Translations under genes and position numbers: made by a program
Shown: positions 1 through 63,344 of the stretch, piece by piece
Layout: each line of letters begins with the position of its first letter
Numbering within the stretch: position 1 is the stretch's first letter
From: a virus
Direction: 5' to 3' (one strand)
Length of the DNA stretch: 63,344 nucleotides
Virus record (IMG/VR): IMGVR_UViG_3300037228_000056
Span: 1 to 63,344 of that record
The notes under the pieces: generated by a model
Seen by the model: only the letters and a program-made list of their open reading frames with translations
Databases searched by the model: none
Told to the model about the DNA's origin: nothing

Positions 1-359
1 GCGAGGGCCTTCCAGTCCGGCTGCCAGCCAGACGGGAGCGAGTCGTAGTCAGACAGGTAGCTGGCCGTCTCGCGGATCGCGGCCGGGATGCCCGATCCGT
101 CAGTCAGGAGGACGCCGCCGGCGACGCGGGCGTCGGCCTCGCGCTCGAACTGGGTGCGGTAGGTGTAGGTGCCGTAGACGATCGGCCGGCCGTCCGCGTG
201 CACGCGGACCATGATCGTCGCCGATGCCTTGCGGTTGGCCTGGAACTCGTAGGTGTTGTCGTGGTCGGCCCACTCGGCCGACGCGATGACGGGCCAGATG
301 TCCTCGTCTATCTTGATCGGTGCGCGCCCGGTGAGGGTGATGGTGTGCTGCTTGCCCAT
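1..359 (-). CDS. hypothetical protein, 3' end outside window
   Basis: The minus-strand frame stays open from an ATG at 359 to the window edge, giving about 119 residues without a stop. The start is preceded by GGAAAGGA about 10 bases upstream. A second in-frame ATG at 398 has no clear ribosome site. The protein is soluble, mixed alpha/beta in character and rich in Asp and Glu (starts MGKQHTITLTGRAP). I do not recognise the family. The plus-strand and other-frame ORFs over this stretch have arginine- and histidine-rich shadow compositions. Confidence 0.6.
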   Translation of the reverse strand, partial: MGKQHTITLTGRAPIKIDEDIWPVIASAEWADHDNTYEFQANRKASATIMVRVHADGRPIVYGTYTYRTQFEREADARVAGGVLLTDGSGIPAAIRETASYLSDYDSLPSGWQPDWKAL

Positions 360-478
360 GCCTGCGGTGTCCTTTCCGTTGTCCTGACCCTGGCTCATCA
401 GCGCGCGGCGGGTCAGTTCCGCGCGGACGGCCGAAGCCGTTTCGCCTTCGCCAGATGGCGGGCGGCAACTCGGGGCCG

Positions 479-697
479 TTAGCGGGCCTGGAGGCTGTAG
501 CCGTTGCGGCGCTGCCCGTCGTCGAAGATCAGGCCGGCGCGGAGCGCGCGCTGCACGGCGCGGGAGCCGTAGGCGTGGGACCCGTTGGGGCCGATGGCGA
601 TGGCGGCCTGCTGCTGGGTGCAGCCGGGGTGAGAGGCGACGTACTCGGCGGCGGCGGTCATCGCGGGGCCGATCCGGGGGGCCTTGGTGCTGGTCAT
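479..697 (-). CDS. small winged-helix-like DNA-binding protein
   Basis: A 72-residue protein whose central part (AAEYVASHPGCTQQQAAIAI ... AVQRALRAGLI) has the spacing of a winged helix-turn-helix, as in replication- or regulator-associated HTH proteins. A good ribosome site (AGGAG, 8 bases before ATG) precedes the start. It diverges from the gene at 825 across a 127-base region that carries two copies of one operator, so it is a candidate autoregulator. The exact family is not recognised. Confidence 0.65.
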   Translation of the reverse strand: MTSTKAPRIGPAMTAAAEYVASHPGCTQQQAAIAIGPNGSHAYGSRAVQRALRAGLIFDDGQRRNGYSLQAR

Positions 698-740
698 CGT
701 GTGCTCCTAGGGGGTTGCGTTCCCTTGCTGATACCTCCAC

Positions 741-824
741 TATGCCAGTACAAGCGTACTCAAGTCAAGTAGGTTCCCAGGAAATTCTCGACAGCCCTAG
801 TACGCAGGTACTAGACTCGGTCCC
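741..824. promoter_or_regulatory. divergent promoter with two AGTAC-N4-GTACT operators
   Basis: Inverted repeats lie at 747-760 (AGTAC AAGC GTACT) and 797-814 (CTAGTAC GCAG GTACTAG). For the plus gene at 825, a -35 TCGACA (788-793) and -10 TAGACT (812-817) are 18 bases apart. The second operator fills the spacer and touches the -10. The first operator sits in the spacer of a plausible minus promoter (TTGACT ... CATAGT) for the gene at 697. Each promoter would therefore be blocked by the same dimeric repressor. The -10 is only 7 bases from ATG 825, so the plus mRNA should be leaderless. Confidence 0.7.
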
Positions 825-1310
825 ATGACAGCACTAGAGGCAGCCGCGCCCGAGAGCCGGCTACAGGTCCGGGTACCGGGCCGCACCACCGCATTCCTCG
901 CCGGCCGCGCCGAGCGCGCCATGACCGGCGCTAGCCTCAACCAGCAGGCCAGGAACGAGCTGAAGCTATGGCAGGCCGCACTCGCCGCCGAGCTGCACGG
1001 CATCAGGCTCACCGTCGCCCAGGCGTCATGCGTCGCCGACGTGCTCGGCGGCTCCCTGCTCACCGAGTCGGTCAGCCGCCCCGGCCGCGTCTACGCGGAG
1101 TGCTACGACGCGTTCAGGATCGCTGGCGCCGGCAGGTCGAGCTACGCCGAGAAGCACGGCATCGACGAAAGGGGGCTGCTGGACTACCTCGGGACGCTCG
1201 GCCCGGCCGCTGACCACGCCCTGGCCGACGCGATAGGCCGGTGGTGGGACCAGGAACTCGAGGCGACCGCCGAGGGATTCGCCGTCGCCGGCCTCAGGGT
1301 GACCGCGTGA
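825..1310 (+). CDS. hypothetical protein, possible regulator
   Basis: A 161-residue protein. Residues about 20-40 (TTAFLAGRAERAMTGASLNQ) resemble the ribbon-helix-helix region of MetJ/Arc-type regulators, followed by a helical domain. The start is fixed by a -10 box 7 bases upstream (leaderless). The stop overlaps the GTG of the next gene in GTGA, so the two are translationally coupled. Function is not recognised. Its promoter contains an AGTAC-N4-GTACT operator. Confidence 0.65.
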   Translation: MTALEAAAPESRLQVRVPGRTTAFLAGRAERAMTGASLNQQARNELKLWQAALAAELHGIRLTVAQASCVADVLGGSLLTESVSRPGRVYAECYDAFRIAGAGRSSYAEKHGIDERGLLDYLGTLGPAADHALADAIGRWWDQELEATAEGFAVAGLRVTA

Positions 1311-2059
1311 GCCCCGGCGCCCCGGTGCGGGACTTCCTGCTCCGGGGCCACTACAGCGACACGCGGTCGCTCGGCCCGGACGACCTCGCGGCGATGCGCC
1401 CGGCCGCGCCGCCGAGGCCGCGCAAGCCCAGGGCGGCGCGGGTGGTTCCCGCGCCGGCCGTCACGCCCGCGTCGGACGTGGTGTTCGGCGGCATCGCGTG
1501 CTTCTGCGGCGAGCGGTTCGGCCCGGACCGGGCGGCTGAGTTCATGCTGCACCTGCGTGCCGAGGTGGGCGGCGACCTGGCCGAGCTGGCCCGGATCAGG
1601 GAGTGGCGCCGCAAGGTCGCCGGCAACCCCGGGTACCGGGCACGGCAGGCGGCGCGCGTCCGCGAGCGCAGGGCGGCGGACCCGGAGTTCCGCGAGCGGC
1701 TCAACGCGGCCCAGCGCGAGCGCCGGCAGCGCCCCGACGTGGCGGAGCAGCGCCGGGAGTACCAGCGGGCGCCCGCGCAGAAGGCGCAGCGGAACGCCAG
1801 GCAGGCCGAGCGGCGCCGGGAGCAGGCACGGCCGTGCCAGTGCGGGTGCGGGGAGATGACATCCCAGCCCGGCGTGAGGTACAAGGCCGGGCACCACAAC
1901 CGGGTGAAGCCGACCCGCGTCACCGACCCGGCGAAGGTAGCCGAAGCCGTGCAGCGCAGGAACGCGGGCGACGCGGTACAGCTGATCGCGACGGCGATGG
2001 GCGTGCACCCCGAGACGGTCCGGCGGTGGCTCCGCTCGCCTAACGGCCACGCGCAGTAA
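1307..2059 (+). CDS. basic zinc-binding HTH protein
   Basis: A 250-residue protein from a GTG that overlaps the previous stop. It contains a Cys pair (ACFCGERFG, about residues 65-73) and a long Arg-rich helix with repeated xRRExR segments, as often seen beside HNH-type zinc motifs. Next come a CQCGC...HH cluster (about 184-200) and a C-terminal helix-turn-helix (AVQLIATAMGVHPETVRRWL). It probably binds DNA. A nuclease role is possible but no catalytic HNH triad is complete. Likely co-transcribed with the gene at 825. Confidence 0.6.
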   Translation: MSPGAPVRDFLLRGHYSDTRSLGPDDLAAMRPAAPPRPRKPRAARVVPAPAVTPASDVVFGGIACFCGERFGPDRAAEFMLHLRAEVGGDLAELARIREWRRKVAGNPGYRARQAARVRERRAADPEFRERLNAAQRERRQRPDVAEQRREYQRAPAQKAQRNARQAERRREQARPCQCGCGEMTSQPGVRYKAGHHNRVKPTRVTDPAKVAEAVQRRNAGDAVQLIATAMGVHPETVRRWLRSPNGHAQ

Positions 2060-2101
2060 CCGCCTGGACTTCCCAGGCACGGGCAGAGAAGGGGTCAGCG
2101 C

Positions 2102-2374
2102 TCATCGCGCCCGCTCCGCCGATGCGTCGTCAATCTCATCGGCCACGAGGTCCGCCATTGACCGGAGCGCCTCCGCTGCCGTCGCGCCCTGGGCGAACAT
2201 GCCCGGCCGCGACGGGACCGACGCGACCCAGCCGCCGTCAAGGTCATCGGGACGCAAGATGACGGTCAGGTCGCGCCGCAATCCGGCCGCGACCCGGATG
2301 GCGCCTGCCGGGTCGGCCGCGCCGGGGTAGATGCCCCGGCCGACCGCGTAGCCGGGTTGGGTGAGGTCGCTCAT
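2102..2374 (-). CDS. HicB-like antitoxin-type protein
   Basis: A 90-residue protein. The segment GGWVASVPSRPGMFAQGATA followed by AEALRSMADLVADEI matches the HicB fold (D/GGY-V-A-x-V-P-x-L-P-G ... A-x-x-N/M). Its ATG overlaps the stop of the upstream GntR gene (ATGA, 2371-2374), so both are made from one mRNA. No HicA toxin is adjacent. HicB-like proteins without HicA occur in mobile elements, so an orphan or regulatory role is more likely than a complete toxin pair. Confidence 0.6.
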   Translation of the reverse strand: MSDLTQPGYAVGRGIYPGAADPAGAIRVAAGLRRDLTVILRPDDLDGGWVASVPSRPGMFAQGATAAEALRSMADLVADEIDDASAERAR

Positions 2375-2790
2375 CCCATCTCCAGCCGTCTCTTGATCTC
2401 GTCCACGTCGGCACGGAGTTCGGCCAGCTGCTCACGGACGGCGGCGAGGCGGTCAGGCGCCCTCGGGACGCCGACCGGCTCCCGGTTCACCACGTAGGTT
2501 CCCGCTGACCTGACCGGCTGCACGTACCCTTGCTCGGCGAGCACCCTCATGGCCCGCTCGATCGTGGTCGTGGCGACGCCGTACTCCCTCGCCAGCGCGG
2601 TCTTGCCGGGCAGCTTGGACTGGAGCTGCCACTCGCCGGCGCCAATGCGCGACGCCATCTGGTCCGCTATCAGCCGGTAGCCCGGCCGGGAGTCGCCCGC
2701 CACACGCAAAGCGTAGAGCGTCCGCGATCTTCGCGGCAGTTCCCTGCCCGGCCCGGCTTTCGCCGTTGCCTTCCCGCCAACGTCTGGCAT
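2371..2790 (-). CDS. GntR-family repressor (KorSA-like)
   Basis: A 139-residue protein. Residues about 32-105 form a GntR winged helix (RPGYRLIADQMASRIGAGEW ... LPGKTALAREYGVATTTIER ... AGTYVV). It lacks the large effector domain of metabolic GntR regulators and ends in a short coiled coil, like KorSA/TraR-type repressors that control transfer genes in Streptomyces elements. Its divergent position next to the TraB-like operon supports that role. The start at 2790 was chosen because a -10 TACGCT lies 6 bases upstream. A longer ORF to 2913 has no such signal. Confidence 0.72.
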   Translation of the reverse strand: MPDVGGKATAKAGPGRELPRRSRTLYALRVAGDSRPGYRLIADQMASRIGAGEWQLQSKLPGKTALAREYGVATTTIERAMRVLAEQGYVQPVRSAGTYVVNREPVGVPRAPDRLAAVREQLAELRADVDEIKRRLEMG

Positions 2791-2804
2791 ACTTGTAGCG
2801 TACA
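2791..2804 (-). promoter_or_regulatory. leaderless promoter and operator of the GntR gene
   Basis: On the minus strand a -10 TACGCT (2802-2797) lies 6 bases before ATG 2790. An inverted repeat TGTA-GCG-TACA (2794-2804) covers that -10, a natural place for autorepression by the GntR protein. Confidence 0.5.
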
Positions 2805-2967
2805 GCGAGTTAGCCAGTCCGGCACCGACGACCGAGACAAGCACGCATCCAAGGACGCCCGTCCCTCCCCGCTCACCTCGTTGTGCGGTTTCCCGGCGAC
2901 GATCACGACGCACGCGGAAGGCGGGGAGGGACGGGCCTTATCTGGAATGACTCAAGCGGAGGGCGCC

Positions 2968-4311
2968 GTGATAGCCGAGGAAAGCACGGACACCGCGAGC
3001 CCGCCGCTGGCACCGCCCGTCAGCCCGCCAGCCGAGGACGTGAAGCTCCAGGGCCGCCGCTGGCCCCTCATCGCCGCCATCGGCCTGGCCGCCGTGATCA
3101 CCGTCACCGCCGTCATCCACGGGATGGGCGGGAGGGACGCGCTGATAACCGGCGGCATCGTCCTGGCCGTGGCCGTCGTCGGCGTGGTGCTGTGGCGGCT
3201 GCCCCACCTTCGCCGCCACTTCGCCCGGCCTCGCGGGATGTCCCGCCGCATCCGGACCGAGCGCAGCCACCAGCGGCGGATACTGGGCGGCCACTCGCCC
3301 GGCAAGGGGCTCGGCCGTCTCGGGCTCGGCTCGGGCGCCGGTCACGGCAGGCGCGGCCGGGCCGGGGGCGGCTTGCCGCTCGCTGGCCACGGCCAGTCAG
3401 GCGCGCGGCGCGGCCTGCGGTCACGGCTCCCGGCGTGGGTGCCCGGCTCGGCCAGGCGCGCTCAGCGAGCGCAGGCGCGGGCAGCCGCCGCGAAGGCCGC
3501 CGGCGCGGCAGCGGGCAAGAAGGGCGCGCCGGCCGCGACAGGGAAGAAGGCCGCGGGGCCCGCTGCCAGGGGCCGCGCCGGCAGGAAGGCCGCGAGCGGC
3601 GCAACCGGGACCGGCGCGAAGCCGCCGCCTGCGGGTACCCGCAGGCGGCGCGCCCGGCGCAAGGCCGAGGCTGCCCTGGCGCTTCCTGCGGCCGGGGTCG
3701 CCGCAGCGGTCAGGCGGGCACGGCGCAGGAAGACCCGCAAGGCCGGCAAGGTGCCCTGCGAGCGGTGCGGCAAGCCCGCCAAGAGCGAGGTCACCTGGGC
3801 CGACGGCCACAACAAGGGCACCCAGATGCTGTGCGACGGCTGCTGGGAAAAGGGAACGGCAGCGGCGCGGGAGGAACTCGGGCTGACCGATGACGAGCCC
3901 GACCCGGAACGGCAGCCGGGGACCGCGATCAAGCCTGACGAGACGGCATCACCACCACCAGCGAGAGGACTCAGCATGAGCGGCATCGAGGCAGTGACAG
4001 AGGCGATCGACGCCCACATCGGCGGGTTCGAGCCCGAGAGCGGCGAGGATCTCGACCATTTCCTGGCCGGCCTGCCGGGACTGTACCAGTCGATGGGCGC
4101 GGCGCTGCAAAGGCTGGCCGACCGGTTCGGTGACGAGCTGCCGGTGCATCCCGCCGTCCGCGACCACATCGGCGAGATGGCCGCGACCACGGCCGGGCTG
4201 TCCGAGTTCGCGGATGAGGCGTACCGCATCCACCGGACGGCTCACGCTAAGGAAATGGAGCGGCTGGAGAATCCGAGACCTGGTGAAGAAATCTGGGATG
4301 TGAAACAGTGA
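2968..4311 (+). CDS. membrane-anchored basic protein with zinc ribbon, AICE-type
   Basis: About 447 residues from GTG 2968 (GGAGGG 4 bases upstream). An ATG at 2947 is possible. Two membrane helices lie near residues 32-52 and 60-80. A long Arg/Ala/Gly/Lys-rich region follows, then a zinc ribbon (CERCGKPAKS ... CDGCW, about 262-290). The acidic C-terminal domain (from an internal ATG at 3976) ends PRPGEEIWDV and resembles a small protein found just before tra in actinobacterial integrative elements. Its stop overlaps the GTG of the translocase, so the two are coupled. The basic linker may touch DNA at the membrane. Confidence 0.65.
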   Translation: MIAEESTDTASPPLAPPVSPPAEDVKLQGRRWPLIAAIGLAAVITVTAVIHGMGGRDALITGGIVLAVAVVGVVLWRLPHLRRHFARPRGMSRRIRTERSHQRRILGGHSPGKGLGRLGLGSGAGHGRRGRAGGGLPLAGHGQSGARRGLRSRLPAWVPGSARRAQRAQARAAAAKAAGAAAGKKGAPAATGKKAAGPAARGRAGRKAASGATGTGAKPPPAGTRRRRARRKAEAALALPAAGVAAAVRRARRRKTRKAGKVPCERCGKPAKSEVTWADGHNKGTQMLCDGCWEKGTAAAREELGLTDDEPDPERQPGTAIKPDETASPPPARGLSMSGIEAVTEAIDAHIGGFEPESGEDLDHFLAGLPGLYQSMGAALQRLADRFGDELPVHPAVRDHIGEMAATTAGLSEFADEAYRIHRTAHAKEMERLENPRPGEEIWDVKQ

Positions 4312-6284
4312 CAACTTTTCGCATCGCTGATCTATCGGAGACCGAGGGCAGCCCGCTAGCAAGGAGGCCGCGAATGCCCGCCCCCCGCAGCAAGCCCGAG
4401 CCGCACTGGTGGCGGCACGCGGCCGAGGTGACCCCGCTCGCCGCGCTGGCGCTGTTCGCCGCCGTGGCGCTGTCGCGCGCCTTCATGCTGCCGTGGTGGT
4501 GCGTCCCGGCAGGAGTCGCAGCGGCCGGCTTGTGCGCGCTGACGGCGGTCGCGGCGATCGCGGCCGAGCCCGTCGCGAACTGCTACGCCGCCGCGTGCTC
4601 GGCGATAGCGGCCGGGTGGGTCACCTACGCCTGCCTCACGTCGCCGTGGACGGTGCGGGCCGGGTTCGCGCTGGCCGTCCCGACCCTGATGGCCGGGATG
4701 CTGTACCCGGTCGTGGCCGGGCACCAGCGGCACCTGACCGAGAAGGCCAGGAAGGACGCGGAGGCGGCGCGGCGGGCGGCCGAGCAGCGCAAGTGGCCCG
4801 ACCTGCTGGCCAAGGCCGGGGCGCGCGGCGTGGCAGTCGTGGCGAACGAGGAGACGCGGGCGGGCCGGACGCTGCGGCTCGCCCTGCCCGCGAGCGGCCG
4901 GGTGACGTTCCGGAACCTTGAGCGGCTGGCCGACCGGCTGGAGACGGCGGGCAGGCTGCGCCACGGCGCGATCCGGTTCGAGCAGGGCGAGCACGCCGGG
5001 GAGGCCCTGATGCACGTCAGCGAGAAGGACATCCTGGCCCTGACCGTGCCCTACCCCGACGACCTGTCCGACCTGACCGTGAACAGGCCGTTCCGGGTCG
5101 GCACCTATGAGGACGGGTCGCTCGCGGACATCCTGTACCGCGAGATCAAGATCCTGATCGTGGGCCTGACCGGGGCCGGGAAGTCCAACACCCTCAACGT
5201 CCTGATCGCGCAGCTCGGCCGGTGCGTCGACACGGTCATCTTCATGATCGACCAGAAGGGCGGCCGGGCGGCGCTGCCCTGGATCCAGCCGTGGCTCCAG
5301 GGCCGCGCCCCGCGACCCGTCGTCGACTGGGTGGCCACCACCCGCGATGAGTCCGAGCGGATGCTGCGGGCGATCCTGCGCGGCATCGACGCCCGCGCCC
5401 ACTCCGGGGCCGGCGGCGAGAAGATCACCCCGTCTGCCGCGATGCCCGCCGTGGTGCTGATCATCGACGAGATGGCCGTGATCTTCGGCGCGCACGGGGG
5501 CCCGAGGATCGGCGCGGGCACCACCAACACCGCCCTCGCGGGCCTGGGCACGCAGATAGTCCAGCTAGGCCGGTCCGAGGCGATAGACGCCATCCTGGCC
5601 ACCCAGCGGGGCACCGTCACCATGACCGGCGGGGGCGACCTCAAGTCCCAGTGCCGGCTCAGGATCGGGCTGGGCGTCGCCAGCGAGGCGGACGCGCGGA
5701 TCATCATCCCCGACAACGCCTCCGTGGCCCGGCTGCTCCCGAAGCTGAAGCATCCGGGGACCGGCATCATCTCGCTGGGCGATGACGCGGTGAAGCCGCT
5801 GAAGTTCGACCGGCTGGAGAACGACCGGATCAGCGCGATAGCCGAGGAACTCGGCCACCGCCGCCCGGAGCCCGACGAGGTGCTCGCCGCCGCACTGGGC
5901 GACGACTACGCGCTGCGGTGGACCTCGGAGCGAGCGGGCCACATCCCCGGCTTCGCCCGCGCTGCGGTGCTCGCCGCCCCCGGCCGCGATGTCGACTGGG
6001 ACGGCGAGTTCGAGCGGCTGACGGCAGGCCAGTTCCCCGCCGCGCCCCAGCCCGAGCCAGAGCCGGACGGCAAGCCGCCTCACCCGGCGCGGGCGCGGAT
6101 GCTGGAGATCCTCCGCCAGCGCGGCGTGATGGGCGCGACCCCGGCGGACCTGCACAGGCGGCTCACCTCCGAGGGCCTGGCCGTGGCCAGGGAGACCGTG
6201 CAGCGCTGGCTCAAGGACGAGGAGAAGGCGGGCAACGTGAGGAACGCGACCTACGGCCGGTGGAAGGCGGTTCGCGGTGACTGA
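4308..6284 (+). CDS. TraB/FtsK-SpoIIIE-type dsDNA translocase
   Basis: A 658-residue protein. Several hydrophobic helices (about residues 40-135) anchor it in the membrane. A RecA-like motor follows, with Walker A GLTGAGKS (286-293) and Walker B VVLIIDEMAV (382-391). A C-terminal winged helix (about 590-650, LEILRQRGVMGATPADLHRR ... TVQRWLKDEE) replaces the FtsK gamma domain. This order (TM, ATPase, wHTH) is that of the single-protein Streptomyces conjugation translocase TraB/TraSA, which moves double-stranded DNA between hyphae. A GGATCAC repeat run lies directly downstream. A role in phage DNA movement or partition is the alternative. Confidence 0.85.
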   Translation: MTTFRIADLSETEGSPLARRPRMPAPRSKPEPHWWRHAAEVTPLAALALFAAVALSRAFMLPWWCVPAGVAAAGLCALTAVAAIAAEPVANCYAAACSAIAAGWVTYACLTSPWTVRAGFALAVPTLMAGMLYPVVAGHQRHLTEKARKDAEAARRAAEQRKWPDLLAKAGARGVAVVANEETRAGRTLRLALPASGRVTFRNLERLADRLETAGRLRHGAIRFEQGEHAGEALMHVSEKDILALTVPYPDDLSDLTVNRPFRVGTYEDGSLADILYREIKILIVGLTGAGKSNTLNVLIAQLGRCVDTVIFMIDQKGGRAALPWIQPWLQGRAPRPVVDWVATTRDESERMLRAILRGIDARAHSGAGGEKITPSAAMPAVVLIIDEMAVIFGAHGGPRIGAGTTNTALAGLGTQIVQLGRSEAIDAILATQRGTVTMTGGGDLKSQCRLRIGLGVASEADARIIIPDNASVARLLPKLKHPGTGIISLGDDAVKPLKFDRLENDRISAIAEELGHRRPEPDEVLAAALGDDYALRWTSERAGHIPGFARAAVLAAPGRDVDWDGEFERLTAGQFPAAPQPEPEPDGKPPHPARARMLEILRQRGVMGATPADLHRRLTSEGLAVARETVQRWLKDEEKAGNVRNATYGRWKAVRGD

Positions 6285-6495
6285 GCCGGGGCGGAAAATG
6301 CCCGCGACCCCAGAGCTAGATGAGGCCGTTTCTGAAGGTGTGACAGTGATCCGGGGCGGTGACCTGCCAGGATCACGGATCCCGGCGCTGAGCAGGCAAA
6401 ATCACGGCGGATCACGATCACACCTCACTCACACCTCACACCCGGAATCACTGTCCCGATCACTGCCGGATCACTCCCTGGGATCACATCCGTGA
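6277..6495 (+). CDS. possible short protein over the repeat region
   Basis: A 72-codon frame from a GTG that overlaps the translocase stop. The first half is ordinary coding-like sequence. The second half simply translates the GGATCAC repeats (His/Ser/Thr-rich), so the frame may be only partly real. It ends just past the GTG of the next gene. Kept at low confidence because the operon otherwise has no gaps. Confidence 0.3.
   Translation: MTEPGRKMPATPELDEAVSEGVTVIRGGDLPGSRIPALSRQNHGGSRSHLTHTSHPESLSRSLPDHSLGSHP
6346..6487. repeat. GGATCAC repeat cluster, candidate clt transfer locus
   Basis: Exact GGATCAC copies lie at 6370, 6409, 6468 and 6481. An inverted copy (GTGATCC) lies at 6346. One-mismatch copies lie at 6415 and 6457 (CGATCAC) and at 6445 (GAATCAC), plus ATCAC at 6401. 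Streptomyces TraB proteins recognise clusters of 8-bp direct repeats (TRS) in a clt locus near traB. The position just after a TraB-like gene that ends in a winged helix fits this. The repeat sequence differs from the published GACCCGGA type, as expected for another specificity. Confidence 0.6.
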
Positions 6496-6830
6496 CCCGC
6501 CGGGGAACGGTCGCGGTGCTCGTCATCACCGCCGCGGTGGCAGGCGACGGGATCGGCCGCGAGCAGGACGCCATGGCCCGCGTGCTGCACGTCACGGTGA
6601 TCACGGTCGGCTCGGCCGTCCTGGCGCTCGTGGTGGTGGCGGTGACCTGGGTGACCGCCCGCAGGCGGCACCGGAGGCGGTCCCGCCGCGTCATCACCCC
6701 CCCGCCTCCCCGCCGCGTCCTGCCTGCTGAGGCGCCATTCGGGCCGCCCGTGCGCAAGCCCGGCCGCCCCCTGGCCGTGAACCCCGCGCCGGTCCCCCTG
6801 ACCGGCGCCGTCACCGAGGAGATCGCATGA
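6492..6830 (+). CDS. small membrane protein, Spd-like
   Basis: A 112-residue protein from GTG 6492. One strong membrane helix (about 33-55, VTVITVGSAVLALVVVAVTW) is followed by an Arg-rich stop-transfer segment and a Pro-rich tail. It sits in the tra-like operon and its stop overlaps the next start (ATGA). Position and type resemble the spread (Spd) proteins of Streptomyces elements; there is no specific motif. Confidence 0.6.
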   Translation: MTRRGTVAVLVITAAVAGDGIGREQDAMARVLHVTVITVGSAVLALVVVAVTWVTARRRHRRRSRRVITPPPPRRVLPAEAPFGPPVRKPGRPLAVNPAPVPLTGAVTEEIA

Positions 6831-7060
6831 CCCAGCTCATCGAGGTGCTTGCCGCCCTGGCCCTGACATGGGTGGTCCGCGCCCGGTTCTGGCCCTACGC
6901 CCAGTGCCGCAGGTGCGAGGGCCGCAAGGTCAACGTCGGCAGCAACGGGAAGCGCTACGGGCTATGCGGCAAGTGCCATGGCGCGGGCTCGCGCGTCGTG
7001 CTCGGCGCGAGGACGGTGCGGCGGGTTCTGCACGCGCCGTCACTGGACAAGAAGGGATGA
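6827..7060 (+). CDS. membrane-anchored zinc-ribbon protein
   Basis: A 77-residue protein. An N-terminal hydrophobic segment (LIEVLAALALTWVV) is followed by a DnaJ-type zinc motif, CRRCEG ... CGKCHGAG. It overlaps both neighbours by 4 bases in the tra-like operon. Small zinc-ribbon proteins of this type are common in AICE transfer clusters. A precise role is unknown. Confidence 0.65.
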   Translation: MTQLIEVLAALALTWVVRARFWPYAQCRRCEGRKVNVGSNGKRYGLCGKCHGAGSRVVLGARTVRRVLHAPSLDKKG

Positions 7061-7860
7061 CCGTGGCTGACCACGCGAAGAGGTTCCCGCGCTGGCCGCT
7101 GATGCTGATAGCCCTGTCAGCGATGACCGCGATCTGGGGCGGCTGGGTCTCGCTCGGCGCGCTGACAGGGTTCGGCATGGTCCGGCTTGACCCTGGCATC
7201 CGGCCGGCGGTGAGCGTCGACCTGGCGCTGACGCTGCCGGTGTCGGTCGAGGCGTACGCCGCCTACGCCCTGGCCGCGTGGCTGGGACCGTGGCAGGTGC
7301 CCGCCAGGGCGCGCAGGTTCGCGATGTGCTCGGCCGGCTTCGCGCTGCTGCTCGGCCTGTCGGGGCAGGCCAGCTACCACCTGCTGGCGGCTCATCACGC
7401 CCGCAGCGCGCCCGCGCTGGTGACGGTCCTGGTGTCGTCCGTGCCGGTCATCGTGATCGGCTGCGCGGCCACGCTGACCCACCTGCTGCGAGGCTCAGCC
7501 GAGCCGTCTGCTGACGTGTCAGCGCAGCCGCGCCAGGTGCACCCGCTGACGGCCGCGCTGATAGCCCGCGTCGCCCCTGCGCCCCCGGCTGTCAGCCAGC
7601 CACCGCCTGAGCCTGCCAGCGTCCCGTCAGCGCCGCCCCGCCGCAAGCCGTCACCGAGGCGCGCTGCGAGCACCAGGGCCGAGCGGGAGCAACAGCAGCG
7701 GGACCGGGTGAGAGCCGCGCTGACAGCCGACCCGAAGGCTACGGTCAGGGACATAGCCGGGCGCGAGGGAGTGTCTGAGGCTACCGTCGCGCGGGTCAAG
7801 AAGGCGATGCGGGAAGAGTCCGCCGGGCCTGTCAGGCTGCACTCGGTGGCGGGAGAGTGA
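7057..7860 (+). CDS. DUF2637/SpdB-like membrane protein with HTH tail
   Basis: A 267-residue protein from ATG 7057 (ATGA overlap). Four hydrophobic helices (about residues 12-35, 45-70, 82-105, 118-140) match the DUF2637/Spd membrane domain of Streptomyces conjugative elements. A Pro-rich linker leads to a C-terminal helix-turn-helix (ATVRDIAGREGVSEATVARV). The family is associated with intramycelial plasmid spread and with transfer modules. It supports reading 2968-7860 as a conjugation operon. Confidence 0.65.
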   Translation: MTVADHAKRFPRWPLMLIALSAMTAIWGGWVSLGALTGFGMVRLDPGIRPAVSVDLALTLPVSVEAYAAYALAAWLGPWQVPARARRFAMCSAGFALLLGLSGQASYHLLAAHHARSAPALVTVLVSSVPVIVIGCAATLTHLLRGSAEPSADVSAQPRQVHPLTAALIARVAPAPPAVSQPPPEPASVPSAPPRRKPSPRRAASTRAEREQQQRDRVRAALTADPKATVRDIAGREGVSEATVARVKKAMREESAGPVRLHSVAGE

Positions 7861-7888
7861 TGGCCATGGTGAGAGAGGATCGGGGATC

Positions 7889-8122
7889 ATGAGCAAGCGG
7901 ACCCACTGCGACGGGTGCGGAACCGGGCTGAGCCTCCGCAAGGGCGGCGCACCCGAGGATGACGACAACTTCCCCGTCCGTTACGTCCACGGAGAGCACA
8001 CGAGCGGGAGCGATGTCCGCGAGCTGCCTAAGCCGGGCGGCGAGTTCGACTGGTGCGGACCCTGCGCCTTCGCCGCCTTCGCCGCCGTCCGCGACGCCAA
8101 CGCCGGGCGACGACGGGCATGA
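7889..8122 (+). CDS. small Cys-rich zinc-binding protein
   Basis: A 77-residue protein. CDGCGTGLSL at the start and WCGPC near the end form a likely four-Cys zinc site. A ribosome site (GGATCGGGG) precedes ATG 7889. Its stop overlaps the following ATG. Function is unknown. Confidence 0.6.
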   Translation: MSKRTHCDGCGTGLSLRKGGAPEDDDNFPVRYVHGEHTSGSDVRELPKPGGEFDWCGPCAFAAFAAVRDANAGRRRA

Positions 8123-8322
8123 GCGACCCGTGCCCGGCAGCCACCCGGGCCATGACCAGCCGCCTGAGGCTCGCATGGTGGTGGACGCGCGGCCTCCTGG
8201 TGTGCTACGGCCAGCACTCAGGCGGGACGGCTTTCCGCAAGCGCAGGCCCGGCCACCCCGGCAGGCACCGGACCGGCAACGGGCAACTGCGCTGGAAACG
8301 GGGGCCAGCCGGGATCACCTGA
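8119..8322 (+). CDS. short basic hypothetical protein
   Basis: A 67-residue frame coupled to the previous gene (ATGA). It contains WWWTRGLLVCYGQHSGGTAF followed by a basic tail. Neither residues nor context give a function. It could be a real coupled gene or an extension artefact. Confidence 0.4.
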   Translation: MSDPCPAATRAMTSRLRLAWWWTRGLLVCYGQHSGGTAFRKRRPGHPGRHRTGNGQLRWKRGPAGIT

Positions 8323-8361
8323 CCGCAGTCAGGCCAGGGTCGGAAATGAGAGGCTGAGACA

Positions 8362-8976
8362 GTGACCTGGATTGCGAAGTGGAACAAGGCAATGCGCTGG
8401 GTTCTCCTTGCCTGCGCAGCGCTGGCGTGGGCCTTCATCGTCCCCCTGGCGAGCCGCGACTGGGCGGTGATCCTCCCCGCGCTCCTCATCACCGGCTGCG
8501 CCGTCCTGTACTGGCAGGTCGCCACCGCGATCTACTGCAAGGCGGCACCGTTGCCGCCCGTGGACTATGCCCGGATCACCGAGCTTGAGATGGACCTCTA
8601 TGGCGAGACGTTCCGCCACGACGGGGCACCGGAACCGCCTGCCGCGCCTGTACGCTCACCGGAGCACCAGCACGGGTACTCAGCCGCGCCCGGCAGTGAA
8701 CGCGAGATAGGGCTTTTCACCGAAGGGTCAGCGCAGCCGGCCGGCCGCGTGGTGAACCTCACGCGGTGGAGCGGGATCAGCGGCGGCTCGTTCATGTCGG
8801 CCGAGTACATCCTCGGCGACCTCGATGCGCGCATCGCCAGGACGTGGTCCGTCCCGCCGCCGCAACCCGGCTACGGCACGGACTCGCGGATCACCGATCT
8901 CCTGAACTCCTGCCGCCGTGGATTCATCAGCCCCAGCGATGTTGAGCGCCTGATTCGCGAGTTGCCGCCGTCCTGA
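8362..8976 (+). CDS. two-helix membrane protein
   Basis: A 204-residue protein. Two membrane helices at the N-terminus (about 12-30 and 36-56) are followed by a soluble, Pro-rich cytoplasmic or exposed part. Start GTG 8362 follows GAGAGGCTGAG. It is the last gene of the tra-like run before the phage head region. Function is unknown. Confidence 0.55.
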   Translation: MTWIAKWNKAMRWVLLACAALAWAFIVPLASRDWAVILPALLITGCAVLYWQVATAIYCKAAPLPPVDYARITELEMDLYGETFRHDGAPEPPAAPVRSPEHQHGYSAAPGSEREIGLFTEGSAQPAGRVVNLTRWSGISGGSFMSAEYILGDLDARIARTWSVPPPQPGYGTDSRITDLLNSCRRGFISPSDVERLIRELPPS

Positions 8977-9030
8977 CGGGGTGCCCCGCGCGCTAATCTC
9001 GGCAGTAACCACGCGCACCGGGAGTGATAG

Positions 9031-9702
9031 ATGGCATCCGACGGCAACTGCCCAGGTTCCTGCAACGCCGCTCTCCGCAGGATCCTCGTCGGCGGAGGGG
9101 AAGTGCCCGAGGACATGCTGCCGGTGCCCGGCGATCCGGTTTTCTGCGCCAGGGACGCCGCCGCGCTCCGCCGGGAGCTGGCCGAGCTGGACGACCTCGC
9201 GTCGATCGCCGCCGCCGCCGCCGACGGGCACCGGGGAAGCCCGGAGCGCCAGCGGGTGGGAGGCACCCCGCGGACCGCGTCGCCCTCTCCGTGCGCCGAC
9301 GACCTCGACGACCTGGCCTCGGCGCTGAGGGGTTGGGAGTCCGCGATCCGCGGCGAGGACCCGCTGCCCCGCCGCGGCTACCTGGCCACCGAGATCACCA
9401 CCGTCACGGCGTGGCTCGTCACCCACTTCGACGCGCTGATCACGCACCCTGACATCGCGGCGGAGTTCGCGGCCGAGATCAGGGAATGGCACAAGCGCCT
9501 CGCAGCGGCCTCGAAAGCGGGCACCGGCCGCCACCAGAAAGGGCGCCCGTGCCCGCGCTGCGACCGCTACAGCCTGTTCTGGACCGAGGGCACCGACTAC
9601 ATCGAGTGCGGCACCCCCGAATGCGGCCGGCTGCTCTCGCTGACGGAGTACGAGTCCTGGGATACCGCGTACCCGCACCTTGAAGACGCGCGGGCATCCT
9701 GA
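9031..9702 (+). CDS. phage protein with C-terminal zinc ribbon
   Basis: A 223-residue protein. A helical body (tandem LAELDDLAS / LDDLASALRG segments) ends in a zinc ribbon, CPRCDRYSLFW ... CGTPECGR. Proteins of this shape are common at the start of actinophage head modules, near a small HTH gene, as here. A ribosome site GGGAG precedes ATG 9031. Biochemical role is unknown. Confidence 0.6.
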   Translation: MASDGNCPGSCNAALRRILVGGGEVPEDMLPVPGDPVFCARDAAALRRELAELDDLASIAAAAADGHRGSPERQRVGGTPRTASPSPCADDLDDLASALRGWESAIRGEDPLPRRGYLATEITTVTAWLVTHFDALITHPDIAAEFAAEIREWHKRLAAASKAGTGRHQKGRPCPRCDRYSLFWTEGTDYIECGTPECGRLLSLTEYESWDTAYPHLEDARAS

Positions 9703-9711
9703 CCCCGCTGC

Positions 9712-9739
9712 TTGACAACTCGCGCGACCCCCCTAAACT
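9712..9739 (+). promoter_or_regulatory. sigma70-type promoter before the head operon
   Basis: TTGACA (9712-9717) and TAAACT (9734-9739) are 16 bases apart. The predicted start, near 9746, lies before ATG 9760. This is the best vegetative-type promoter upstream of the packaging and head genes. Confidence 0.65.
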
Positions 9740-9759
9740 CGCAAGCAGCAGAGCGACGT

Positions 9760-10074
9760 ATGCCTCCGGACGGGATTACCCGCCGGGGGCTGTTCTTGTT
9801 TGCGGGGGTGAGCGCCCCCGTGGAACTCCCGGCGCCGGCACCGGACGGCGTCACCTACGTGGTCACCAAGACCGCCGCGGCGCTGATCGGCGTCGCGGAA
9901 TGCACGATCACCCGCTGGCGCACCGCGGGCTACCTCAGCCCGGTGGAAGGCAGCCCGCCGCGAAGGCCGCTCTACCGCTGGCCTGATGTCGTTGAGGCCG
10001 AGTACCTCGCGCGGCAGGCCGCGATAGCCGCATCGGGAACCGACGCCCAGGTACGGCGGATCCGTGCCGCTTAG
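9760..10074 (+). CDS. MerR/excisionase-like HTH protein
   Basis: A 104-residue protein. The centre (YVVTKTAAALIGVAECTITR followed by WRTAGYLSPVEG ... LYRWPDVVEAEYLA) is a MerR/excisionase-type winged HTH, with the usual helix pair and RWxxxG wing. ATG 9760 is used here. A GTG near 9808 would still keep the domain. It lies directly before the terminase genes, where actinophages often carry such a protein. It may be an excisionase or terminase-associated DNA-binding protein. Confidence 0.6.
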   Translation: MPPDGITRRGLFLFAGVSAPVELPAPAPDGVTYVVTKTAAALIGVAECTITRWRTAGYLSPVEGSPPRRPLYRWPDVVEAEYLARQAAIAASGTDAQVRRIRAA

Positions 10075-10083
10075 GAGGCTCCC

Positions 10084-10527
10084 GTGACCGCACCCCGCAC
10101 CCGCGAGGGCCTGCGGCTCGCCGTCGAGCTGTACTCTCACGAGCGCGGTGACGACTTCACGGGCGACGCGGTACTGCATGCCGCTGATATCTTCGACGAG
10201 CGGCTCGCGGAGTGCCCGCTGGAGCTTCCCGCCACCGGGCCGCAGATCCTCTCGGCCCTCGAAACGATCATCACCAGCCAGGAGAACATCATGACCGCAC
10301 TGACCGACCTGCAGGCCGCCGACTCCGCGCTCCAGGCCGAGGTGGCGACGTTCCTCGCCGACATCGCCACGGCGCTCCAGGCCGAGAACCCCGACATCGA
10401 GCAGGTCGTCTCCGACATCAACGCCCAGGTGGCAGCGCTCCAGGCAGCGGACCCGGCGAACGCTGCCCCCGTCACGCCGCCGGTAACCCCCCCGGCCGCT
10501 TCCGCAGCGCCGGGCGTCTCCAACTAG
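10084..10527 (+). CDS. coiled-coil phage protein
   Basis: A 147-residue protein. A perfect AGGAGG ribosome site lies before GTG 10084. Residues about 70-130 form a coiled coil (LTDLQAADSALQAEVATFLA). A Pro/Ala tail follows. A strong internal ribosome site (CAGGAG) before ATG 10291 could make a second, shorter product starting MTALTDLQ. No enzymatic motif. Confidence 0.55.
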   Translation: MTAPRTREGLRLAVELYSHERGDDFTGDAVLHAADIFDERLAECPLELPATGPQILSALETIITSQENIMTALTDLQAADSALQAEVATFLADIATALQAENPDIEQVVSDINAQVAALQAADPANAAPVTPPVTPPAASAAPGVSN

Positions 10528-10542
10528 CGCCGCGGGACCATC

Positions 10543-11127
10543 ATGGCCACGGGAGCGCGCGGGGGCACCGGGCGCTTCCGGCGGACCGTGGAGTCCGCTG
10601 CGCGCGACATGCGCGCGGCGGAACTCCACGGCCAGGGCTGGACGCACCAGCGCATTGCCGACGAACTCGGATTCGCGCACCGCGGCAAGGCGACGGAGGC
10701 GATCCAGCGCGCGTTCGCGTCCATCCCCACCGAGGGCGCGGAGATGGCCAAGCGCATCGACCTCGAGCGCATCGACCAGCTGATCGAGAAGAACTGGGAA
10801 GTCCTGGAGCGCCAGCACGTCACGGTCAGCCAGGGCCGCGTGGTGCGACGGTTCACCGGTGTGGAACGGCACGCCGACGGCATCGAGAAGCTGGACGCCG
10901 ACGGCAAGCCCATCCCTGTCTTCGAGGACGTGCTGGACGACGGCGCGGTAGCCACCTCGAGCACCGTCATCCTGCGGCTGCTGAAGCGCCGCGCGGAAAT
11001 GTACGGGTACGACGAGCCGGTGCACACGCGGGTGGAGATCGTGCCGCCCGAGGTGATCGAGGCCAACATCGCGCGGCTGGAGCTGGAGCTTGCCGGCAAC
11101 GACCCCGCTCGTCCAGGCGCCGCTTGA
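10543..11127 (+). CDS. terS: small terminase subunit-like protein
   Basis: A 194-residue protein. It carries an N-terminal helix-turn-helix (AAELHGQGWTHQRIADELGF), a central helical part and a C-terminal domain. It lies directly upstream of the large terminase and overlaps its start by 38 bases. HTH plus this position is the normal signature of a small terminase that recognises the packaging site. Sequence identity to known TerS families cannot be judged here. Confidence 0.65.
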   Translation: MATGARGGTGRFRRTVESAARDMRAAELHGQGWTHQRIADELGFAHRGKATEAIQRAFASIPTEGAEMAKRIDLERIDQLIEKNWEVLERQHVTVSQGRVVRRFTGVERHADGIEKLDADGKPIPVFEDVLDDGAVATSSTVILRLLKRRAEMYGYDEPVHTRVEIVPPEVIEANIARLELELAGNDPARPGAA

Positions 11128-13933
11128 CCGGCTCCGCTACCTGCAGGAGCTTCAGCGCCGGTCAGCGCAGATCAAGCGGGGGGTGGCGAGGTACTACGAC
11201 GACCCGCTCGGGTTCGCGGCCGACTGCATCGACTGGCGCGGCGGGGGGCTGAAGGAGTACCAGCAGGAGATCATCGGCGAGCTGCCGTCCCGCAAGCGCG
11301 AGGCGGTCCGCGGGCCCCACACGCTCGGCAAGTCCACGATCGCCGCGGTCGCCGTCCTGTGGTTCGGGCTCACGCGCGATGCCGCGGGCGTTGACTGGAA
11401 GGTCGCGACGACCGCCGGGTCATGGCACCAGCTGACGAGGTACCTCTGGCCTGAGATCCACAAATGGTCCGGGCGCCTGCGCTGGGACAAGGTGCGCGAC
11501 GGGCGCCCGTTCACCCGGCAGGAGCTTCAGAACCTCAACCTTCGCCTGAGCCACGGCGCCGCGTTCGCGGGAGCCAGTGCCAACGCTGCGCTGATCGAGG
11601 GCGCGCACGCAGACTCGCTGATGTTCATCTACGACGAGTCCAAGGCGATCCCCGCGGGCACGTTCGATGCCTGCGAGGGCGCGTTCGGCGGCACGGGCGA
11701 GGCGCTCGCCCTGGCGCTCTCCACTCCCGGAACGCCAGCGGGCCGGTTCTACGACATCTGCACCCGCCGCGCCGGCTACGAGGACTGGCACCCGGTCCAC
11801 GTCACGCTGGAACGGGCGATAGCCGCGGGCCAGGTCGATGAGGCGTGGGCTGACCAGCGCGCACGGCAGTGGGGCACCCAGTCGGCGATCTACGTCAACC
11901 GGGTGCTCGGCGAGTTCCACGCCGGCGACGAGGACTCCGTGATCCCGCTCGCGTGGGCTGAGGCCGCGGTGATCCGCTGGCTTGAATGGGATCTCGCCGG
12001 AAGGCCCGGAACCGAGTCGGCGTGGCCGCGGACCGTCGGCGTGGACGTGGCCAGGTCGGGCTCGGACAAGACGGTCCTGGCACCGCGCCGCGGCCCGGTG
12101 ATCATCGACCTTCGCCGCTCGGTCAAGGAAGACACGATGCAGACCACTGGCCGCGTGAAGGGCGTCCTTGACGCTGACCGGGGGCGCACTACCCCCGTGG
12201 TGGACGTGATCGGCATCGGCGCGGGCGTCGTCGACCGGCTCCGCGAGCAGGAGTACCGCGTTGAGGCGTTCAACGCATCGGCCCGCAGCGATCGCCTCGA
12301 CGCCACGGGCGAGCTCGGGTTCATCAACTGCCTAACCGGCGATGCGCGCGTCACTCCGGTCGGGAACCTCCGGCGCATCTACCGGAGTCGCCACGAGGGA
12401 CCGCTTCTCCAGGTCGAAACGGCCAGCGGCGACCACTTCACCGCCACCCCGAATCACCAGGTACTGACGCTCCGGGGATGGGTCGCGGTCCAGTCGCTCC
12501 GCGTGGGCGACAAGCTCTGCGATGCCTCGGTCCGTAATGCGCCGGATGCAGCCGCCGTTCGGCCAGAAGTAGACGACGTGCCACCCAAGCTCAGCGAGGT
12601 CTATCGCGCGGCTGACGTTGTGTTCGGATCGGAACGGGTGCAGCGCGGGACTGTGGACTTCCATGGCGACCGACCTGCGGGTGAGGTCGATGTTGTAACG
12701 ATCGACCGCCGACTGCTGGCCCGTTATCCATCCTCCGGGCAGTGCGCCGAGCACCATCAGTTCATCAGGCTTCTGATACTGGCGGGTCAACTCCCGCGTC
12801 CGGGAGCGCTTGCGCATGCGGTCGGGGTGCGTGACCGGATAGGACGGATAGCTGCGTCCCTCCCAGACGGGAGGATGCCTTGTCCCGCGCTCCCTTCGCT
12901 GGGCGAGGGTGAGCCGGTTGAGGACGAGATTGTTCGCCTCGGTGATCGTTCGCGCCGTGACGCCATGGTCACTCAGGACGCGGTAGATAATCCGTTCAGA
13001 GTGACCGTAGGCGAGCGCCAGCGTCTTGGCCGATTCCCCCTCCATGTAGCGCCGGACGACCTCAGGCTCGTCAAGGTGAACCGTGCGGGTGAGGCGCATG
13101 GACTCGGCGTGCACGCGGGCCGTGACCTCGGCTTCGCTCAGGACGCGGCGAACCGCGTAAGGGTCAACTCCGAACGCCTTGGCCAGCGCGTGCACCGACT
13201 CGCCGACCGCGTAGCGGGCGACGAGGGCTGCGGAATCGACATTCGCGGCGGTCGCGAGCCTGGTGGCCTCGGCTTGGCCGCGTGGCTTGATTCCGTGTAC
13301 GTCAAGAACCTCGCGGATGGTGCTCCGGTCGGTCCGGTAGAGCTTGGTCAGCGAGTTAAGGGACTCGCCGGCGAGATAGCGCTGGATGAGGTCATCAGAG
13401 TCGAACTGACTGCGCCTGCCCTTGGGCATGAGGCACCTTTCGTTTACACGCTCGAAACGTCTACGGGGTCCTACGGTACCGCCAATGTGGTACATCGGAA
13501 CTGCCGGTCGGCGGCCTGGTGGGGCCTGCGCGAGATGCTGGACCCGTCATCAGGCTCGGAGGTCTGCCTTCCCGACGACGACATGCTTCTTGGCGACCTC
13601 TCGGCGCCGCAGTGGAAGGTGCTGAGCGGCGGCAAGATCCAGGTGGAGTCCAAGGAGGAGATCACCAGGCGCCTCGGCCGGTCAACGGACGACGGCGACG
13701 CGGTAGTCCAGGCTTTCTGGCTCACGTCGGCCCCGCATCAGGCGAACGCCCGCCAGTATGCCCTGCAGGCCGAGCTGGACGCGCTGACCCGTCCCGCCGA
13801 TCCGCGCCGCAGGCTGGCCGGTGATCCCTCGCGGCACGACGGCCGGCGTGATGACGGCTGGTCGCTGGACTCATTCGCGCCGCAGGAAGACGCGGGAAGG
13901 CCGGCGCGGCCTAACGTGCACTCGTGGCGCTGA
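11090..13933 (+). CDS. terL: large terminase subunit with intein
   Basis: A 947-residue precursor from TTG 11090 (overlaps terS; GGAGC upstream). The N-extein holds the ATPase: a Walker A-like GPHTLGKST (75-83) and Walker B LMFIYDES (177-184). The nuclease domain begins VGVDVARSGSDKT. The reading frame is interrupted after ...GELGFIN by an intein (12329-13501), and the nuclease resumes at CRSAAWWGLREM and DDGDAVVQAF. Without the intein the protein is about 556 residues, normal for TerL. The insertion is at a conserved active-domain position, as inteins prefer. The intein's internal third has no intein-like sequence in this frame because the opposite strand codes for the endonuclease. Confidence 0.85.
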   Translation: MPATTPLVQAPLDRLRYLQELQRRSAQIKRGVARYYDDPLGFAADCIDWRGGGLKEYQQEIIGELPSRKREAVRGPHTLGKSTIAAVAVLWFGLTRDAAGVDWKVATTAGSWHQLTRYLWPEIHKWSGRLRWDKVRDGRPFTRQELQNLNLRLSHGAAFAGASANAALIEGAHADSLMFIYDESKAIPAGTFDACEGAFGGTGEALALALSTPGTPAGRFYDICTRRAGYEDWHPVHVTLERAIAAGQVDEAWADQRARQWGTQSAIYVNRVLGEFHAGDEDSVIPLAWAEAAVIRWLEWDLAGRPGTESAWPRTVGVDVARSGSDKTVLAPRRGPVIIDLRRSVKEDTMQTTGRVKGVLDADRGRTTPVVDVIGIGAGVVDRLREQEYRVEAFNASARSDRLDATGELGFINCLTGDARVTPVGNLRRIYRSRHEGPLLQVETASGDHFTATPNHQVLTLRGWVAVQSLRVGDKLCDASVRNAPDAAAVRPEVDDVPPKLSEVYRAADVVFGSERVQRGTVDFHGDRPAGEVDVVTIDRRLLARYPSSGQCAEHHQFIRLLILAGQLPRPGALAHAVGVRDRIGRIAASLPDGRMPCPALPSLGEGEPVEDEIVRLGDRSRRDAMVTQDAVDNPFRVTVGERQRLGRFPLHVAPDDLRLVKVNRAGEAHGLGVHAGRDLGFAQDAANRVRVNSERLGQRVHRLADRVAGDEGCGIDIRGGREPGGLGLAAWLDSVYVKNLADGAPVGPVELGQRVKGLAGEIALDEVIRVELTAPALGHEAPFVYTLETSTGSYGTANVVHRNCRSAAWWGLREMLDPSSGSEVCLPDDDMLLGDLSAPQWKVLSGGKIQVESKEEITRRLGRSTDDGDAVVQAFWLTSAPHQANARQYALQAELDALTRPADPRRRLAGDPSRHDGRRDDGWSLDSFAPQEDAGRPARPNVHSWR
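12329..13501 (+). mobile_element. TerL intein with endonuclease on the opposite strand
   Basis: 391 codons. Block A starts with Cys1 (CLTGDARVTP). Block B is GDHFTATPNHQVLT with the TxxH motif. Block F is FVYTLETSTGSYG. Block G is ANVVHRN followed by Cys+1. Only about 68 N-terminal and 25 C-terminal residues look like intein. The roughly 300 residues between them are the in-register antisense translation of the endonuclease gene. The penultimate residue is Arg instead of the usual His. Splicing would need the long translated spacer to be tolerated as a linker. Confidence 0.85.
12332..13429 (-). CDS. homing endonuclease, Vsr/EDxHD-like, with three HTH repeats
   Basis: 365 residues from ATG 13429, with AAAGGTG 5 bases upstream. 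Three tandem repeats of about 49 residues (YLAGESLNSL / YAVGESVHAL / YMEGESAKTL, each followed by a recognition-like helix) form DNA-binding HTH units (about 10-157). The C-terminal part (AMEVHSPALHPF ... AIDLAELGWHVVYFWP) has the look of a very-short-patch-repair/EDxHD nuclease fold known from free-standing homing endonucleases. It lies entirely inside the terminase intein on the other strand. Its TAG is next to the intein's Cys1 codon. Codons TTA, CTA and TCA must be absent because they would be sense-strand stops. Confidence 0.8.
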   Translation of the reverse strand: MPKGRRSQFDSDDLIQRYLAGESLNSLTKLYRTDRSTIREVLDVHGIKPRGQAEATRLATAANVDSAALVARYAVGESVHALAKAFGVDPYAVRRVLSEAEVTARVHAESMRLTRTVHLDEPEVVRRYMEGESAKTLALAYGHSERIIYRVLSDHGVTARTITEANNLVLNRLTLAQRRERGTRHPPVWEGRSYPSYPVTHPDRMRKRSRTRELTRQYQKPDELMVLGALPGGWITGQQSAVDRYNIDLTRRSVAMEVHSPALHPFRSEHNVSRAIDLAELGWHVVYFWPNGGCIRRITDRGIAELVAHAERLDRDPSPERQYLVIRGGGEVVAAGRFDLEKRSLVATPVDAPEVPDRSDARIAG

Positions 13934-13941
13934 GCCGAATG

Positions 13942-13953
13942 TATTCTTGACGC
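13942..13953 (+). promoter_or_regulatory. leaderless promoter
   Basis: A -10 TATTCT (13942-13947) lies 6 bases before ATG 13954, so transcription should start at the start codon. Confidence 0.45.
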
Positions 13954-14494
13954 ATGGTCAATGAAAGTCGGCCCGGAGAGCTTATCGGAGCGTCTGGGGT
14001 GGCGTCGCGTCTCGGTATCTCGCGACAGCGCGTCAACGATATCCGCAGGGACGCGCGGCTTTGTTTCCCAGAGCCTGCCTTCGCGCCTGGAGGCAGGGCA
14101 CTGTGGTGGGCAGCCGACATCGACGCTTACGCGGCGACCCGGAACACGCGGCCAGGACGCCCGAAGGCTGCCGATCCGGTGCTCCGCATCCCGGCCGGAA
14201 CGGTCCGGCCCGGCGACAAGATCCGCCTTTACTCCGAGGGCACCTTCTCTGAACCGGTAGCGGCGACGCTAACGGAGTACCCCGACGGGCTTCGGTGGTC
14301 CCGTCCTGACATCCGTGCCATCGGCGAGCAGTCGCGCGCTGATGATCTCCGCAAGCTCGGCATGACTGAGGCCGATGCGCGCGCCGACCTCGACGCGATC
14401 AATGCGGCGATTGCGACCGCGCCGAAGCCGTGCAAGCACCCCCCATGTCCTCAAGGGCTGGTGCAACGACTGCAAGACCGGCGGTCACTACTGA
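13954..14494 (+). CDS. HTH protein with C-terminal zinc motif, frameshifted
   Basis: About 180 residues. The N-terminus (GASGVASRLGISRQRVNDIR) is a MerR-type HTH. In the original frame the ORF runs on past the expected end, across the tRNA-like RNA, to 14910. Skipping one C in the run of six C near 14440 gives a natural C-terminus, CKHPHVLKGWCNDCKTGGHY, then TGA at 14492-14494, with CxxH and CxxC ligands. This is a homopolymer error, a real frameshift mutation, or a recoding site. Confidence 0.55.
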
Positions 14495-14586
14495 GAACCA
14501 GGATGCCCCTGCTCTCCCGGTTGAGCTACGGGCCGGATCGCCAGCCCGACGGGATTCGAACCCGCAACCGAGGGCATCCCGGCCCT
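14494..14586 (-). ncRNA. circularly permuted tRNA-like RNA
   Basis: On the minus strand the 3' half comes first: variable region CGGTT, T-stem GCGGG/CCCGT (14561-14565 with 14549-14553), T-loop TTCGAAT, acceptor 3' strand CGGGCTG (14548-14542). After GCGATC the 5' half follows: acceptor CGGCCCG (14535-14529), T8, A9, D-stem GCTC/GAGC with a G18-G19 loop. All 7 acceptor pairs form, and A15-T48 is kept. The anticodon stem GGGGC/GCCCT continues without a loop into 11 more pairs (16 in all). Its four G-U pairs would be mismatches on the other strand. No CCA is encoded. Confidence 0.75.
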
Positions 14587-14613
14587 GTTGCCGATCCTAA
14601 AGGCAGGCACGCG

Positions 14614-14910
14614 ATGACCCTTCCCCGCACCGACACCGCAGCGGCGCTGAGGCTCGCAGGCAGGCGAGACGAGATCCACCCGGCAGATGCCATGGCATTC
14701 ACCTACCCGGACCGGGAGTACTTCGAGGCGTCGGCGAAACGGGACCGCGAGAACAACGGCAACGAGGTCATCGGGCCGTTCGAGACGGACGAGGGCCTGA
14801 TCGGCATCGTGAGCATGCAGCCGCAGATGCGCGCGCGGGGATGGGAAGTCACCGATCCCGCGCTGCCCGACGACTACGGTCCCGGTGCCGTGAAATCCCG
14901 CGCGGTCTGA
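14614..14910 (+). CDS. hypothetical phage protein
   Basis: A 98-residue acidic protein from ATG 14614. It starts MTLPRTDTAAALRLAGRRDE and contains YPDREYFEASAKRDRENNG. It lies between terminase and portal. The frame continues upstream through the tRNA-like region, but that part has no coding character. No motif recognised. Confidence 0.55.
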   Translation: MTLPRTDTAAALRLAGRRDEIHPADAMAFTYPDREYFEASAKRDRENNGNEVIGPFETDEGLIGIVSMQPQMRARGWEVTDPALPDDYGPGAVKSRAV

Positions 14911-14912
14911 CC

Positions 14913-15143
14913 ATGGCCGTAGTCCTCTACACCGCCCAGCGCGACCTTCAGGTCTGGTCCGCCGTCGCCTCGTGGATCGCGCCGGCGGGAAGCAACCTGC
15001 CGCTTGACGACTGCAGCCCGTTCACTGCCGGCCTGCTGGCGGCGGGAGGGATCGCGCTGGCGCCGCCGGGATCAGTCGACACGGCGAGCCCGGCGAACAT
15101 CGAAAGAGGCATGCCCGGCCTCAAGGTCGGGGTGAGCAACTAA
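14913..15143 (+). CDS. small hypothetical phage protein
   Basis: A 76-residue protein starting 2 bases after the previous stop. It is hydrophobic in its middle (FTAGLLAAGGIALAPPG) but has no clear membrane helix. It ends head to head with the minus-strand gene at 15140 with a 4-base overlap. Function is unknown. Confidence 0.5.
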   Translation: MAVVLYTAQRDLQVWSAVASWIAPAGSNLPLDDCSPFTAGLLAAGGIALAPPGSVDTASPANIERGMPGLKVGVSN

Positions 15144-15427
15144 CCGCGAGTCCACGCGCCGTCCTGCCACCAGTCGCCGCCGTGCTCGCGGCTCAGGTCG
15201 TTCGCCTCGGCGAAGGTCATCGCGAACTGGTGGTAGACCTCGCCTGGCCGGCCGGCAACGACGCGCGCGATCGTCTCGCGGGCGCTCTGCCGCGCTGAAT
15301 CCGCCGCCCGCTGCGCGTAGTAGTCCTCAAGCGCTTGCGGGCTGCCGTCCATGAGTATCCACGAGTCCGTGCCGGTGGAGAACACGGCGAGGTTGCCGTC
15401 TGGCTGCCTGATGATCTGATGGCCCAC
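15140..15427 (-). CDS. antisense accessory protein in the head operon
   Basis: A 95-residue acidic, helical protein (EDYYAQRAADSARQSARETI). It is the second gene of a two-gene minus-strand unit with 15430-15723, from which it is separated by 2 bases. Independent genes placed opposite to the virion operon are typical of moron-type cargo. No family recognised. Confidence 0.55.
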   Translation of the reverse strand: MGHQIIRQPDGNLAVFSTGTDSWILMDGSPQALEDYYAQRAADSARQSARETIARVVAGRPGEVYHQFAMTFAEANDLSREHGGDWWQDGAWTRG

Positions 15428-15429
15428 GG

Positions 15430-15723
15430 TTAGCCGATCACCGAGCGCCAGTCCACGTTTCTCGCGAGATCCTCGTAGTCGCGCCGGGCCTGAGTCGCGC
15501 GCTCGATCGCCTCGGCGACGGCAGCGCCGGTCATGCGCGCGCAGATCGCGTCCGTGATCCGTTCCGCAGTCGCCTGGTCGGCCATCTCGTCAACCACGTC
15601 CAGCAGGTCGCAGGTGTACCGGACCTGCTGACAGTAAAGCGCCTCGGTCATGAGCACTCGCCGGGCGTCGCCGTGACGGGACAGGTGCTCGCGCAGCCGG
15701 ATCGCTGATGACATCTCGGGCAT
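15430..15723 (-). CDS. antisense accessory protein with leaderless promoter
   Basis: A 97-residue helical protein (ALYCQQVRYTCDLLDVVDEM). ATG 15723 lies 6 bases after a -10 TACGCT (15735-15730 on the minus strand), so the mRNA should be leaderless. The gene is transcribed against the surrounding head genes. Function is unknown. Confidence 0.6.
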   Translation of the reverse strand: MPEMSSAIRLREHLSRHGDARRVLMTEALYCQQVRYTCDLLDVVDEMADQATAERITDAICARMTGAAVAEAIERATQARRDYEDLARNVDWRSVIG

Positions 15724-15752
15724 GCGCCCAGCGTAGCCGGGAGGTGCCAGCG

Positions 15753-17597
15753 GTGCCCGATTCCCAGAACGCGAAAGTCCTCCAGTTCCCGGACCTCGCG
15801 CCGAAGGCCCGGCGCCAGCTCATGCAGCCCGAGCTCGGCACGCAGTACGACTCGATGGACCGCATGTTCGCCTACTGGGCGGACGGCTCAGTCCTGGACT
15901 ACGGTGAGTGGACCTCGCGGGACATGGAGACCATGCTCGTCCGCGACGGGCAGGCCGCGGCGATCGAGGCCGTGATCACGCTGCCGATCCGGCAGGCGGC
16001 GACGGCGATCGAGAAGGCGACCGGCGACAAGGGCGAGGCCGATTTCTGCCGCTCGGTGCTGATGACCCCGCACACCGGCGGCGGCATGGAGACGCCGCTG
16101 CAGGACGTGATCGGCCAGCTCACCTCGGCGCAAACGTTCAGGAAAGCCTTTTTTGAGAAAGTTTGGAACATCCGCGACTCGGACGGCAAGATCGTCTACG
16201 ACAAGCTCGCGTTCCGGCCCGCGTCCACCTGCGAGCAGAAGCGCAATGCCCGCACTGCCGCGCGAGAGGGGTTTGTGCAAAGGGACTGGCTTTTCGGCGC
16301 GGGCGCAATGGAAATCGGAAAGCCAAAGAGCAAGACGCCTGGCTACGTGGAAATCCCGCAGATCCGCTCGTGGGTTTACGTAAACGGGAAGCACAGGAAG
16401 CCGCTAACCGGAACGTCTGAATTGGATCTTTGTTACTGGGCATTGGCGTATAATTCAGAAGTGCAGACGCCAAACGGTCCCGTAGCGATCGAAGACCTGT
16501 ATCCAGGCGATTTCGTTTTCGGTTCCGACGGTGAGCCGACTGAGGTTCTCGACGTCCTCGACCGGGGCGTGCAACCGATGTACCGCATCCGCTTCGACGA
16601 CCAGACGAGCGTGCTCTGCTCTGCCGATCACCTGTGGACAGTTGCGGAACGCCGCACCAACGGCAACGCCTGGACCAAGACGGTCCCGACTTCCTACATG
16701 ATCAAGACGGGCCTGAGGCTGTACGACGGCTTCCGGTTCATGGTTCCGCTGTGCGGAGAGGTTCAGTACCCTGAGCGCGACCTGATCATCGACCCCTATG
16801 TAATGGGTGCGTATCTCGGTGACGGGGGCGTTCAGAGAACCCGGAACGGCATCAACACTCCCACCCACGGCATCCAGTCCCCGACCTTCACGTGCGATGA
16901 GGATGACGCCGAGATCATCACGGAGATTGAGCTGAGGCTCTCGCCAGGGATCGAACTGAGGCGTCACGATGCCCTGCACTACGGCGTGACCGACACTCTG
17001 AAGGTTAAGCAGAACCGCTTCCGCGATGCGCTGGTCACGCTCGGCGTTGCCGTGCGTTCGCCGGAGAAGTTCATCCCGCAGATCTACCTCACAGCGTCCT
17101 CGAAGCAGCGGTGGGATCTGCTGCGCGGCCTCATGGACACCGACGGCCACGCTAGGGAAAAGACGCGGTCGATGTTCACCAGCACATCAGAGCGTCTTGC
17201 GCGGGATGTTCAGCTCCTCGTTCAGTCGCTCGGCGGCCGGGCAACCGTAACGGGGCCGAAATGGAGCGACGGCGGCACCCTGGACGGCCATGTGATCACG
17301 CGGCGCCACGCCACGTGGATTGTCTTCATCACCACACCCGAGCCTGCTTTCCTGCTTAAGCGGAAGGCCGACAAGTGGGGAGGAGGTGGTTACGAGAGAA
17401 AGAACAACTTCAAGTCAGTTGTCAGCATCGAGCCTGAGGGCGAGAAGGAGTGCCGTTGCATAACGGTCGCGAACGAGGACGGCCTGTTCCTCGCTGACAA
17501 CTACACGGTCACGCACAACTGCTACCAGACCAAACTGAAGCTGGTCTTTCTTTTAGCGGCTCTGGCTGCAATTCTTGGAACAGCAATCATTGCCTAA
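15753..17597 (+). CDS. portal protein, N-terminal part with class 3 intein
   Basis: GTG 15753 follows GGGAGG. Residues 1-229 form the N-terminal portal region of a DUF935/Mu gp29-like or actinophage portal (QTFRKAFFEKVW, YDKLAFRPASTCE). An intein occupies 16440-17519. The C-extein begins CYQTKLKLVF and then leaves frame at CTTTTAGC (17550-17557), running into an unrelated hydrophobic tail and stop. The conserved continuation is one frame over (see 17557-18378). The extein codons next to the intein are noticeably AT-richer than the rest of the gene, which suggests recent homing. Confidence 0.75.
   Translation: MPDSQNAKVLQFPDLAPKARRQLMQPELGTQYDSMDRMFAYWADGSVLDYGEWTSRDMETMLVRDGQAAAIEAVITLPIRQAATAIEKATGDKGEADFCRSVLMTPHTGGGMETPLQDVIGQLTSAQTFRKAFFEKVWNIRDSDGKIVYDKLAFRPASTCEQKRNARTAAREGFVQRDWLFGAGAMEIGKPKSKTPGYVEIPQIRSWVYVNGKHRKPLTGTSELDLCYWALAYNSEVQTPNGPVAIEDLYPGDFVFGSDGEPTEVLDVLDRGVQPMYRIRFDDQTSVLCSADHLWTVAERRTNGNAWTKTVPTSYMIKTGLRLYDGFRFMVPLCGEVQYPERDLIIDPYVMGAYLGDGGVQRTRNGINTPTHGIQSPTFTCDEDDAEIITEIELRLSPGIELRRHDALHYGVTDTLKVKQNRFRDALVTLGVAVRSPEKFIPQIYLTASSKQRWDLLRGLMDTDGHAREKTRSMFTSTSERLARDVQLLVQSLGGRATVTGPKWSDGGTLDGHVITRRHATWIVFITTPEPAFLLKRKADKWGGGGYERKNNFKSVVSIEPEGEKECRCITVANEDGLFLADNYTVTHNCYQTKLKLVFLLAALAAILGTAIIA
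16440..17519 (+). mobile_element. class 3 LAGLIDADG intein in portal
   Basis: 360 residues. It starts with Ala (ALAYNSEVQTPNGP) and ends TVTHN before Cys+1. It has the class 3 Trp-Cys-Thr signature: Trp after the block B His (CSADHLW), Cys at block F position 4 (ECRCITV), and Thr at block G position 5 (VTHN). The two LAGLIDADG motifs are VMGAYLGDGG and LLRGLMDTDG. Class 3 inteins splice through the block F Cys and not through residue 1, and are known mainly from phages and phage-derived genes. Confidence 0.82.
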
Positions 17598-18378
17598 AGT
17601 GATCATGTACGGCCAGGATCCGCGCGAGGCCAACGCCCACGCCGACGACCTGGCCTCGATGCGGGCCTCGGGCGTGATGGGCCTGCAGCGGCCACCGCAG
17701 GGCGCGAAGACGTTCGAGATCCTGGAAAGCTCCGGCAAGGGGGCCGACCAGTTCAGCGCAGCGCTGTCGTTCCTCGAGACGTGGCAGGTCTCATCCGTGC
17801 TCGCGGGCTTCACCGGCCTCGCGTCGCTGGCATCGCTCGGCCGCGGGTCGCTGGCGCTGTCTCAGGACCAGAGCGCGTTCTTCCTCAAGTCGCGCCAGGC
17901 CGTCACGCAGGAGATGGAGACCGCGATCACGCACGACGTGATCGCCCCGCTGGTGACCCTGAACTTCGGTCCCGGCGCGGCGTACCCGAGCTTCAAGTTC
18001 GGGGCGCTGACCGACGAGTCCGACACGGCGCTGGTGACCCTGTTCCAGGCGATGTCCGTAGCTCCCGCGCTGCAGGTGCCGAACGGCATCCTGGACATCA
18101 TCACGACCCGGCTGGCGACCTACCTCAACCTCGATGTCAGCGCGGTAGAGGCGATCATCCAGCAGGGCGCGAAGGACCGGGCCGCGCAGGCGCAGGCGAT
18201 CGCGCCGCCGGGAATGCCGCCGCAGGCAGCCGCCCAGCTCGGCGCGCTCGCCGGGGGCGTCAGCGCGGCGGACAGGATCGCGAAGGCTGCCATTGCCCAG
18301 TCGGACGCGCAGCCGCTGCCAGAGGACACGTCCCAGCCGTTCGACGTGCCGCAGATGGGACTTCAGCCGAAGGCGTAG
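17557..18378 (+). CDS. portal protein, C-terminal part in +1 frame
   Basis: About 273 codons reading RLWLQFLEQQSLPKVIMYGQ and onward to 18378. This is the natural continuation of the portal (core with FLE...LPK as in DUF935-type portals), but it is +1 relative to the upstream part. A TAG at 17554-17556 closes this frame upstream, and no ATG or GTG precedes the conserved part; a TTG at 17575 exists. Removing the 7 bases 17551-17557, or one base after them, restores one portal. A split portal made of two chains or programmed frameshifting are alternatives. Confidence 0.65.
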   Translation, partial: RLWLQFLEQQSLPKVIMYGQDPREANAHADDLASMRASGVMGLQRPPQGAKTFEILESSGKGADQFSAALSFLETWQVSSVLAGFTGLASLASLGRGSLALSQDQSAFFLKSRQAVTQEMETAITHDVIAPLVTLNFGPGAAYPSFKFGALTDESDTALVTLFQAMSVAPALQVPNGILDIITTRLATYLNLDVSAVEAIIQQGAKDRAAQAQAIAPPGMPPQAAAQLGALAGGVSAADRIAKAAIAQSDAQPLPEDTSQPFDVPQMGLQPKA

Positions 18379-18389
18379 GGTACGGAACC

Positions 18390-18749
18390 ATGACCGAGCC
18401 GTACGACATAGCCGCGCAGATCAGGGCCAAGGTCGCCGAGGCGATCAGGGAGTGCGCGCCGGCCGAGACCTACGGTTACTCGCTGACTATGGGCGTGATG
18501 TCCGCCCCGAACGGCCAGGACACCGTCATCTGGGTCCTTCTGCTCACCTGCCGGTCACCGCTGCTCGGGCATCCCGACCTGGGCGCGACCGCGAAGTTCC
18601 CCGGCAACACGGTGAGCGACGCCGAGATCGCGCGGGCGGTGAACGGCCTCGTGGCGGCGCTGCGGGAGCAGTTCGCCACGGTGCTGCGGGAGGGCATGTC
18701 CGGCGGCAACGGCCACCTGCCGGCAGCGTTCGGGGGCAAGCCGTCGTAG
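18390..18749 (+). CDS. hypothetical head-region protein
   Basis: A 119-residue protein from ATG 18390. Helical N-terminus (AAQIRAKVAEAIRECAPAET), beta-like centre (DTVIWVLLLTCRSPLLG), helical C-terminus (VNGLVAALREQFATVLREG). It lies between the portal and an accessory gene. Not recognised. Confidence 0.55.
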   Translation: MTEPYDIAAQIRAKVAEAIRECAPAETYGYSLTMGVMSAPNGQDTVIWVLLLTCRSPLLGHPDLGATAKFPGNTVSDAEIARAVNGLVAALREQFATVLREGMSGGNGHLPAAFGGKPS

Positions 18750-18758
18750 ACTGCGGGA

Positions 18759-19100
18759 ATGAGCGAGCCCCGCTACGAGAACCGTGACATCGGCGGCATG
18801 GCGTTCCTGGCCTGCCTTGACTGCGGTGCCTTGATTGACGACCGGGACAGCCACACCCGGTTCCACTCGATCCTGGGCGGTCACGCTTGGACGCTGGCGG
18901 TGCTGAAGACCGCGCACGTCGCCGCTCACATCCACGACAAGTACGACACAACCGCGCGGATCGACAGCAAGCGGTTCGACTCATGGAGTGCCGGCGCGCT
19001 GGCTGAGGTGACTGGCGAAACGGTCAGCGCGGAATTCTGCGAGGACGCTGCCGCGCTGATGGACGCCAGTGACGAGCTGATGCGAAGACTGGCCGATTAG
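18759..19100 (+). CDS. zinc-finger accessory protein with leaderless promoter
   Basis: A 113-residue protein. CLDCGALIDDRDSHTRFH gives a CxxC...HxxxH zinc site. A -10 TAGACT lies 6 bases before ATG 18759, so this gene can be expressed apart from the head operon. Together with its size and zinc motif this places it with the moron-like cargo genes of the window. Function is unknown. Confidence 0.6.
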   Translation: MSEPRYENRDIGGMAFLACLDCGALIDDRDSHTRFHSILGGHAWTLAVLKTAHVAAHIHDKYDTTARIDSKRFDSWSAGALAEVTGETVSAEFCEDAAALMDASDELMRRLAD

Positions 19101-19125
19101 CGTCCCCTTGCCGTGAGGTGACCTG

Positions 19126-19779
19126 GTGCCAGCTACAGCACAGGCACCCCCGAAACAGCAGCAGCCGAAGCAGCCACCTGCGCCCCCCGCCCTGGACGCG
19201 CTCATCGCGGCCGTCATCACCGCCCTCGCGGCGGCAGCGACCGTGGCGGGAGTCGTGGCCGTCCTCGGCGCGAGGATGCTGGCGATGGGCATCAGCCGCG
19301 CGGTGCTCGCAGCCGTGGCGTGGCTGGTGCTGTCGTGGCCTGCCGACGTGATGGAAGGCACCGGGCCCGCGACGAGGTGGGCAGTGCGCACCAACTCCTT
19401 GCGGCGCGCCCGGTTCTTCCTGGCCGCGTGCAAGCGGGTCCAGGCGGCCGTCACGGGAGCGCGGTCGCGCAACGAGCCGGTCATCGCGGCAATCCAGGCA
19501 GCCATCGCGGCAGAACGGCGCTACATGGGCCAGCAGATAGCCGCCGCCCACCAGCGGATAGCGGCAGCGACGGCGGTAGACGGCATGGCTGCGACGCACG
19601 GCAGCCTCCTCGGCTGGAACGCGGTCACCGACCCGCGCTGCACGCCGGAATGCAAGGCGGCTAACCGCAAGAACTTCAACGCGGAGAGGCCCCCCGCGAT
19701 CGGCTATCCGGGCACTACGCACCCGAACTGCCGGTGCTACCCGTCCAAGCCGTTCAAGGGCGCTCCGGTCCTGCTGTAG
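19126..19779 (+). CDS. MuF-like minor head protein
   Basis: A 217-residue protein from GTG 19126 (GAGGTG upstream). A hydrophobic helix lies near 25-55. The C-terminus (VTDPRCTPECKAANRKNFNA ... THPNCRCYP) is the Cys/His signature of the phage Mu protein F-like minor head family, where HPNCRC is the most conserved segment. Position after the portal is standard. The domain is shorter than full-length MuF proteins. Confidence 0.7.
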   Translation: MPATAQAPPKQQQPKQPPAPPALDALIAAVITALAAAATVAGVVAVLGARMLAMGISRAVLAAVAWLVLSWPADVMEGTGPATRWAVRTNSLRRARFFLAACKRVQAAVTGARSRNEPVIAAIQAAIAAERRYMGQQIAAAHQRIAAATAVDGMAATHGSLLGWNAVTDPRCTPECKAANRKNFNAERPPAIGYPGTTHPNCRCYPSKPFKGAPVLL

Positions 19780-19981
19780 CACGGCTGGCCCGAAAACGGT
19801 CCCAGAACTCCTGCTCGGTGATGGGCTGGTATGTGGCCGCGAACTTCAGCGGGTAATGCTCGGGATGGCCGCAGGCGCGCAACTCGCCGTCGGCCGGGAG
19901 CGCCATTCCCGAAGGCCGGTGCTCGGTGAAGTCGTGCCCGCAGGCCAGCGTCACCGCGTAGCGGGTGCTCTCGTCTGCCAT
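19754..19981 (-). CDS. antisense accessory protein with leaderless promoter
   Basis: A 75-residue protein (starts MADESTRYAVTLACGHDF) with Cys/His pairs ACGHDFTEH and RACGHPEHY that could bind zinc. The start at 19981 was chosen over 19993 because a -10 TATGCT lies exactly 7 bases upstream. Its 3' end overlaps the MuF-like gene by 26 bases on the other strand. Function is unknown. Confidence 0.55.
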   Translation of the reverse strand: MADESTRYAVTLACGHDFTEHRPSGMALPADGELRACGHPEHYPLKFAATYQPITEQEFWDRFRASRATAGPERP

Positions 19982-20011
19982 GCCGCTCAGCATAGGACCG
20001 GGCGGTGAGCC

Positions 20012-21445
20012 GTGGCCGTTCTGTCCGCCTCGCCGGTCACCGATCCGGTAGCCGCAGCCTGGTACGGCAAGTCAGCCGCGAGCCGCGCTCGCGCAGTCGA
20101 GCTGGCCAGCGCGCCGGGCCTGACATCACGATCGGGCATGATCTCGCTCGACCTGCCCGAAGGCACCATCAAGCCGGTACCCGGCGGACTGACTGACCAT
20201 CACGTCACGGTGGTCTACCTCGGGCACGACCTCGACGATGGCGCTTTCGCGCTGGCGTGCTCGCGAGCCAAGGATGCGGCAGCGTCGGCGGACGGCCCGC
20301 TGACCGGGACCGTGCAGGGCGCTGACTCGTTCACGCCGTCGGCTGGCAGCGACGGGAAGGTGCCCGCGTTCGCCCCGGCCGTCATCCCGGGCGCCCAGGC
20401 GCTGCGCTCGAAGCTCGATGACCTCTCGGCGAGCGAGCACAAGGACTGGATACCGCACGTCACGCTCGCCTACCTCGGCAAAGGTGACCCGCTGCCCGGT
20501 CCCGTGCCGCCGACTTCAGTGAAGTTCAGCCACCTGTCGGTGCATCGCGGTGATGACGTGAGGCGGTTCGCGCTCGGCTCGGGCAGCGAGCTAGCCGGGG
20601 ACGCACCCGCGATCGACCTGAGCGCGCTGACGCCCGTTTACTCCTCGACGCCGTCGCCGCTCGGCCGTCCCGGCGGACCGGGCCTGTGGTTCAAGGGCTG
20701 GAAGCTCCCCGATTACGTGGAAAATGTGGCGCGCGGCATCATGCAGGGCGGCCAGCCCGACGAGTCCATGGCCATCGCGACCGCCATCGCGGCGTGCAAG
20801 CGGTGGGCGACCGGAGCCGGCAACGTCACGCCAGAGGTCCGCGCGGCATCGGCCAAGGCGATCGCCGAGTGGGAGGCGCTGAAGGCAGCCGCCCCCGGCA
20901 CGCCGGGCCACGATCACGCGAGCGACGCTCCCGCCATCGACCTGGCGTTCATCGAGCAAGACCACCCGCGCGTCCCGGCAGGCCAGAAAGGCGGCGGCCA
21001 GTTCGGCAGCAAGGGCGGCGCGGAAGTCTCGAAGGCCCGTGCGCGGCACTCGGCCAAGGTACCCGCGGCCACGGTCCCGGCGACGGCTCAGGGTCAGATG
21101 ACCAGGGTCCAGCAGCTCCGTTTCCAGGCGGCCAGCGACCGGCAGCTAGCGCAGAAGATCATGGTCCAGATCGCGGGACTGGTGCGGGCACGGAACGCGG
21201 CCAGCGTCCAGGTCGCGGCGTCAGCGCCGTCCAAGGCGGGTGTCAGCGCCACCGCATCCACTGCGGCAGTGAAGGCGGCGTCGACGTACAAGGCGAGCCC
21301 GGCGAGCGCCACGGCCACGTCAGCGTCATCTGCGGCGAGGGCTAACGTGGCGAAGCTGGACGGCCAGATAAGGCTGCTCCGAGACGACGCGCGGGCGCTG
21401 ATCAAGTCGGCAGACCATCTCGACGCGGAGGCGGACGGCCAGTGA
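20012..21445 (+). CDS. head-module protein with 2H phosphoesterase domain
   Basis: A 477-residue protein from GTG 20012. The N-terminal third has the two HxT motifs of the 2H phosphoesterase/LigT superfamily: HVTVVYLG (H64-T66) and HVTLAYLG (H149-T151), 85 residues apart. The middle (LPDYVENVARGIMQGGQ) and HPRVPAGQKGGGQF resemble phage head-maturation segments. The C-terminus is a long Ala/Ser-rich coiled coil. 2H enzymes cleave 2'-5' or cyclic phosphodiester bonds. A known phage member (Acb1) destroys CBASS signals. Whether this domain is catalytic or structural is open. Confidence 0.65.
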   Translation: MAVLSASPVTDPVAAAWYGKSAASRARAVELASAPGLTSRSGMISLDLPEGTIKPVPGGLTDHHVTVVYLGHDLDDGAFALACSRAKDAAASADGPLTGTVQGADSFTPSAGSDGKVPAFAPAVIPGAQALRSKLDDLSASEHKDWIPHVTLAYLGKGDPLPGPVPPTSVKFSHLSVHRGDDVRRFALGSGSELAGDAPAIDLSALTPVYSSTPSPLGRPGGPGLWFKGWKLPDYVENVARGIMQGGQPDESMAIATAIAACKRWATGAGNVTPEVRAASAKAIAEWEALKAAAPGTPGHDHASDAPAIDLAFIEQDHPRVPAGQKGGGQFGSKGGAEVSKARARHSAKVPAATVPATAQGQMTRVQQLRFQAASDRQLAQKIMVQIAGLVRARNAASVQVAASAPSKAGVSATASTAAVKAASTYKASPASATATSASSAARANVAKLDGQIRLLRDDARALIKSADHLDAEADGQ

Positions 21446-22284
21446 CCATGAAGACCCCGGCACCCGAGACGGCGGCAGGGCGCAGGAAGCTCGCGGCCAG
21501 CGGCGACGCCCTGAAAGACGGCACTGACCCGATCCCCGACGTCCCGTACCTCAAGAAGGCCATCCGCTCGATAGGCCGCGTCGACCCGTCCAAGCGCCCG
21601 GCGGTCAAGGCGCTGATCCGCAAGCGGGCCACGGAGCTAGGCGCGCTGAACGAGCCGGGCGTGAGGGGCACGTGGGCATTCCAGGGCGCGAACTCAGGCG
21701 AGGCGGTTGACTTGGCGAACGGCGGCAGGATGCCCGTGATTCGCGGCGCGGCCGACATCCAGATGGGGCGCACGGCACCAGGCGTGATCAGCGTCATGCA
21801 CAAGTCGTCGGGCATGAAGGTCGGCACGATCACGCCGAAGGGCGCCGGCTGGCAGGCGACCGGCGCCGACGGCACGAAGGCCCCGGCGTCCGGTTCGCAG
21901 CAGGGCGCGCTGGCCGGGCTGATCGCCTGGCACAACAAGATGGCGGCGGCGAGGAACGCGAAGGCCCGCGATGCCGCCGCGGCTCCCGCATCGGGGATCG
22001 CTTCGGTGCAGGGCTACGCGGGCGAGCAGGCGGCGCTGGAGTTCGCGGGCTCAGTGCCGGCGAACTCGGCCTCGGATGGCCCCCGCGTGGCCACGATGAG
22101 CGGCAGCGGGAGCGCGTCACCTGCCGCTTCCGCAGCCGGCTCGAAGCTCGGGCTGACGCCCGAGGGCGCGGTGGTGTACGCGAAGCTGATCAGGAAGGGC
22201 CTCAAGCCGAACGTGGCGCTGGCGTTCGCGAAGAGGGCAGCGGCGATGCACGCGAAGTCAGCGACCGCCAAGGCTGCCGCTTAG
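21442..22284 (+). CDS. head-maturation/scaffold-like protein
   Basis: A 280-residue protein from GTG 21442 (GTGA overlap). DPIPDVPYLKKAIRSIGRVD followed by VKALIRKRATELG is a segment common to phage head proteins next to prohead proteases. The rest is Ala/Ser/Gly-rich and low in complexity. It ends in a basic helical segment (LIRKGLKPNVALAFAKRAAA). It is probably a virion or prohead component; the exact role is unknown. Confidence 0.5.
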   Translation: MTMKTPAPETAAGRRKLAASGDALKDGTDPIPDVPYLKKAIRSIGRVDPSKRPAVKALIRKRATELGALNEPGVRGTWAFQGANSGEAVDLANGGRMPVIRGAADIQMGRTAPGVISVMHKSSGMKVGTITPKGAGWQATGADGTKAPASGSQQGALAGLIAWHNKMAAARNAKARDAAAAPASGIASVQGYAGEQAALEFAGSVPANSASDGPRVATMSGSGSASPAASAAGSKLGLTPEGAVVYAKLIRKGLKPNVALAFAKRAAAMHAKSATAKAAA

Positions 22285-22580
22285 CCCCGCCAGCGCGCGG
22301 AGGCCTTGGCCTGGTCGCTGCACAGCGCCTCGAGCATGGCCTCGGCGGAGGGCGGATCGGCGACGGAGCCGACGAGCACGGTGTGGCTGAACATCGCCAC
22401 GTGCCTGAACCTGTAGCGCACCGGTTCGGGATACTTCCAGCCGGTGATAGTCAGCGCGTCAACCGGTTCAGGTTCGGGTGCCGACTGCCACCACATGCCG
22501 TTGCTGCACGTGAAAGCGTCAACGGGAATGTCGGCGCGGCCTTTCAGCGGCCCGTCGATGAAGACCGGCAGGTTACTCAC
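22281..22580 (-). CDS. antisense accessory protein 3 of 3
   Basis: A 99-residue protein starting MSNLPVFIDGPLKGRADIPV. It is the last gene of a three-gene minus-strand unit (22281-22998) in which each start overlaps the previous stop by 4 bases. Its end overlaps the plus-strand stop at 22284. Family not recognised. Confidence 0.55.
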   Translation of the reverse strand: MSNLPVFIDGPLKGRADIPVDAFTCSNGMWWQSAPEPEPVDALTITGWKYPEPVRYRFRHVAMFSHTVLVGSVADPPSAEAMLEALCSDQAKASARWRG

Positions 22581-22765
22581 CCGATCACCTCTCCCTGAAC
22601 CACGTCAGGCGTCCGCTCGACCGCCACGGTGACCTCCGCCAGCGCCAGCCTCGCCGACGACTGGCTGCCGAACGGGATGCGGATCACGAGCCTGCCGCCT
22701 TCGCGGCTGATTTCCTCGCCGCCGTACGGGCGCTCGAAGCCGATGGCCAGGTGCCAGCCGCTCAC
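22577..22765 (-). CDS. antisense accessory protein 2 of 3
   Basis: A 62-residue beta-rich protein (SGWHLAIGFERPYGGEEISR) from GTG 22765, chosen because it overlaps the upstream stop. A longer ORF to 22834 only extends over the neighbour. Function is unknown. Confidence 0.55.
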   Translation of the reverse strand: MSGWHLAIGFERPYGGEEISREGGRLVIRIPFGSQSSARLALAEVTVAVERTPDVVQGEVIG

Positions 22766-22998
22766 GCGGTGAGCCCGAGCTCGCGCGGCCGGTGCTCCTC
22801 GCACGGCCAGCCGCTGAACCGGCACCTGAAGCACTCGGCGAGGTCGATCGCCTTCAGCTCGGCCATCCGCTCGCCGTCAGCGCGCGACGGGTCGCGGTAG
22901 ACGTACGGCCGGAACAACTCGGCCGGGCGCAGCGCGAAGGCCGACCCCATCAGCTCCGCGATCTCGGCCGCGCCGATGAACTGCCGCGCGTGGTCCAT
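22762..22998 (-). CDS. antisense accessory protein 1 of 3
   Basis: A 78-residue protein with CFRCRFSGWPCEEH, a likely zinc site. ATG 22998 follows a weak -10 (GAGAAT, 6 bases upstream), the poorest match to the leaderless pattern of the other antisense genes. It heads the unit 22998-22281. Function is unknown. Confidence 0.55.
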   Translation of the reverse strand: MDHARQFIGAAEIAELMGSAFALRPAELFRPYVYRDPSRADGERMAELKAIDLAECFRCRFSGWPCEEHRPRELGLTA

Positions 22999-23036
22999 GC
23001 CCGCATTCTCTCAGAAGCCGGACGGAGGCGATGCCG

Positions 23037-23249
23037 GTGAGCGCGCAGATCATCACCGCCCTGCGGATCCGGGCCGAAGCCCTGGACGCCGAAGCCCTGG
23101 ACGCCGAAGCCGACCGGATCGAGGTCGTGACCTCAGGGGCGTCCGAGTTGCCGGTGACCCCGCAGCAGCCACACGCCCGCAATGTTCACTCGCTGCGGCT
23201 GATGGCGGGCGAGTTCCGCGCCCTGGCTGACCAGGCGGAGGCACGATGA
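23037..23249 (+). CDS. short helical protein with 15-bp tandem repeat
   Basis: About 70 residues. GTG 23037 is preferred over ATG 23031 because GGAGG is 8 bases from the GTG and only 2 from the ATG. The DNA holds a tandem 15-bp repeat that gives RAEALDAEALDAEADR. The stop overlaps the protease start. Function is unknown. Confidence 0.5.
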   Translation: MSAQIITALRIRAEALDAEALDAEADRIEVVTSGASELPVTPQQPHARNVHSLRLMAGEFRALADQAEAR

Positions 23250-24535
23250 CCACCACGCTCCTCACGCCGCTTGAGTTCGGCGCATCGCGGCCGTTCGGCG
23301 CGACCATGTGGCGCAAGCAACTGCTGCCCGTGGGGGAGATCAACTACGAGGGCCGCAAGATCGCGTTCACCCGCGAGTACCTCGCCGGGCTCGTGAAGGC
23401 GTTCGCCGACAAGGCATACGACGCCGTGCCGTTCCAGTTCGCCGACCGGGATAACAAGCACACCAACAAGCCAGAGGACCGGCGCGGCACGGTGCGCAGC
23501 CTTGAACTGACCGATGACGGCCTGGACATCATCGTGGAGGCCGGCGCTGCAGCGTCAGAGCACCTGGCCGAGTATCCCGACCTCGGCGTCTCCGCGTCCA
23601 TCGCGGAGGACTACGCCCGCGCTGACGGCAAGTTCTTCCCGGCCGCCATCCGCCACGTCCTGGGCACGCTCGACCCGCGCATTACCGGGCTGAGGCCATG
23701 GCAGGCCGTCGATGCATCGAACCCGGCCGGTCCCGGCAGCCTGTGGCAGGGCATCGACTTCGCCGGCAACTCGGGCGACGTCATCGACCTGACCGACGCC
23801 GAGTACGGCGCCACCGAACCCGCGAAGCCCGCAGGCAGGCACGCGAGGCCCTCAGGCCCGCCCGCACCCGATCCGACAGCCCCGGTCGCTCCCACAACGG
23901 AGGAAACGCCAATGGCCCTCACCGAAGCGCAGGAGGCCCGCCTGGCCAAGCTGCTGGACCTCCCCGACGACAAGTTCGACGCCCTCCTCGCCGACGCGCC
24001 GCAGCCGGGCGAGGAGGAACTGCTGACCGACGCCGAGCTCGCGGCGCTGCTCGCCGAGATCGAGGCCGGCGAGGAGGCGCCCGCGGCGGAACCCGCTGGC
24101 GAGCCCGCGGCGGCCGGCGCCGCGCTGTCCGCCGAGGCGCAGGCCGCGATTGACCTCGCCAACTCACGTGCCGAGGAGCAGGGCATCGAGCTGGCCCGCA
24201 TCACCCAGGCGCTGGACAAGGCCACCTACGAGCGCGAGCGCGAGCAGCTCGCCCGCGTGCACGGCATCCCGCCGCGCATCACCGACGTGGCCCGCGATCT
24301 GCTGGAGGGCACCGGCCGCAGCGTCGAGCTGGCGAACGGCAGGACGGCCGACGCCGGGGCGATCGTGCGCAAGCTGCTCGCCGAGGTCGGCAAGACGGTC
24401 AAGATGCTCGACCTGTCCGCCGAGATGGGCACCCCGCTCGACGGGGGCGCGCAGGAGGCGGCCGAGGCCGAGGCGCAGGCCGTGCAGGACCGCGCCGACC
24501 TGATCGGCGCGTACCGGCAGATGGCCGGCATCTGA
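23246..24535 (+). CDS. prohead protease-scaffold (Mu I-like)
   Basis: A 429-residue protein. Residues 1-180 match the Mu I-like peptidase layout (INYEGRKIAFTREYLAGLVK ... AVPFQFADRDNKHTNKPEDR ... LGVSASIAEDY). Residues about 220-429 are an acidic, Ala/Glu-rich helical scaffold with a coiled coil near 300-345. It lies upstream of the decoration and major capsid genes, as expected for a maturation protease fused to its scaffold. Confidence 0.75.
   Translation: MTTTLLTPLEFGASRPFGATMWRKQLLPVGEINYEGRKIAFTREYLAGLVKAFADKAYDAVPFQFADRDNKHTNKPEDRRGTVRSLELTDDGLDIIVEAGAAASEHLAEYPDLGVSASIAEDYARADGKFFPAAIRHVLGTLDPRITGLRPWQAVDASNPAGPGSLWQGIDFAGNSGDVIDLTDAEYGATEPAKPAGRHARPSGPPAPDPTAPVAPTTEETPMALTEAQEARLAKLLDLPDDKFDALLADAPQPGEEELLTDAELAALLAEIEAGEEAPAAEPAGEPAAAGAALSAEAQAAIDLANSRAEEQGIELARITQALDKATYEREREQLARVHGIPPRITDVARDLLEGTGRSVELANGRTADAGAIVRKLLAEVGKTVKMLDLSAEMGTPLDGGAQEAAEAEAQAVQDRADLIGAYRQMAGI
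23912..24535 (+). CDS. internal scaffold protein start
   Basis: An in-frame ATG at 23912 (MALTEAQEARLAKLLDLPDD) has its own ribosome site GGAGG 8 bases upstream. It would produce the C-terminal 207 residues alone. Nested scaffold genes inside protease genes are known in lambda (Nu3) and Mu (Z). Inferred from the ribosome site and the domain boundary. Confidence 0.5.
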   Translation: MALTEAQEARLAKLLDLPDDKFDALLADAPQPGEEELLTDAELAALLAEIEAGEEAPAAEPAGEPAAAGAALSAEAQAAIDLANSRAEEQGIELARITQALDKATYEREREQLARVHGIPPRITDVARDLLEGTGRSVELANGRTADAGAIVRKLLAEVGKTVKMLDLSAEMGTPLDGGAQEAAEAEAQAVQDRADLIGAYRQMAGI

Positions 24536-24539
24536 CCGG

Positions 24540-24839
24540 GTGGCCGGCAACGTCACGGTCTACATCTCCATCGGCAACAGCGACGACAGGCTCACGCAGG
24601 CCCAGTGGTCGGACTTTGTCGCGGAGGCGCGCGACGAGGTGCGCCAGCACGCGGCCGAGGTTCACGGCGACTGGCTCTCGGCGTCCGACTCGCGTTACCA
24701 GAACGCCTGCTGGTGCGCCGTCATCCCGGCTGACGGCGTGGCCGAGGCGAGCCTGCGTCGGCGGATGGCCGCACTGCGCAAGCGTTTCGGCCAGGACTCC
24801 GCTGCCTGGGCGGTCGCGCCCGGCACGGAGTTCATCTGA
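24540..24839 (+). CDS. hypothetical head-region protein
   Basis: A 99-residue protein from GTG 24540. It has a compact alpha/beta pattern (NVTVYISIGNSDDRLTQAQW ... NACWCAVIPADGVAEAS). It lies between scaffold and decoration genes. Not recognised. Confidence 0.5.
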   Translation: MAGNVTVYISIGNSDDRLTQAQWSDFVAEARDEVRQHAAEVHGDWLSASDSRYQNACWCAVIPADGVAEASLRRRMAALRKRFGQDSAAWAVAPGTEFI

Positions 24840-24924
24840 CGAGCCGTCACCCCCGCCAGCCCTAATCCCGCACGTCCCGCCCTGCGGCGGGTCTCCATGC
24901 CTACCGCAAGGACGGTGAGTCTCA

Positions 24925-25383
24925 GTGAGCGGTGCCCTTCCGCACAGCAAGCAGGGTCCGGACAACTTCCAGGTCTCCGCGCTCGTGCTCGGCGGCCAGC
25001 TCGTCGTTCCCGACGCCAGCCCGGCCACGACGGTGTCGGTCGCCGGCGCGGGCGCGGTCAACGTGCTCGGCGTGGCCGGCAACGACGCGTCCCCGCAGGT
25101 GAGCCAGGCGGCGTTCACCGACCCGAACGCCGGCGGCCAGCCCCTGATCGACATCTCGGTGCTGCCGGACTACACCGCCGTGCACCGGCTGCCGACCGAC
25201 ATCCACGTCACCTACGCGGCCACGGCCACGTTCGGGCAATTGCTCAAGGCGGCGGCGGCCGGCCAGGTCACGCCGTGGGTCTCGGGCACCGACACGAACG
25301 CAGCCCTGATCGTCGGCAAGTGCACGCAGCCCGGCGGCGTCGTGGCCGCCCCCGCGATCGGGCGCATGCGCGTCCTCACCTGA
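24925..25383 (+). CDS. head decoration-like protein
   Basis: A 152-residue, Gly/Ala/Val-rich beta protein without Lys-rich or helical regions, starting SGALPHSKQGPDNF. Its place between scaffold and major capsid, its size and its composition fit a capsid decoration (lambda D-like) protein. A short hairpin (CCCGCC CTGC GGCGGG) precedes it. Confidence 0.55.
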   Translation: MSGALPHSKQGPDNFQVSALVLGGQLVVPDASPATTVSVAGAGAVNVLGVAGNDASPQVSQAAFTDPNAGGQPLIDISVLPDYTAVHRLPTDIHVTYAATATFGQLLKAAAAGQVTPWVSGTDTNAALIVGKCTQPGGVVAAPAIGRMRVLT

Positions 25384-25484
25384 CCATCCCGGCCGTCACG
25401 CGGCCCCCCTGAGCCATCAGCGGCACCGGCCGCCCGACTGACGGGGCTTCTCCCCGCCTGCCCTCGCAGAGGAGCTGAAACCTC

Positions 25485-26396
25485 GTGCCAGTCCCTTCCT
25501 ACACCAGCATGGACGGCCCCCGGATCACCGTCGATGCCCTGCTCAAGGATCCCCTGGTCATCCCGGCGCTGATCCTGGACATGGTCCAGAACGAGTTCAT
25601 CGTGGATGCCGTGCTGCGGCAGGCCGGCCTGGCCCAGTCCGGCGCGGTCCGGTACAGCGAGTCGACGCCGCTGTACGCCGACGACACCCCGGAGATCCGC
25701 GCCGAGTTCGGCGAGGTGCCGGTCGTGCCGACCAGCGTCGGCATGCCGCGGGTGGTCTTCACCCACGAGCGCGCCATGGCCATCAGCGTCAGCGACGAGA
25801 TGCGGCGCCGGATGGTCGTCGACCCGGTGACCAGGCAACTGCAGCAGGTCAAGAACACGATGGTGTACTCGTGGAACACCGCCTTCTACTCGGCGGTGAT
25901 CGCGAACGCGAACGTCCAGACCCTAGCCGTCGGCAACCCGTGGGCCTCGTCCAACGCGACGATCCGCGCGGACATCGCCAACGGCGTGTACCTGGTCGAG
26001 AACGCGTCGGTTACCTCGGCGATCGGCTTCAACTCGTTCCTCGGGTTCGAGGCCGACACGATGATCATCAACCACGGGACCAAGAACACCCTGCTCCAGT
26101 CGAGCAGCTTCGCGGCGCCCTACATCGGCGACATCGCCAGCGAGAACCTCCAGTACACGGGCGTCCTGCCGAACAAGATCTTCAACCTGGACGTGATGGT
26201 CTCGCGCCAGGTGCCCCCGGGCAACGCGATCATCATGCAGCGGCAGCGGTGCGGCTTCATCGCCGACGAGCTGCCGTTCCAGGCGGGCCCGCTCTACCGG
26301 TGGGAACCTACCAAGTCCATGCGCAGCGACACGCAACGGGCGTCTGCCATCGGGTTGGACCAGCCCCTGTCAATCGTCGTGGTTTCGGGCGTTTAG
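25485..26396 (+). CDS. major capsid protein
   Basis: A 303-residue protein from GTG 25485, with a strong GAGGAG ribosome site. The segments ALILDMVQNEFIVDAVLRQA, VFTHERAMAISVSDEMRRR and FEADTMIINHGTKNTLL follow the pattern of HK97-fold capsid proteins of actinophages (helix, E-loop region, P-domain). A GGGG/CCCC hairpin lies just before the gene. It follows protease-scaffold and decoration genes. Confidence 0.75.
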   Translation: MPVPSYTSMDGPRITVDALLKDPLVIPALILDMVQNEFIVDAVLRQAGLAQSGAVRYSESTPLYADDTPEIRAEFGEVPVVPTSVGMPRVVFTHERAMAISVSDEMRRRMVVDPVTRQLQQVKNTMVYSWNTAFYSAVIANANVQTLAVGNPWASSNATIRADIANGVYLVENASVTSAIGFNSFLGFEADTMIINHGTKNTLLQSSSFAAPYIGDIASENLQYTGVLPNKIFNLDVMVSRQVPPGNAIIMQRQRCGFIADELPFQAGPLYRWEPTKSMRSDTQRASAIGLDQPLSIVVVSGV

Positions 26397-26453
26397 CCGC
26401 CAGTCCCGTCCGTCGCCGCCCGATCTGACCCGCGCCACGAAGGAGCACCCCCC

Positions 26454-26864
26454 ATGGCCTTTGCCAAGACCTCGGAGTACGAGGCCCTCACGAACCTCAG
26501 CGTCGGCCGCGGGCCGTCCGACAAGGACAAGGCCGCGGACATCGTGCACAAGGGCGAGACGGTGCACCTGACCGACGAGCAGGCCCGCGGCTTCCTGGAC
26601 CCGAAGCGGCACCGCGTCCCGGTGATCCGCCCGGCCAGCGAGCAGAACGACCCGGCGCCGGCCATCAGGGCGCGCGACCTGTTCGGCACGCAGCCCAGGG
26701 CGCAGCAGTTCGGCGCCAGGCCCGACCCGCCCGGCTCGTCGAGGGTGCAGGAGGTCGTCTCATGCGGTGCCCCCGCGGACCCTGCCGACCCGATGTCCGC
26801 GCCCGAGGCGAACGACCCGGTCGTCGACCTGGCGGTGGATCCGGACGCGGCAGGCGACAGGTAG
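26454..26864 (+). CDS. hypothetical head protein
   Basis: A 136-residue acidic, Pro-rich protein (MAFAKTSEYEALTNLSVGRG; GETVHLTDEQARGFLD). Short proteins with a HLTDEQA segment are often found directly after the capsid gene in actinophages. A ribosome site AAGGAG precedes ATG 26454. Role unknown. Confidence 0.55.
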   Translation: MAFAKTSEYEALTNLSVGRGPSDKDKAADIVHKGETVHLTDEQARGFLDPKRHRVPVIRPASEQNDPAPAIRARDLFGTQPRAQQFGARPDPPGSSRVQEVVSCGAPADPADPMSAPEANDPVVDLAVDPDAAGDR

Positions 26865-26873
26865 GCGGCAGGC

Positions 26874-27059
26874 ATGGCGGAAGGGCTCGGCCGCGGTGGC
26901 TTCCTGCCGCATGGGCAGCCGCTGGTCGTCAACGCGGCGGACGAGCCCGTAGCCGTCGCAGAGCCTGTCACTGACGAGTACGTGTGCCAGTTCTGCCAGC
27001 GCGACCAGCACGGAAGATGCCGCGCGACCGCCTGCACGTGCTGCGAGGGGTCGCCGTGA
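26874..27059 (+). CDS. small Cys-rich protein
   Basis: A 61-residue protein ending CQFCQRDQHGRCRATACTCC, a dense Cys/His zinc-type cluster. Its TGA overlaps the next GTG. Unknown role; similar small zinc proteins occur among phage head genes. Confidence 0.5.
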   Translation: MAEGLGRGGFLPHGQPLVVNAADEPVAVAEPVTDEYVCQFCQRDQHGRCRATACTCCEGSP

Positions 27060-27244
27060 GCCTGCACCGATGGCTTGAGCGCCGCGCCGAGAGGCGAGAT
27101 GAACGCGAGCGCAGCCGGCAGGAGCGCAGCTACGTCGGCAGCAGGACGCCCGGCGTGCGCGTGTTCCCTGAGGTCGGCCTGCCGGAAGGTTTCGAGCCGC
27201 CGTCGGCGTCGCTTGCGCCAGCACACCGTGAGGGCTCGCCTTGA
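27056..27244 (+). CDS. short Arg/Glu-rich protein
   Basis: A 62-residue protein from GTG 27056 (GTGA overlap). It starts with a highly charged helix (WLERRAERRDERERSRQERS). It continues the chain of overlapping small genes and its stop overlaps the TTG of the next one. No function assigned. Confidence 0.45.
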   Translation: MSLHRWLERRAERRDERERSRQERSYVGSRTPGVRVFPEVGLPEGFEPPSASLAPAHREGSP

Positions 27245-27330
27245 CCGCTGAGCGGCTGATCCGCATCGTGGTGGCCGCGGTCATCGTCGCGCTGGTCGCG
27301 GCAGCCGTGATCGTGCTGTTCGCGGGCTGA
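27241..27330 (+). CDS. 29-residue single-helix membrane protein
   Basis: TTG start inside a TTGA overlap. The sequence after a short polar start is almost wholly hydrophobic (IVVAAVIVALVAAAVIVLF), giving one membrane helix. It is too short for most gene finders. The overlaps on the 5' side and hydrophobicity support a real gene. Confidence 0.5.
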   Translation: MTAERLIRIVVAAVIVALVAAAVIVLFAG

Positions 27331-27333
27331 GCG

Positions 27334-27540
27334 GTGAGCGGGACCGGCGGACGTGACCTGAGCGAGTGCCTGGACAAGTTCGGCAACATCGCCGTGGACG
27401 TGGTGATCGGCCATGGTCCCGGCGCGGGGAAGCGGGAGACGGGCGCGTCCGCGAAGCCTGCCGTCGTGGCGCGGTTCCTGCGCGACCTGGCCGGCGACGT
27501 CCAGCGCCTGAGCGCGGCAGCGGACGGGAGGCGCCAGTGA
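27334..27540 (+). CDS. small hypothetical protein
   Basis: A 68-residue protein from GTG 27334 (DLSECLDKFGNIAVDVVIGH). Its stop overlaps the start of the head-tail connector. Not recognised. Confidence 0.5.
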   Translation: MSGTGGRDLSECLDKFGNIAVDVVIGHGPGAGKRETGASAKPAVVARFLRDLAGDVQRLSAAADGRRQ

Positions 27541-28052
27541 CGACGCCGGTTGCCTACTGCCAGCCCTCCGACATCAGGAACAACGTGGCCGGGACGGACA
27601 ACGGCACCGGAACCTGCGCTCAGCTCACCGATGAGCAGCTGAGCGCGTCCATAGCCCAGGCGAGCGCCAAGGTGTCCGCCTACGTCGGGACGTCATGGTT
27701 CACCGACGCGAACGACCCGGTGATCGTGATCCCCGACCTGATATTCAACCTGGCCGTTCAGATCGGCACGTTCTACGCCACGCTGACCTACCGGAAGGGA
27801 AAGGACCTCAGCGCCTTCGACCCGGTCTACCTCGGGTGGATGGACGCGATGGCGACGCTCAAGGACATCGTCAACGGCAACATAGAGGTCGTGCCCACGC
27901 CGCCGTCCGATCCGACGGACCGGGGCGGCTACGTCAGGAACACGCTGCCGTCGGTCTTCACCTACGAGGACAGCGGAGTGCGGCCGAACGGGCGCGGCGG
28001 CATCGAGGCGGCAGGCGGTCCGGGGTCGCTGCTGAACGACGGCTGGCGGTAA
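27537..28052 (+). CDS. head-tail connector-like protein
   Basis: A 171-residue protein from GTG 27537. The start, AYCQPSDIRNNVAG, then LTDEQLSASIAQASAKVSAY and a helical centre resemble DUF1320/gp6-type connector proteins (Y-x-x-x-x-D-I-R, then 'LTDEQL..AI..A...V..Y'). Position between capsid and tail terminator supports this. Confidence 0.6.
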   Translation: MTTPVAYCQPSDIRNNVAGTDNGTGTCAQLTDEQLSASIAQASAKVSAYVGTSWFTDANDPVIVIPDLIFNLAVQIGTFYATLTYRKGKDLSAFDPVYLGWMDAMATLKDIVNGNIEVVPTPPSDPTDRGGYVRNTLPSVFTYEDSGVRPNGRGGIEAAGGPGSLLNDGWR

Positions 28053-28117
28053 AGAGGGGATCAGGGGATGGTGCCTCAGGACTCAAGGTCTCCGGCCTTC
28101 GCGGCCCGGTCCGCTGA

Positions 28118-28210
28118 TCAAGCTTCCCGCGCCGTGCGGTTCCGGCGGCTTCCGGGCCCGAACAGGCCGGTGAACGCCGCCTCGACACGGGTAGCCTCAG
28201 TCACGGTCAC
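28118..28210 (-). CDS. 30-residue antisense protein with leaderless promoter
   Basis: GTG 28210 lies exactly 6 bases after a -10 TACGAT (28222-28217 on the minus strand). The product (MTVTEATRVEAAFTGLFGPG then a basic tail) looks coding. The overlapping plus-strand frame 28068-28217 has a shadow-like composition. Found from the promoter pattern, not from ORF length. Confidence 0.45.
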   Translation of the reverse strand: MTVTEATRVEAAFTGLFGPGSRRNRTAREA

Positions 28211-28254
28211 GCGCTGATCGTACTGGCGCCCCGAACTGCTCGGAGGAGGTGGTC

Positions 28255-28757
28255 ATGGGCACCTTCGCTGAGCGAACGCAAGAGCTGGAGGATCTGGTCG
28301 GGCACGGCGACCTAACTGGCACAGTCGTGGTTGACCAGGTCTTAAAGGGTCTACGCGCAATATCAGCACGAAGGTCTTTTAGCTAGACTTCCGGCATCCT
28401 CGCGGCGGTCAGGCGCTGTTCCTGCAAGAGCCGCTCATGGACAACTTCGGCGGCTACCTGGAGAAGATCGCGGCGATCATCCTCGACGGCGGCGCGGACG
28501 ATGCGATGGCCGAGGCGATGGAAGATCTCGCCGAGGACGGCGGCGTGGCCACGCACGCCCCGGTGCTCTACGCCAACCTGCGCGCCAGCGGGCATCCCAT
28601 CGTGACCAGCGACGGAGCGACGGTCTACGATCGCGAGCCGCGCCAGCACCGGCTCACCGAGGAAGAACTGAAGGCGATCTACCGCGAGCACCACCCGATC
28701 CCGTCGGAGCATTCAGGGCGGGAACTGAGGTTCCTCTGGGGTCACGACATCGAGTAG
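28255..28757 (+). pseudogene. phage accessory gene broken by two frame changes
   Basis: A perfect GGAGGAGG site precedes ATG 28255. Conserved-looking sequence is spread over three frames: LEDLVGHGDLTGTVVVDQV, then VYAQYQHEG, then FRHPRGGQALFLQEP and on to GRELRFLWGHDIE. The breaks are at CTTAAAG (28341-28347; a GGTC repeat flanks a possible 10-base insertion) and at CTTTTAGC (28376-28383). Removing 28377-28383 joins EGLDFRHPRGG. The part from ATG 28437 (106 codons) is intact and could be made alone. Pseudogene or recoded gene. Confidence 0.6.
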
Positions 28758-28895
28758 GCGCCGGACTTCCTCGGCATTGAGATAGTTCGCGCATCCTTCG
28801 CCGTCGAAGCCCAGGCAGGCCCACCGGTACAGGTGCGCGCGGTAGATCATCGGCCCGTGCATTCTGCACGCGACCGAAGCGCCCGGATCGTCCAT
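28713..28895 (-). CDS. antisense zinc-type accessory protein, leaderless
   Basis: 60 residues from ATG 28895, chosen because a -10 TACGAT lies 7 bases upstream (28908-28903). It contains CRMHGPMIYRAHLYRWACLG and CANYLNAEEVRRLLD. It overlaps the 3' end of the broken gene on the other strand. A near copy of its start region lies 70 bases upstream (TACTAT-GGGCGGC-ATG at about 28978). Function is unknown. Confidence 0.55.
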   Translation of the reverse strand: MDDPGASVACRMHGPMIYRAHLYRWACLGFDGEGCANYLNAEEVRRLLDVVTPEEPQFPP

Positions 28896-28991
28896 GCCGC
28901 CCATCGTAGGACGGCCTAGCACGCGCTCGAACCTGCACGATCCCGGCGTCGGTGATCTGGCTCATGCCGCCCATAGTAGGCAGGTGAGCGC

Positions 28992-29405
28992 ATGCCGCTG
29001 CCGACCACGGACATTTTGGCCTGGATCGAATCGCTCGGCTGGAACAGCGCGCAGGAGATCGGCGCGCCCATCGTGATGGGGCCGTACATCCTGAAGGTGC
29101 CGGACAAGCTCGTCACGGTCACGCCCACGCCAGGACCTGGATTCGTCTACGAAGCGGCGGCGGACGCCAACGCGTTCCAGGCCCGCGTTCGCGGAGGGCA
29201 GAACGACCAGCCGGGCGCGGAAGCGCTCGCTTACCAGCTCGACTCGCTCATCCTCGGCGCGCAGTTCCCGGCCGTGAGCGCCTCGGGAATGACCATCGTC
29301 CACATTCATCGCCTCGGCGGCACGCCATCGCCGCTCGCGCCCAATCCCGACGACGCAGAGCGCTACGAGTACACCTGCCAGTACCTGGTCATAGCCGGAA
29401 CTTAG
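28992..29405 (+). CDS. tail terminator/minor capsid-like protein
   Basis: A 137-residue protein (LPTTDILAWIESLGWNSAQE ... YEYTCQYLVIAGT). A length of 130-150 residues, an alpha/beta pattern and a C-terminal beta strand just before tail genes fit the tail-terminator family of siphoviruses. No signature residue proves it. Confidence 0.55.
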   Translation: MPLPTTDILAWIESLGWNSAQEIGAPIVMGPYILKVPDKLVTVTPTPGPGFVYEAAADANAFQARVRGGQNDQPGAEALAYQLDSLILGAQFPAVSASGMTIVHIHRLGGTPSPLAPNPDDAERYEYTCQYLVIAGT

Positions 29406-29418
29406 GAGAAACTAGGTC

Positions 29419-29820
29419 ATGGGTTTTGAAACCGATAGCTATACGCTTCTCCCCGCCACCGTCTGCGCGGCCGGGGCGCTCACCACCCCGCCAGCGGCGA
29501 ACCAGTACGGCGGCTCGGACTACGACCACGGCGTGATCCGCGTCGCCGTCTCCGCGATCTCGGGCGCGACGAACTTCTACGTCTGCCTGCAGGACAGCCC
29601 GGACGGCGGCGTGACCTGGTACCCGTCCGTGCTGGCCGTCGCGGACATGGCCGGCGCGCCCGGCTACGGCACGTTCGTGCCGGTGGCATCGAAGAACTTC
29701 GAGATCCCGCTGGCGTCGTTCCCCGGCAACCTGTTCCGCGTGGTCGCGTGGGCCGTGGCCGGAACCGTGACCTGCGCGATCACGGGCGACTTCGAGAAGC
29801 GCTTCGCGGACAGCACCTGA
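29419..29820 (+). CDS. virion beta protein
   Basis: A 133-residue, Gly/Ala/Val-rich protein (INFYVCLQDSPDGGVTW type beta pattern; contains GATNFYVCLQDSPDGGVTWY). It is followed by two more beta-rich genes, so this may be a small set of tail-tube or surface proteins. Role uncertain. Confidence 0.5.
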   Translation: MGFETDSYTLLPATVCAAGALTTPPAANQYGGSDYDHGVIRVAVSAISGATNFYVCLQDSPDGGVTWYPSVLAVADMAGAPGYGTFVPVASKNFEIPLASFPGNLFRVVAWAVAGTVTCAITGDFEKRFADST

Positions 29821-29859
29821 CCGACCTCCCATCGTCCCGGCTAGCGGAAGGCAAACCAG

Positions 29860-30231
29860 GTGGCACGAGTACTCCTCACCCCCGTCAACCTGCCGGGAAC
29901 GGCGGGGATGGTCCTGTCATCCACGACGGGCGCGCAGTCCCTGGCCGGGTTCACCGGCTTCGAGTTCACCGACAACGGGCTGCTGTTCGTCGCCCTGTAC
30001 ATCGGCTCGGGCGGTGCCGGGAACCTGACCCAGAACATCGGCCGGAAGGTCCAGGGCATCGTCGCGCCGGAGCCGCCCGTGGCGCTGGCGGCCTCGACGA
30101 ACTACCTGTTCGGGAACTGGTCGCCGGCCGACTTCACCGCGACCGATGGCACCGGCTACGTCGAGTTCGACCTCAGCGGCACCCAGACGGCGAACTCGGT
30201 CACCCTCTACCAACTCATCCCGGTGAGCTAG
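29860..30231 (+). CDS. virion beta protein, decoration-like
   Basis: A 123-residue protein from GTG 29860. It is all-beta in character with a high Thr/Gly/Ser content (VLSSTTGAQSLAGFTGFEFT; FDLSGTQTANSVTLYQLIPV). Likely a structural surface protein. No defined family. Confidence 0.5.
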   Translation: MARVLLTPVNLPGTAGMVLSSTTGAQSLAGFTGFEFTDNGLLFVALYIGSGGAGNLTQNIGRKVQGIVAPEPPVALAASTNYLFGNWSPADFTATDGTGYVEFDLSGTQTANSVTLYQLIPVS

Positions 30232-30244
30232 GAAAGGCGAGCAG

Positions 30245-30541
30245 ATGACGAACCCGGCCACGGCACCCGGAGCACCCGCCGGGACGCCCGCCGTCACCCA
30301 GCCCGAGCCCGCGCCGAAGGTGACGCCGCCAGCACCCGCATCGCCTGCCGCCGCGAAGCCTGACCCGCCGGGGAAGGTGAACCTGGCCGTGAGATGGCCG
30401 ATGGGATCGCTTACCCTGCCGCCTCTCGGCAGCGAGCCCGTGATCGTGATCACCGAGGAAGGCACCGAGGTAGACGAGGCCACGGCAGTGCGGGCACGGG
30501 AAGCCGCTGCGCTGAACGGGCTCACGCTGATCGAGTCGTAA
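30245..30541 (+). CDS. Pro-rich protein with short C-terminal domain
   Basis: A 98-residue protein. The first 45 residues are Pro/Ala/Thr-rich and disordered. The remainder (VNLAVRWPMGSLTLPPLGSE; VDEATAVRAREAAALNG) is a small folded domain seen in phage head-tail regions. Role unknown. Confidence 0.5.
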   Translation: MTNPATAPGAPAGTPAVTQPEPAPKVTPPAPASPAAAKPDPPGKVNLAVRWPMGSLTLPPLGSEPVIVITEEGTEVDEATAVRAREAAALNGLTLIES

Positions 30542-30580
30542 CCGGCGCCGGGACTCTTTCCCCCGGCCACCCGCCGCTGG

Positions 30581-30976
30581 TCACCGCCCGCGCCGGTCGT
30601 TCGCCTTGTCGATGAGCGACTGGCGGGGACTGCCGCACGTCCGGCATGCGGTCCCGATGATGCAGGAGCCGCAGTACGCGCAGGCGATCTCGAGCTGCGC
30701 GAGCACGTCACGGTAGTTCGGGCCTTCGATCATCACGAGATCGCCTGCGCCGCGCGGCATCATGTGTGCCGTCAGGCTGATATCGGCGCTGGTGAGCACC
30801 GAACCGACCGGCTCCAGCAGGTGATCCACGTACAGGCTCGCGTGCCGGTACTCGGCTCTTAGCTCGGCGTAGCTGAGGCGCCGGCTGGCGATGATCCTGA
30901 CGCCGTCCCGCGAAGGCTGTCCGCAGATCAGCCAGTCCGGCGCGCTCGCGATGCCCGGTTCCAGCGCGATGCTCAT
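30581..30976 (-). CDS. antisense zinc-ribbon accessory protein
   Basis: 131 residues from ATG 30976 (GGAGG 7 bases upstream; ATGA overlap with the preceding small gene). It ends with a zinc ribbon CAYCGSCIIGTACRTCG. It is transcribed against the tail genes. Function is unknown; a CxxC-rich C-terminus recurs among the antisense genes here. Confidence 0.55.
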   Translation of the reverse strand: MSIALEPGIASAPDWLICGQPSRDGVRIIASRRLSYAELRAEYRHASLYVDHLLEPVGSVLTSADISLTAHMMPRGAGDLVMIEGPNYRDVLAQLEIACAYCGSCIIGTACRTCGSPRQSLIDKANDRRGR

Positions 30977-31098
30977 CCGGATTCCTCCGGCGACAGCAGG
31001 CTTTCGCTGTCCGCCCGGCAGGCCGCGCAAGACGGCGCGGACTGCCCGCACCGGTCTTTCAGGCGCGCGTCCGGCCGCTCGCTCATCGCGCTTCCCAT
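30973..31098 (-). CDS. 41-residue antisense Cys protein, leaderless
   Basis: ATG 31098 lies 6 bases after a -10 TATGGT (31110-31105). The product contains CGQSAPSCAACRAD. The stop overlaps the next start (ATGA), so it heads a two-gene unit with 30581-30976. An internal ATG at 31086 is possible. Confidence 0.45.
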   Translation of the reverse strand: MGSAMSERPDARLKDRCGQSAPSCAACRADSESLLSPEESG

Positions 31099-31129
31099 CT
31101 CTGCACCATAGCCCCGCAAGGAGACAGAC

Positions 31130-31738
31130 ATGACCGGAGCGCCCCTGCTCTACGTCCCTCCCGCACCGGTCACCTCCAACGTCCTGTACGGCATCGGGAT
31201 CGTGATGACCGCGCCCGTCGGAACCGCGCTGCCCTCGGACCAGAACCTCGGCGTCGCATCAGCCTGGACCGGCGGCGGCTGGTCCTACATCGGCGCCACC
31301 GACACGGGCGTGAGCCAGACGTGGACGCCGACGGTGACGGACATCTCGATCGAGGAGCAGCCCACGCCGGTCGCGGTCATCGTCGACAAGGGCACGCTGG
31401 AGCTGACCTTCGACCTGAACGAGGAGACGCTGGCCAACATCAACCTGGCGTACGGCTCGGCGGGCACCATCGCCGTGACGGCTCCGGGCGCGGGACAGCC
31501 AGGCAAGAGCGTTCTGTCGCTGAGCACCAGCTTCCCGCAGCTCGCCGCGGCGCTGATCGGCAAGAACCAGTACGGATATGCGCGGGTGGTGAACGTCCCG
31601 GCCGTGATGAGCGCGGCGACGGTGAAGACCGATTACCGGCGTGCGGCCAACCAGAGGATGTACCCCACGACGCTCTCGTCAGTGTGTCCTTTCAGTGAGA
31701 TCGAATGGATTGACCTCACGAGCGTGGCGACGTCGTAA
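31130..31738 (+). CDS. major tail protein-like
   Basis: A 202-residue protein with a strong AAGGAG site before ATG 31130. It has a beta-sandwich pattern (WSYIGATDTGVSQTWTPTVT; GTLELTFDLNEETLANINLA) typical of siphovirus tail-tube proteins. It is directly upstream of the tail-assembly chaperones. Its 3' end overlaps the minus-strand gene at 31716 by 23 bases. Confidence 0.65.
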   Translation: MTGAPLLYVPPAPVTSNVLYGIGIVMTAPVGTALPSDQNLGVASAWTGGGWSYIGATDTGVSQTWTPTVTDISIEEQPTPVAVIVDKGTLELTFDLNEETLANINLAYGSAGTIAVTAPGAGQPGKSVLSLSTSFPQLAAALIGKNQYGYARVVNVPAVMSAATVKTDYRRAANQRMYPTTLSSVCPFSEIEWIDLTSVATS

Positions 31739-31979
31739 CTGCGGACGCCACGAAAGCGGACGCTCCGATCAGGCCGAGCAGTGCGATGCCGGACCAGATC
31801 AGCACCCATCCGGCCGAGCCGGGCAGCACCGACGCAACCGGGCACCCCGCGACAGGGAACTGGCGGTAGAAGCACGGGTTCGCGAACAGCACGACCAGAC
31901 CGGCGATGATCAGGCCCGGAACGGCCGCGAGCGCGGCCAGCAGCAGCGTCACGCCGAAGCGCTTACGGCGCATGGTCAT
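31716..31979 (-). CDS. antisense two-helix membrane protein
   Basis: An 87-residue protein with two membrane helices (about 10-32 and 58-80) and two Cys between them (NPCFYRQFPVAGCPV), so the loop could be disulfide-bonded outside. ATGA overlap with the upstream gene 31976-32356. Small membrane proteins in this position are candidates for superinfection exclusion; this is inference. Confidence 0.55.
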   Translation of the reverse strand: MTMRRKRFGVTLLLAALAAVPGLIIAGLVVLFANPCFYRQFPVAGCPVASVLPGSAGWVLIWSGIALLGLIGASAFVASAVTTSPRS

Positions 31980-32356
31980 GACGGCGCACTCGCCAGCACG
32001 CCGAACCGGACCGCGTCAGCCTGAGCGCGCCGGATGGCCAGGGCACCGTTCAGCTTGTGTTCGTGGATCGTGCCGTCAGTGAAGATCACGAACGCGGTCG
32101 CCCGGTTCCGTGCGCCTGCGGTCACCTCAGCGCGGGCACCGGCCAGCGCCCCGAGGACGCGTCCCGAACCGGGCCACGCCGTGACCTGGCCGTCGCGCAC
32201 CTTGATGCGAAGCGCGTCGAACACGACCCCGCTGATCTCTTCCCGGTGCTTGCGGCGCACTGCCTTGCGCCCGGCCAGCGGGAGCGGCGCCATGGCGGCG
32301 TTACTCGCGGCGAGACGCGCCTTTCGCTCTGCCCTGGTCTCTTCCGGAGCGGTCAT
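31976..32356 (-). CDS. antisense basic accessory protein
   Basis: A 126-residue protein. Basic helical N-terminus (RAERKARLAASNAAMAPLPL) and a beta-rich C-terminus (RVLGALAGARAEVTAGARNR ... FVIFTDGTIHEHKLNG), similar to small PH-like or tail-chaperone-associated folds. A ribosome site GGGAGG precedes it. Its promoter (-10 TATGAT, 32391-32386, with TGG in front) abuts a 17-bp inverted repeat. Function is unknown. Confidence 0.55.
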   Translation of the reverse strand: MTAPEETRAERKARLAASNAAMAPLPLAGRKAVRRKHREEISGVVFDALRIKVRDGQVTAWPGSGRVLGALAGARAEVTAGARNRATAFVIFTDGTIHEHKLNGALAIRRAQADAVRFGVLASAPS

Positions 32357-32392
32357 GGTGACCGCCTCCCTTCGCTTACGGGACTATCATAC

Positions 32393-32435
32393 CACGATGT
32401 CACGGCGTCGCTGAGGCGGACGCCGTGACATCGTG
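32393..32435. repeat. perfect 17-bp inverted repeat
   Basis: Arms 32393-32409 and 32419-32435 pair perfectly around a 9-base loop. It covers the last codons of the minus gene 32400-32603 and the -35 area of the minus promoter for 32356 (-10 TATGAT at 32391-32386). There is no T-run. It could be a terminator for the first gene, an operator for the second, or both. Confidence 0.6.
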
Positions 32436-32603
32436 CGCGCGTTCCCGCTGGCGCCGTTTCCGCTCGGCGGCTGCGCACCTCGCCGAGCAGTACACCGCGT
32501 CGGTCCGGCCGCCCTCGCCGCGGTAGAACTCGGCGCCGCACGCCGGCCGGGCGCAGGTCTTGGCGCCGGGCAGCGGGGCGCGGCAGTGCGGGCAGCGGTC
32601 CAT
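32400..32603 (-). CDS. antisense zinc-ribbon protein, leaderless
   Basis: 67 residues from ATG 32603, 7 bases after a -10 TAGGCT (32616-32611). Three Cys pairs (DRCPHCRAPL, KTCARPACG, VYCSARCAAAERKRR) give a double zinc ribbon like the 'CRxCG...CS..C' DNA- or RNA-binding type, followed by a basic helix. It stands alone between tail genes. Confidence 0.6.
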   Translation of the reverse strand: MDRCPHCRAPLPGAKTCARPACGAEFYRGEGGRTDAVYCSARCAAAERKRRQRERAHDVTASASATP

Positions 32604-32681
32604 GAACGCAAGCCTATCAGCCTGGTCACGCCCTGCGCTCGCGTGATGCCGTGACTAGTCAAGTCCCAGGAAAGGACCACC

Positions 32682-33188
32682 GTGGCCAGTTTCGACGCCG
32701 GGAGCGTCGTCGAGGCTCTTGATTACACCTTTGAGCCGTTCGTCCCCGGATGCAAGGGCACCATCAAGGAACCGACATCAGTTCAGTTGCAGGCGTTCCT
32801 GACCGCGAACGCGAAGGAGATGCAGCGGCTGCGCAGGGAAGCCGGCGACGACGCCGCAGGCGGCGCAGCGGATCCGACTGCGGGCAACGAAGCCGGCGAC
32901 GGGGCGCCTCCTGACGATGCGGTGCTCGCCAGTGCCGTGAGCGACAAGCTCCTGGCCAGGATCGCCGAGACGGACCCGAAGAAGGTCGAGGCCGCGAAGC
33001 TGCGCCAGGCGAAGATCTTCAGCGCCCTGTGCTCAGGCGAGCCGTCAGCGGCCGACCTGCTCAAGCTCCCGCACCGCCAGATGAGCGCATTCGCGAACTG
33101 GATCACGGATGAGCTGATGAACCCGGAAGCCGTGACCGGCGATGGGACTCCGCATCTTCAGATAGTGCGGTCCTCAGCCGCCGGCTGA
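32682..33188 (+). CDS. tail assembly chaperone (short form)
   Basis: A 168-residue protein from GTG 32682 (AGGAAAGGA upstream). An acidic linker lies near 60-85. C-terminal helical segment LLKLPHRQMSAFANWITDEL. It lies directly before the tape measure, where siphoviruses encode two chaperones linked by frameshifting. The -1 frame continues as 33113-33412. Confidence 0.6.
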   Translation: MASFDAGSVVEALDYTFEPFVPGCKGTIKEPTSVQLQAFLTANAKEMQRLRREAGDDAAGGAADPTAGNEAGDGAPPDDAVLASAVSDKLLARIAETDPKKVEAAKLRQAKIFSALCSGEPSAADLLKLPHRQMSAFANWITDELMNPEAVTGDGTPHLQIVRSSAAG

Positions 33189-33412
33189 TCCTGTACCTTG
33201 CGCGCCGCTATCTCGGGCTGTCCACGGACGGATGGGACTGCCTGGAGTGGCATGAGCAGCGCACCTACGTGGCGGGCTTCGAGGCCGAGGGGCTTATTAC
33301 CGTCAGCCGGACCGCGGCGAGCGCGATGGAGGCCGGCAGGCACCGCACGGCAGAGTCCGGTGCCGAGGTCTTCGACCTGTCCGCGATGAAAGCCGAGCTC
33401 GCGGGGCGGTGA
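33113..33412 (+). CDS. tail assembly chaperone extension in -1 frame
   Basis: The frame is open from 33113 to TGA 33412, with coding-like sequence after the short form's stop: LILYLARRYLGLSTDGWDCL, then EWHEQRTYVAGFEAEG. It has no ATG/GTG start and ends 3 bases before the tape measure. It is therefore expected as a -1 frameshift fusion to the gene at 32682. I could not identify a classical X-XXY-YYZ slippery site between 33113 and 33188. Confidence 0.6.
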   Translation, partial: ADEPGSRDRRWDSASSDSAVLSRRLILYLARRYLGLSTDGWDCLEWHEQRTYVAGFEAEGLITVSRTAASAMEAGRHRTAESGAEVFDLSAMKAELAGR

Positions 33413-33415
33413 GCG

Positions 33416-36400
33416 ATGTTCGACGCCGGGACCATCGCCGCGACGCTGACGCTGGACCGCGGGCCCTTCCACGCATCCCTGGACGCGGCCCGGTCCGAGG
33501 CGGCGGCAGGCGTAACCGTACCGGTCAGCTTCGACCTTTCGCAGACCTCCGCGGCGAAGGCCATCGCTGCGGCCAAGTCGGCGTTCGCGAGCAGCAGCGC
33601 TGCGATCCCGGTCAACTTCAATGTCACCCAGGCGTCCGTCATGCGGGCGGTCACCGCCGCGCGCGCGACCTTCAAGGCCAACCCGATCACCGTGCCGGTC
33701 ACCTTCGGCGTGTCGCAGGCCAGCGTCGCCCGGACCGTCACCGCCGCGAAGGCGCTCTTCCGTGCCGGCGGCGGCGTCACCATCCCGGTCGGCTTCGGCA
33801 GTCCCGGCGGCAATGTCAGCCAGGGAATCGCGTCCGTCACCGCCCAGACCAAGGCAGCCGGGGCCGCGGCTCACAGCGCCCAGCAGTCCTACGGCGGCTG
33901 GTGGGGGATGCTCTCCAAGCCGCTGGTGCTGTGGGGCGGCGCGCTCGGCACGACCGCGCTGATCGGCGAGGTCGCCGTCTGGCACCTGCTGGCCGACTGG
34001 GTCATCGAGTTCAGCGCGGTCCTCATCCCGGCCGCGATCGCGCTGACCGCGTTCGGCTTCCTCGCCGCCGGGACCATCAAGTCGATCTGGACCAACCTGG
34101 AGAACGTCCGCGTCATCGCGACGGCCACCGGGCAGAGCTTCGGCATCGTCACGGGCGGCTTCCAGTCGCTGCAGGCCGCGGTGAAGCCGCAGGTGCTGGA
34201 GCTGTGGGGCGACGCGCTGACGCTGATGAGCCAGAAGGGCGGCACGTTCGCGGCCAGCGCGGTAGGGGTCGGGCACGCCCTGGACCAGCTCGGCGCCCGG
34301 TTCACCGTCGCCATGACCAGCGGCAAGGGCATGGGCGGCATCATGTCGCAGGGCACCGTCGACATCGCCAAGCTAGGCGACGTCATCGGCAACCTCGGCG
34401 GCACCCTCGGGAACGTCCTGAAGGCCGTTCCCGGCTTCGCCAGCGACTTCCTGAACCTGTGGGTCGCGGTGTCCAGGGGCGCGGAGGTGTTCACCAGCCT
34501 GACGATCCCGGCGCTGAACGTGCTGCTGTGGGCGCACGGCATCATCCTGTACGGCGGCCTCGCGGTGACCGCGATCGTGTCGATGGGCGGCGCGTTCCTC
34601 CAGCTCGGGAACAAGCTGATCGACTTCGCCGTCATCGCCGATGCCGCGATCGAGGGCTTCATCCTCGACGTGATCGCCGCTGACGGGGCCGTCGAGACCT
34701 TCGCCGTGATCAACGACGCCCTCACCCCGTGGGGCTGGATCGCGCTCGGCGTCACGGCGCTCGCGGGGCTGATCTTCCTGCTGAAGGGCACTCGGTCGCA
34801 GACCGAGGCGCTGATCGGCTCGCTGCAGAACACGATCATCACGGCGCCGACGGTCAGCGCCGGGCAGTCGGACATCTTCAGCGCCCAGCTCCAGGTCAGC
34901 AGGCAGCTGATCACGGCGCGGGACGCCCTGACGGCCGCGACGGTCCGCTACAACCAGGCCAGCGCCGGCGGGGGCGCCTCAGCACGTCTCCAGGCGATGA
35001 CCGAGGCGCAGGCCGCTGCGGTGAACCAGCTGACCGGCTACCAGGGCCAGCTGACGGCCGCGCAGCAACTGTCGGCTACGCGCCTCGCATCCCTGTCGAA
35101 GACCTACGGCGGCACGGCCACCGCGATGGGGCTGCTGAACACGGCGGGGATCACCGAGAAGCAGTGGCAGGACAAGTCCGCGTCCGGCTGGGCGCAGATC
35201 CAGCAGGAAGTCATGGGCACCATGCGGGGCTACCAGCAGATGGGCGTCACCGGGGGAGCGCTCGGCAACGACCTGCAGGTCATGAACAACCAGGTCAGCG
35301 CCCAGTACACGGCGATGGTGAAGCTCAACGGCGCGCTGGACTCCTGGATCAAGGACGTGACCGGCGGCGAGGCCGCGTTCGACGCCTACGGTCAGGGCCT
35401 GGTCACCCTCAAGACGGATCAGGCAGCCATCGGCGCCACCATGGACGGACTCGGCGCGGCGAGCCTCACGCTCAACGCGGCCTTCGGCAGCCAGGTCACG
35501 GCGACGGAATCGATGATCGACACCTGGCGGCTGGCCGGGGTCGCGTCCAACCTGCAGAACCAGGGCATCAGGGACAGCATCTCGCTGATGGTGCCGTACG
35601 CGAGGGGCAGCAAGGAGGCCACGGCGCAGCTCGCCGCCCTGGCGGAGGAGGCCGGCTACAACGGCCCGGCGCAGATGAAGAAGCTCGTCGGCTGGCTGGG
35701 GAACACCCGCGACGCGCTGCAGAACGTCAAGGACATCACCAACCAGGCCACCCTGCAGGAAGCGCTGCTCACCTCCGGCATGCAGGACCAGGGCACCTAC
35801 ATCTCGGGCACCCTGCTCCGCGCCATCGCGAACGCGGAACTGGCCTACGGCGGGGTGACGAAGCTCGCCACCGCCTACGGCCTCAAGGTCGCGGAGTTCG
35901 GGGCCCAGTCCACCCCCGCGCAGGCGGCCCTGCACGCCCTGGACCTTCAGTACATCAAGAACGCCGAGCACGCGGGCGACGCCACCGACAAGATCGCCGC
36001 GATGATCGCCACCATCAACCACATCCCGCTGAAGAAGGCCATCGAGATCGTGGTGAAGGCCAGCGGCTCCTGGGTCATCACCGGGCAGTCCCGCGCAGCG
36101 GGCCCGAGCCACAAGATCCAGGGCGGCGTTGCCGAGGGCGGCCTGATGAAGGGCACCGGAGGGCCGACCGCCGACGACATCCCGGCGTGGCTGAGCTCAG
36201 GCGAGTACGTGGTGAAGGCCGCAGCGGTCCAGAAGTACGGCACCGCGATGTTCGACAACCTGAACGCGATGCGGCTGGCGGCCGGCGGCATCGCTGCGTC
36301 GTATGCCGGGTCCGCGTCCGGGATGGGGTCGTTCGACCTGCGCGAGTACGCGGCGACGCTGGCCCTCATCGAGTCCGCCGACGCTTCTGCCGCCGGGGCG

Positions 36401-37087
36401 GCGATCCGGGCGAAGGTCTCCGCACTGAAGGCGGCGCAGGCACGCACCTACGGCGGGGGGCTGGGGAGCGCGAGCCTGCGGCAGATCGAGAACTGGTGGA
36501 TAGGAGCGGGCGGCCCGGGCGGCGGCACCGCGCACATCGCGGCGGCGATCACGGGGGCCGAGAGCGGCTTCAACCCGAAGGCGATCCAGCAAGGTCAGCC
36601 ATATGCCACCACGGGCTGGGGCCTCTGGCAGATCACGCCCGGGGACTCCGAGCCGCAGGCAGGGATCGACGCCCAGTTGCTCACCGGCCCCTCCAACGCC
36701 ATCGCGGCGGTGGCGAAGTACCGGGGCGCGGGCGGCTTCTCCCCGTGGACGACGTTCATGGACGGCGCCTACCTGCAGTTCATGGGCGGCACGGGCGCGG
36801 GAGGCTCCTCGGTGAACGGTGGCGGGGGCTCCTCCGTGAACGCCCTCCCGCCGAAGGTCTTCGACCGGGGGGGCTACCTGCCGCCGGGCCTGACGCTGGC
36901 CTACAACGGCACGGGCCGCAATGAGCCTGTCCCGGACCCGTCGGCGACGGGGTCACGCGGGCCGCTGATGGGCGACGTCCACCTGACGCTGCCCGAGGGC
37001 ACCACCGTCGCCGGGGCGCTGCAGGAGCTGAGCTTCCGCCTGACCGCCGCGCAGATGCAGGGATACGCGGGCGTGACGCCGGGCTGA
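33416..37087 (+). CDS. tail tape measure protein with lytic domain
   Basis: A 1223-residue protein, the largest head/tail gene but one. The N-terminal 150 residues contain repeats (SFDLSQTSAAKAIAAAKSAF / NFNVTQASVMRAVTAARATF / TFGVSQASVARTVTAAKALF). Hydrophobic segments lie around 170-220 and 350-470. The C-terminus has an SLT/lysozyme-like domain (AAAITGAESGFNPKAI ... TTGWGLWQITPG), which would open peptidoglycan during DNA entry. Length predicts a tail of about 180 nm by the usual 0.15 nm per residue rule. Confidence 0.82.
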   Translation: MFDAGTIAATLTLDRGPFHASLDAARSEAAAGVTVPVSFDLSQTSAAKAIAAAKSAFASSSAAIPVNFNVTQASVMRAVTAARATFKANPITVPVTFGVSQASVARTVTAAKALFRAGGGVTIPVGFGSPGGNVSQGIASVTAQTKAAGAAAHSAQQSYGGWWGMLSKPLVLWGGALGTTALIGEVAVWHLLADWVIEFSAVLIPAAIALTAFGFLAAGTIKSIWTNLENVRVIATATGQSFGIVTGGFQSLQAAVKPQVLELWGDALTLMSQKGGTFAASAVGVGHALDQLGARFTVAMTSGKGMGGIMSQGTVDIAKLGDVIGNLGGTLGNVLKAVPGFASDFLNLWVAVSRGAEVFTSLTIPALNVLLWAHGIILYGGLAVTAIVSMGGAFLQLGNKLIDFAVIADAAIEGFILDVIAADGAVETFAVINDALTPWGWIALGVTALAGLIFLLKGTRSQTEALIGSLQNTIITAPTVSAGQSDIFSAQLQVSRQLITARDALTAATVRYNQASAGGGASARLQAMTEAQAAAVNQLTGYQGQLTAAQQLSATRLASLSKTYGGTATAMGLLNTAGITEKQWQDKSASGWAQIQQEVMGTMRGYQQMGVTGGALGNDLQVMNNQVSAQYTAMVKLNGALDSWIKDVTGGEAAFDAYGQGLVTLKTDQAAIGATMDGLGAASLTLNAAFGSQVTATESMIDTWRLAGVASNLQNQGIRDSISLMVPYARGSKEATAQLAALAEEAGYNGPAQMKKLVGWLGNTRDALQNVKDITNQATLQEALLTSGMQDQGTYISGTLLRAIANAELAYGGVTKLATAYGLKVAEFGAQSTPAQAALHALDLQYIKNAEHAGDATDKIAAMIATINHIPLKKAIEIVVKASGSWVITGQSRAAGPSHKIQGGVAEGGLMKGTGGPTADDIPAWLSSGEYVVKAAAVQKYGTAMFDNLNAMRLAAGGIAASYAGSASGMGSFDLREYAATLALIESADASAAGAAIRAKVSALKAAQARTYGGGLGSASLRQIENWWIGAGGPGGGTAHIAAAITGAESGFNPKAIQQGQPYATTGWGLWQITPGDSEPQAGIDAQLLTGPSNAIAAVAKYRGAGGFSPWTTFMDGAYLQFMGGTGAGGSSVNGGGGSSVNALPPKVFDRGGYLPPGLTLAYNGTGRNEPVPDPSATGSRGPLMGDVHLTLPEGTTVAGALQELSFRLTAAQMQGYAGVTPG

Positions 37088-37091
37088 GGGG

Positions 37092-38030
37092 GTGCCGGTG
37101 GCCGATCCCGTCCTGGCCGAAGGGCAGTACTCGATCGGCCCCGAGGGCAGCAGCTCGGCGTTCGTCTACGGTGGCCGGTGGCCGAGTTTCGCGGGCTCGA
37201 TCCAGGTGGCGAGCACCCAGGTCGACACGGGCGCCATCGTCGTCCAGGACCAGCCGGTGGTCGGGCATGACGGGCAGTTGTTCGGGGTCGACACGATGCC
37301 GGGCATGGTGGTCACCCAGACCGGGCAGGCGTACGCGGCGAACGACGCGGCCGCGGCGATGGATGCCTACGCGGCGCTGGCCGGCGTCTGGAACGCGCCA
37401 TCGGTGCGCCTGGCCGACAACGCCGTGGTGTGCCTGCGCGCGTACTACCCCGGCAGCAGCGTGGTGCGGCGGTGCTACGGCCGGGGGCGCCAGATCGTCC
37501 CGGTCATGGGCACCGCCTACGGCGGGATGGTCGGGTTCACCGCCGCGTTCCAGGCCGCTGACGGGATCTGGTACGAGGACGCGCTGAGCCAGCTCTCCCT
37601 GTCGATGGCGCCGGTCTACAACGGGGGCCTCACGCCTCCGCTGACGCCCCCGTACCAGCTCGCGGCGACCAGCAACTACGGCCAGAGCACGATCACGAAC
37701 TACGGGCCGCAGCCCACCTGGCCCGTGATCACGTTCCGGGGACCGGTCAGCTACCCGGGCCTCATCTACGTCAACACCCCCGTGTCCGTCGGCTACCGGG
37801 GCGTCCTCGGCCCGGCCGACCGGCTGGTGATCGACACGCGCCCGTGGGCCAGGACGGCGCTGCTGAACGGCACGAGCGTGGCCGGCGCGCTCACCGGCAA
37901 CCCCATGATCTCCCTGCAGGCGCCGTCCGGCGCGACCGTCGTCCGGTTCACCGGCCAGGACTACACCGGCAAGGGCCAGTGCATCATCACCTGGCGCAGC
38001 GCGACCTTGTCGATCGGAGGTTCCGCTTGA
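37092..38030 (+). CDS. distal tail (Dit-like) protein
   Basis: A 312-residue protein from GTG 37092 (GTG 37098 possible). Beta-rich throughout (AEGQYSIGPEGSSSAFVYGG; WPVITFRGPVSYPGLIYVNT). It follows the tape measure, the standard place for the distal tail protein of siphoviruses. Its TGA overlaps the next TTG. Confidence 0.6.
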   Translation: MPVADPVLAEGQYSIGPEGSSSAFVYGGRWPSFAGSIQVASTQVDTGAIVVQDQPVVGHDGQLFGVDTMPGMVVTQTGQAYAANDAAAAMDAYAALAGVWNAPSVRLADNAVVCLRAYYPGSSVVRRCYGRGRQIVPVMGTAYGGMVGFTAAFQAADGIWYEDALSQLSLSMAPVYNGGLTPPLTPPYQLAATSNYGQSTITNYGPQPTWPVITFRGPVSYPGLIYVNTPVSVGYRGVLGPADRLVIDTRPWARTALLNGTSVAGALTGNPMISLQAPSGATVVRFTGQDYTGKGQCIITWRSATLSIGGSA

Positions 38031-38992
38031 CGTTCCAGACCGGGTGCTACGCCGTGGACGGCAACACCGAGGACGCGTCCCTGCTGCGGCAGATGCTGCA
38101 AGGCGCGACCCTCGGCAGCCAGGGCACCGTCGGCCACCTCGACTGCCAGGTGAACGCCAGCGGGCCCGCGACGTCCGGGATCGTCATCGGCGCGGGGTCG
38201 GTCGTGGTGGCCGGCGCGGAGAGCCCGAACCAGGGCAGCTACTACGCGGCCAACATCGGCACCGACACGACGCTGTCCATCGCGGCCACCGGGGGCAGCG
38301 AGCGCTCGGACCTGGTCATCGCCAGGGCCGAGGACCCGACGTGGTCCGGCAGCCCGTGGGGCAACCCGGCGGCCGGCCAGATCGTGTTCCCGCGGGTACT
38401 GTCCGGGGTCGCCTCCGGTGCCACTGCGGTGCCGGGAGGGTACAGCGCGATCCCGCTGGCACGGATCGACATGCCCGCCGGCGTCTCGGTGGTGCAGCAG
38501 TCCTATATCCATGACCTGCGGCAGGTCTGCAACCCGCAGCGGCAGGTCAGCTCCTACGCCGTGGCGGGCCCCGGCAGCCAGGTCAACGCCACCACGAGCA
38601 CCATCCAGGCCAACTGGCCTCCCGGCGCGACCTGGGCCGTGCAGGTCCCCTCCTGGGCCACGACCGCCGTGGTGTTCTTCCAGGTGAACGAGGCACTGTT
38701 CGTCGGCAGCGGCAACGGGTACGCGCGCGGCTGGCTGTGGGTCGCGATCGGGCCGACGGTCGGCTCGCCCGTCGTCATCTCCGGCTTCTCCCTCTACAGC
38801 ACGGCCGAAGCCGGCCGCCACACGATCTCCGGCTCGTACAACATCGCCATCCCGGCATCGATCCGCGGCACCACCCAGAACTTCAGCTTCGCCCAGTACG
38901 CGGACGGCACGAACACCGGGACGCTCGGCGCCACCGAGGGCAGCAGTGCCCTGATGATGGTGGAGTTCGTCCAGAACGCGGCACTCGAATGA
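38027..38992 (+). CDS. minor tail protein
   Basis: A 321-residue protein from TTG 38027 (TTGA overlap; CGGAGG 6-10 bases upstream). N-terminal segment FQTGCYAVDGNTEDASLLRQ, then a carbohydrate-module-like beta domain. Proteins with this N-terminus are common baseplate or upper-fibre proteins in actinophages. Receptor role inferred from position. Confidence 0.6.
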   Translation: MTFQTGCYAVDGNTEDASLLRQMLQGATLGSQGTVGHLDCQVNASGPATSGIVIGAGSVVVAGAESPNQGSYYAANIGTDTTLSIAATGGSERSDLVIARAEDPTWSGSPWGNPAAGQIVFPRVLSGVASGATAVPGGYSAIPLARIDMPAGVSVVQQSYIHDLRQVCNPQRQVSSYAVAGPGSQVNATTSTIQANWPPGATWAVQVPSWATTAVVFFQVNEALFVGSGNGYARGWLWVAIGPTVGSPVVISGFSLYSTAEAGRHTISGSYNIAIPASIRGTTQNFSFAQYADGTNTGTLGATEGSSALMMVEFVQNAALE

Positions 38993-39621
38993 CCGCGGAC
39001 AGCCTCACGGTCCGCACGAGCGTGCGCGTGGAGCGCTTCGATCCGGAGCAGGGAGAATGGGCGGCGCGCAAGGCTGACCGGGACTTCAGCGCCCGCGAGG
39101 CCGACGTGCGCCACTTCCGGCACTACGGCGTGCAGCCGTACCAGGTCACAGAGGACTTCGACTGCAACCTGGTCACCGCCGCCGGGTGGGCGGCGCTGCT
39201 CGGCGGCATCGCCGGGTCGACGATCGGCGCGAAGTTCACGGCGGCGAGCGCGCGGATCGGGATCGGCAGCGCCATCACGGCGCCCTCGACCGCCCAGTCC
39301 TTCCTGAACAGCGACACGGGCAGCGGCTCGACGACCAGTTACTACCAGCTCGTGTCGATAGCCCCCGTCATCGTGACCGCGCAACCGCCCCCGTTCTCGC
39401 TGTCCTTCACCGCGACGTTCGGGCCGGCCGTGGCGAACTTCCCGTGGAACGAGTTCGGGACCGACAACGGGACCGCGTCCGGCGTCACCGCGCAGGGCCT
39501 CGGGACGGTCCTGCTGAACGCCGGGCAGAGTCCACAGGGCACCAAGCCGCCCGGCGACACGTGGGTGATCATCGAGACCCTGAACTGCGGGTACGCCTCC
39601 GGGCCGGGGAGCGTCGACTGA
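38989..39621 (+). CDS. minor tail protein
   Basis: A 210-residue protein from ATG 38989 (ATGA overlap). The charged start (VERFDPEQGEWAARKADRDF) is followed by a Ser/Thr/Gly-rich beta region with FNxxGTG-like turns. Between two tail genes; probably a tail-tip component. Confidence 0.55.
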   Translation: MTADSLTVRTSVRVERFDPEQGEWAARKADRDFSAREADVRHFRHYGVQPYQVTEDFDCNLVTAAGWAALLGGIAGSTIGAKFTAASARIGIGSAITAPSTAQSFLNSDTGSGSTTSYYQLVSIAPVIVTAQPPPFSLSFTATFGPAVANFPWNEFGTDNGTASGVTAQGLGTVLLNAGQSPQGTKPPGDTWVIIETLNCGYASGPGSVD

Positions 39622-39622
39622 A

Positions 39623-40000
39623 ATGCGCGTCCTGAGGCCCGCTGCGGCAGTCATCGCCGCGGCGGTCGTCGTCGCGCTTGCGCTCGCATGGGGCGCCGTC
39701 GCCACCTGGGCTCAGCACCAGTTCGGTTTCGCCAGTGGCGACGGCAACGGCGCGCACTACCTGTTCTGGTCCGGCGCCGGGAGTGACCTGGCCTACCTGG
39801 GCGCCGGCGGGGGGGCCATCACCTCGGCCGTGGTCCTCTACCGGCACCATAACTGCCACGAGCCGCGCTGCGCCCGCATCGGGCGCGTGCGCGTCGATGA
39901 CCACGGAACCCTGTCCTGTTTCCGCCATCACCCGGACGGGACGCCGCGCCGGGGCCACGTCGCCCGCGCGCACAGGGCGCACCAGGAGCGTTCGGGATGA
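39623..40000 (+). CDS. membrane protein with Cys/His tail
   Basis: A 125-residue protein. Two membrane helices (about 8-28 and 55-72) are followed by HHNCHEPRCARIGRVRVDDH and CFRHHPDG, a conserved-looking Cys/His motif. Such two-helix proteins with this C-terminus occur among actinophage tail or lysis genes. Coupled to the fibre gene by a 4-base overlap. Confidence 0.6.
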   Translation: MRVLRPAAAVIAAAVVVALALAWGAVATWAQHQFGFASGDGNGAHYLFWSGAGSDLAYLGAGGGAITSAVVLYRHHNCHEPRCARIGRVRVDDHGTLSCFRHHPDGTPRRGHVARAHRAHQERSG

Positions 40001-43000
40001 CCGGGCCGCTGACCTACGCGCCGTACTATCCCGGCGGCTGGCAGGACGACCCGTCCACCGTCACGCCGATCATCGCCGCGGCGCTGCAGAACATGGAGTC
40101 CGGGATCACGGCCGCCACCGAGGCGGTGTCCGCGGCGTCGGCACTCCTGCTGACGCGCGTCGCCGTGACCGCGCTCATGAGCCCGTACGCGCTGGGCGCG
40201 AACACGGTAGCCGCCGTCGACACCACCCTCGGCAACGTGACGCTCAAGCTCCCGGATGCGCCCGCAGCGGGCACGCTGGAGGCGGTCAAGCAGGTCATCA
40301 TGGGCACCGGGTACGAGGTCACGATCGCCTGCCAGGGCGCCGACGTGATCAACAAGCCGGGCGGCGGGACGACCCAGGCCCTGGCGCTGCCGTCCCAGGG
40401 GTCGCTGCTGCACTACTCCGGCGCGCCGGACGGGGCCATCTGGACGATCCTGTCCGACGACCTTTCCCTGAGCCAGCTCGACAACCGGTACCTGACGGTC
40501 TTCAACCCCCTCAGCGCCATCTACGCGGGAGGCGCTGACCCCCTCGGGCTCGCCGACTCCACGGCAGCCGTCCAGGCCGCGACCAATGCTGCCGCTGCGG
40601 CTCTCGGCGGCGTGGTGTGGATCGAGAACAAGCTCAAGATCGCCGGCAACCTGACCTGCACCAGCCCGAACGTGTTCTTCGACGGCCCCGGCGCGCTCAT
40701 GTTCTACGGCACCGGCGACTGCCTGCGCGTCTACGACCCCAGCACTTACAACGGGCGGCTCCAGCGCGGCGGCGCGGTCCGCGTCATCATCGACGGCGCC
40801 AACGCCACCGCTCCCGCAACGGGCCTGCACATGGGCGACATCGAGCACTACGAGCTGCGTGCCCAGATCCAGAACTTCACCGGCACCGGCTCGATCGGCC
40901 TGCACCTGGACAACCAGTACTACTGGACGGAGCGGCTGCACGGCGACTGCTATGTCAAGAACTGCACCCAGCTTGTCGTCATCGAGCAGGGAGCGGGTTC
41001 GGCCGGAACGGCGGCGGGCAGCTTCGCCCGGCCCGATCTCGTGCTCTGGCTCACCCAGGGCGCGGCCTACCAGGACCTGGTGTGCGTCCAGACTGACGCG
41101 TTCATCTACGACGGCCCCCGGTTCTCGATCGTCGGCAACTGCCAGTCCACCGCCGGGACGACCACGAACCCGACCAACGGGCTCCCGGCGGCGGTGCTGA
41201 AGATGCTCGGCACCGCCAACATCTTCGCGATGCCGTCGTTCAACATCGGCTGCGAGGTCGACGACGACGACGCCAACACGCCGATGACGATCTACCAGGC
41301 GAACCCCGGAACGCAGTGGATCCAGGGCACCCAGGGCGTCATCGACTTCGCGGCCGGGGCCGGGGTCTTCACCCAGTCGAACCTGGCGACGGGCCACGGC
41401 GGCACGCTCGCGCCGGGAGCGTTCCATCACATGGGGCCGGTCAACGGCGACGCGACGCTGAACCCCGGCGGCACCTCGGCCGGATCGGGCAACCACGCCT
41501 CGACGATCATGACGGGCACCCTGCTGTACGGCAGGAACCCGCTGTCCGCCACTGGCCAGTGGTACGCGCGGGGCGGCGACGTCGGCCAGCTCACCCTGAC
41601 CCAGAACGTCACCCTCCAGCTCTCGCCAGGTGGCTACTCGGGTACCCCGTCAGGTGCCCCGCAGCGCATCACGGCCATCTTCATCCAGGCGGCGTCCGGC
41701 GGTCCTTACACCGTCACCTTCCCGGCCACCTCGACGCCGAGCACGACGACGCCGACGATCAACTTCGGCGCAGCCGGCGCGCCGGCGATGCCCACCGCAG
41801 CAGGCGCCAGGCTGAAAGTGGACTTGTCCACGTACGACGGCGCGACCTGGGATGCCACTTTCGTGTCGTCCGCTGCGGGCGCCAGCGGAGTCACTTCCGT
41901 GGCGGCCGGGGACGCGTCGATCGTGGTTGGCGGCACTGGCGCAGCGCCCACCATCGAGACTGGCACGCTTGACCAGATCGCCACCCTGCACCCGGCCGCT
42001 GGCAACGTGACGTTCAACGGCCACAAGGGCACGAGCGTGGCCAACGGGTCGGCCAGCACAGACGTGGCCGCGTTCGGCCAGCTCCCGTCATCCGGCACGC
42101 CGCTGGCGCTCGCGTCGGGCGGCACGGGAGTGTCGGCCGCGAGCGATGCCGCGCTGCTCGCCGACCTCGGGGCCGCGCCGCTGGCCAGCCCGCCACTGAC
42201 GGGAGCGCCGACCGCGCCGACAGCGGGCGCGCTGACGGATAGCACCCAGGTCGCCACGACCGCCTACGCGGACTCTGCCGTAGCGGTGGAGAAGTCCAGG
42301 GCGCAGACGGCCGAGGCGCTGCTCGCCTCGCTGGCGTCGCCGGCCCTGACCGGCTCGCCGACCGCGCCCACCCAGACCGCAGGCGACAACTCCGCGAAGA
42401 TCGCCACGGACGCGTTTGTGACTGCTGCGGTGCAGGCCAGCCAGCAGGGCCTGTCGGTCAAGCCCTCCGTGCAGCACGCCACCACCGCGGCGCTCCCGGC
42501 AAACACCTACGCGGCCGGGGTGCTGACGGGCTCGGCCACGGGCGTGCTCGCCGTCGACGGCGTCGCTGTCGGGCTGAATGACCGCGTGCTGGCGCAGAAC
42601 GAGGCCGCGCCGGCCAACAACGGGATCTACCTCTGCACCACGGCGGGCGCGTCCGGCGTCGCCTACGTGCTGGCACGGGCGGCCGACATGAGCACCGCCG
42701 CGCAGGTGCCGGGCGCGTTCTGCTTCTGCGAGGCGGGCACCGTCAACGCGGGCGCTGGCTTCACCGTAGCCAGCGCCGGCCCGTTCACTCTCGGCGCGAC
42801 CGCGATCAACTGGACCCAGTTCTCGGGCGCGGGCGAGATCTCGGCTGGCACGGGACTGTCCAGGAGCGGCAACACGATCAGCCTCGCCGTCCCGGTGCCG
42901 GTCGCGGACGGTGGCACGAACGCGACCACGGCACCGGGCGCGCTGACGAGCCTCGGTGCAGTTCCGGCCGCAGGCGGTGCTATGACCGGCGCGCTCGCGA

Positions 43001-43893
43001 TGGGCGCGAACAAGGTCACGGGGCTCGCGAACGGCTCTGCTGCTACCGATGCCGCAGCGTACGGGCAGACCCCGGCCGGCGGCGCGAACGTCACCATCGC
43101 CGAGGGCGGCACCGGGCAGACGACGGCAGCGGCGGCCTTCAGCGCGCTGTCGCCGATGACGACCAAGGGCGACCTGACCATCGAGAACGCCACGCCGGCC
43201 GGCGCAAGGCTGGCGATCGGCACCGCCGGGCAGCTCCTGGCCGTCGTCGCAGGGCTCCCCGCGTGGCAGAGCCTCGACGGCACGGCTTCTGACATCGCGC
43301 TGCCCGGCACCCAGGCAGCGGGCGCGGCCGGGCTCCCCGCCGACTCCGGGCACGTGCACCCGCTCCCGCTGTGGCTGCCCGGCGACAACGGCTACCTCGC
43401 GGCCAACATGGACCCGCAGCAGGCAGCCAGCTCCACGGTGCTCGCAGCCGGGACGCTGTACCTGATGAAGGTGCCGGTCAGGTCCGCGTTCACCTGGACG
43501 AACGTGCGCCTGATCATCAACACGGTCGGCGCGGGCACGTCGACAGGCACGTTCGTCGGCCTGTACAACCCGGCTGGCACGCTGCTCAGCGGGTCAGCGG
43601 ACCTGGCGTCGACGTTCACCGGGTCAAGCGGCGGCAAGAGCTGCGCGCTCACCACCCCGCAGGCGCTGACCCCGGCGAGCGAGGCGTTCATCTGGGTCGC
43701 GGTCCTGTGCAACCTGGCGACCACTCAGGTGAAGCTCGACAACATCGCGTCGAACAGCGCGAACGACAACCTGTCCGCGTCGGCCTACCGGTACTGCATC
43801 AACGGGACGCTGCTCACGGCGCTGCCGGCGAGCATCACGCCGGCCAGCAACAGCCAGACGGGCGCCGTCGATCTCTTCGCCGCCGCGACCTGA
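39997..43893 (+). CDS. tail fibre/spike with beta-helix and repeats
   Basis: A 1298-residue protein. N-terminal attachment part (TYAPYYPGGWQDDPSTVTPI), a right-handed beta-helix/pectate-lyase-like region (about 170-450: IYAGGADPLGLADSTAAVQA, then short beta turns), then phage tail-collar-like repeats (PLALASGGTGVSAASDAALL, ADGGTNATTAPGALTSLGAV, AEGGTGQTTAAAAFSALSPM). These repeats are typical of fibres that trimerise. Receptor-binding function inferred. Confidence 0.72.
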   Translation: MTGPLTYAPYYPGGWQDDPSTVTPIIAAALQNMESGITAATEAVSAASALLLTRVAVTALMSPYALGANTVAAVDTTLGNVTLKLPDAPAAGTLEAVKQVIMGTGYEVTIACQGADVINKPGGGTTQALALPSQGSLLHYSGAPDGAIWTILSDDLSLSQLDNRYLTVFNPLSAIYAGGADPLGLADSTAAVQAATNAAAAALGGVVWIENKLKIAGNLTCTSPNVFFDGPGALMFYGTGDCLRVYDPSTYNGRLQRGGAVRVIIDGANATAPATGLHMGDIEHYELRAQIQNFTGTGSIGLHLDNQYYWTERLHGDCYVKNCTQLVVIEQGAGSAGTAAGSFARPDLVLWLTQGAAYQDLVCVQTDAFIYDGPRFSIVGNCQSTAGTTTNPTNGLPAAVLKMLGTANIFAMPSFNIGCEVDDDDANTPMTIYQANPGTQWIQGTQGVIDFAAGAGVFTQSNLATGHGGTLAPGAFHHMGPVNGDATLNPGGTSAGSGNHASTIMTGTLLYGRNPLSATGQWYARGGDVGQLTLTQNVTLQLSPGGYSGTPSGAPQRITAIFIQAASGGPYTVTFPATSTPSTTTPTINFGAAGAPAMPTAAGARLKVDLSTYDGATWDATFVSSAAGASGVTSVAAGDASIVVGGTGAAPTIETGTLDQIATLHPAAGNVTFNGHKGTSVANGSASTDVAAFGQLPSSGTPLALASGGTGVSAASDAALLADLGAAPLASPPLTGAPTAPTAGALTDSTQVATTAYADSAVAVEKSRAQTAEALLASLASPALTGSPTAPTQTAGDNSAKIATDAFVTAAVQASQQGLSVKPSVQHATTAALPANTYAAGVLTGSATGVLAVDGVAVGLNDRVLAQNEAAPANNGIYLCTTAGASGVAYVLARAADMSTAAQVPGAFCFCEAGTVNAGAGFTVASAGPFTLGATAINWTQFSGAGEISAGTGLSRSGNTISLAVPVPVADGGTNATTAPGALTSLGAVPAAGGAMTGALAMGANKVTGLANGSAATDAAAYGQTPAGGANVTIAEGGTGQTTAAAAFSALSPMTTKGDLTIENATPAGARLAIGTAGQLLAVVAGLPAWQSLDGTASDIALPGTQAAGAAGLPADSGHVHPLPLWLPGDNGYLAANMDPQQAASSTVLAAGTLYLMKVPVRSAFTWTNVRLIINTVGAGTSTGTFVGLYNPAGTLLSGSADLASTFTGSSGGKSCALTTPQALTPASEAFIWVAVLCNLATTQVKLDNIASNSANDNLSASAYRYCINGTLLTALPASITPASNSQTGAVDLFAAAT

Positions 43894-43910
43894 CCGGGCA
43901 ACTGCCCCCC

Positions 43911-44069
43911 TCACCTGAGCCAGGGTAGCCGCCAGGACTGCCTGAAGCGGCGGCAGCCGCACTTGCCGCACGCCCCCCGCCGGATGGCGCCTAACGGGCT
44001 GAACCGCTCCGGGTGGTCGTCCTTCGGGTCGCCGCACCGGCACTGGCGGGGTAAGAGCCTGATCTTCAT
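43911..44069 (-). CDS. 52-residue antisense zinc protein, leaderless
   Basis: ATG 44069 lies 7 bases after a -10 TAGCGT (44082-44077). The product is basic with CRCGDPKDDHPERF and CGKCGCRRFRQSWRLP, a four-Cys zinc site. It fills the gap between two tail-fibre genes on the opposite strand. A longer ORF to 44117 lacks the promoter spacing. Confidence 0.55.
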   Translation of the reverse strand: MKIRLLPRQCRCGDPKDDHPERFSPLGAIRRGACGKCGCRRFRQSWRLPWLR

Positions 44070-44117
44070 GGCGCGCACGCTACCAGCCGGGCCTGACCTC
44101 GAGAGGAACCGAGCCAA

Positions 44118-44705
44118 ATGGGCAACAGGACGTACTGGTCGGCCCCGGTCCCTCCCCTCGGGATCACCAGCAACACCCAGGCCGTCACGACGGCCATCAA
44201 CGACGTGTCGCCGCAGCAGACCAACCTCATGGCGGGCGCGCTTGAGCTCGGGACGAGGATCAGGCTGCGGGCCTACGGCGAGTACACGGCGACCTCGGCC
44301 ACTCCCGCGCTTATCCTCGGGTTCTACCTGAACGGCGCGGGCGTCGCGCTGACCACCACCCCGGCAGTCCTGGCCGCGTGCGCCGCTACCGCCGTTAACG
44401 CCTCCGCTGCCGCGTGGCCGTGGATGGCCGAGTACGAGGGCCAGGTCCGCGCCCTCACCAACCCGGCGGCCGGCACCACGGCGCAGGTCTACGGCATGGG
44501 CAAGCTGTGGCTGCCCGCGTCGCTGACCTCCTTCGCCGCGCCCGTCGCCATGCCCGCCACCGCTGCCGCCAGGACCGTGGCCCAGACCGCGACCGGGCTC
44601 ATCACCAGCGCCGAGCAGACCGTCTCCGTCGCCACGACCTGGAGCACCGTGACCGGCGTGACCTCATTCACCTGCGATGAGCTGACGCTCGAACTGCTCG
44701 GGTGA
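44118..44705 (+). CDS. tail fibre-associated protein
   Basis: A 195-residue beta-rich protein (GNRTYWSAPVPPLGITSNTQ; LRAYGEYTATSATPALILGF). Similar short proteins accompany receptor-binding fibres in actinophages. Role inferred from location. Confidence 0.5.
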   Translation: MGNRTYWSAPVPPLGITSNTQAVTTAINDVSPQQTNLMAGALELGTRIRLRAYGEYTATSATPALILGFYLNGAGVALTTTPAVLAACAATAVNASAAAWPWMAEYEGQVRALTNPAAGTTAQVYGMGKLWLPASLTSFAAPVAMPATAAARTVAQTATGLITSAEQTVSVATTWSTVTGVTSFTCDELTLELLG

Positions 44706-44708
44706 GCG

Positions 44709-46448
44709 GTGGCCGGTAACCCGCCGGCGACCGGGCCGCAGTTCCATCCCTCACTCGGCCCCGGCAACCCATCGGGGCTGCCGTTCCGCTCCTGGCTGCC
44801 TGACCCCGGCTCGTCGTCCGCGCTGGTCACGGTCATCTTCCTGGCCGACATCGCCGCCGTCGCCGACGGCACCGCCAGCGTCGCGGTCACCGAGGCGCCC
44901 TCGGGCTCCGACATCGCGGCCATCACCGACGGCATCGCGGTCATCAAGATGCCCGTCCCGCCGCCGGGGTTCCTGCTCGTCCCAGGGCCATCGACCTTCC
45001 CTGGCCCGGTCACGGGCGCGAGGGAGTACCCCGGCACGCCGGCACCCCTGCCGCGCCTCGCGATGGCCAGCCCGGCGTTCATCAAGTCCCAGATGCCGCG
45101 GATGCACGTGCAGAACCTCATCACGGACCAGTGGCTGCACCGCGACGTGCAGGGCATCACGAGCCCGACCGTCACCTGGACCCTCAACGCCGCCGACTCG
45201 TTCACCTGCACCCTGGGACCGCCGCGCCCCGACATGCTCGACCCGACCGGCAACCCGCTCCTCACCGAGTGGCAGTCGGCCTGCTACCTCGAGGAGTCCG
45301 ACGAGATCAAGTTCGGCGGCATCCTGACCTCCAGCTACATGCAGGGGCCGCAGGACACCGTCACCTTCACCGGCTGGGCCGGCTACCCGTCCGGGATGCC
45401 GTACGAGGGCAACGCCTACACCAGGTTCGGCATCGACGCCCTCGACGCGGTGCGGTACATCTGGGGATGGCTGCAGGGGCAGACGGGCGGCAACCTGGGG
45501 CTGCTCCTGGACGACACCGAGGCCGGGGTGCTCCTCGGCGCGCAGTTCACGCCGGGGACCGCCGCGAGCACGCTGCTCGGCGTCCCTCCCATCGGCTCCT
45601 ACCTGGTGGCCGTGCGCGACACCTCGTCGTTCAGCCGCGGCATGCAGGTCCTCCTGTCCGGCGGCGACCCCAACGTCATCTTCGACGTCGGCGGCTATGG
45701 CTCCTTCACCGGCATCACCAGCTCGCAGTACATGCTGCTCTCCTACCCGGTCAAGGACTACCACAAGGACGGCGCGCCGATAGCCCAGGCACCCACCCCG
45801 GTGCCGTTCACCCTGGACTGGTGGAACTCCACGGACCTGGGGCAGGAGATCGCCTCCATCCAGCAGGAGGCCGTGTTCGACTTCCGGGAGCGGCACTACT
45901 GGGACGACGCGGGCAAGCTGGCGGTCCGGCACCGGCTGCACTTCGGCGTCCCCCGCATCGGCACGAGGCGCTCCGACCTGCGGTTCTGCGAGGGGGAGAA
46001 CATCATCTCACCCGCCGTCATCACCCGCGACGGCACCACGTTCGCGAACGCCGTGACCGGCATGGGCGCGGGACAGGGCCGCACCACGATCCGGGCCGAC
46101 GTCGGCGACGTCACGACGCGGCTGCGGCGGGCGTTCGTCTACCAGGACCAGACGGTGCGGCGGACCGACCGGATGACGGTCAAGGCCCGCAAGGTGCTCC
46201 AGTCAATGCTGGACATCGACACCGTCACCTCCATCACGGTCAAGAACCACCCGAACGCGCCCTTCGGCAGCTTCGCGCCCGGCGACGACATCCCGGTCAT
46301 GCTGTGCACGGGCTGGCGGAACGCCCTGATCTGGTCCCGGATCACCGCGATGAGCCAGGACCCGACCACGGACCTGATGACGCTCACCCTGGCGCGCTCC
46401 GACAGCTTCTCCTACCTGGCCGAGTCCGGGCAGGCGGGCACGCTGTGA
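44709..46448 (+). CDS. tail hub protein (Gp37-like)
   Basis: A 579-residue protein from GTG 44709. After a Pro-rich start of about 120 residues, MHVQNLITDQWLHRDVQGIT, TWTLNAADSFTCTLGPPRPD and VFDFRERHYWDDAGKLAVRH follow the pattern of the siphovirus ReqiPepy6 Gp37-like hub family. An odd Ala/Asp/Ile-rich repeat (ADIAAVADGTASVAV / SDIAAITDGIAVI) sits at about 46-78. Stop overlaps the next GTG. Confidence 0.65.
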   Translation: MAGNPPATGPQFHPSLGPGNPSGLPFRSWLPDPGSSSALVTVIFLADIAAVADGTASVAVTEAPSGSDIAAITDGIAVIKMPVPPPGFLLVPGPSTFPGPVTGAREYPGTPAPLPRLAMASPAFIKSQMPRMHVQNLITDQWLHRDVQGITSPTVTWTLNAADSFTCTLGPPRPDMLDPTGNPLLTEWQSACYLEESDEIKFGGILTSSYMQGPQDTVTFTGWAGYPSGMPYEGNAYTRFGIDALDAVRYIWGWLQGQTGGNLGLLLDDTEAGVLLGAQFTPGTAASTLLGVPPIGSYLVAVRDTSSFSRGMQVLLSGGDPNVIFDVGGYGSFTGITSSQYMLLSYPVKDYHKDGAPIAQAPTPVPFTLDWWNSTDLGQEIASIQQEAVFDFRERHYWDDAGKLAVRHRLHFGVPRIGTRRSDLRFCEGENIISPAVITRDGTTFANAVTGMGAGQGRTTIRADVGDVTTRLRRAFVYQDQTVRRTDRMTVKARKVLQSMLDIDTVTSITVKNHPNAPFGSFAPGDDIPVMLCTGWRNALIWSRITAMSQDPTTDLMTLTLARSDSFSYLAESGQAGTL

Positions 46449-48205
46449 CCGGGCCGCTCCCCCCGGCGCTGCAACTGCTGAGCAACCAGCTGATCCGGAT
46501 GCAGGCCAGGATCGACCGGCTGGAGCGGGGCCAGCGGACCGCGCAACTGGACCTGAGCACGATCGAGAACGGCGCGCTCGCCATCACCGACGGGACCGGC
46601 ACCGTCCGCTCCGTGGTCGGCCTTCAGGCGGACGGGTCGTTCGGGCACGGCAGCTTCAGCGCCCCCGCTCCCGTGTCTCCCTCCGCGCCGCAGGTGGCCC
46701 CCGTCATCAACGGGCTGCTGATCGCCTGGGACGGCGCCCTGAGCGATGGCAGCGCGCCGCTGGCCGACCTCGCGGGCGCCCAGGTGCACTGCTCGCCGTC
46801 GGAGGGGTTCATCCCGAGCGCGGCCACGCTGCAGGGCGTGCTGCCCGGCGCGGGCCTGTTCGGCGTCACCGGGCTCGCGCCCGGCACCCTTTACCACGTG
46901 GCGCTGGTGGCCTTCAACACGTCCGGGTCGCTCAGCGCCCCGAGCGCGCAGGCCAGCGGGACGCCGGACAGCGTGGTCGCGCACATACCGCCGGGCGCGA
47001 TCCAGGCGGCGCAGATGTCGTTCGTCGCCAGGGACATCGGCGGCATCACCACCTCGATGCAGGACGGGCCGCCGCAGGGCCCGCAGATCAGCGACCTGTG
47101 GTACGACGCGGCGAACGGCTACCTGCTGAACCAGTGGAACGGCTCGGCCTGGGTGCCCTACCAGTTCGGGACGAACGCCATCCAGGCCGGGTCGGTCACC
47201 GCCGAGCTGATAGCGGCCAACACGATCACGGCGGCCCAGCTCGCGGCGGGCATCGTCTACGCCACGATCGTTGACGGCACCACGATCACGGGCGCCCAGT
47301 TCATCGCCTACGGGGCGAACGGGGAATACCTGGCCTACTCAGGACCGCCGGCGGCAGGGAACCTGATCTCATCCGTCTCCGGGGCGCCGGGCACTGACGC
47401 GGTGGGGAACAACTACCTTCCGGGGACCACCAACTACGACAAGATCAGCGGCGGCTACATAAACGCCACCCAGCTCTACGACGGACAGATCGTATTCAGC
47501 CAGGCTGCCGCGTACGACGGGGCGTTCACGCAGGTCGGCTCCCTGTCGATAATCACTCCCGGGCAACTGGGGTTCACCGTCGGCGCCCTTTCCCTTACCG
47601 GGGAACTTTTCGCCGAGGGCCCCGTCTCGTTCGGTGCCGTCCCGGCGGTCCTTAGCACCGACGCCAGCGGCTACCCGGCCTTCACGGACAACGCCGGGCT
47701 GCCTCAGCAGGTCAGCGGATCGGCGCTGGCCCAGGCATCAACGGCCGACATCACGACGGCCGGCGTTGCCTCGATCGGGTACCTCCCGGTCCCGGCCGGG
47801 GACGTTGAGGCCGGGGCGTCGTTCACCGGGCACGCGTCCGGGTCGTTCAGCACCGGGGCGACCGTCCCGTCCGGGTGCTCGTTCAGCGTGTGGTGGGGCG
47901 GCATCTCGGGCACGCAGGTCGCGCAGCTCCAGGTTCCCGTGATCCCGGCCAGCGCGGCAGGGCTCTCCTGGTTCTGCGACTTCGAGCTGAACTGGATGAC
48001 GACAAGCGAGGCGGAGTGCACCCTGACCGTCGGCTGGCGCACCGGGTCCGGCGTCAGCGCCTCCGCCGTCTGGTACGTCGTCGGGATCGCCTCCGGGCTG
48101 CCGACGTCCGGCACCGAGAACTTGTCCATGGCCTTCAGCTGGGGGTCGGCGCCAGGTGGCCAGCAGCTCCTGTGCGACGTGTGCCGGATAGGCCGGGTGG
48201 CGTGA
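46445..48205 (+). CDS. minor tail protein with fibronectin-like domain
   Basis: A 586-residue protein from GTG 46445. A coiled-coil start (LLSNQLIRMQARIDRLERGQ) leads to a fibronectin-III-like domain (about 75-175: VAPVINGLLIAWDG ... GLAPGTLYHVALVAFN) and then a beta-rich C-terminal half (IQAGSVTAELIAANTITAAQ; IVYATIVDGTTITGAQF). Typical of tail-tip or central-fibre proteins below the hub. Confidence 0.62.
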   Translation: MTGPLPPALQLLSNQLIRMQARIDRLERGQRTAQLDLSTIENGALAITDGTGTVRSVVGLQADGSFGHGSFSAPAPVSPSAPQVAPVINGLLIAWDGALSDGSAPLADLAGAQVHCSPSEGFIPSAATLQGVLPGAGLFGVTGLAPGTLYHVALVAFNTSGSLSAPSAQASGTPDSVVAHIPPGAIQAAQMSFVARDIGGITTSMQDGPPQGPQISDLWYDAANGYLLNQWNGSAWVPYQFGTNAIQAGSVTAELIAANTITAAQLAAGIVYATIVDGTTITGAQFIAYGANGEYLAYSGPPAAGNLISSVSGAPGTDAVGNNYLPGTTNYDKISGGYINATQLYDGQIVFSQAAAYDGAFTQVGSLSIITPGQLGFTVGALSLTGELFAEGPVSFGAVPAVLSTDASGYPAFTDNAGLPQQVSGSALAQASTADITTAGVASIGYLPVPAGDVEAGASFTGHASGSFSTGATVPSGCSFSVWWGGISGTQVAQLQVPVIPASAAGLSWFCDFELNWMTTSEAECTLTVGWRTGSGVSASAVWYVVGIASGLPTSGTENLSMAFSWGSAPGGQQLLCDVCRIGRVA

Positions 48206-48276
48206 CGGGCGACCCGGCGGCGCCGGTCCTGGACACCCCGGGCTCATCGTTATCACCTGAGCGGGGGCCGTCCTGA
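48202..48276 (+). CDS. possible 24-residue coupled protein
   Basis: GTG 48202 overlaps the tail-protein stop, and its TGA overlaps the next ATG at 48276. It contains a TTA codon, extremely rare in this window. Either a tiny coupled gene that keeps ribosomes running between neighbours, or chance. Confidence 0.25.
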   Translation: MTGDPAAPVLDTPGSSLSPERGPS

Positions 48277-48926
48277 TGGCCGCTGACGACCCGCGTCCCG
48301 ATCACGGGGACTGGCGCCCCGTCCCGGACCCGACGACGCTGACTACCGAGCAACTGCGGCGCGAGTTGTCAGGGCTGCGGGAGATCCTGACCGCCCGGCT
48401 TGACGGCATGGACCGTGCGACCACGCTGCTCGACGAGACCGTCAACCGGACCCCGACGATCATCCAGACCGAGATCTCCCACGTCCGTGAGCTGATGACG
48501 GAGAAACTCGGCAGCCTCGGGGGGCAGGCCGAGGAGAAGTTCAGCAGCATCCAGCTGCAGTTCAGCGAGCGCGACGTGCGTACTGAACAGGCCGCCACCG
48601 CGAGCGCCAGCGCACTGGCAGCCGCGCTCCAGGCCGCCAAGGAGGCAGTGTTCGAGCAGGCCCAGGCCGCGGCGAAGGCGGCCGAGAAGACCGAGCTGAG
48701 CTTCACGAAGCAGATCGACCAGATCCAGCTTCAGATCAAGACCATCGGCGACGGATTCAGCGACCGCATCGCCGAACTGAAGGAGCGCATTGACCGCGGA
48801 GAGGGCAGCACGACCGGCGCTGAGACATCGCGCTCTGACCAGCGCCTCGGCACGGGGCAGCTCCTCCAGGTCGTTGCGGTCATCCTCACGATGATCGGGC
48901 TCGTGATAGTCGCGTTCCACAAGTAG
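48276..48926 (+). CDS. coiled-coil protein with C-terminal membrane anchor
   Basis: A 216-residue protein. It has a long coiled coil (about 25-185, with AAALQAAKEAVFEQAQAAAK) and one C-terminal membrane helix (LLQVVAVILTMIGLVIVAF). This architecture directly before the endolysin is common in actinophages and may belong to the lysis cassette or to a tail-membrane protein. No enzymatic motif. Confidence 0.6.
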   Translation: MAADDPRPDHGDWRPVPDPTTLTTEQLRRELSGLREILTARLDGMDRATTLLDETVNRTPTIIQTEISHVRELMTEKLGSLGGQAEEKFSSIQLQFSERDVRTEQAATASASALAAALQAAKEAVFEQAQAAAKAAEKTELSFTKQIDQIQLQIKTIGDGFSDRIAELKERIDRGEGSTTGAETSRSDQRLGTGQLLQVVAVILTMIGLVIVAFHK

Positions 48927-48957
48927 CAACCGAGCCCCGCGACCCGAAAGGCACGCA

Positions 48958-49722
48958 ATGACGACACCGGGCAAGCTCACGGTAGGCGCGGACGGCAAGG
49001 TGACCGGGCCTGTCGCGATCACTCACAACTCGCCGTGGCCGTGCGTCAACGGCCAGTACGAGGCATCCGGCGACGCGATGAGCGGCACGGTCATGCACAC
49101 CATGGTCGGCAACCTGCCCGGCACTGTCGGGTGGTTCAACAACAAGGCCGCGCAGGTCTCCGCTCACTTCGGCATCGCGCAGGACGGCTCGGTCTGGCAG
49201 TTCGGCCCGATCGGCCAGGGCTGGTGCGCCTGGGCCGAGATGCAGGGCAACAGCGGCTGGTACTCGATCGAGCACGCCGACGACGGCAACACGCAGAACC
49301 CGCTGACCCCCGAGCAGATCGTCTCCTCGGCGCAGATACTGGAATGCCTGAGCGCGTTCGCCGGGTTCCCGCTCCAGGTGACCGACTCGGTAGATGTCGA
49401 GGGCTACGGCACCCACGTGATGGGGGGAGTCGCCTGGGGGGGGCACACGTGCCCCGGTCCCGGTCCGCGGGCAGCCCAGCGGGCGGCGATCGTCGAGCTG
49501 GCGAGGGAGATCCGCAACCCCCCGGCGCCCGCACCAGGCGCCCCGTACCGGCACGTCGCTGACGGCACCCTCTCGCTCGGCGAGATCGCGGCAGCCCGGG
49601 CCACGACCGCCAGCCACCTGCTCGCCGTCTCCGCTAAGGCCTACACCGCTGCCGACGAGGCAGCGGTGGCCGCGCTGAAGATGCCCGCGGGGACTCCCTA
49701 CTACACCAGCAACCTGGGCTAA
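48958..49722 (+). CDS. endolysin, N-acetylmuramoyl-L-alanine amidase
   Basis: A 254-residue protein with an Amidase_2/PGRP domain at about 15-190. Zinc-ligand candidates are H in TVMHTMVGN, H in SAHFGIAQDG (structural), and H and C in GGHTCPGP. The C-terminal tail (about 200-254) is helical (IAAARATTASHLLAVSAKAY) and may bind the cell wall or the next protein. It cleaves the bond between MurNAc and L-Ala. It is followed 9 bases later by a holin-like gene. Confidence 0.8.
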   Translation: MTTPGKLTVGADGKVTGPVAITHNSPWPCVNGQYEASGDAMSGTVMHTMVGNLPGTVGWFNNKAAQVSAHFGIAQDGSVWQFGPIGQGWCAWAEMQGNSGWYSIEHADDGNTQNPLTPEQIVSSAQILECLSAFAGFPLQVTDSVDVEGYGTHVMGGVAWGGHTCPGPGPRAAQRAAIVELAREIRNPPAPAPGAPYRHVADGTLSLGEIAAARATTASHLLAVSAKAYTAADEAAVAALKMPAGTPYYTSNLG

Positions 49723-49731
49723 GGGGCATCC

Positions 49732-50076
49732 GTGAGCTTCATCACACGCTTCCCGGTCCTTACTGCCGGGGTGATCCAGTCAGCGCTCGCGCTCGGAGTC
49801 GCGCTCGGGCTGCACCTGACGCCGGTCCAGACGGGGGCCATCGAGGCGGCAGCAGCCGCGGTGCTGGCCGTCATCGCCGCGCTGCGGGTGCGCCCCTTTG
49901 AGGTGAGCGTGCTCGGCGGGGTGCTGGTGGCCATCGGCACGGTCCTGGTGGCGTTCCGGGTGCCGCACGTCACGCCCGGACTGGTGTCCATCGCCTACGC
50001 CCTGTTCTCGGCTCTCATTGCCGGGTTCGTGCACTCCCAGGTCTCGCCAGTCCCTGCGAGGGTCGCCAGGCACTGA
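49732..50076 (+). CDS. holin-like membrane protein
   Basis: A 114-residue protein from GTG 49732. It has three to four membrane helices (about 8-28, 36-50, 58-78, 84-104) with short loops and a basic C-terminus. Its position directly after the endolysin marks it as the holin. Size and topology fit. There is no sequence signature beyond that. Confidence 0.68.
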   Translation: MSFITRFPVLTAGVIQSALALGVALGLHLTPVQTGAIEAAAAAVLAVIAALRVRPFEVSVLGGVLVAIGTVLVAFRVPHVTPGLVSIAYALFSALIAGFVHSQVSPVPARVARH

Positions 50077-50090
50077 GCTGGACCGGGACC

Positions 50091-50405
50091 GTGACCGAGA
50101 GCATGAGCGTGGCGGCGCTGCTCGGCCTGTGGTCGGTCCGGGGCAAGTACGCGCTGAAGGCTGCGGACCTGATCGAGTACCAGCACGCGTACTGCCAGAT
50201 CGACGGGCCCCTGCTGCAAGGGACGATCGACCCGGTGCTGCTGGGGACCGACGGGTCAGGCGCCACGATAGTGCTGGACGGCCTGCACAGGATCGTGCGC
50301 GCCCACCAGCTCGGCATCTCCCGGCTCCCGGTCTCCTACGACGAGGCCAGCCAGGTCCACCTGGACAACTGGAATAGCGTGCTCGGCATAGAGGGCGACC
50401 AGTAG
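50091..50405 (+). CDS. ParB/sulfiredoxin-like domain protein
   Basis: A 104-residue protein from GTG 50091. IVLDGLHRIVRAHQLG is the DGxHR motif of the ParB N-terminal/Srx superfamily, preceded by the typical beta strands (DPVLLGTDGSG). It lacks the HTH of true ParB. In phages such small ParB-like proteins can be nucleotide-binding or DNA-modification partners. It is the last gene before the main terminator. Confidence 0.6.
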   Translation: MTESMSVAALLGLWSVRGKYALKAADLIEYQHAYCQIDGPLLQGTIDPVLLGTDGSGATIVLDGLHRIVRAHQLGISRLPVSYDEASQVHLDNWNSVLGIEGDQ

Positions 50406-50428
50406 CACTGACCCGCTGAATCATCACC

Positions 50429-50473
50429 GCCCCGCCTTCCCCGGCCTTCACCTGCCGGGGAAGGCGGGGCTTT
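50429..50473. terminator. strong bidirectional terminator
   Basis: A perfect 17-bp stem (50429-50445 with 50454-50470) and an 8-base loop, followed by TTT. It lies between the plus-strand late operon and the converging minus-strand gene at 50473, so it would stop both. Confidence 0.8.
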
Positions 50474-50736
50474 CAGTCATGCCCGGAGCCGTCGCCCGTA
50501 AGCGCCGACCATGTCCAGCCGACGTCTGCTGTCCATCTCCGCTGGCACGTCACGCAGTCGCCGCCCTTCAGCCGCCGTCCGCGCTGCTGCGTGGTCGCTG
50601 CGTCCTCTTCGGGCAGCGGGCGGAGAGGATGACCGTACGGGCACATGCCTTCGCTGAGGCAGAAGTGGACGTGGTCGCTCATCTCGGCGCCGCGCGGCAC
50701 CCTGATGTCGGCCTGGGTCAAGCCGTTGCCTGCCAC
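50473..50736 (-). CDS. small zinc-binding hypothetical protein
   Basis: An 87-residue protein from GTG 50736 (VAGNGLTQAD at the start; an internal ATG begins MSDHVHFCLSEG). Cys/His ligands HFCLSEGMCPYGHP and CVTCQRRW suggest a zinc ribbon. Last gene of the minus-strand unit from 53345. Function is unknown. Confidence 0.5.
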   Translation of the reverse strand: MAGNGLTQADIRVPRGAEMSDHVHFCLSEGMCPYGHPLRPLPEEDAATTQQRGRRLKGGDCVTCQRRWTADVGWTWSALTGDGSGHD

Positions 50737-50764
50737 CTATGCCGCGCCCCCATCCGTCTTCCGG

Positions 50765-51235
50765 TCACCTGTACTCAGCGTGCTTCGCAACTACGTGCCC
50801 GAACGCCGATGAATGGGCACCGGCCCAGCGGTCCCTCTCATCTTCGGTGCCGAACGGCAGCGGCGGCTTGTACCCGGCCATGAGGTCAGCGGCCACCGCA
50901 GTCAGGCCGGCCAGCGTCCCGGCCGGCGCGATCATCCCCGCCGCCGCCTCCCGCAGCCACAGGGCGACCGCGTCGCCACCGGGAAACTCACGGTCATCAA
51001 GCACGCCGGCCGCTCCGGTGAGCGTGACGAAGTCCCGGCAGTCCGGGCACTCCGCGACGAACAGGATCCCGATCGTGCCCCGGTCGCGGACAAGCCAGCG
51101 GTCATGGCCCGTCTCGCGGGTATGCGCCGATGCCCACTTCCCGCGCTCGGCCGGACTGGCGAACGGCAGCACCTCCAGCACCGCGCACGAGCGGCAGGCA
51201 AGAAGGAACGGGCGCGTCGTCGTCTCAGCCGTCAT
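50765..51235 (-). CDS. hypothetical protein with t-rich Cys pairs
   Basis: 156 residues from ATG 51235 (ATGA overlap with the upstream gene). It contains LLACRSCAVLEV and AECPDCRDF, two CxxC pairs that could form one zinc site, and a repeated WASAHTRETGHDRW / WAGAHSSAFGHVV motif with conserved Trp and His. The internal repeat suggests duplication of a small domain. Not recognised. Confidence 0.55.
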   Translation of the reverse strand: MTAETTTRPFLLACRSCAVLEVLPFASPAERGKWASAHTRETGHDRWLVRDRGTIGILFVAECPDCRDFVTLTGAAGVLDDREFPGGDAVALWLREAAAGMIAPAGTLAGLTAVAADLMAGYKPPLPFGTEDERDRWAGAHSSAFGHVVAKHAEYR

Positions 51236-51651
51236 CCAAGCCGCCTCTCTGTTGGCGTGCTTCCGTCTGGGGATGGCGCCCGGTAAGCGTCCGGGTCCGC
51301 TGCCGCCCGGCGGCGCCAACGCTGCCCGATGTGAGGCAGCACCGACTCTGCCGTGCTGAAGGCGTCCGCGCCGCCTCCGTTGTGCACCTGCATGACGTGA
51401 CCGGCGATCATGGCGAACAACTCGTCGCCGGTCCTCGCGGTGAACTCGCCGGACAGCGGGCCGGGGCCGGGCACCACGCAGACGGGGCAGCGGGCACTGA
51501 CCGGCCCGGCGTCCGCGTAGGCGTCGGCTGCGGCGAGGATCGCGGCGGCCGGCCCCTCGGTGCCGAAGGTCGCTCCGGCGTCAGTCATGGCCCGCTCGAT
51601 GACCGCTATCAGGTTCTCGCGCTCATCACCCCAGTACGGGCTGCCGGTCAC
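51232..51651 (-). CDS. hypothetical protein
   Basis: 139 residues from GTG 51651, chosen because it overlaps the upstream stop (GTGA). Contains WGDERENLIAVIERAMTDAG and ARCPVCVVPG with a HVMQVHNGGG segment, a possible single zinc site like C2H2-type phage proteins. Its end overlaps the next start. Function is unknown. Confidence 0.5.
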   Translation of the reverse strand: MTGSPYWGDERENLIAVIERAMTDAGATFGTEGPAAAILAAADAYADAGPVSARCPVCVVPGPGPLSGEFTARTGDELFAMIAGHVMQVHNGGGADAFSTAESVLPHIGQRWRRRAAADPDAYRAPSPDGSTPTERRLG

Positions 51652-51953
51652 TGAATCCGCCAGCACGGGCCGTGCAGCTGGCAGCCGGCACCCTCGTACG
51701 CGCCGGAGTCGCCGGGGTGCGTGTGAGTCGACGGCGTGTCCGGCAGCGCGAGCAGGGTCAGGTGATCCCGGATCGCGGCGGCGAGCTGACGCAGCCTGGC
51801 GGACGGCACGTGCACCGGGCCGGCGCCGTTCACGCCGAAGCTGAGCGAGCCGGGCTCGGCCGCGCCGACGGCGGTCGGCCATATTTCGAGGGTGCCGCCG
51901 TCCGGGCCGGCGTACTCGAACAGAATGTCTCTCACGCCGTTCACGGCAGTCAC
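51648..51953 (-). CDS. hypothetical protein
   Basis: 101 residues from GTG 51953 (overlaps the upstream stop). It starts with a beta region (RDILFEYAGPDGGTLEIWPT) followed by a helix (RLRQLAAAIRDHLTLLALPD). Same coupled operon. Not recognised. Confidence 0.5.
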   Translation of the reverse strand: MTAVNGVRDILFEYAGPDGGTLEIWPTAVGAAEPGSLSFGVNGAGPVHVPSARLRQLAAAIRDHLTLLALPDTPSTHTHPGDSGAYEGAGCQLHGPCWRIQ

Positions 51954-52390
51954 TTCAGGCACCCTTCGGCCGCTATCGAGCATTCCCCGTGGCTCACCCG
52001 CGATTTCGCCGGGTCGTCCTCGTTCAGGTGAACCTCGCAGTGATCGTGCGTCACCAGCCGCCATGTTCCCGGTGCCGAGTCCTCCGAGACGATGACGGGG
52101 ATATTGATGAGCGGAGCGGCTGGCAGCGGGATGAACGGGTTGGGGCTTGGCGCGGCGCCGGCTGACTCGCGGGTAACGCTCGCCAGCGCTTCGGCTACGT
52201 CGGCCGCGCAGGTGAGTTGCTGCCAGCCTGCCGGGCGGTCGGGTGCGAGCGCGTGCACCTTGCGAAGCTGGCTGGTCAGCAGGTCCGCCAGGTCGCTGAT
52301 CGTGGCTACCTCAGCGGTCACGATGTTCTCTTCGGTGACCGCGTACCTGGCCCGGAGTTCCGCGAGGTCGGCGTACGTCATCGTGCTCAT
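51950..52390 (-). CDS. hypothetical protein
   Basis: 146 residues from ATG 52390, which has GGGAGG about 11 bases upstream. An in-frame ATG at 52447 is an alternative start. It begins MSTMTYADLAELRARYAVTE, is helical, and ends with His/Cys-containing THDHCEVHLNED. Role unknown. Confidence 0.5.
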   Translation of the reverse strand: MSTMTYADLAELRARYAVTEENIVTAEVATISDLADLLTSQLRKVHALAPDRPAGWQQLTCAADVAEALASVTRESAGAAPSPNPFIPLPAAPLINIPVIVSEDSAPGTWRLVTHDHCEVHLNEDDPAKSRVSHGECSIAAEGCLK

Positions 52391-52464
52391 CCCGCGCTCA
52401 CCTCCCGCTGCTCGCTGGTGCCACTGCTCGATGCTGGTGTCGCTCATCTAGCCCGCCATCCCTT

Positions 52465-52671
52465 CTACGTGTGCGTGCCGCAGGCTCCGCACAGTCCCTT
52501 GTGAACCCGCGACTCCGGGTGCTGGCACTCTGGCGGCAGGAAGGCGTCTAGCGCCGTCGTCAGTATCGCGCTGACCGCCATGCCAGTCTGATCATGGTGA
52601 GCCATCAGCCGCGCCCGGATCGCGACTGGCGGCCGGTAGGCGATCGGCGGGTGCTTGTGCTGGTTAGGCAT
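52465..52671 (-). CDS. small RHH-like protein with Cys tail
   Basis: 68 residues from ATG 52671, which overlaps the upstream stop. AIRARLMAHHDQTGMAVSAI has the strand-helix-helix look of a ribbon-helix-helix protein. CGACGTHT at the end adds Cys/His ligands. Possibly regulatory. Confidence 0.45.
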   Translation of the reverse strand: MPNQHKHPPIAYRPPVAIRARLMAHHDQTGMAVSAILTTALDAFLPPECQHPESRVHKGLCGACGTHT

Positions 52672-53026
52672 CGGCAAGCGCCCTGAAGTGGTCTTCGTGC
52701 CACTCGTCGCCGCAGGCCATGCAGATGTACGCGTTGTCACCTTGGGGCAGGAGCGGCTCATTGTCGTGCGGGCAGAACCTGACGCTCTCGCCGCCGGCCG
52801 AGCACTGCGCCTCGTAGCGGTGGTTCCACAACTCGCCGGCGACGTAGGCGCGGGTCGCGCCCCCGGTGCGGCTCTCCCAGTCGCCGCAGGAGCACTCGGC
52901 GTCCCAGCCCCACATGCCGCGCATCGAGGCCGTGTGCGGCATCTTCTGGCCGCCTGCCCACACGAACCAGCGAGCGCGGTGGGTTCGCATCGTCTCTGCG
53001 GCGATGATCCGGTTCAGCGTGCTCAT
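52664..53026 (-). CDS. zinc-binding hypothetical protein
   Basis: 120 residues. Two zinc-type segments, ECSCGDWESRT and RFCPHDNEPLL ... ICMACGDEWHEDH. The second resembles the C-terminal ribbon of small phage 'MazG-adjacent' proteins, but no function can be given. Overlaps the next gene by 8 bases. Confidence 0.5.
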   Translation of the reverse strand: MSTLNRIIAAETMRTHRARWFVWAGGQKMPHTASMRGMWGWDAECSCGDWESRTGGATRAYVAGELWNHRYEAQCSAGGESVRFCPHDNEPLLPQGDNAYICMACGDEWHEDHFRALADA

Positions 53027-53027
53027 C

Positions 53028-53345
53028 TCAGAACTCGCGCTTCTCTCCCGTGTACGGGTCTATGTCCTTGCCGCCGAACTCGGAGTACCACTCATCCCAC
53101 GACAAGCCCATCCACGGGCCTTCGCCGAATACCTCACCCGCGTAGTCGGCGCGCGGCAGGCCGAGCGAGCGGCGATGGGCGGCGTGGGCGTTCGCCCGCG
53201 TGCTTGCCCGCTCGGGCGGCTTGGCGGGCATCCACTCGCAGGAGCAGACGGTCATGGTGCGGATACCACGGCCGAAGCGGTTCAGGACGCTTACCGGCGC
53301 GTGGTCGGCCGGCGATGGCATCGGCCTGGTGATGAGGTTCGGCAT
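53028..53345 (-). CDS. hypothetical protein, first of operon
   Basis: 105 residues from ATG 53345, with AAGGAG about 9 bases upstream. Contains TVCSCEWMPAKPPERASTRA and NAHAAHRRSLG, a Cys/His set typical of short phage zinc proteins. It heads the minus-strand operon that ends at the terminator at 50473. Confidence 0.5.
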   Translation of the reverse strand: MPNLITRPMPSPADHAPVSVLNRFGRGIRTMTVCSCEWMPAKPPERASTRANAHAAHRRSLGLPRADYAGEVFGEGPWMGLSWDEWYSEFGGKDIDPYTGEKREF

Positions 53346-53367
53346 CTTGTGCTCCTTGCGTTCAGTG

Positions 53368-53412
53368 GCAATACCACCTTAGCACCGGAACCGCGCGGGT
53401 TGCAATACCACC
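53368..53412 (-). promoter_or_regulatory. paired GGTGGTATTGC boxes upstream of the minus operon
   Basis: Two exact 11-bp copies (53368-53378 and 53402-53412, read GGTGGTATTGC on the minus strand) lie 34 bases apart just before the gene starting at 53345. Their spacing and position fit a regulator or sigma binding site. The TATTGC in the proximal copy might serve as a -10. Confidence 0.4.
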
Positions 53413-53503
53413 GCCGGACTGTCCCGGGCGCTGGCAACTCCCGCCACATCAGCCCGCATCGCCTCGCACCTCCTGAGAGTGCGCTTGCGGCCGGGCCACG
53501 TGG

Positions 53504-53812
53504 TCACGCCAGCCTCCTGGCCTCAACCGCCTCGAAACGGACCACGATGCCCTTAGCCGTCGCCTGCCGGTCGAAGCAGCCAGGGCACAAGGTTCCGCGC
53601 AGCGACCCGTGGACCTCTCCGTACAGTTCATCCGGAGCGCGCCACCATACGTAAGGCCGCCCGCAGTCCTGGCACGACTCGGTGTCCTCGAACAGGACGT
53701 GGATCACGAAGTCGCGCCAGTACATCCGCAGCCTCGCGGCCAGCGAGATCGGCTTGCGGCGGAACCTCAGCATGTACCGGAGCCGCCCGGCCGCGCCCGG
53801 CCTGACCTGCAT
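53504..53812 (-). CDS. zinc-ribbon protein coupled to repressor
   Basis: 102 residues from ATG 53812 (TGATG overlap with the XRE gene). Basic N-terminus, then CQDCGRPYVWWRAPDELYGE and CPGCFDRQA, a zinc ribbon. It is made with the repressor, so it may be a partner or antirepressor. Not recognised. Confidence 0.5.
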   Translation of the reverse strand: MQVRPGAAGRLRYMLRFRRKPISLAARLRMYWRDFVIHVLFEDTESCQDCGRPYVWWRAPDELYGEVHGSLRGTLCPGCFDRQATAKGIVVRFEAVEARRLA

Positions 53813-54042
53813 CACGCAGCCTTCTTCCCGAGCTGCCTCAGCAGCCTCCCGTAGGCAAGGGCATGCTCGGCCGTGGGCTTCCGCTTGCCTGACTCCCAAA
53901 GCCCGACCGTCTGGCGCGAGACGCCGAGCGCTGAGGCGACCTCGGCGGGACTCAGGCCGGCTGACTCGCGTGCCGTCCGGGCCTTCCCGCTCGCCAGTTC
54001 CGCGCGGAAGGCCGCGACGGCTGCGAGTTCGGCGGGGCGCAC
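53812..54042 (-). CDS. XRE-family HTH repressor
   Basis: 76 residues. LSPAEVASALGVSRQTVGLW followed by ESGKRKPTAEHALAYGRLL is a complete XRE/Cro HTH (about 31-70). GTG 54042 lies 7 bases after a -10 TACGCT (leaderless). It is divergent from the integrase across 100 bases that hold three 11-bp tandem repeats. It is the best candidate for the lysogeny or integrase regulator. Confidence 0.72.
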   Translation of the reverse strand: MRPAELAAVAAFRAELASGKARTARESAGLSPAEVASALGVSRQTVGLWESGKRKPTAEHALAYGRLLRQLGKKAA

Positions 54043-54070
54043 GGGACCAAGCGTAGCGGCCTCAACTCAG

Positions 54071-54103
54071 GCGAAACCAGGCCGCAACCAGGGCGCAACA
54101 AGG
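54071..54103. repeat. three 11-bp tandem repeats between repressor and integrase
   Basis: GCGAAACCAGG, CCGCAACCAGG and GCGCAACAAGG follow each other without spacer (54071, 54082, 54093), consensus sCGCAACCAGG. One repeat per helical turn places all copies on one DNA face. Likely binding sites for the XRE repressor or arm-type sites for the integrase. Confidence 0.6.
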
Positions 54104-54130
54104 TTCCGCGAAATACAGGATAATGCACGT

Positions 54131-54142
54131 TATGCTGTGACC
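54131..54142 (+). promoter_or_regulatory. leaderless promoter of the integrase
   Basis: A -10 TATGCT (54131-54136) ends 6 bases before GTG 54143. A second -10-like GATAAT lies at 54119-54124. Confidence 0.5.
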
Positions 54143-55132
54143 GTGAGAGAACTTGAGTTGACCGGCGTCCCGCTGCCCGCCGTCCCAGGGGAACGCAGCC
54201 GCGATGACCTGCTCGGCCTGCTGACCGATGCGTGGCTGAACCGCTCCAAGTCGCCGCACACCCGAGAGGCGTACTTCCGCGACCTGACGTACTGGCTCGG
54301 CTGGTGCGCGTCGGCCGGGGTGCACCCGCTCCGCGCCCGGATGATGGACGCCGACAACTGGATGACCTGGCAGCGCGAGCACGGCGTGCGCGGCGACGGG
54401 CACCCGGCCGCACGGCGCAGCATCGCCCGGCGGCTGTCGGTCGTCTCCTCCTGGTATGACTACCTGATCCGCAATACCGCCGCCGACGACGTGCCGCTCA
54501 TCACCCACAACCCGGCCGCGACCGACGCGCGGCCCGACGTCGACAAGGACCACTCCCCCACGGTCGGGCTCAGCCGCGCCGAAGCCGACCGGCTCATCGA
54601 GGCGGCCGACGCGGACGGCCCGCGCTCCTCGGCCGTCATCCGGTTCATGCTCACCAACGCGGCCCGCTGCGGTGTCATATCAACCGCCCGGATCGAGCAT
54701 CTCGGCCACGACCGCGGGCACCGCGTGATCGACATGACCGTCAAGGGCGACCGGATGAAACGCGACCCGCTGCCGCCGCCTACCGCCGCCGCGATCGATG
54801 CCTACCTCGCGATGCGGGGCAGCCCTGCGGATGGCCTGATCTTCGTGACGCGGACCGGCCGGGCGCTCGATGAGGCCTGCCTGTTCCGGCTCGTTCAGCG
54901 CATCGCCCGCAAAGCGGGCATCCCGAGCGCCGACCGGCTGTCGCCTCACTCGCTGCGGCGCACGGCGATCACCGAAGCTCTCGACGCAACGCACGACCTC
55001 CGCAAGGCACAAGACCTAGCCGGGCACGCCGACCCGCGCACGACCCGGCTCTACGACGACAACCGCAACCAGCTAGACGGGCACGCCGCCTACGTGCTGG
55101 CCACCCGGTACGGAGTAAGGCGAGACGGGTGA
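54143..55132 (+). CDS. int: tyrosine integrase
   Basis: 330 residues from GTG 54143, set by the leaderless promoter (the open frame to 53873 is not needed). A SAM-like core-binding N-terminus (RSKSPHTREAYFRDLTYWLG) is followed by the catalytic domain: the first Arg in NAARCGVISTARIEHL, HSLRRTAITEA (HxxR), GHADPRTTRLYDD (H and the Tyr nucleophile). It inserts the element at an att site. The tRNA-like fragment at 55959 is the nearest candidate for attP. Confidence 0.85.
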   Translation: MRELELTGVPLPAVPGERSRDDLLGLLTDAWLNRSKSPHTREAYFRDLTYWLGWCASAGVHPLRARMMDADNWMTWQREHGVRGDGHPAARRSIARRLSVVSSWYDYLIRNTAADDVPLITHNPAATDARPDVDKDHSPTVGLSRAEADRLIEAADADGPRSSAVIRFMLTNAARCGVISTARIEHLGHDRGHRVIDMTVKGDRMKRDPLPPPTAAAIDAYLAMRGSPADGLIFVTRTGRALDEACLFRLVQRIARKAGIPSADRLSPHSLRRTAITEALDATHDLRKAQDLAGHADPRTTRLYDDNRNQLDGHAAYVLATRYGVRRDG

Positions 55133-55139
55133 CGCGCCG

Positions 55140-55790
55140 ATGATCCCGCGCCGCCCGACGTGCGGGCGCCCAACCGTGACCACCGGCAAGCCGTGCCGGC
55201 CGCCTCCGATATGGCTGTGGCCGGCAGGTACCGGACTGGCCGATCCCCGCTCATGCCGTCGCCACCTGACCGAAGAGGAGCGCGCCGCGCTGGCGCCCTT
55301 CGACGCCGAGTCCGCTGCCCGGTCTGCCGAGTTCGCGGCGCAGTATGACGAATGGTGGCTGGGCCTGATCAACTCGGACCCGGCTTGCTGGTCGTGGCCG
55401 CTCCGCAAGGAACTTCACCAGGCCGTCCACGCCTGGAACCTACATCACCAAGAGGGAGACCATCACGCCATGAGCCTGAAGGAAGACTTCGAGAACCTGA
55501 TCCCCGACGTGGAGAAGCACCTCCGCGACTTCATCGACGGCCACTCGGCGGTGATCGAGCGCGGCTTCAAGCTCATCGAGATGGCCGACGCCGACCCGCT
55601 GATGCAGACTGTCGAGGCAGCGGCGGGCCTGACCCCTGGTGCCCGCGCCGCGATCGCGGAGGCCATCGCCAAGCTTGACGTCGAGTTCCAGCGGGTCGCG
55701 GCCGAGGCGACGGAGAACGGGCGGCAAGCGGAGCGGAACGCCCAGGCGGCCGCTCAGCCCCCGGCCGAGCCTGAGGCACCTGCGGAGTAG
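55140..55790 (+). CDS. hypothetical protein downstream of integrase
   Basis: 216 residues from ATG 55140. N-terminal part with CGRPTVTTGKPC and CRRHLTEEERAA (a zinc-like motif seen in actinobacterial mobile-element proteins). The C-terminal helical part starts at an internal ATG 55470 (MSLKEDFENLIPDVEKHLRD), which has its own GGGAG site and may be a second product. Followed by a strong terminator. Confidence 0.55.
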   Translation: MIPRRPTCGRPTVTTGKPCRPPPIWLWPAGTGLADPRSCRRHLTEEERAALAPFDAESAARSAEFAAQYDEWWLGLINSDPACWSWPLRKELHQAVHAWNLHHQEGDHHAMSLKEDFENLIPDVEKHLRDFIDGHSAVIERGFKLIEMADADPLMQTVEAAAGLTPGARAAIAEAIAKLDVEFQRVAAEATENGRQAERNAQAAAQPPAEPEAPAE

Positions 55791-55817
55791 CCTGCTACTG
55801 AGGGCATCGGCGCTACG

Positions 55818-55867
55818 GCCCCGGTACTGCCGTCCTTCAAGGGCGGTGGTGCCGGGGCTGGCTTTTT
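55818..55867 (+). terminator. Rho-independent terminator after the integrase unit
   Basis: The GCCCCGG/CCGGGGC outer stem (55818-55824 with 55852-55858) is extended by ACTGCCG/CGGTGGT with G-U pairs, and is followed by TTTTT at 55863-55867. Confidence 0.8.
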
Positions 55868-55958
55868 GCGTTGGCCGTGAAGTCGTCCCAGGCCGTGACC
55901 TCTCGCTTGCCGCAGACCGAGCAGGACAGGGAGCCCAGCCATTCTCGCTGCTCGCGGT

Positions 55959-55990
55959 CAGCGGGTAGCTCAACTGGTAGAGCAGCGGTC
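55959..55990 (+). tRNA. tRNA 5'-half fragment, candidate attP core
   Basis: CAGCGGG-TA-GCTC-AACTGGTA-GAGC-A-GCGGT-C reads as a tRNA from position 1 to 32, with a perfect D-stem and canonical A14, G18, G19 and A21. No T-arm half lies within about 200 bases on either side, so this is not a working tRNA. It is 830 bases after the integrase gene, where attP sites with tRNA identity are expected, although most such sites carry the 3' half. Confidence 0.45.
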
Positions 55991-56002
55991 GCCCCGGTTC
56001 CG

Positions 56003-56209
56003 TCACCCCACGATCTCGGGCTCGTGGTGCGGAACGCGGGTCACCTCGCGCAGGGTGATCCCTTCCTGGGCCAGCTGATCGCTGAACACCGAGAAGTCCT
56101 CCGGGGTGAACGTCATCACGACCCGGGCGAACGCCTGCCTGCACAGGTCGTAGAACGCCGGGGTGCGCCCGCTCACGGGCCAGATGCTGAACTCGTAGTT
56201 GTAGGTCAC
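56003..56209 (-). CDS. small hypothetical protein
   Basis: 68 residues from GTG 56209 (GGGGGG upstream): YNYEFSIWPVSGRTPAFYDL, FTPEDFSVFSDQLAQEG. A longer ORF to 56302 has no start signal and extends into repeats. Its end forms a strong hairpin with the end of the tRNA-like fragment region. Not recognised. Confidence 0.5.
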   Translation of the reverse strand: MTYNYEFSIWPVSGRTPAFYDLCRQAFARVVMTFTPEDFSVFSDQLAQEGITLREVTRVPHHEPEIVG

Positions 56210-56459
56210 GGAACCCCCCTGTTTAGCCCATGGTCTGAACTCTCTTCGCGCACCGTTCCGGCCACGGTGCCTTGACCAGCCTCTTTCCGGGGTGCCGTTC
56301 AACCGCTCAAGCCATGGTCTGGACTGAAGTCCAGAGGATGGGCTAGGTCGTCCGCGATCTTGGAATAAACGAGGGGGCGTGCTGCAACCTCAAGCGAATC
56401 CCCTGGGCTGCGGGTGAGGCTCGCCGCCGCGCGCCCTGCGGACGCCGGCCTGGGCGCGG
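56210..56459. other. non-coding stretch with short repeats
   Basis: No convincing gene. CCATGGTCTG-A/G-ACT occurs twice (about 56228 and 56313) and GGACT-GAA-GTCC forms a small hairpin next to the second copy. No further structure seen. Confidence 0.4.
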
Positions 56460-56534
56460 TCAAGGCCCGTCACCGGGAACGGAGCCTACGAGGATGCCGC
56501 AGACGGCGGCGAGGGTGACGAGGTAAGGCAGCAC
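56460..56534 (-). CDS. 24-residue membrane protein, leaderless
   Basis: GTG 56534 lies 6 bases after a -10 TAGGCT (56546-56541). The product is one hydrophobic helix (MLPYLVTLAAVCGILVGSVP). Found from the promoter pattern. A paralogous arrangement occurs at 57847-57948 with a nearly identical start region. Confidence 0.45.
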   Translation of the reverse strand: MLPYLVTLAAVCGILVGSVPGDGP

Positions 56535-56590
56535 CAGCCAAGCCTACCGGGGTGGCGGTGACATCGGCGGGGGCGCAAGAGCGGTGGCGA

Positions 56591-56630
56591 TTAGGCCAGC
56601 GCTTTAGGATGCATTAGGACTACGATTAGG
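56591..56630 (+). repeat. four TTAGG repeats upstream of 56635
   Basis: TTAGG at 56591, 56604, 56614 and 56626, spaced 13, 10 and 12 bases, each followed by A or C. They are close to one helical turn apart and directly precede GTG 56635. A -10-like TACGAT (56621-56626) overlaps the last one. Probably operator sites. Confidence 0.5.
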
Positions 56631-56634
56631 AACC

Positions 56635-57009
56635 GTGCCGGACTTCGAGATATACCAGCGGCAGCGCGCGAGCCGTCCCGCGACGGTGACGCTGACCAAG
56701 GGTGGCCTGCTCCGCCTCAGCCCGGCGGCCTACTCCGCGCTCGGCTCGCCTGCCGCCGTGACCCTGGCCTATGACAAGGAGGGACCGGTCATCGGCTTCC
56801 GCGCCGCGCGGGCCTCCGACCGGTCGGCCTACCTGGTCCGGGCGCCGCGCGTCGTGTCGGCGGTCGCGCTTTGCCGCGTCCTGGCCATCAGCCGCGACGA
56901 GTCGCGCCGCTACCCGCTGGAGGACTTCGGCGGGACGCTGGGCATCGACCTGGGCACGCCCGGCGAGGTCGTCACCAGCAACCGGCGCAAGAAGGCCGGG
57001 GTTCCGTGA
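56635..57009 (+). CDS. hypothetical regulatory-type protein
   Basis: 124 residues from GTG 56635. AbrB/SpoVT-like or 'regulatory fold' look (ATVTLTKGGLLRLSPAAYSA ... LGSPAAVTLAYD), then DESRRYPLEDFGGTLGIDLG. Controlled by the TTAGG repeats in front. Stop overlaps the next GTG. Confidence 0.5.
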   Translation: MPDFEIYQRQRASRPATVTLTKGGLLRLSPAAYSALGSPAAVTLAYDKEGPVIGFRAARASDRSAYLVRAPRVVSAVALCRVLAISRDESRRYPLEDFGGTLGIDLGTPGEVVTSNRRKKAGVP

Positions 57010-57797
57010 GCAACCGCCGCAGGCCGCGCCGGGCCAAGGAGCCGCCGGCAGGGCGCCAGCCGACCGGGCGCGCTGCCCCGCTGACGGACCTGACGCTGCG
57101 GTTCATGCACCAGCCGGAAGACGACCGCCTCCAGGGCGCCGGAGGCGATGACCTGACGCTCGGCAAGGTCAGGCAGGCGTTCTACGCCAACGAGCGGCGC
57201 GGCCAGCTCGTGCGCGGCCAGACAGGGAAAGGCAGTGACGGGCGCCAGCACCGGGAGTGGGGGCTCAGTTCGCTGGCCCGCGGCCACGGCTGGCATCCGC
57301 TCGGGGTGACGGTCAGCGCCGACGCCGCCGATGTCACCTCATCCGGGCTCCTGCGCGCCCGGATGCCGAGGAAAGCCGCCGCCCAGCTCCGTGACGGTGA
57401 CCTGGTGGCCATCACCGACCCCGCGACCGGAACCGCCGGCACCGCGACCGTGCGCCGCGTCTACCACCGGACGGGCCGGCTGTACCTCGTACCGGCGTGG
57501 GGCGGCGAGATGCAGCCGCCACGGTTCCGCACCCAGGCCGACGCCCGCGCGGAGGCGCGCGGGTACCCGAAGCCGTGCCCGTCCTGCGGCGCCGGGCCGG
57601 GCACTGACTGCGTGACCCGCTCGGGAGCCACCGCCCGCTGGCCGCACCGGCCGCGCGACCCGCTGCTCCTGCTGCGCGACATCGAGCGCGAGCAAGCTGA
57701 CGCGCATGCCGCGCTGGCGAAGGCAAGAGCCGAACTCGCGGAGATCGAAGCCGAGATAGCCGCCCTGGAATCTCGGGTCACGACCAGTTCAGGCTAA
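57006..57797 (+). CDS. zinc-finger protein of mobile elements
   Basis: 263 residues from GTG 57006 (GTGA overlap). Basic start, a beta barrel-like middle (RDGDLVAITDPATGTAGTAT), a zinc motif CPSCGAGPGTDCVTRSGATA with downstream HRPR (the usual 'H' ligands in the actinobacterial zf-family), and a coiled coil at the end. May bind DNA. Function is unknown. Confidence 0.55.
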   Translation: MSNRRRPRRAKEPPAGRQPTGRAAPLTDLTLRFMHQPEDDRLQGAGGDDLTLGKVRQAFYANERRGQLVRGQTGKGSDGRQHREWGLSSLARGHGWHPLGVTVSADAADVTSSGLLRARMPRKAAAQLRDGDLVAITDPATGTAGTATVRRVYHRTGRLYLVPAWGGEMQPPRFRTQADARAEARGYPKPCPSCGAGPGTDCVTRSGATARWPHRPRDPLLLLRDIEREQADAHAALAKARAELAEIEAEIAALESRVTTSSG

Positions 57798-57846
57798 CCC
57801 GCTCCCTTGTCCATCGCGCCCGGTTGGCTGTGACCGCCCGTGCCGC

Positions 57847-57948
57847 TCACGACTCCCGCTCCGGTCTCTCCCGCGTGGCCCCGACCTTGACGCTGATGCC
57901 GGCCAGGAAGCTGCCAATGCAGGCGAGGAACATGAGCGCGGGGATCAC
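57847..57948 (-). CDS. 33-residue membrane protein, leaderless
   Basis: GTG 57948 lies 6 bases after a -10 TAGACT (57960-57955). The product has one membrane helix (IPALMFLACIGSFLAGISVK) and a charged tail. The start region GGTAGACTTGCGTGGTG closely matches that of the 24-residue gene at 56534 (GGTAGGCTTGGCTGGTG). Confidence 0.45.
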   Translation of the reverse strand: MIPALMFLACIGSFLAGISVKVGATRERPERES

Positions 57949-58035
57949 CACGCAAGTCTACCGGTGCCCGTGACCTGCGATAACGTCGTGGAGATAGATA
58001 TTGTCTAACTATCTGCCGGGCTCGCTCGCAGCGGG

Positions 58036-58128
58036 TCAGTACACGGCGTCGGCGAGCCAGTCCATCAGCGCGCCTGCCGTGTCAGCGCCGGACCAGCACG
58101 GGCAGTAGCCGTCGCAGCCGCAGTCCAT
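58036..58128 (-). CDS. 30-residue Cys-rich protein
   Basis: ATG 58128 overlaps the upstream stop (TGATG). The product MDCGCDGYCPCWSG carries four Cys in eleven residues, so it may bind a metal. Too short for standard gene calls. Coupled to 58128-58361. Confidence 0.4.
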   Translation of the reverse strand: MDCGCDGYCPCWSGADTAGALMDWLADAVY

Positions 58129-58361
58129 CAGCCGGTGCCGGTCAGCGTGGAGGCGAAGCCGTTGACTCCCGAGCCCTTCTCCCGCTCGATGATGGAGCGT
58201 CGCAGCCCGGCCGCGGTGTCGGCCTCGGAGGCGTGCTTAGGCGGGCCGGGGTGCACTGCCCTCAGGGAGCCGTCGCCGTTTCGGGTGACCGTGTAGCCGA
58301 GGGTGCCGTAGGCGGCGTTCAGGCAGTCAAGCTCAGGGTCAGGGGAGGGTGTCGCGTCCAC
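58128..58361 (-). CDS. small hypothetical protein, leaderless
   Basis: 77 residues from GTG 58361, 7 bases after a -10 TAGCAT (58374-58369). Contains LDCLNAAYGTLGYTVTRNGD and ASEADTAAGLRRSIIEREKG. It overlaps the tail of the upstream gene by 43 bases. Not recognised. Confidence 0.5.
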   Translation of the reverse strand: MDATPSPDPELDCLNAAYGTLGYTVTRNGDGSLRAVHPGPPKHASEADTAAGLRRSIIEREKGSGVNGFASTLTGTG

Positions 58362-58615
58362 GATGCCAATGCTAGGCCAGGCTTCCCGTGGTTGCCAGTG
58401 GTTCCCCGCTGGTTACAGCGGGTACACGACTGCTGCCCCCGGTCTCTACGGCCGTAGTGGATGGCGATCACCATCGGCGGCAGCCCCAGCGCGGCTAGTT
58501 GGCCGCTGCCGATCATGATGGGCTCGCCGGCGGCCAGGCGCGTCACGTTCTCGCCGGACAGGCCCAGGAACAGCACGGGCTCGCCGAATGCCGTCTTGCT
58601 CGCCGCCTTGATCAT
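58319..58615 (-). CDS. hypothetical protein
   Basis: 98 residues from ATG 58615 (GGAGGAGGAAGC site). The first 55 residues (PVLFLGLSGENVTRLAAGEP, LAALGLPPMVIAIHYGR) look conserved. The remainder is basic and low quality, and the frame overlaps the next gene, so the true 3' end may be a frameshift or truncation near 58450. Last of the long operon 63337-58319. Confidence 0.5.
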   Translation of the reverse strand: MIKAASKTAFGEPVLFLGLSGENVTRLAAGEPIMIGSGQLAALGLPPMVIAIHYGRRDRGQQSCTRCNQRGTTGNHGKPGLALASWTRHPPLTLSLTA

Positions 58616-58995
58616 GCTTCCTCCTCCGGTACCGGGCAGGCCACGTACTGCCCGGTTGCCAGCGCCTCAGCAGCTATCCGCATGACGTCTTCCTCGGCGA
58701 GGAACGCGAACGCGGCTATCCTCGCCGCGATGCGGAAGTAGCGCAGCCAGCGGGAGCGGGCCAGGCCGCCGAGGCCGTCCTGCGCGCCCGGCCCGTGCTC
58801 ATCGGCGTGGGCGGTGATCTTCGCCGCGACGTGCTGGCCCAGGTCTTCGGCTATGGCGTCAAGGACCGCCCTGGCCACGCGGACGTAGCCGTAGGTCGGG
58901 TCAGCCCAGTAGTCGCCGCTGCCCGTGCAGCCGCACAGGTCCGCGTGCGCGGACTCAGCGGCCTTGCGGATGATGGTGTCCGGGTAGTCGCTCAC
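58612..58995 (-). CDS. hypothetical protein
   Basis: 127 residues from GTG 58995 (GTGA overlap with the upstream gene). ADLCGCTGSGDYWADPTYGY and a helical end (RIAAFAFLAEEDVMRIAAEA). Not recognised. Confidence 0.5.
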   Translation of the reverse strand: MSDYPDTIIRKAAESAHADLCGCTGSGDYWADPTYGYVRVARAVLDAIAEDLGQHVAAKITAHADEHGPGAQDGLGGLARSRWLRYFRIAARIAAFAFLAEEDVMRIAAEALATGQYVACPVPEEEA

Positions 58996-59429
58996 AGCGT
59001 GCCTCCGTCGACAATATCGGCGGCCTCGCGCTGGCCGCGTTCCCTGAGCAGGTCCGCGCACCTGATGCGCTCCGCCCTTACGCCTTCCATGTAGAGCGCC
59101 GCTCCATGGAACCGCTCGCGGTCCTCTGCCGCCGTGACGCGCATCAGCTCGGCCCACTCGGCATCGGTCATCACCAGTTCGTCGGTCACCGGGCCCTCCG
59201 CCATCGTGCCGGGCGCGTGCGCGATCTTGACGACCACGCCGTCTTTCAGCTTCCGCACGGACACGGAGCCGTACGCGGCTGCCCCGCGTGATCCGGGGCA
59301 CGCGCCGCCCTTGTCCCAGCCGCCGCCCTCGGGGAAGTGGTGGCGCAGCCGGCCGTCCTCGTTAACGGGCACGTTCCTGCCGCAGTACGGGCAGCTCACC
59401 CGCTCGGCCACCTTAGTTCCCGCCCGCAT
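58992..59429 (-). CDS. zinc-ribbon hypothetical protein
   Basis: 145 residues. N-terminal zinc site CPYCGRNVPVNEDGRLRHHF, then a C-terminal helical segment MEGVRAERIRCADLLRERGQ that recurs in the protein at 62251-62631 (MEGVKAERERCAGLAEQYQA), so the two share a module. Function is unknown. Confidence 0.55.
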   Translation of the reverse strand: MRAGTKVAERVSCPYCGRNVPVNEDGRLRHHFPEGGGWDKGGACPGSRGAAAYGSVSVRKLKDGVVVKIAHAPGTMAEGPVTDELVMTDAEWAELMRVTAAEDRERFHGAALYMEGVRAERIRCADLLRERGQREAADIVDGGTL

Positions 59430-59914
59430 CAGCCATCGTCCTCATCTGCTTTCAGAATCCAGCACCAGACCTGACCGTCCTCAACCCACCGGCCGTAGAG
59501 ATGGTCAGCGCAGTACGCCCACCAGTTCTCGTGCATCTGGCCGCTGCGCATGTAACCCCGGTTCACCTCCGCCACCGCTGGCTTGCGGCAGTAAGCGCGG
59601 CCGGCACCAGACTGGCGACGGCACCGCTTGCCGGCAACGAGCCGCCATGCGCCGCCGACTCCCGAATCGGGCACCGCCTCAAGGCGATAGCCGGGCGGCA
59701 CTTCCCGCTGCTCGGCGGCGAGCAGCTTCGCTGTCACCCAGGTCATGGTCAGGCCGCAGCACTCGGGCCAGCCGTGCGCGAGGTTGCCGCCGATGTCGCC
59801 GAGGGGCTGCTCGGTGCCGCACTGGTTGCAGCGGAGTATCCCGCCGAAGACGGCCAGGTCCGCGCCGATCCTGGCGTGGATGCCGGGCGCGGCGAACGCG
59901 GAGAGGTCAGCCAC
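59429..59914 (-). CDS. Cys-rich hypothetical protein
   Basis: 161 residues. LRCNQCGTEQPLGD, WPECCGLTM and AYCADHLYGRWVEDG suggest two zinc sites. CRRQSGAGRAYCRKPAVAEV lies in the middle. Coupled to its neighbours through TGATG and an 8-base overlap. Not recognised. Confidence 0.5.
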   Translation of the reverse strand: MADLSAFAAPGIHARIGADLAVFGGILRCNQCGTEQPLGDIGGNLAHGWPECCGLTMTWVTAKLLAAEQREVPPGYRLEAVPDSGVGGAWRLVAGKRCRRQSGAGRAYCRKPAVAEVNRGYMRSGQMHENWWAYCADHLYGRWVEDGQVWCWILKADEDDG

Positions 59915-60374
59915 CGGAGCCTCCCGCCTCGAGCGCGCGCTGCTCGTTCACGAGATAGCGGTCCCACAAGGTCACGCCCCGGCCGACCTCAAGGTACGGC
60001 AGCATGACCTGCTCGAACCGCACCATCTGGGCGTCGATCAGTGCCAGCTGGGACTCAAGCCAGTCCTTGACGACGCGCCACGCGACCCGCTCGGCGTGCT
60101 CGCGGGTGGTGTACCGGCCCAGCACGCTCGCCGTGACGTTGGGCGGGTAGTCGGCGTTGCGGAGCAGCGATGCGACGCCGTCGATGTTGACCGGCATCAG
60201 GAACGAGCGGACGCCATGGGGCGTCTTCAGGTCGAACGACAGGCCGACCGGCTTGCGGTCCTCGTACATCACCCCGACCGCCGACGCGCCGCCCTCGCCG
60301 AGCAGCCTCTGGCACTCGCCGAGCGTCTTGCTGACCGGAACCTTCGTCGTGTAGTTCAGCGGGGGCCTAGCCAT
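59907..60374 (-). CDS. conserved actinophage-type protein
   Basis: 155 residues without Cys. KTLGECQRLLGEGGASAVGV, LMPVNIDGVASLLRNADYPP, and AERVAWRVVKDWLESQLALI give an alpha/beta domain found widely in actinobacterial phage accessory operons. Activity unknown. Confidence 0.55.
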   Translation of the reverse strand: MARPPLNYTTKVPVSKTLGECQRLLGEGGASAVGVMYEDRKPVGLSFDLKTPHGVRSFLMPVNIDGVASLLRNADYPPNVTASVLGRYTTREHAERVAWRVVKDWLESQLALIDAQMVRFEQVMLPYLEVGRGVTLWDRYLVNEQRALEAGGSGG

Positions 60375-60894
60375 CCCGCACCCCAGCCTGCGGGGCGAGC
60401 AGCGCGGCGGCCTTCTGCCGCCTGGCCGCGCGCCTCTCGTCGTGCTCGCGCGCCACTGCCGCTATCCACTCATCGGTCAGGAGCGGGTGCGCCTTCGGGC
60501 CGGTGAACTTCGGGCCGGCCACCCTGGCCCACTCCTGCCACATCTCGGCCAGCGCCTTGTCGCGGTCTGTCCGCTCGGACGGAACGGTCCAGCCGTAGAG
60601 CACGCACACCCGCTCGGCTATCTCAAGCCGCGACTCCGCCTCGGCCAGGCGGCCGGCCAGCCAGCGAACGTGGTCGCTCAGCGAGCCATACGGCATCCCG
60701 GTGCCGGCCGGCCACTCGACCGGATGCGACCGCTCGACAGTGCCGCTGATGCCCTTCTCGGACAGCAGCCGCAGCCTCACGTTCGCGCCCTCGCGGGTCA
60801 GGTAGCGGAGCCGGCGGAGCAGGTTGCGCCACTGCCAGACCGCTCCCTGGTCCGAGTCGGCGGCGACCTGCACCCTGTAGACGTATTCAGCCAT
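60367..60894 (-). CDS. hypothetical protein
   Basis: 175 residues from ATG 60894. YVYRVQVAADSDQGAVWQWR and SDHVRWLAGRLAEAESRLEI, ending in a basic helix. The longer frame to 61116 has no supporting start. Not recognised. Confidence 0.45.
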   Translation of the reverse strand: MAEYVYRVQVAADSDQGAVWQWRNLLRRLRYLTREGANVRLRLLSEKGISGTVERSHPVEWPAGTGMPYGSLSDHVRWLAGRLAEAESRLEIAERVCVLYGWTVPSERTDRDKALAEMWQEWARVAGPKFTGPKAHPLLTDEWIAAVAREHDERRAARRQKAAALLAPQAGVRDG

Positions 60895-61135
60895 CGCTGG
60901 TGATCCTCCTGGTTGGTATCCCTGACTTCTCGGCCACGCCGCCGCCGTCCTCCAATGGCACGACCGCGCACACGCGGTAGGTGGCCGGGAAGTGATCGGG
61001 GCGCACCGCTGCCTGAGCCCGTTCCCGGTCCTCCCCGGCCTCTTCCGGCGTGTCCCACATCCCGGCCGAGTCCAGGTCCCACAGGCCGTCCTCGTCGTAG
61101 CGGAGGGCAACGACATAGCCGACAGGGTCAGCCAC
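60887..61135 (-). CDS. hypothetical protein
   Basis: 82 residues from GTG 61135, which overlaps the upstream stop. ADPVGYVVALRYDEDGLWDL and DTPEEAGEDRERAQAAVRPD. Small acidic protein in the coupled operon. Confidence 0.45.
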   Translation of the reverse strand: MADPVGYVVALRYDEDGLWDLDSAGMWDTPEEAGEDRERAQAAVRPDHFPATYRVCAVVPLEDGGGVAEKSGIPTRRITSDG

Positions 61136-61343
61136 CGGAGCCGTCCAGTCCGTGCTGCCAGCGGGCGAACGCGGCCACGTCGTCCTCATCGATCTGCGCC
61201 CCGGCTTCGAGCGCAGCCCAGAGCGCGTCGAAGTCGCCGGCGTCGATGATCCGCATGCCGTCATCAAGGACGTGAACGCGCAGCGTCACGCCCGCCAGGG
61301 TCAGTTCTCCTGACCAGACGGCTACCGGTACATGGTCAGCCAT
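61128..61343 (-). CDS. small acidic protein
   Basis: 71 residues (VPVAVWSGELTLAGVTLRVH; FDALWAALEAGAQIDEDDVA). Overlaps both neighbours by 8 bases. Not recognised. Confidence 0.45.
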   Translation of the reverse strand: MADHVPVAVWSGELTLAGVTLRVHVLDDGMRIIDAGDFDALWAALEAGAQIDEDDVAAFARWQHGLDGSGG

Positions 61344-61743
61344 CGCGGTCCTCCTTCGCCTTGAGCAACGGGTAACCGCGTTGCTCGCACCACGCGTACG
61401 CCGAGAAATCCTCCGGGGCGGCGGCTATCGCCAGCAGGACGGCCGCATGGCAGATGTCCGGCTCGCCCTCTGCCGGCAGCGGGCACCAGCAGGCCAGCGA
61501 TTTCCCGGCCAGCCTGTGCCGGGCATAGCCCTGGTAGCGCGATGAGATATCGGCGTGGACGGCGAAGCATTCCACGGCGTGAGCCCGGTCCCGGACCACC
61601 GGGCCGTAAAGCTCGCTGAACGGGAACCTGAGCGCGTCGCCCGGCCTGTAGGGGTTGCCCCAGATTCCCGGCCGCGCCACGCTGACCGCCCCCTCAGGCA
61701 TGCGCCAGCCGGCCGTCCGCTTCAACTGGATTCGCTCAGGCAT
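61336..61743 (-). CDS. DUF4326-like protein
   Basis: 135 residues. RIQLKRTAGWRMPEGAVSVA, GIWGNPYRPGD, RYQGYARHRLAGKSLACWCP and CHAAVLLAIAA are the ordered signature of DUF4326 (K-R...G....P....V.RP..WGNPF, then L.GK.LACWC, then CHAD.L). The family is common in phages and mobile elements. Biochemical role unknown. Confidence 0.72.
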   Translation of the reverse strand: MPERIQLKRTAGWRMPEGAVSVARPGIWGNPYRPGDALRFPFSELYGPVVRDRAHAVECFAVHADISSRYQGYARHRLAGKSLACWCPLPAEGEPDICHAAVLLAIAAAPEDFSAYAWCEQRGYPLLKAKEDRDG

Positions 61744-62077
61744 CGTCGTCGCCTTCCCTTGCTGGCTCCGTGGTCACCGAGTCGATGCCGAGCAGCCGCC
61801 GGAACGGGGGCATCCGGACCAGCTCCATGTCGCCGCGCGGGTGGCAGGAGTAGCCCATCGCCACGGCGATGGCGTCGGCTATCCACGGGATGAACCGGTC
61901 AGCGTCGGCCACCGAGACCTGAAGGCTGTAGCGGCTGTCCAGCGTGAGGTAGATCTTGCCGCCGTTGGCCGGCTCGGCTTCGAGGAACGGCACCATCCGC
62001 CCGCCGACGACGACGCGCGAGGACTGGAACGGGCCGACGATCTCGTAGGTGCTCCCGGCGGGCTCGATGTCAGTCAT
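61736..62077 (-). CDS. hypothetical protein
   Basis: 113 residues from ATG 62077 (AAGGGAAGG site). EIVGPFQSSRVVVGGRMVPF, GGKIYLTLDSRYSLQVSVAD and IADAIAVAMGYSCHPRGD. Beta-rich first half. Not recognised. Confidence 0.5.
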   Translation of the reverse strand: MTDIEPAGSTYEIVGPFQSSRVVVGGRMVPFLEAEPANGGKIYLTLDSRYSLQVSVADADRFIPWIADAIAVAMGYSCHPRGDMELVRMPPFRRLLGIDSVTTEPAREGDDDA

Positions 62078-62258
62078 GGTCGCCTTCCCTTGCCGACTCA
62101 AGTTCGGCGGCAGCCAGTGCGGACTCCCGCAGCAGCCGCGCCACGGAGATACCGCGCCGCCTCGCCGCTTCCCTGATCCGCTGTTCCTCGTCTGGGTTCA
62201 CCCGGATGGCGAGCATGACCTGGCGCTGCCGGACATTGGAATGCTTGCGGTCAGCCAT
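62070..62258 (-). CDS. ribbon-helix-helix DNA-binding protein
   Basis: 62 residues. QVMLAIRVNPDEEQRIREAA then RRRGISVARLLRESALAA is an Arc/MetJ-type ribbon-helix-helix. Likely regulator of the operon it sits in. Confidence 0.6.
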   Translation of the reverse strand: MADRKHSNVRQRQVMLAIRVNPDEEQRIREAARRRGISVARLLRESALAAAELESAREGDHD

Positions 62259-62631
62259 CCTTGACCTTCCCTCTCCCTGGTTCAGGTTCCGGGGCGGTTA
62301 CCTGAACGTCGCCGCTCCTGATCAGGTCCGCGAACCACTCGGCAGTGAAATGGTCGTCAGGTTCTGAATGGCGGACGTGGTAGATGGCCTGATACTGCTC
62401 AGCCAGCCCGGCGCACCGTTCCCGCTCCGCCTTGACGCCCTCCATGTACCAGGCTGACCGTGACTTCAGCCGGGCCGACTTCAGCACCGCCTCGGCCGCC
62501 TTGAGGACCGGGCCGGCGAACCGCTCGGCGGTCACGCCGGCCTCGCCGGACTGCTCCATCGCCTTCGCGAAGGCGTCGAGCGCGGCCGTGGCGACGGGCA
62601 GCGGCAGGTCATCAAACGTGAACCCGGTCAT
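62251..62631 (-). CDS. hypothetical protein with MEGVxAER module
   Basis: 126 residues from ATG 62631. The helical centre (SRSAWYMEGVKAERERCAGL) repeats the module of 58992-59429. DDLPLPVATAALDAFAKAME at the start. Not recognised. Confidence 0.5.
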   Translation of the reverse strand: MTGFTFDDLPLPVATAALDAFAKAMEQSGEAGVTAERFAGPVLKAAEAVLKSARLKSRSAWYMEGVKAERERCAGLAEQYQAIYHVRHSEPDDHFTAEWFADLIRSGDVQVTAPEPEPGRGKVKDG

Positions 62632-63014
62632 TGCCCGCTCCCTACTGCTGCCCTGTGACAGCGGGCATTGTGCCCGTCGCCGGCCAGCCGGCCGCAGTGG
62701 GGGCACTCCCCCGGCGCGGCCGGGCAGCCGCACGGAGGCAGGGAGGCGATCGCGGCGCGCATCTGCTCGCCGGCCTCCCGCCAGGTGATCGCCACCGCGC
62801 CGAGCCGGATCGCCTGCTGCCGCTTGGACTCTGTCACGTCGTAGTGCTGGCGGGGCCACGGCTTGTCCTGGAACCATCGGCGCTGCAACCCCAGGCGGCG
62901 CGCGAACTCGTGCAGCTCGGCCAGGTCGTCGTCCGGGCCGACGGTCAGGTGCGACCATGACGCGGCGAGACGGCCGACCCGGGCTTTCTGCTGCCAGTCG
63001 TCTACGGCCATCAC
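62628..63014 (-). CDS. DUF4031-like protein
   Basis: 128 residues. VDDWQQKARVGRLAASWSHL, ELHEFARRLGLQRRWFQDKP, and HYDVTESKRQQAIRLGAVAI match DUF4031 (V-D-D...G...SHL..D....LH.FA..LGL.R.WFQ...HYD.T..KR..AI..GA). A C-terminal zinc segment (CGCPAAPGECPHCGRLAGDG) is added. Family function unknown. Confidence 0.75.
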   Translation of the reverse strand: MMAVDDWQQKARVGRLAASWSHLTVGPDDDLAELHEFARRLGLQRRWFQDKPWPRQHYDVTESKRQQAIRLGAVAITWREAGEQMRAAIASLPPCGCPAAPGECPHCGRLAGDGHNARCHRAAVGSGQ

Positions 63015-63337
63015 CGGTCACCGTCCTCAGGTGTCGTGTCCTTCCGCCCGGCCGCGAGGTCAGCCCGGTAGAGTCCTTCCAGCCGCAGCCAGGCGCGGGC
63101 CGGTATCCCGGTGCCCCGCTCCAGCGCCGCCGCCATCAGCGCCGTGACCGGCTCGCGGGCGAGCACCTTGCCGACGACCGCCTCCGCGTGCTCTCCGGAC
63201 CCGCCGGGGTCGCAGCGGGCGATCAGCTCCAGCCGGTCAACGTCGTTCTGCTCCATCCACTCGCGGAGCGTCGCCGCCGGGGCGATAGTCCAGTCGGGAT
63301 TGAAGGGCACCGGGTCAGTACCGGGTTCAGCTGCCAT
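63011..63337 (-). CDS. HigA/XRE-like protein
   Basis: 108 residues. WTIAPAATLREWMEQNDVDR, then VGKVLAREPVTALMAAALER and GIPARAWLRLEGLYRADLAA follow the HigA-type antitoxin/XRE pattern, in which the last segment (P..W..L...Y) is diagnostic. The expected HigB toxin would lie upstream, outside the window. It is the first visible gene of the long minus operon. Confidence 0.6.
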   Translation of the reverse strand: MAAEPGTDPVPFNPDWTIAPAATLREWMEQNDVDRLELIARCDPGGSGEHAEAVVGKVLAREPVTALMAAALERGTGIPARAWLRLEGLYRADLAAGRKDTTPEDGDR

Positions 63338-63344
63338 CGGGTGC

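Follow-up and report, generated by a model that had tools for sequence, protein, structure and literature searches.

Fractured genes, as Dassa et al. 2009 are said to have described them, consist of a split, trans-splicing intein that contains a Vsr-like, separately translated endonuclease. Sense/antisense coding of the Rodin-Ohno type, reportedly invoked for the aaRS classes, would place two genes codon on codon with functional motifs facing each other; it is held to be hypothetical and ancient. In the account given in PMC3943268, a homing endonuclease is either a free-standing protein translated from an intron or an intein fusion. The ShiLan element hides a sense-strand HNH endonuclease in another frame, within an insert that is open in the host frame and has no splicing domain (PMC11855218). 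For frequent overlapping frames, that paper cites a preprint on actinobacteriophage inteins by Gosselin, Arsenault, and Gogarten (bioRxiv 10.1101/2025.01.02.630785), which speaks of a "non-canonical architecture."

Here, we analyze an intein in the terL gene of a viral DNA stretch of 63,344 nucleotides (the window; IMG/VR record IMGVR_UViG_3300037228_000056). Like canonical large inteins of the PI-SceI type, it lies in a conserved host gene and has a Hint domain split between blocks B and F by an endonuclease. However, the canonical endonuclease is an intein fusion in the account of PMC3943268, whereas that of the window is encoded as an independent opposite-strand gene. With ShiLan, the element shares an endonuclease hidden in a second frame of an insert that is open in the host frame, but ShiLan has a sense-strand HNH endonuclease and lacks a splicing domain, while here the endonuclease is antisense and a Hint domain is present. 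A separately translated endonuclease inside an intein, here putatively Vsr-like, is also what reportedly characterizes fractured genes; those inteins are split and splice in trans, whereas the sense frame of the window element is unbroken and dual-coded. We consider it very probable that this intein splices in cis and that its homing endonuclease has a gene of its own on the opposite strand, codon facing codon, which extends from the block F side to the codon next after Cys1. A preliminary description of the window had proposed such an in-register antisense endonuclease, whose codon avoidance leaves the sense frame open, and the homologues described below support it.

The terL intein and the gene on its opposite strand

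The interrupted terL reading frame runs on the plus strand from a putative TTG start at 11090 to 13933 without a stop, and all 391 codons of the intein (12329 to 13501, Cys1 to Asn391) are open, as had been read initially. All of the intein blocks named in the preliminary description were located on this strand: block A (CLTGDARVTPVGN, 12329 to 12367; motif CLTGDARV), block B (GDHFTATPNHQVLT, 12428 to 12469; motif TATPNHQVLT), which is dual-coded with the antisense segment QYLVIRGGGE, block F (FVYTLETSTGSYG, 13439 to 13477; motif FVYTLETSTGSY), and block G (VVHRN, 13487 to 13501), followed by the +1 Cys at 13502. The nucleophile at residue 1, the Thr and His of block B, the terminal Asn, and the +1 nucleophile are all present. 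The N-terminal splicing domain was matched by Pfam Intein_splicing (E = 3.9e-5) and NCBIfam TIGR01445 intein_Nterm (E = 7.5e-5), with both matches below the curated cut-offs. AlphaFold modeled the ends of the sense product confidently (residues 1 to 67 and 350 to 391) and residues 84 to 128 with moderate confidence, while residues 129 to 349 (12713 to 13375, plus strand), the sense shadow of the endonuclease, had very low confidence (pLDDT 20 to 40) and are predicted to be disordered. When this model was searched with Foldseek, mini-inteins ranked first in the PDB (probability 1.0, E = 3e-3), with Mtu RecA the best match; the model thus has a Hint fold. Without the insert, the extein is 54% identical to the terminase of Streptomyces phage TurkishDelight, and the alignment is gapless across the junction (GFIN-CRSAAWW in the window and GFRN-VRSAAYW in TurkishDelight), so that the homologue presents a precise empty site. 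Introns also carry endonuclease genes, and the insert could in principle be removed as RNA by group I or group II splicing; but an Rfam search returned no intron match, intein blocks are present, and the frame is kept open, making RNA removal scarcely credible. A second, ordinary intein lies in the portal gene of the window (15708 to 17597, plus strand), and its in-frame LAGLIDADG endonuclease contrasts, within the same DNA, with the antisense arrangement.

The antisense gene (12332 to 13429, minus strand; 365 amino acids with an ATG start) sits entirely within the intein. Its TAG stop faces Leu2 of the intein, its ATG faces His367, and a ribosome-binding site, AAAGGTG, is found at 13434 to 13440 (minus strand). 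The three helix-turn-helix (HTH) repeats that had been noticed in its product (amino acids 11 to 154; 12968 to 13399, minus strand) are supported by Pfam HTH_58 (E = 9e-12), by a relation to PDB 2LVS, and by the AlphaFold model, which has three HTH-like repeats followed by an alpha/beta domain. The putative nuclease domain (amino acids 202 to 347; 12389 to 12826, minus strand) was identified from relatives rather than from the window protein by itself. In those relatives, the domain gave remote Pfam matches, all below cut-offs, to REase_MTES_1575 (1e-4), Vsr (0.003), and DUF559 (0.005), and a profile of the endonucleases matched the endonuclease-like protein 3HRL remotely (0.0065). The conserved nuclease core YNID...VAMEV (amino acids 245 to 257; 12659 to 12697, minus strand) contains residues Y, N, D, A, and E that are invariant across the aligned relatives. 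Direct matches to the PDB were confined to HTH proteins and the weak 3HRL match, with no strong fold match, and I-Bth0305I, an EDxHD structure, was absent among PDB sequence matches to E = 5 and among the top 50 fold matches. PADLOC found no defence genes. We describe the minus protein as HTH repeats joined to a Vsr/DUF559/MTES_1575-like nuclease, a remote assignment that agrees with the nuclease domain initially read here; a nuclease, by remote match, and a DNA-binding domain are accordingly encoded together in a mobile splicing element.

Relatives, codon register, and stop avoidance

Searching with the minus protein (tblastn) uncovered relatives that lie antisense within genes bearing MuF-like, head morphogenesis, or minor capsid annotations, in phages and prophages of Gordonia, Salmonella, Idiomarina, Klebsiella, Pseudomonas, Vibrio, Aggregatibacter/Haemophilus, Edwardsiella, Pantoea, Cronobacter, Mycobacterium, Rhodococcus, and Helicobacter. 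Another lies inside the dCMP deaminase of virus Rctr197k, and others are inside the TerL of viral contigs. Every intein-embedded locus inspected has intein blocks on its sense strand. Judged from these sequences, the antisense arrangement is a family whose members fall into at least 38 sequence clusters, occupy several extein genes, and occur in many unrelated phages. None of the annotated records inspected lists an endonuclease of this family inside an intein; the authors who described the E. coli phage Snoke annotated its intein and left the endonuclease unmarked.

On Candidatus Promineifilum breve replicon NZ_LN890657.1 (26743 to 27537; from a plasmid collection), a relative lies beneath a gene labeled "phage minor head protein," which broadens the family in the direction of Chloroflexi. 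The gene with the dCMP/cytidine deaminase intein (loci L007, 616 to 1968, and L045) is annotated "head morphogenesis" in Rctr197k, a label probably derived from the shadow sequence, and several Salmonella phage records (e.g., ZCSE7, NBSal007, and TU03) name the MuF-intein gene "NAD+--asparagine ADP-ribosyltransferase." The member in Rhodococcus phage REQ3 (L027, 2273 to 2947) apparently starts with Ala instead of Cys (HPN, then AVLEGST), the +1 residue of locus L053 is Ser, and the penultimate block G residue of many MuF members is often Ser (IIASN and VAVSN) or Lys/Arg, not His.

Over the window gene, plus and minus codons are in exact register, codon on codon. Sense stops then correspond to antisense TTA, CTA, and TCA, none of which occurs in the 365 endonuclease codons, and both points stand as they were first made. 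At the 68% GC of the window, however, merely 3 to 5 such codons are expected (3.3 by flanking codon usage), and the probability of finding none is ~0.03 by flanking usage or ~0.008 by the A-ending codons of the gene's other four-fold boxes. The open sense frame judged in the window alone is therefore modestly surprising (P of about 0.01 to 0.03) and constitutes weak evidence. Long antisense open reading frames (ORFs) also face other genes of the window. The weight of the argument lies with the homologues.

Among 38 intein-embedded endonucleases (one per 70%-identity cluster, 36 to 72% GC, with TerL, MuF, and dCMP deaminase as extein genes), there are no TTA, CTA, or TCA codons, versus about 158 CTA and TCA codons expected when the A-ending rate of the other four-fold boxes (603/4219) is applied to the 1058 CTN and TCN codons. 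Of that expectation, 90 belong to the 19 members with an endonuclease gene below 55% GC. The nominal P of 1e-75 leaves out shared descent, which makes the counts of relatives non-independent. Every intein-embedded locus inspected, including those of 36 to 44% GC, is in register 0 with an open sense frame, whereas the other two sense registers contain 3 to 24 stops in the viral-contig set. By contrast, the sole free-standing relative found, in Acinetobacter phage IME285, contains 12 TTA/CTA/TCA codons. We explain the codon-facing register by the genetic code: all sense stops then equal antisense TTA, CTA, and TCA, which can always be replaced by synonyms, and in no other antisense register can an arbitrary protein be encoded without an opposite-strand stop through synonymous Leu/Ser choice alone.

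These data also bear on whether the intein might be split, as in a fractured gene, with halves made separately, trans-splicing, and the endonuclease between them. Vsr-like endonucleases have reportedly been seen beside split inteins (Dassa et al. 2009). Yet the sense frame is unbroken in all intein-embedded loci, sense stops are avoided at a clear codon cost, and no such locus has its host gene and intein in separate frames, the hallmark of a fractured gene. We regard a split intein as very unlikely.

The endonuclease gene lies wholly within the intein in 29/29 measured loci, covering 81 to 93% of it, and in 22 of these its start is exactly 20 codons from the intein C-terminal end. The start usually faces the His preceding block F, and the complement of the VYNLQ codons supplies the ribosome site. 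In 20/29 loci versus 6.9 expected (12 versus 1.6 among loci below 56% GC), block F encodes its Leu as CTC, which contributes GAG to the antisense ribosome site. No shared antisense promoter was demonstrated among the members examined. One candidate, a -10 box on the antisense strand of block G that reads TATAAT in several members, was rejected: 14/36 members match at 5/6 or better versus 11.2 expected, and the 4 matches at 6/6 versus 1.1 expected are unconvincing. The preliminary description took the locus for an intermediate state. We abandoned this interpretation because deeply diverged members preserve the arrangement, with at least 38 clusters, several extein genes, a constant register, and a ribosome site embedded in block F; the best reading appears to be a stable, widespread family.

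Selection on the two strands

In pairwise comparisons of the middle region, changes concentrate at antisense third positions, and protein identity is higher for the antisense than for the sense product (e.g., 0.78 versus 0.54 and 0.83 versus 0.61). By these measures, selection in the middle acts on the minus frame; the opposite pattern, a plus-strand middle conserved as protein facing an unconserved minus strand, was not observed. These comparisons are decisive against the possibility that the minus ORF arose by chance opposite an ordinary sense-coded intein domain in a GC-rich genome. The long antisense ORFs of the window, and a chance of ~0.03 to 0.01 of finding no sense stops there, would be compatible with such an origin; but relatives of the minus protein occur in phages of 36 to 72% GC, the antisense product is the better conserved one, and the sense middle is predicted to be disordered. 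The substitution pattern and the homologues refute this explanation, which we consider extremely improbable.

Conservation differs over the final 75 endonuclease codons, which face blocks A and B: here the changes move toward first positions of the antisense codons, and the sense and antisense proteins are about equally conserved. A codon-level conservation map of 28 representatives likewise revealed endonuclease-only conservation over the HTH repeats and early nuclease, and sense-dominated conservation at block A and in the surroundings of B. Block B (TPNHxxLT opposite QYxVIRG) and the nuclease core were conserved in both frames. Exactly opposite the nuclease core residues VAMEV(H) lies the sense motif VDFHGD (12653 to 12670, plus strand), whose FHGD is at about residue 111 of the window intein. 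The core codons are nearly always [AG]TC GCC [AG]TG GAA, at any GC content, while neighboring conserved endonuclease residues lack such third-base constancy. These third bases are free in the endonuclease, and it is through them that the sense FHGD is maintained. The free-standing gene has GTG GCG CTG GAA, which would give FQRH in sense, a contrast that consists of one sequence. The substitution pattern and codon map together show selection on both proteins, separately over the part belonging to each and in common over blocks A/B and the nuclease core, which establishes bidirectional coding under selection at the level of sequence comparison. The preliminary description had assigned a linker role to about 300 residues of antisense shadow. 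Residues 129 to 349 are predicted to be disordered, but with the independent conservation of FHGD and the dual coding of blocks A and B with the endonuclease C terminus, the intein middle is more than a passive linker.

Homing cycles usually pass through a stage of endonuclease decay, and the arrangement could be real while the endonuclease of the window itself has decayed, leaving the intein alone active there. However, the YNID/VAMEV core and every HTH repeat of the window gene are intact, as are its start and ribosome site, and among TerL relatives selection still acts on the antisense protein of the middle region; we think decay unlikely.

Mobility, proposed mechanism, and significance

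The E. coli phages Snoke and fEg-Eco06 (loci L012 and L026) are ~90% identical over shared muF segments but differ in the antisense-endonuclease inteins of this minor head gene: two sites are involved, each occupied in one phage and empty in the other. This presence/absence polymorphism is consistent with mobility. In the endonuclease tree, TerL members form one supported clade and dCMP deaminase members another, both among MuF members, a topology consistent with rare jumps into new genes. The free-standing IME285 relative (L019, 455 to 1348) nests among intein-embedded ones; its gene adjoins, and is convergent with, an uninterrupted MuF gene, and an identical protein is found in BUCT629 and P1068. 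It is as if stop avoidance lapsed once this gene had escaped the intein.

We infer the following cycle for a cis-splicing intein with an opposite-strand endonuclease. The sense strand, by its sequence, reads through as a single TerL-intein precursor, whose Hint halves would fold around the mostly disordered shadow of ~220 residues and splice TerL in cis. The endonuclease would be translated independently from its own antisense ribosome site, and its HTH repeats would bind the empty terL site, which it would then cut. Repair would copy the whole intein, always including the complete endonuclease gene, and thereby accomplish homing.

Searches of an open-access library gave no title or abstract describing an antisense or opposite-strand endonuclease in an intein. 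The Gordonia members may be covered by the preprint of Gosselin et al., given which priority for the antisense-endonuclease intein is uncertain. On balance, we favor the view that this is a previously undescribed, widespread intein class, with its splicing domain and homing endonuclease on opposite strands and with truly dual-coded segments (block B and the C-terminal motif, FHGD and the active site, and block F and the antisense start). The family breaks the rule of in-frame fusion for intein endonucleases, adds a hidden endonuclease family, and accounts for many misannotated "minor capsid" and "head morphogenesis" proteins with shadow-sequence middles. It also offers a general reason for a codon-aligned antisense register, in that every sense stop then corresponds to a Leu or Ser codon that can be replaced. 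With more than 80% of each measured intein encoding two proteins on two strands, it is a clean system for extreme overlap coding, and phages available in the laboratory make direct tests of antisense dual coding possible. Whereas Rodin-Ohno coding is hypothetical and ancient, these inteins are a living, testable case of codon-on-codon coding and, if the class is indeed undescribed, would provide a natural, testable instance of bidirectional coding of that type.
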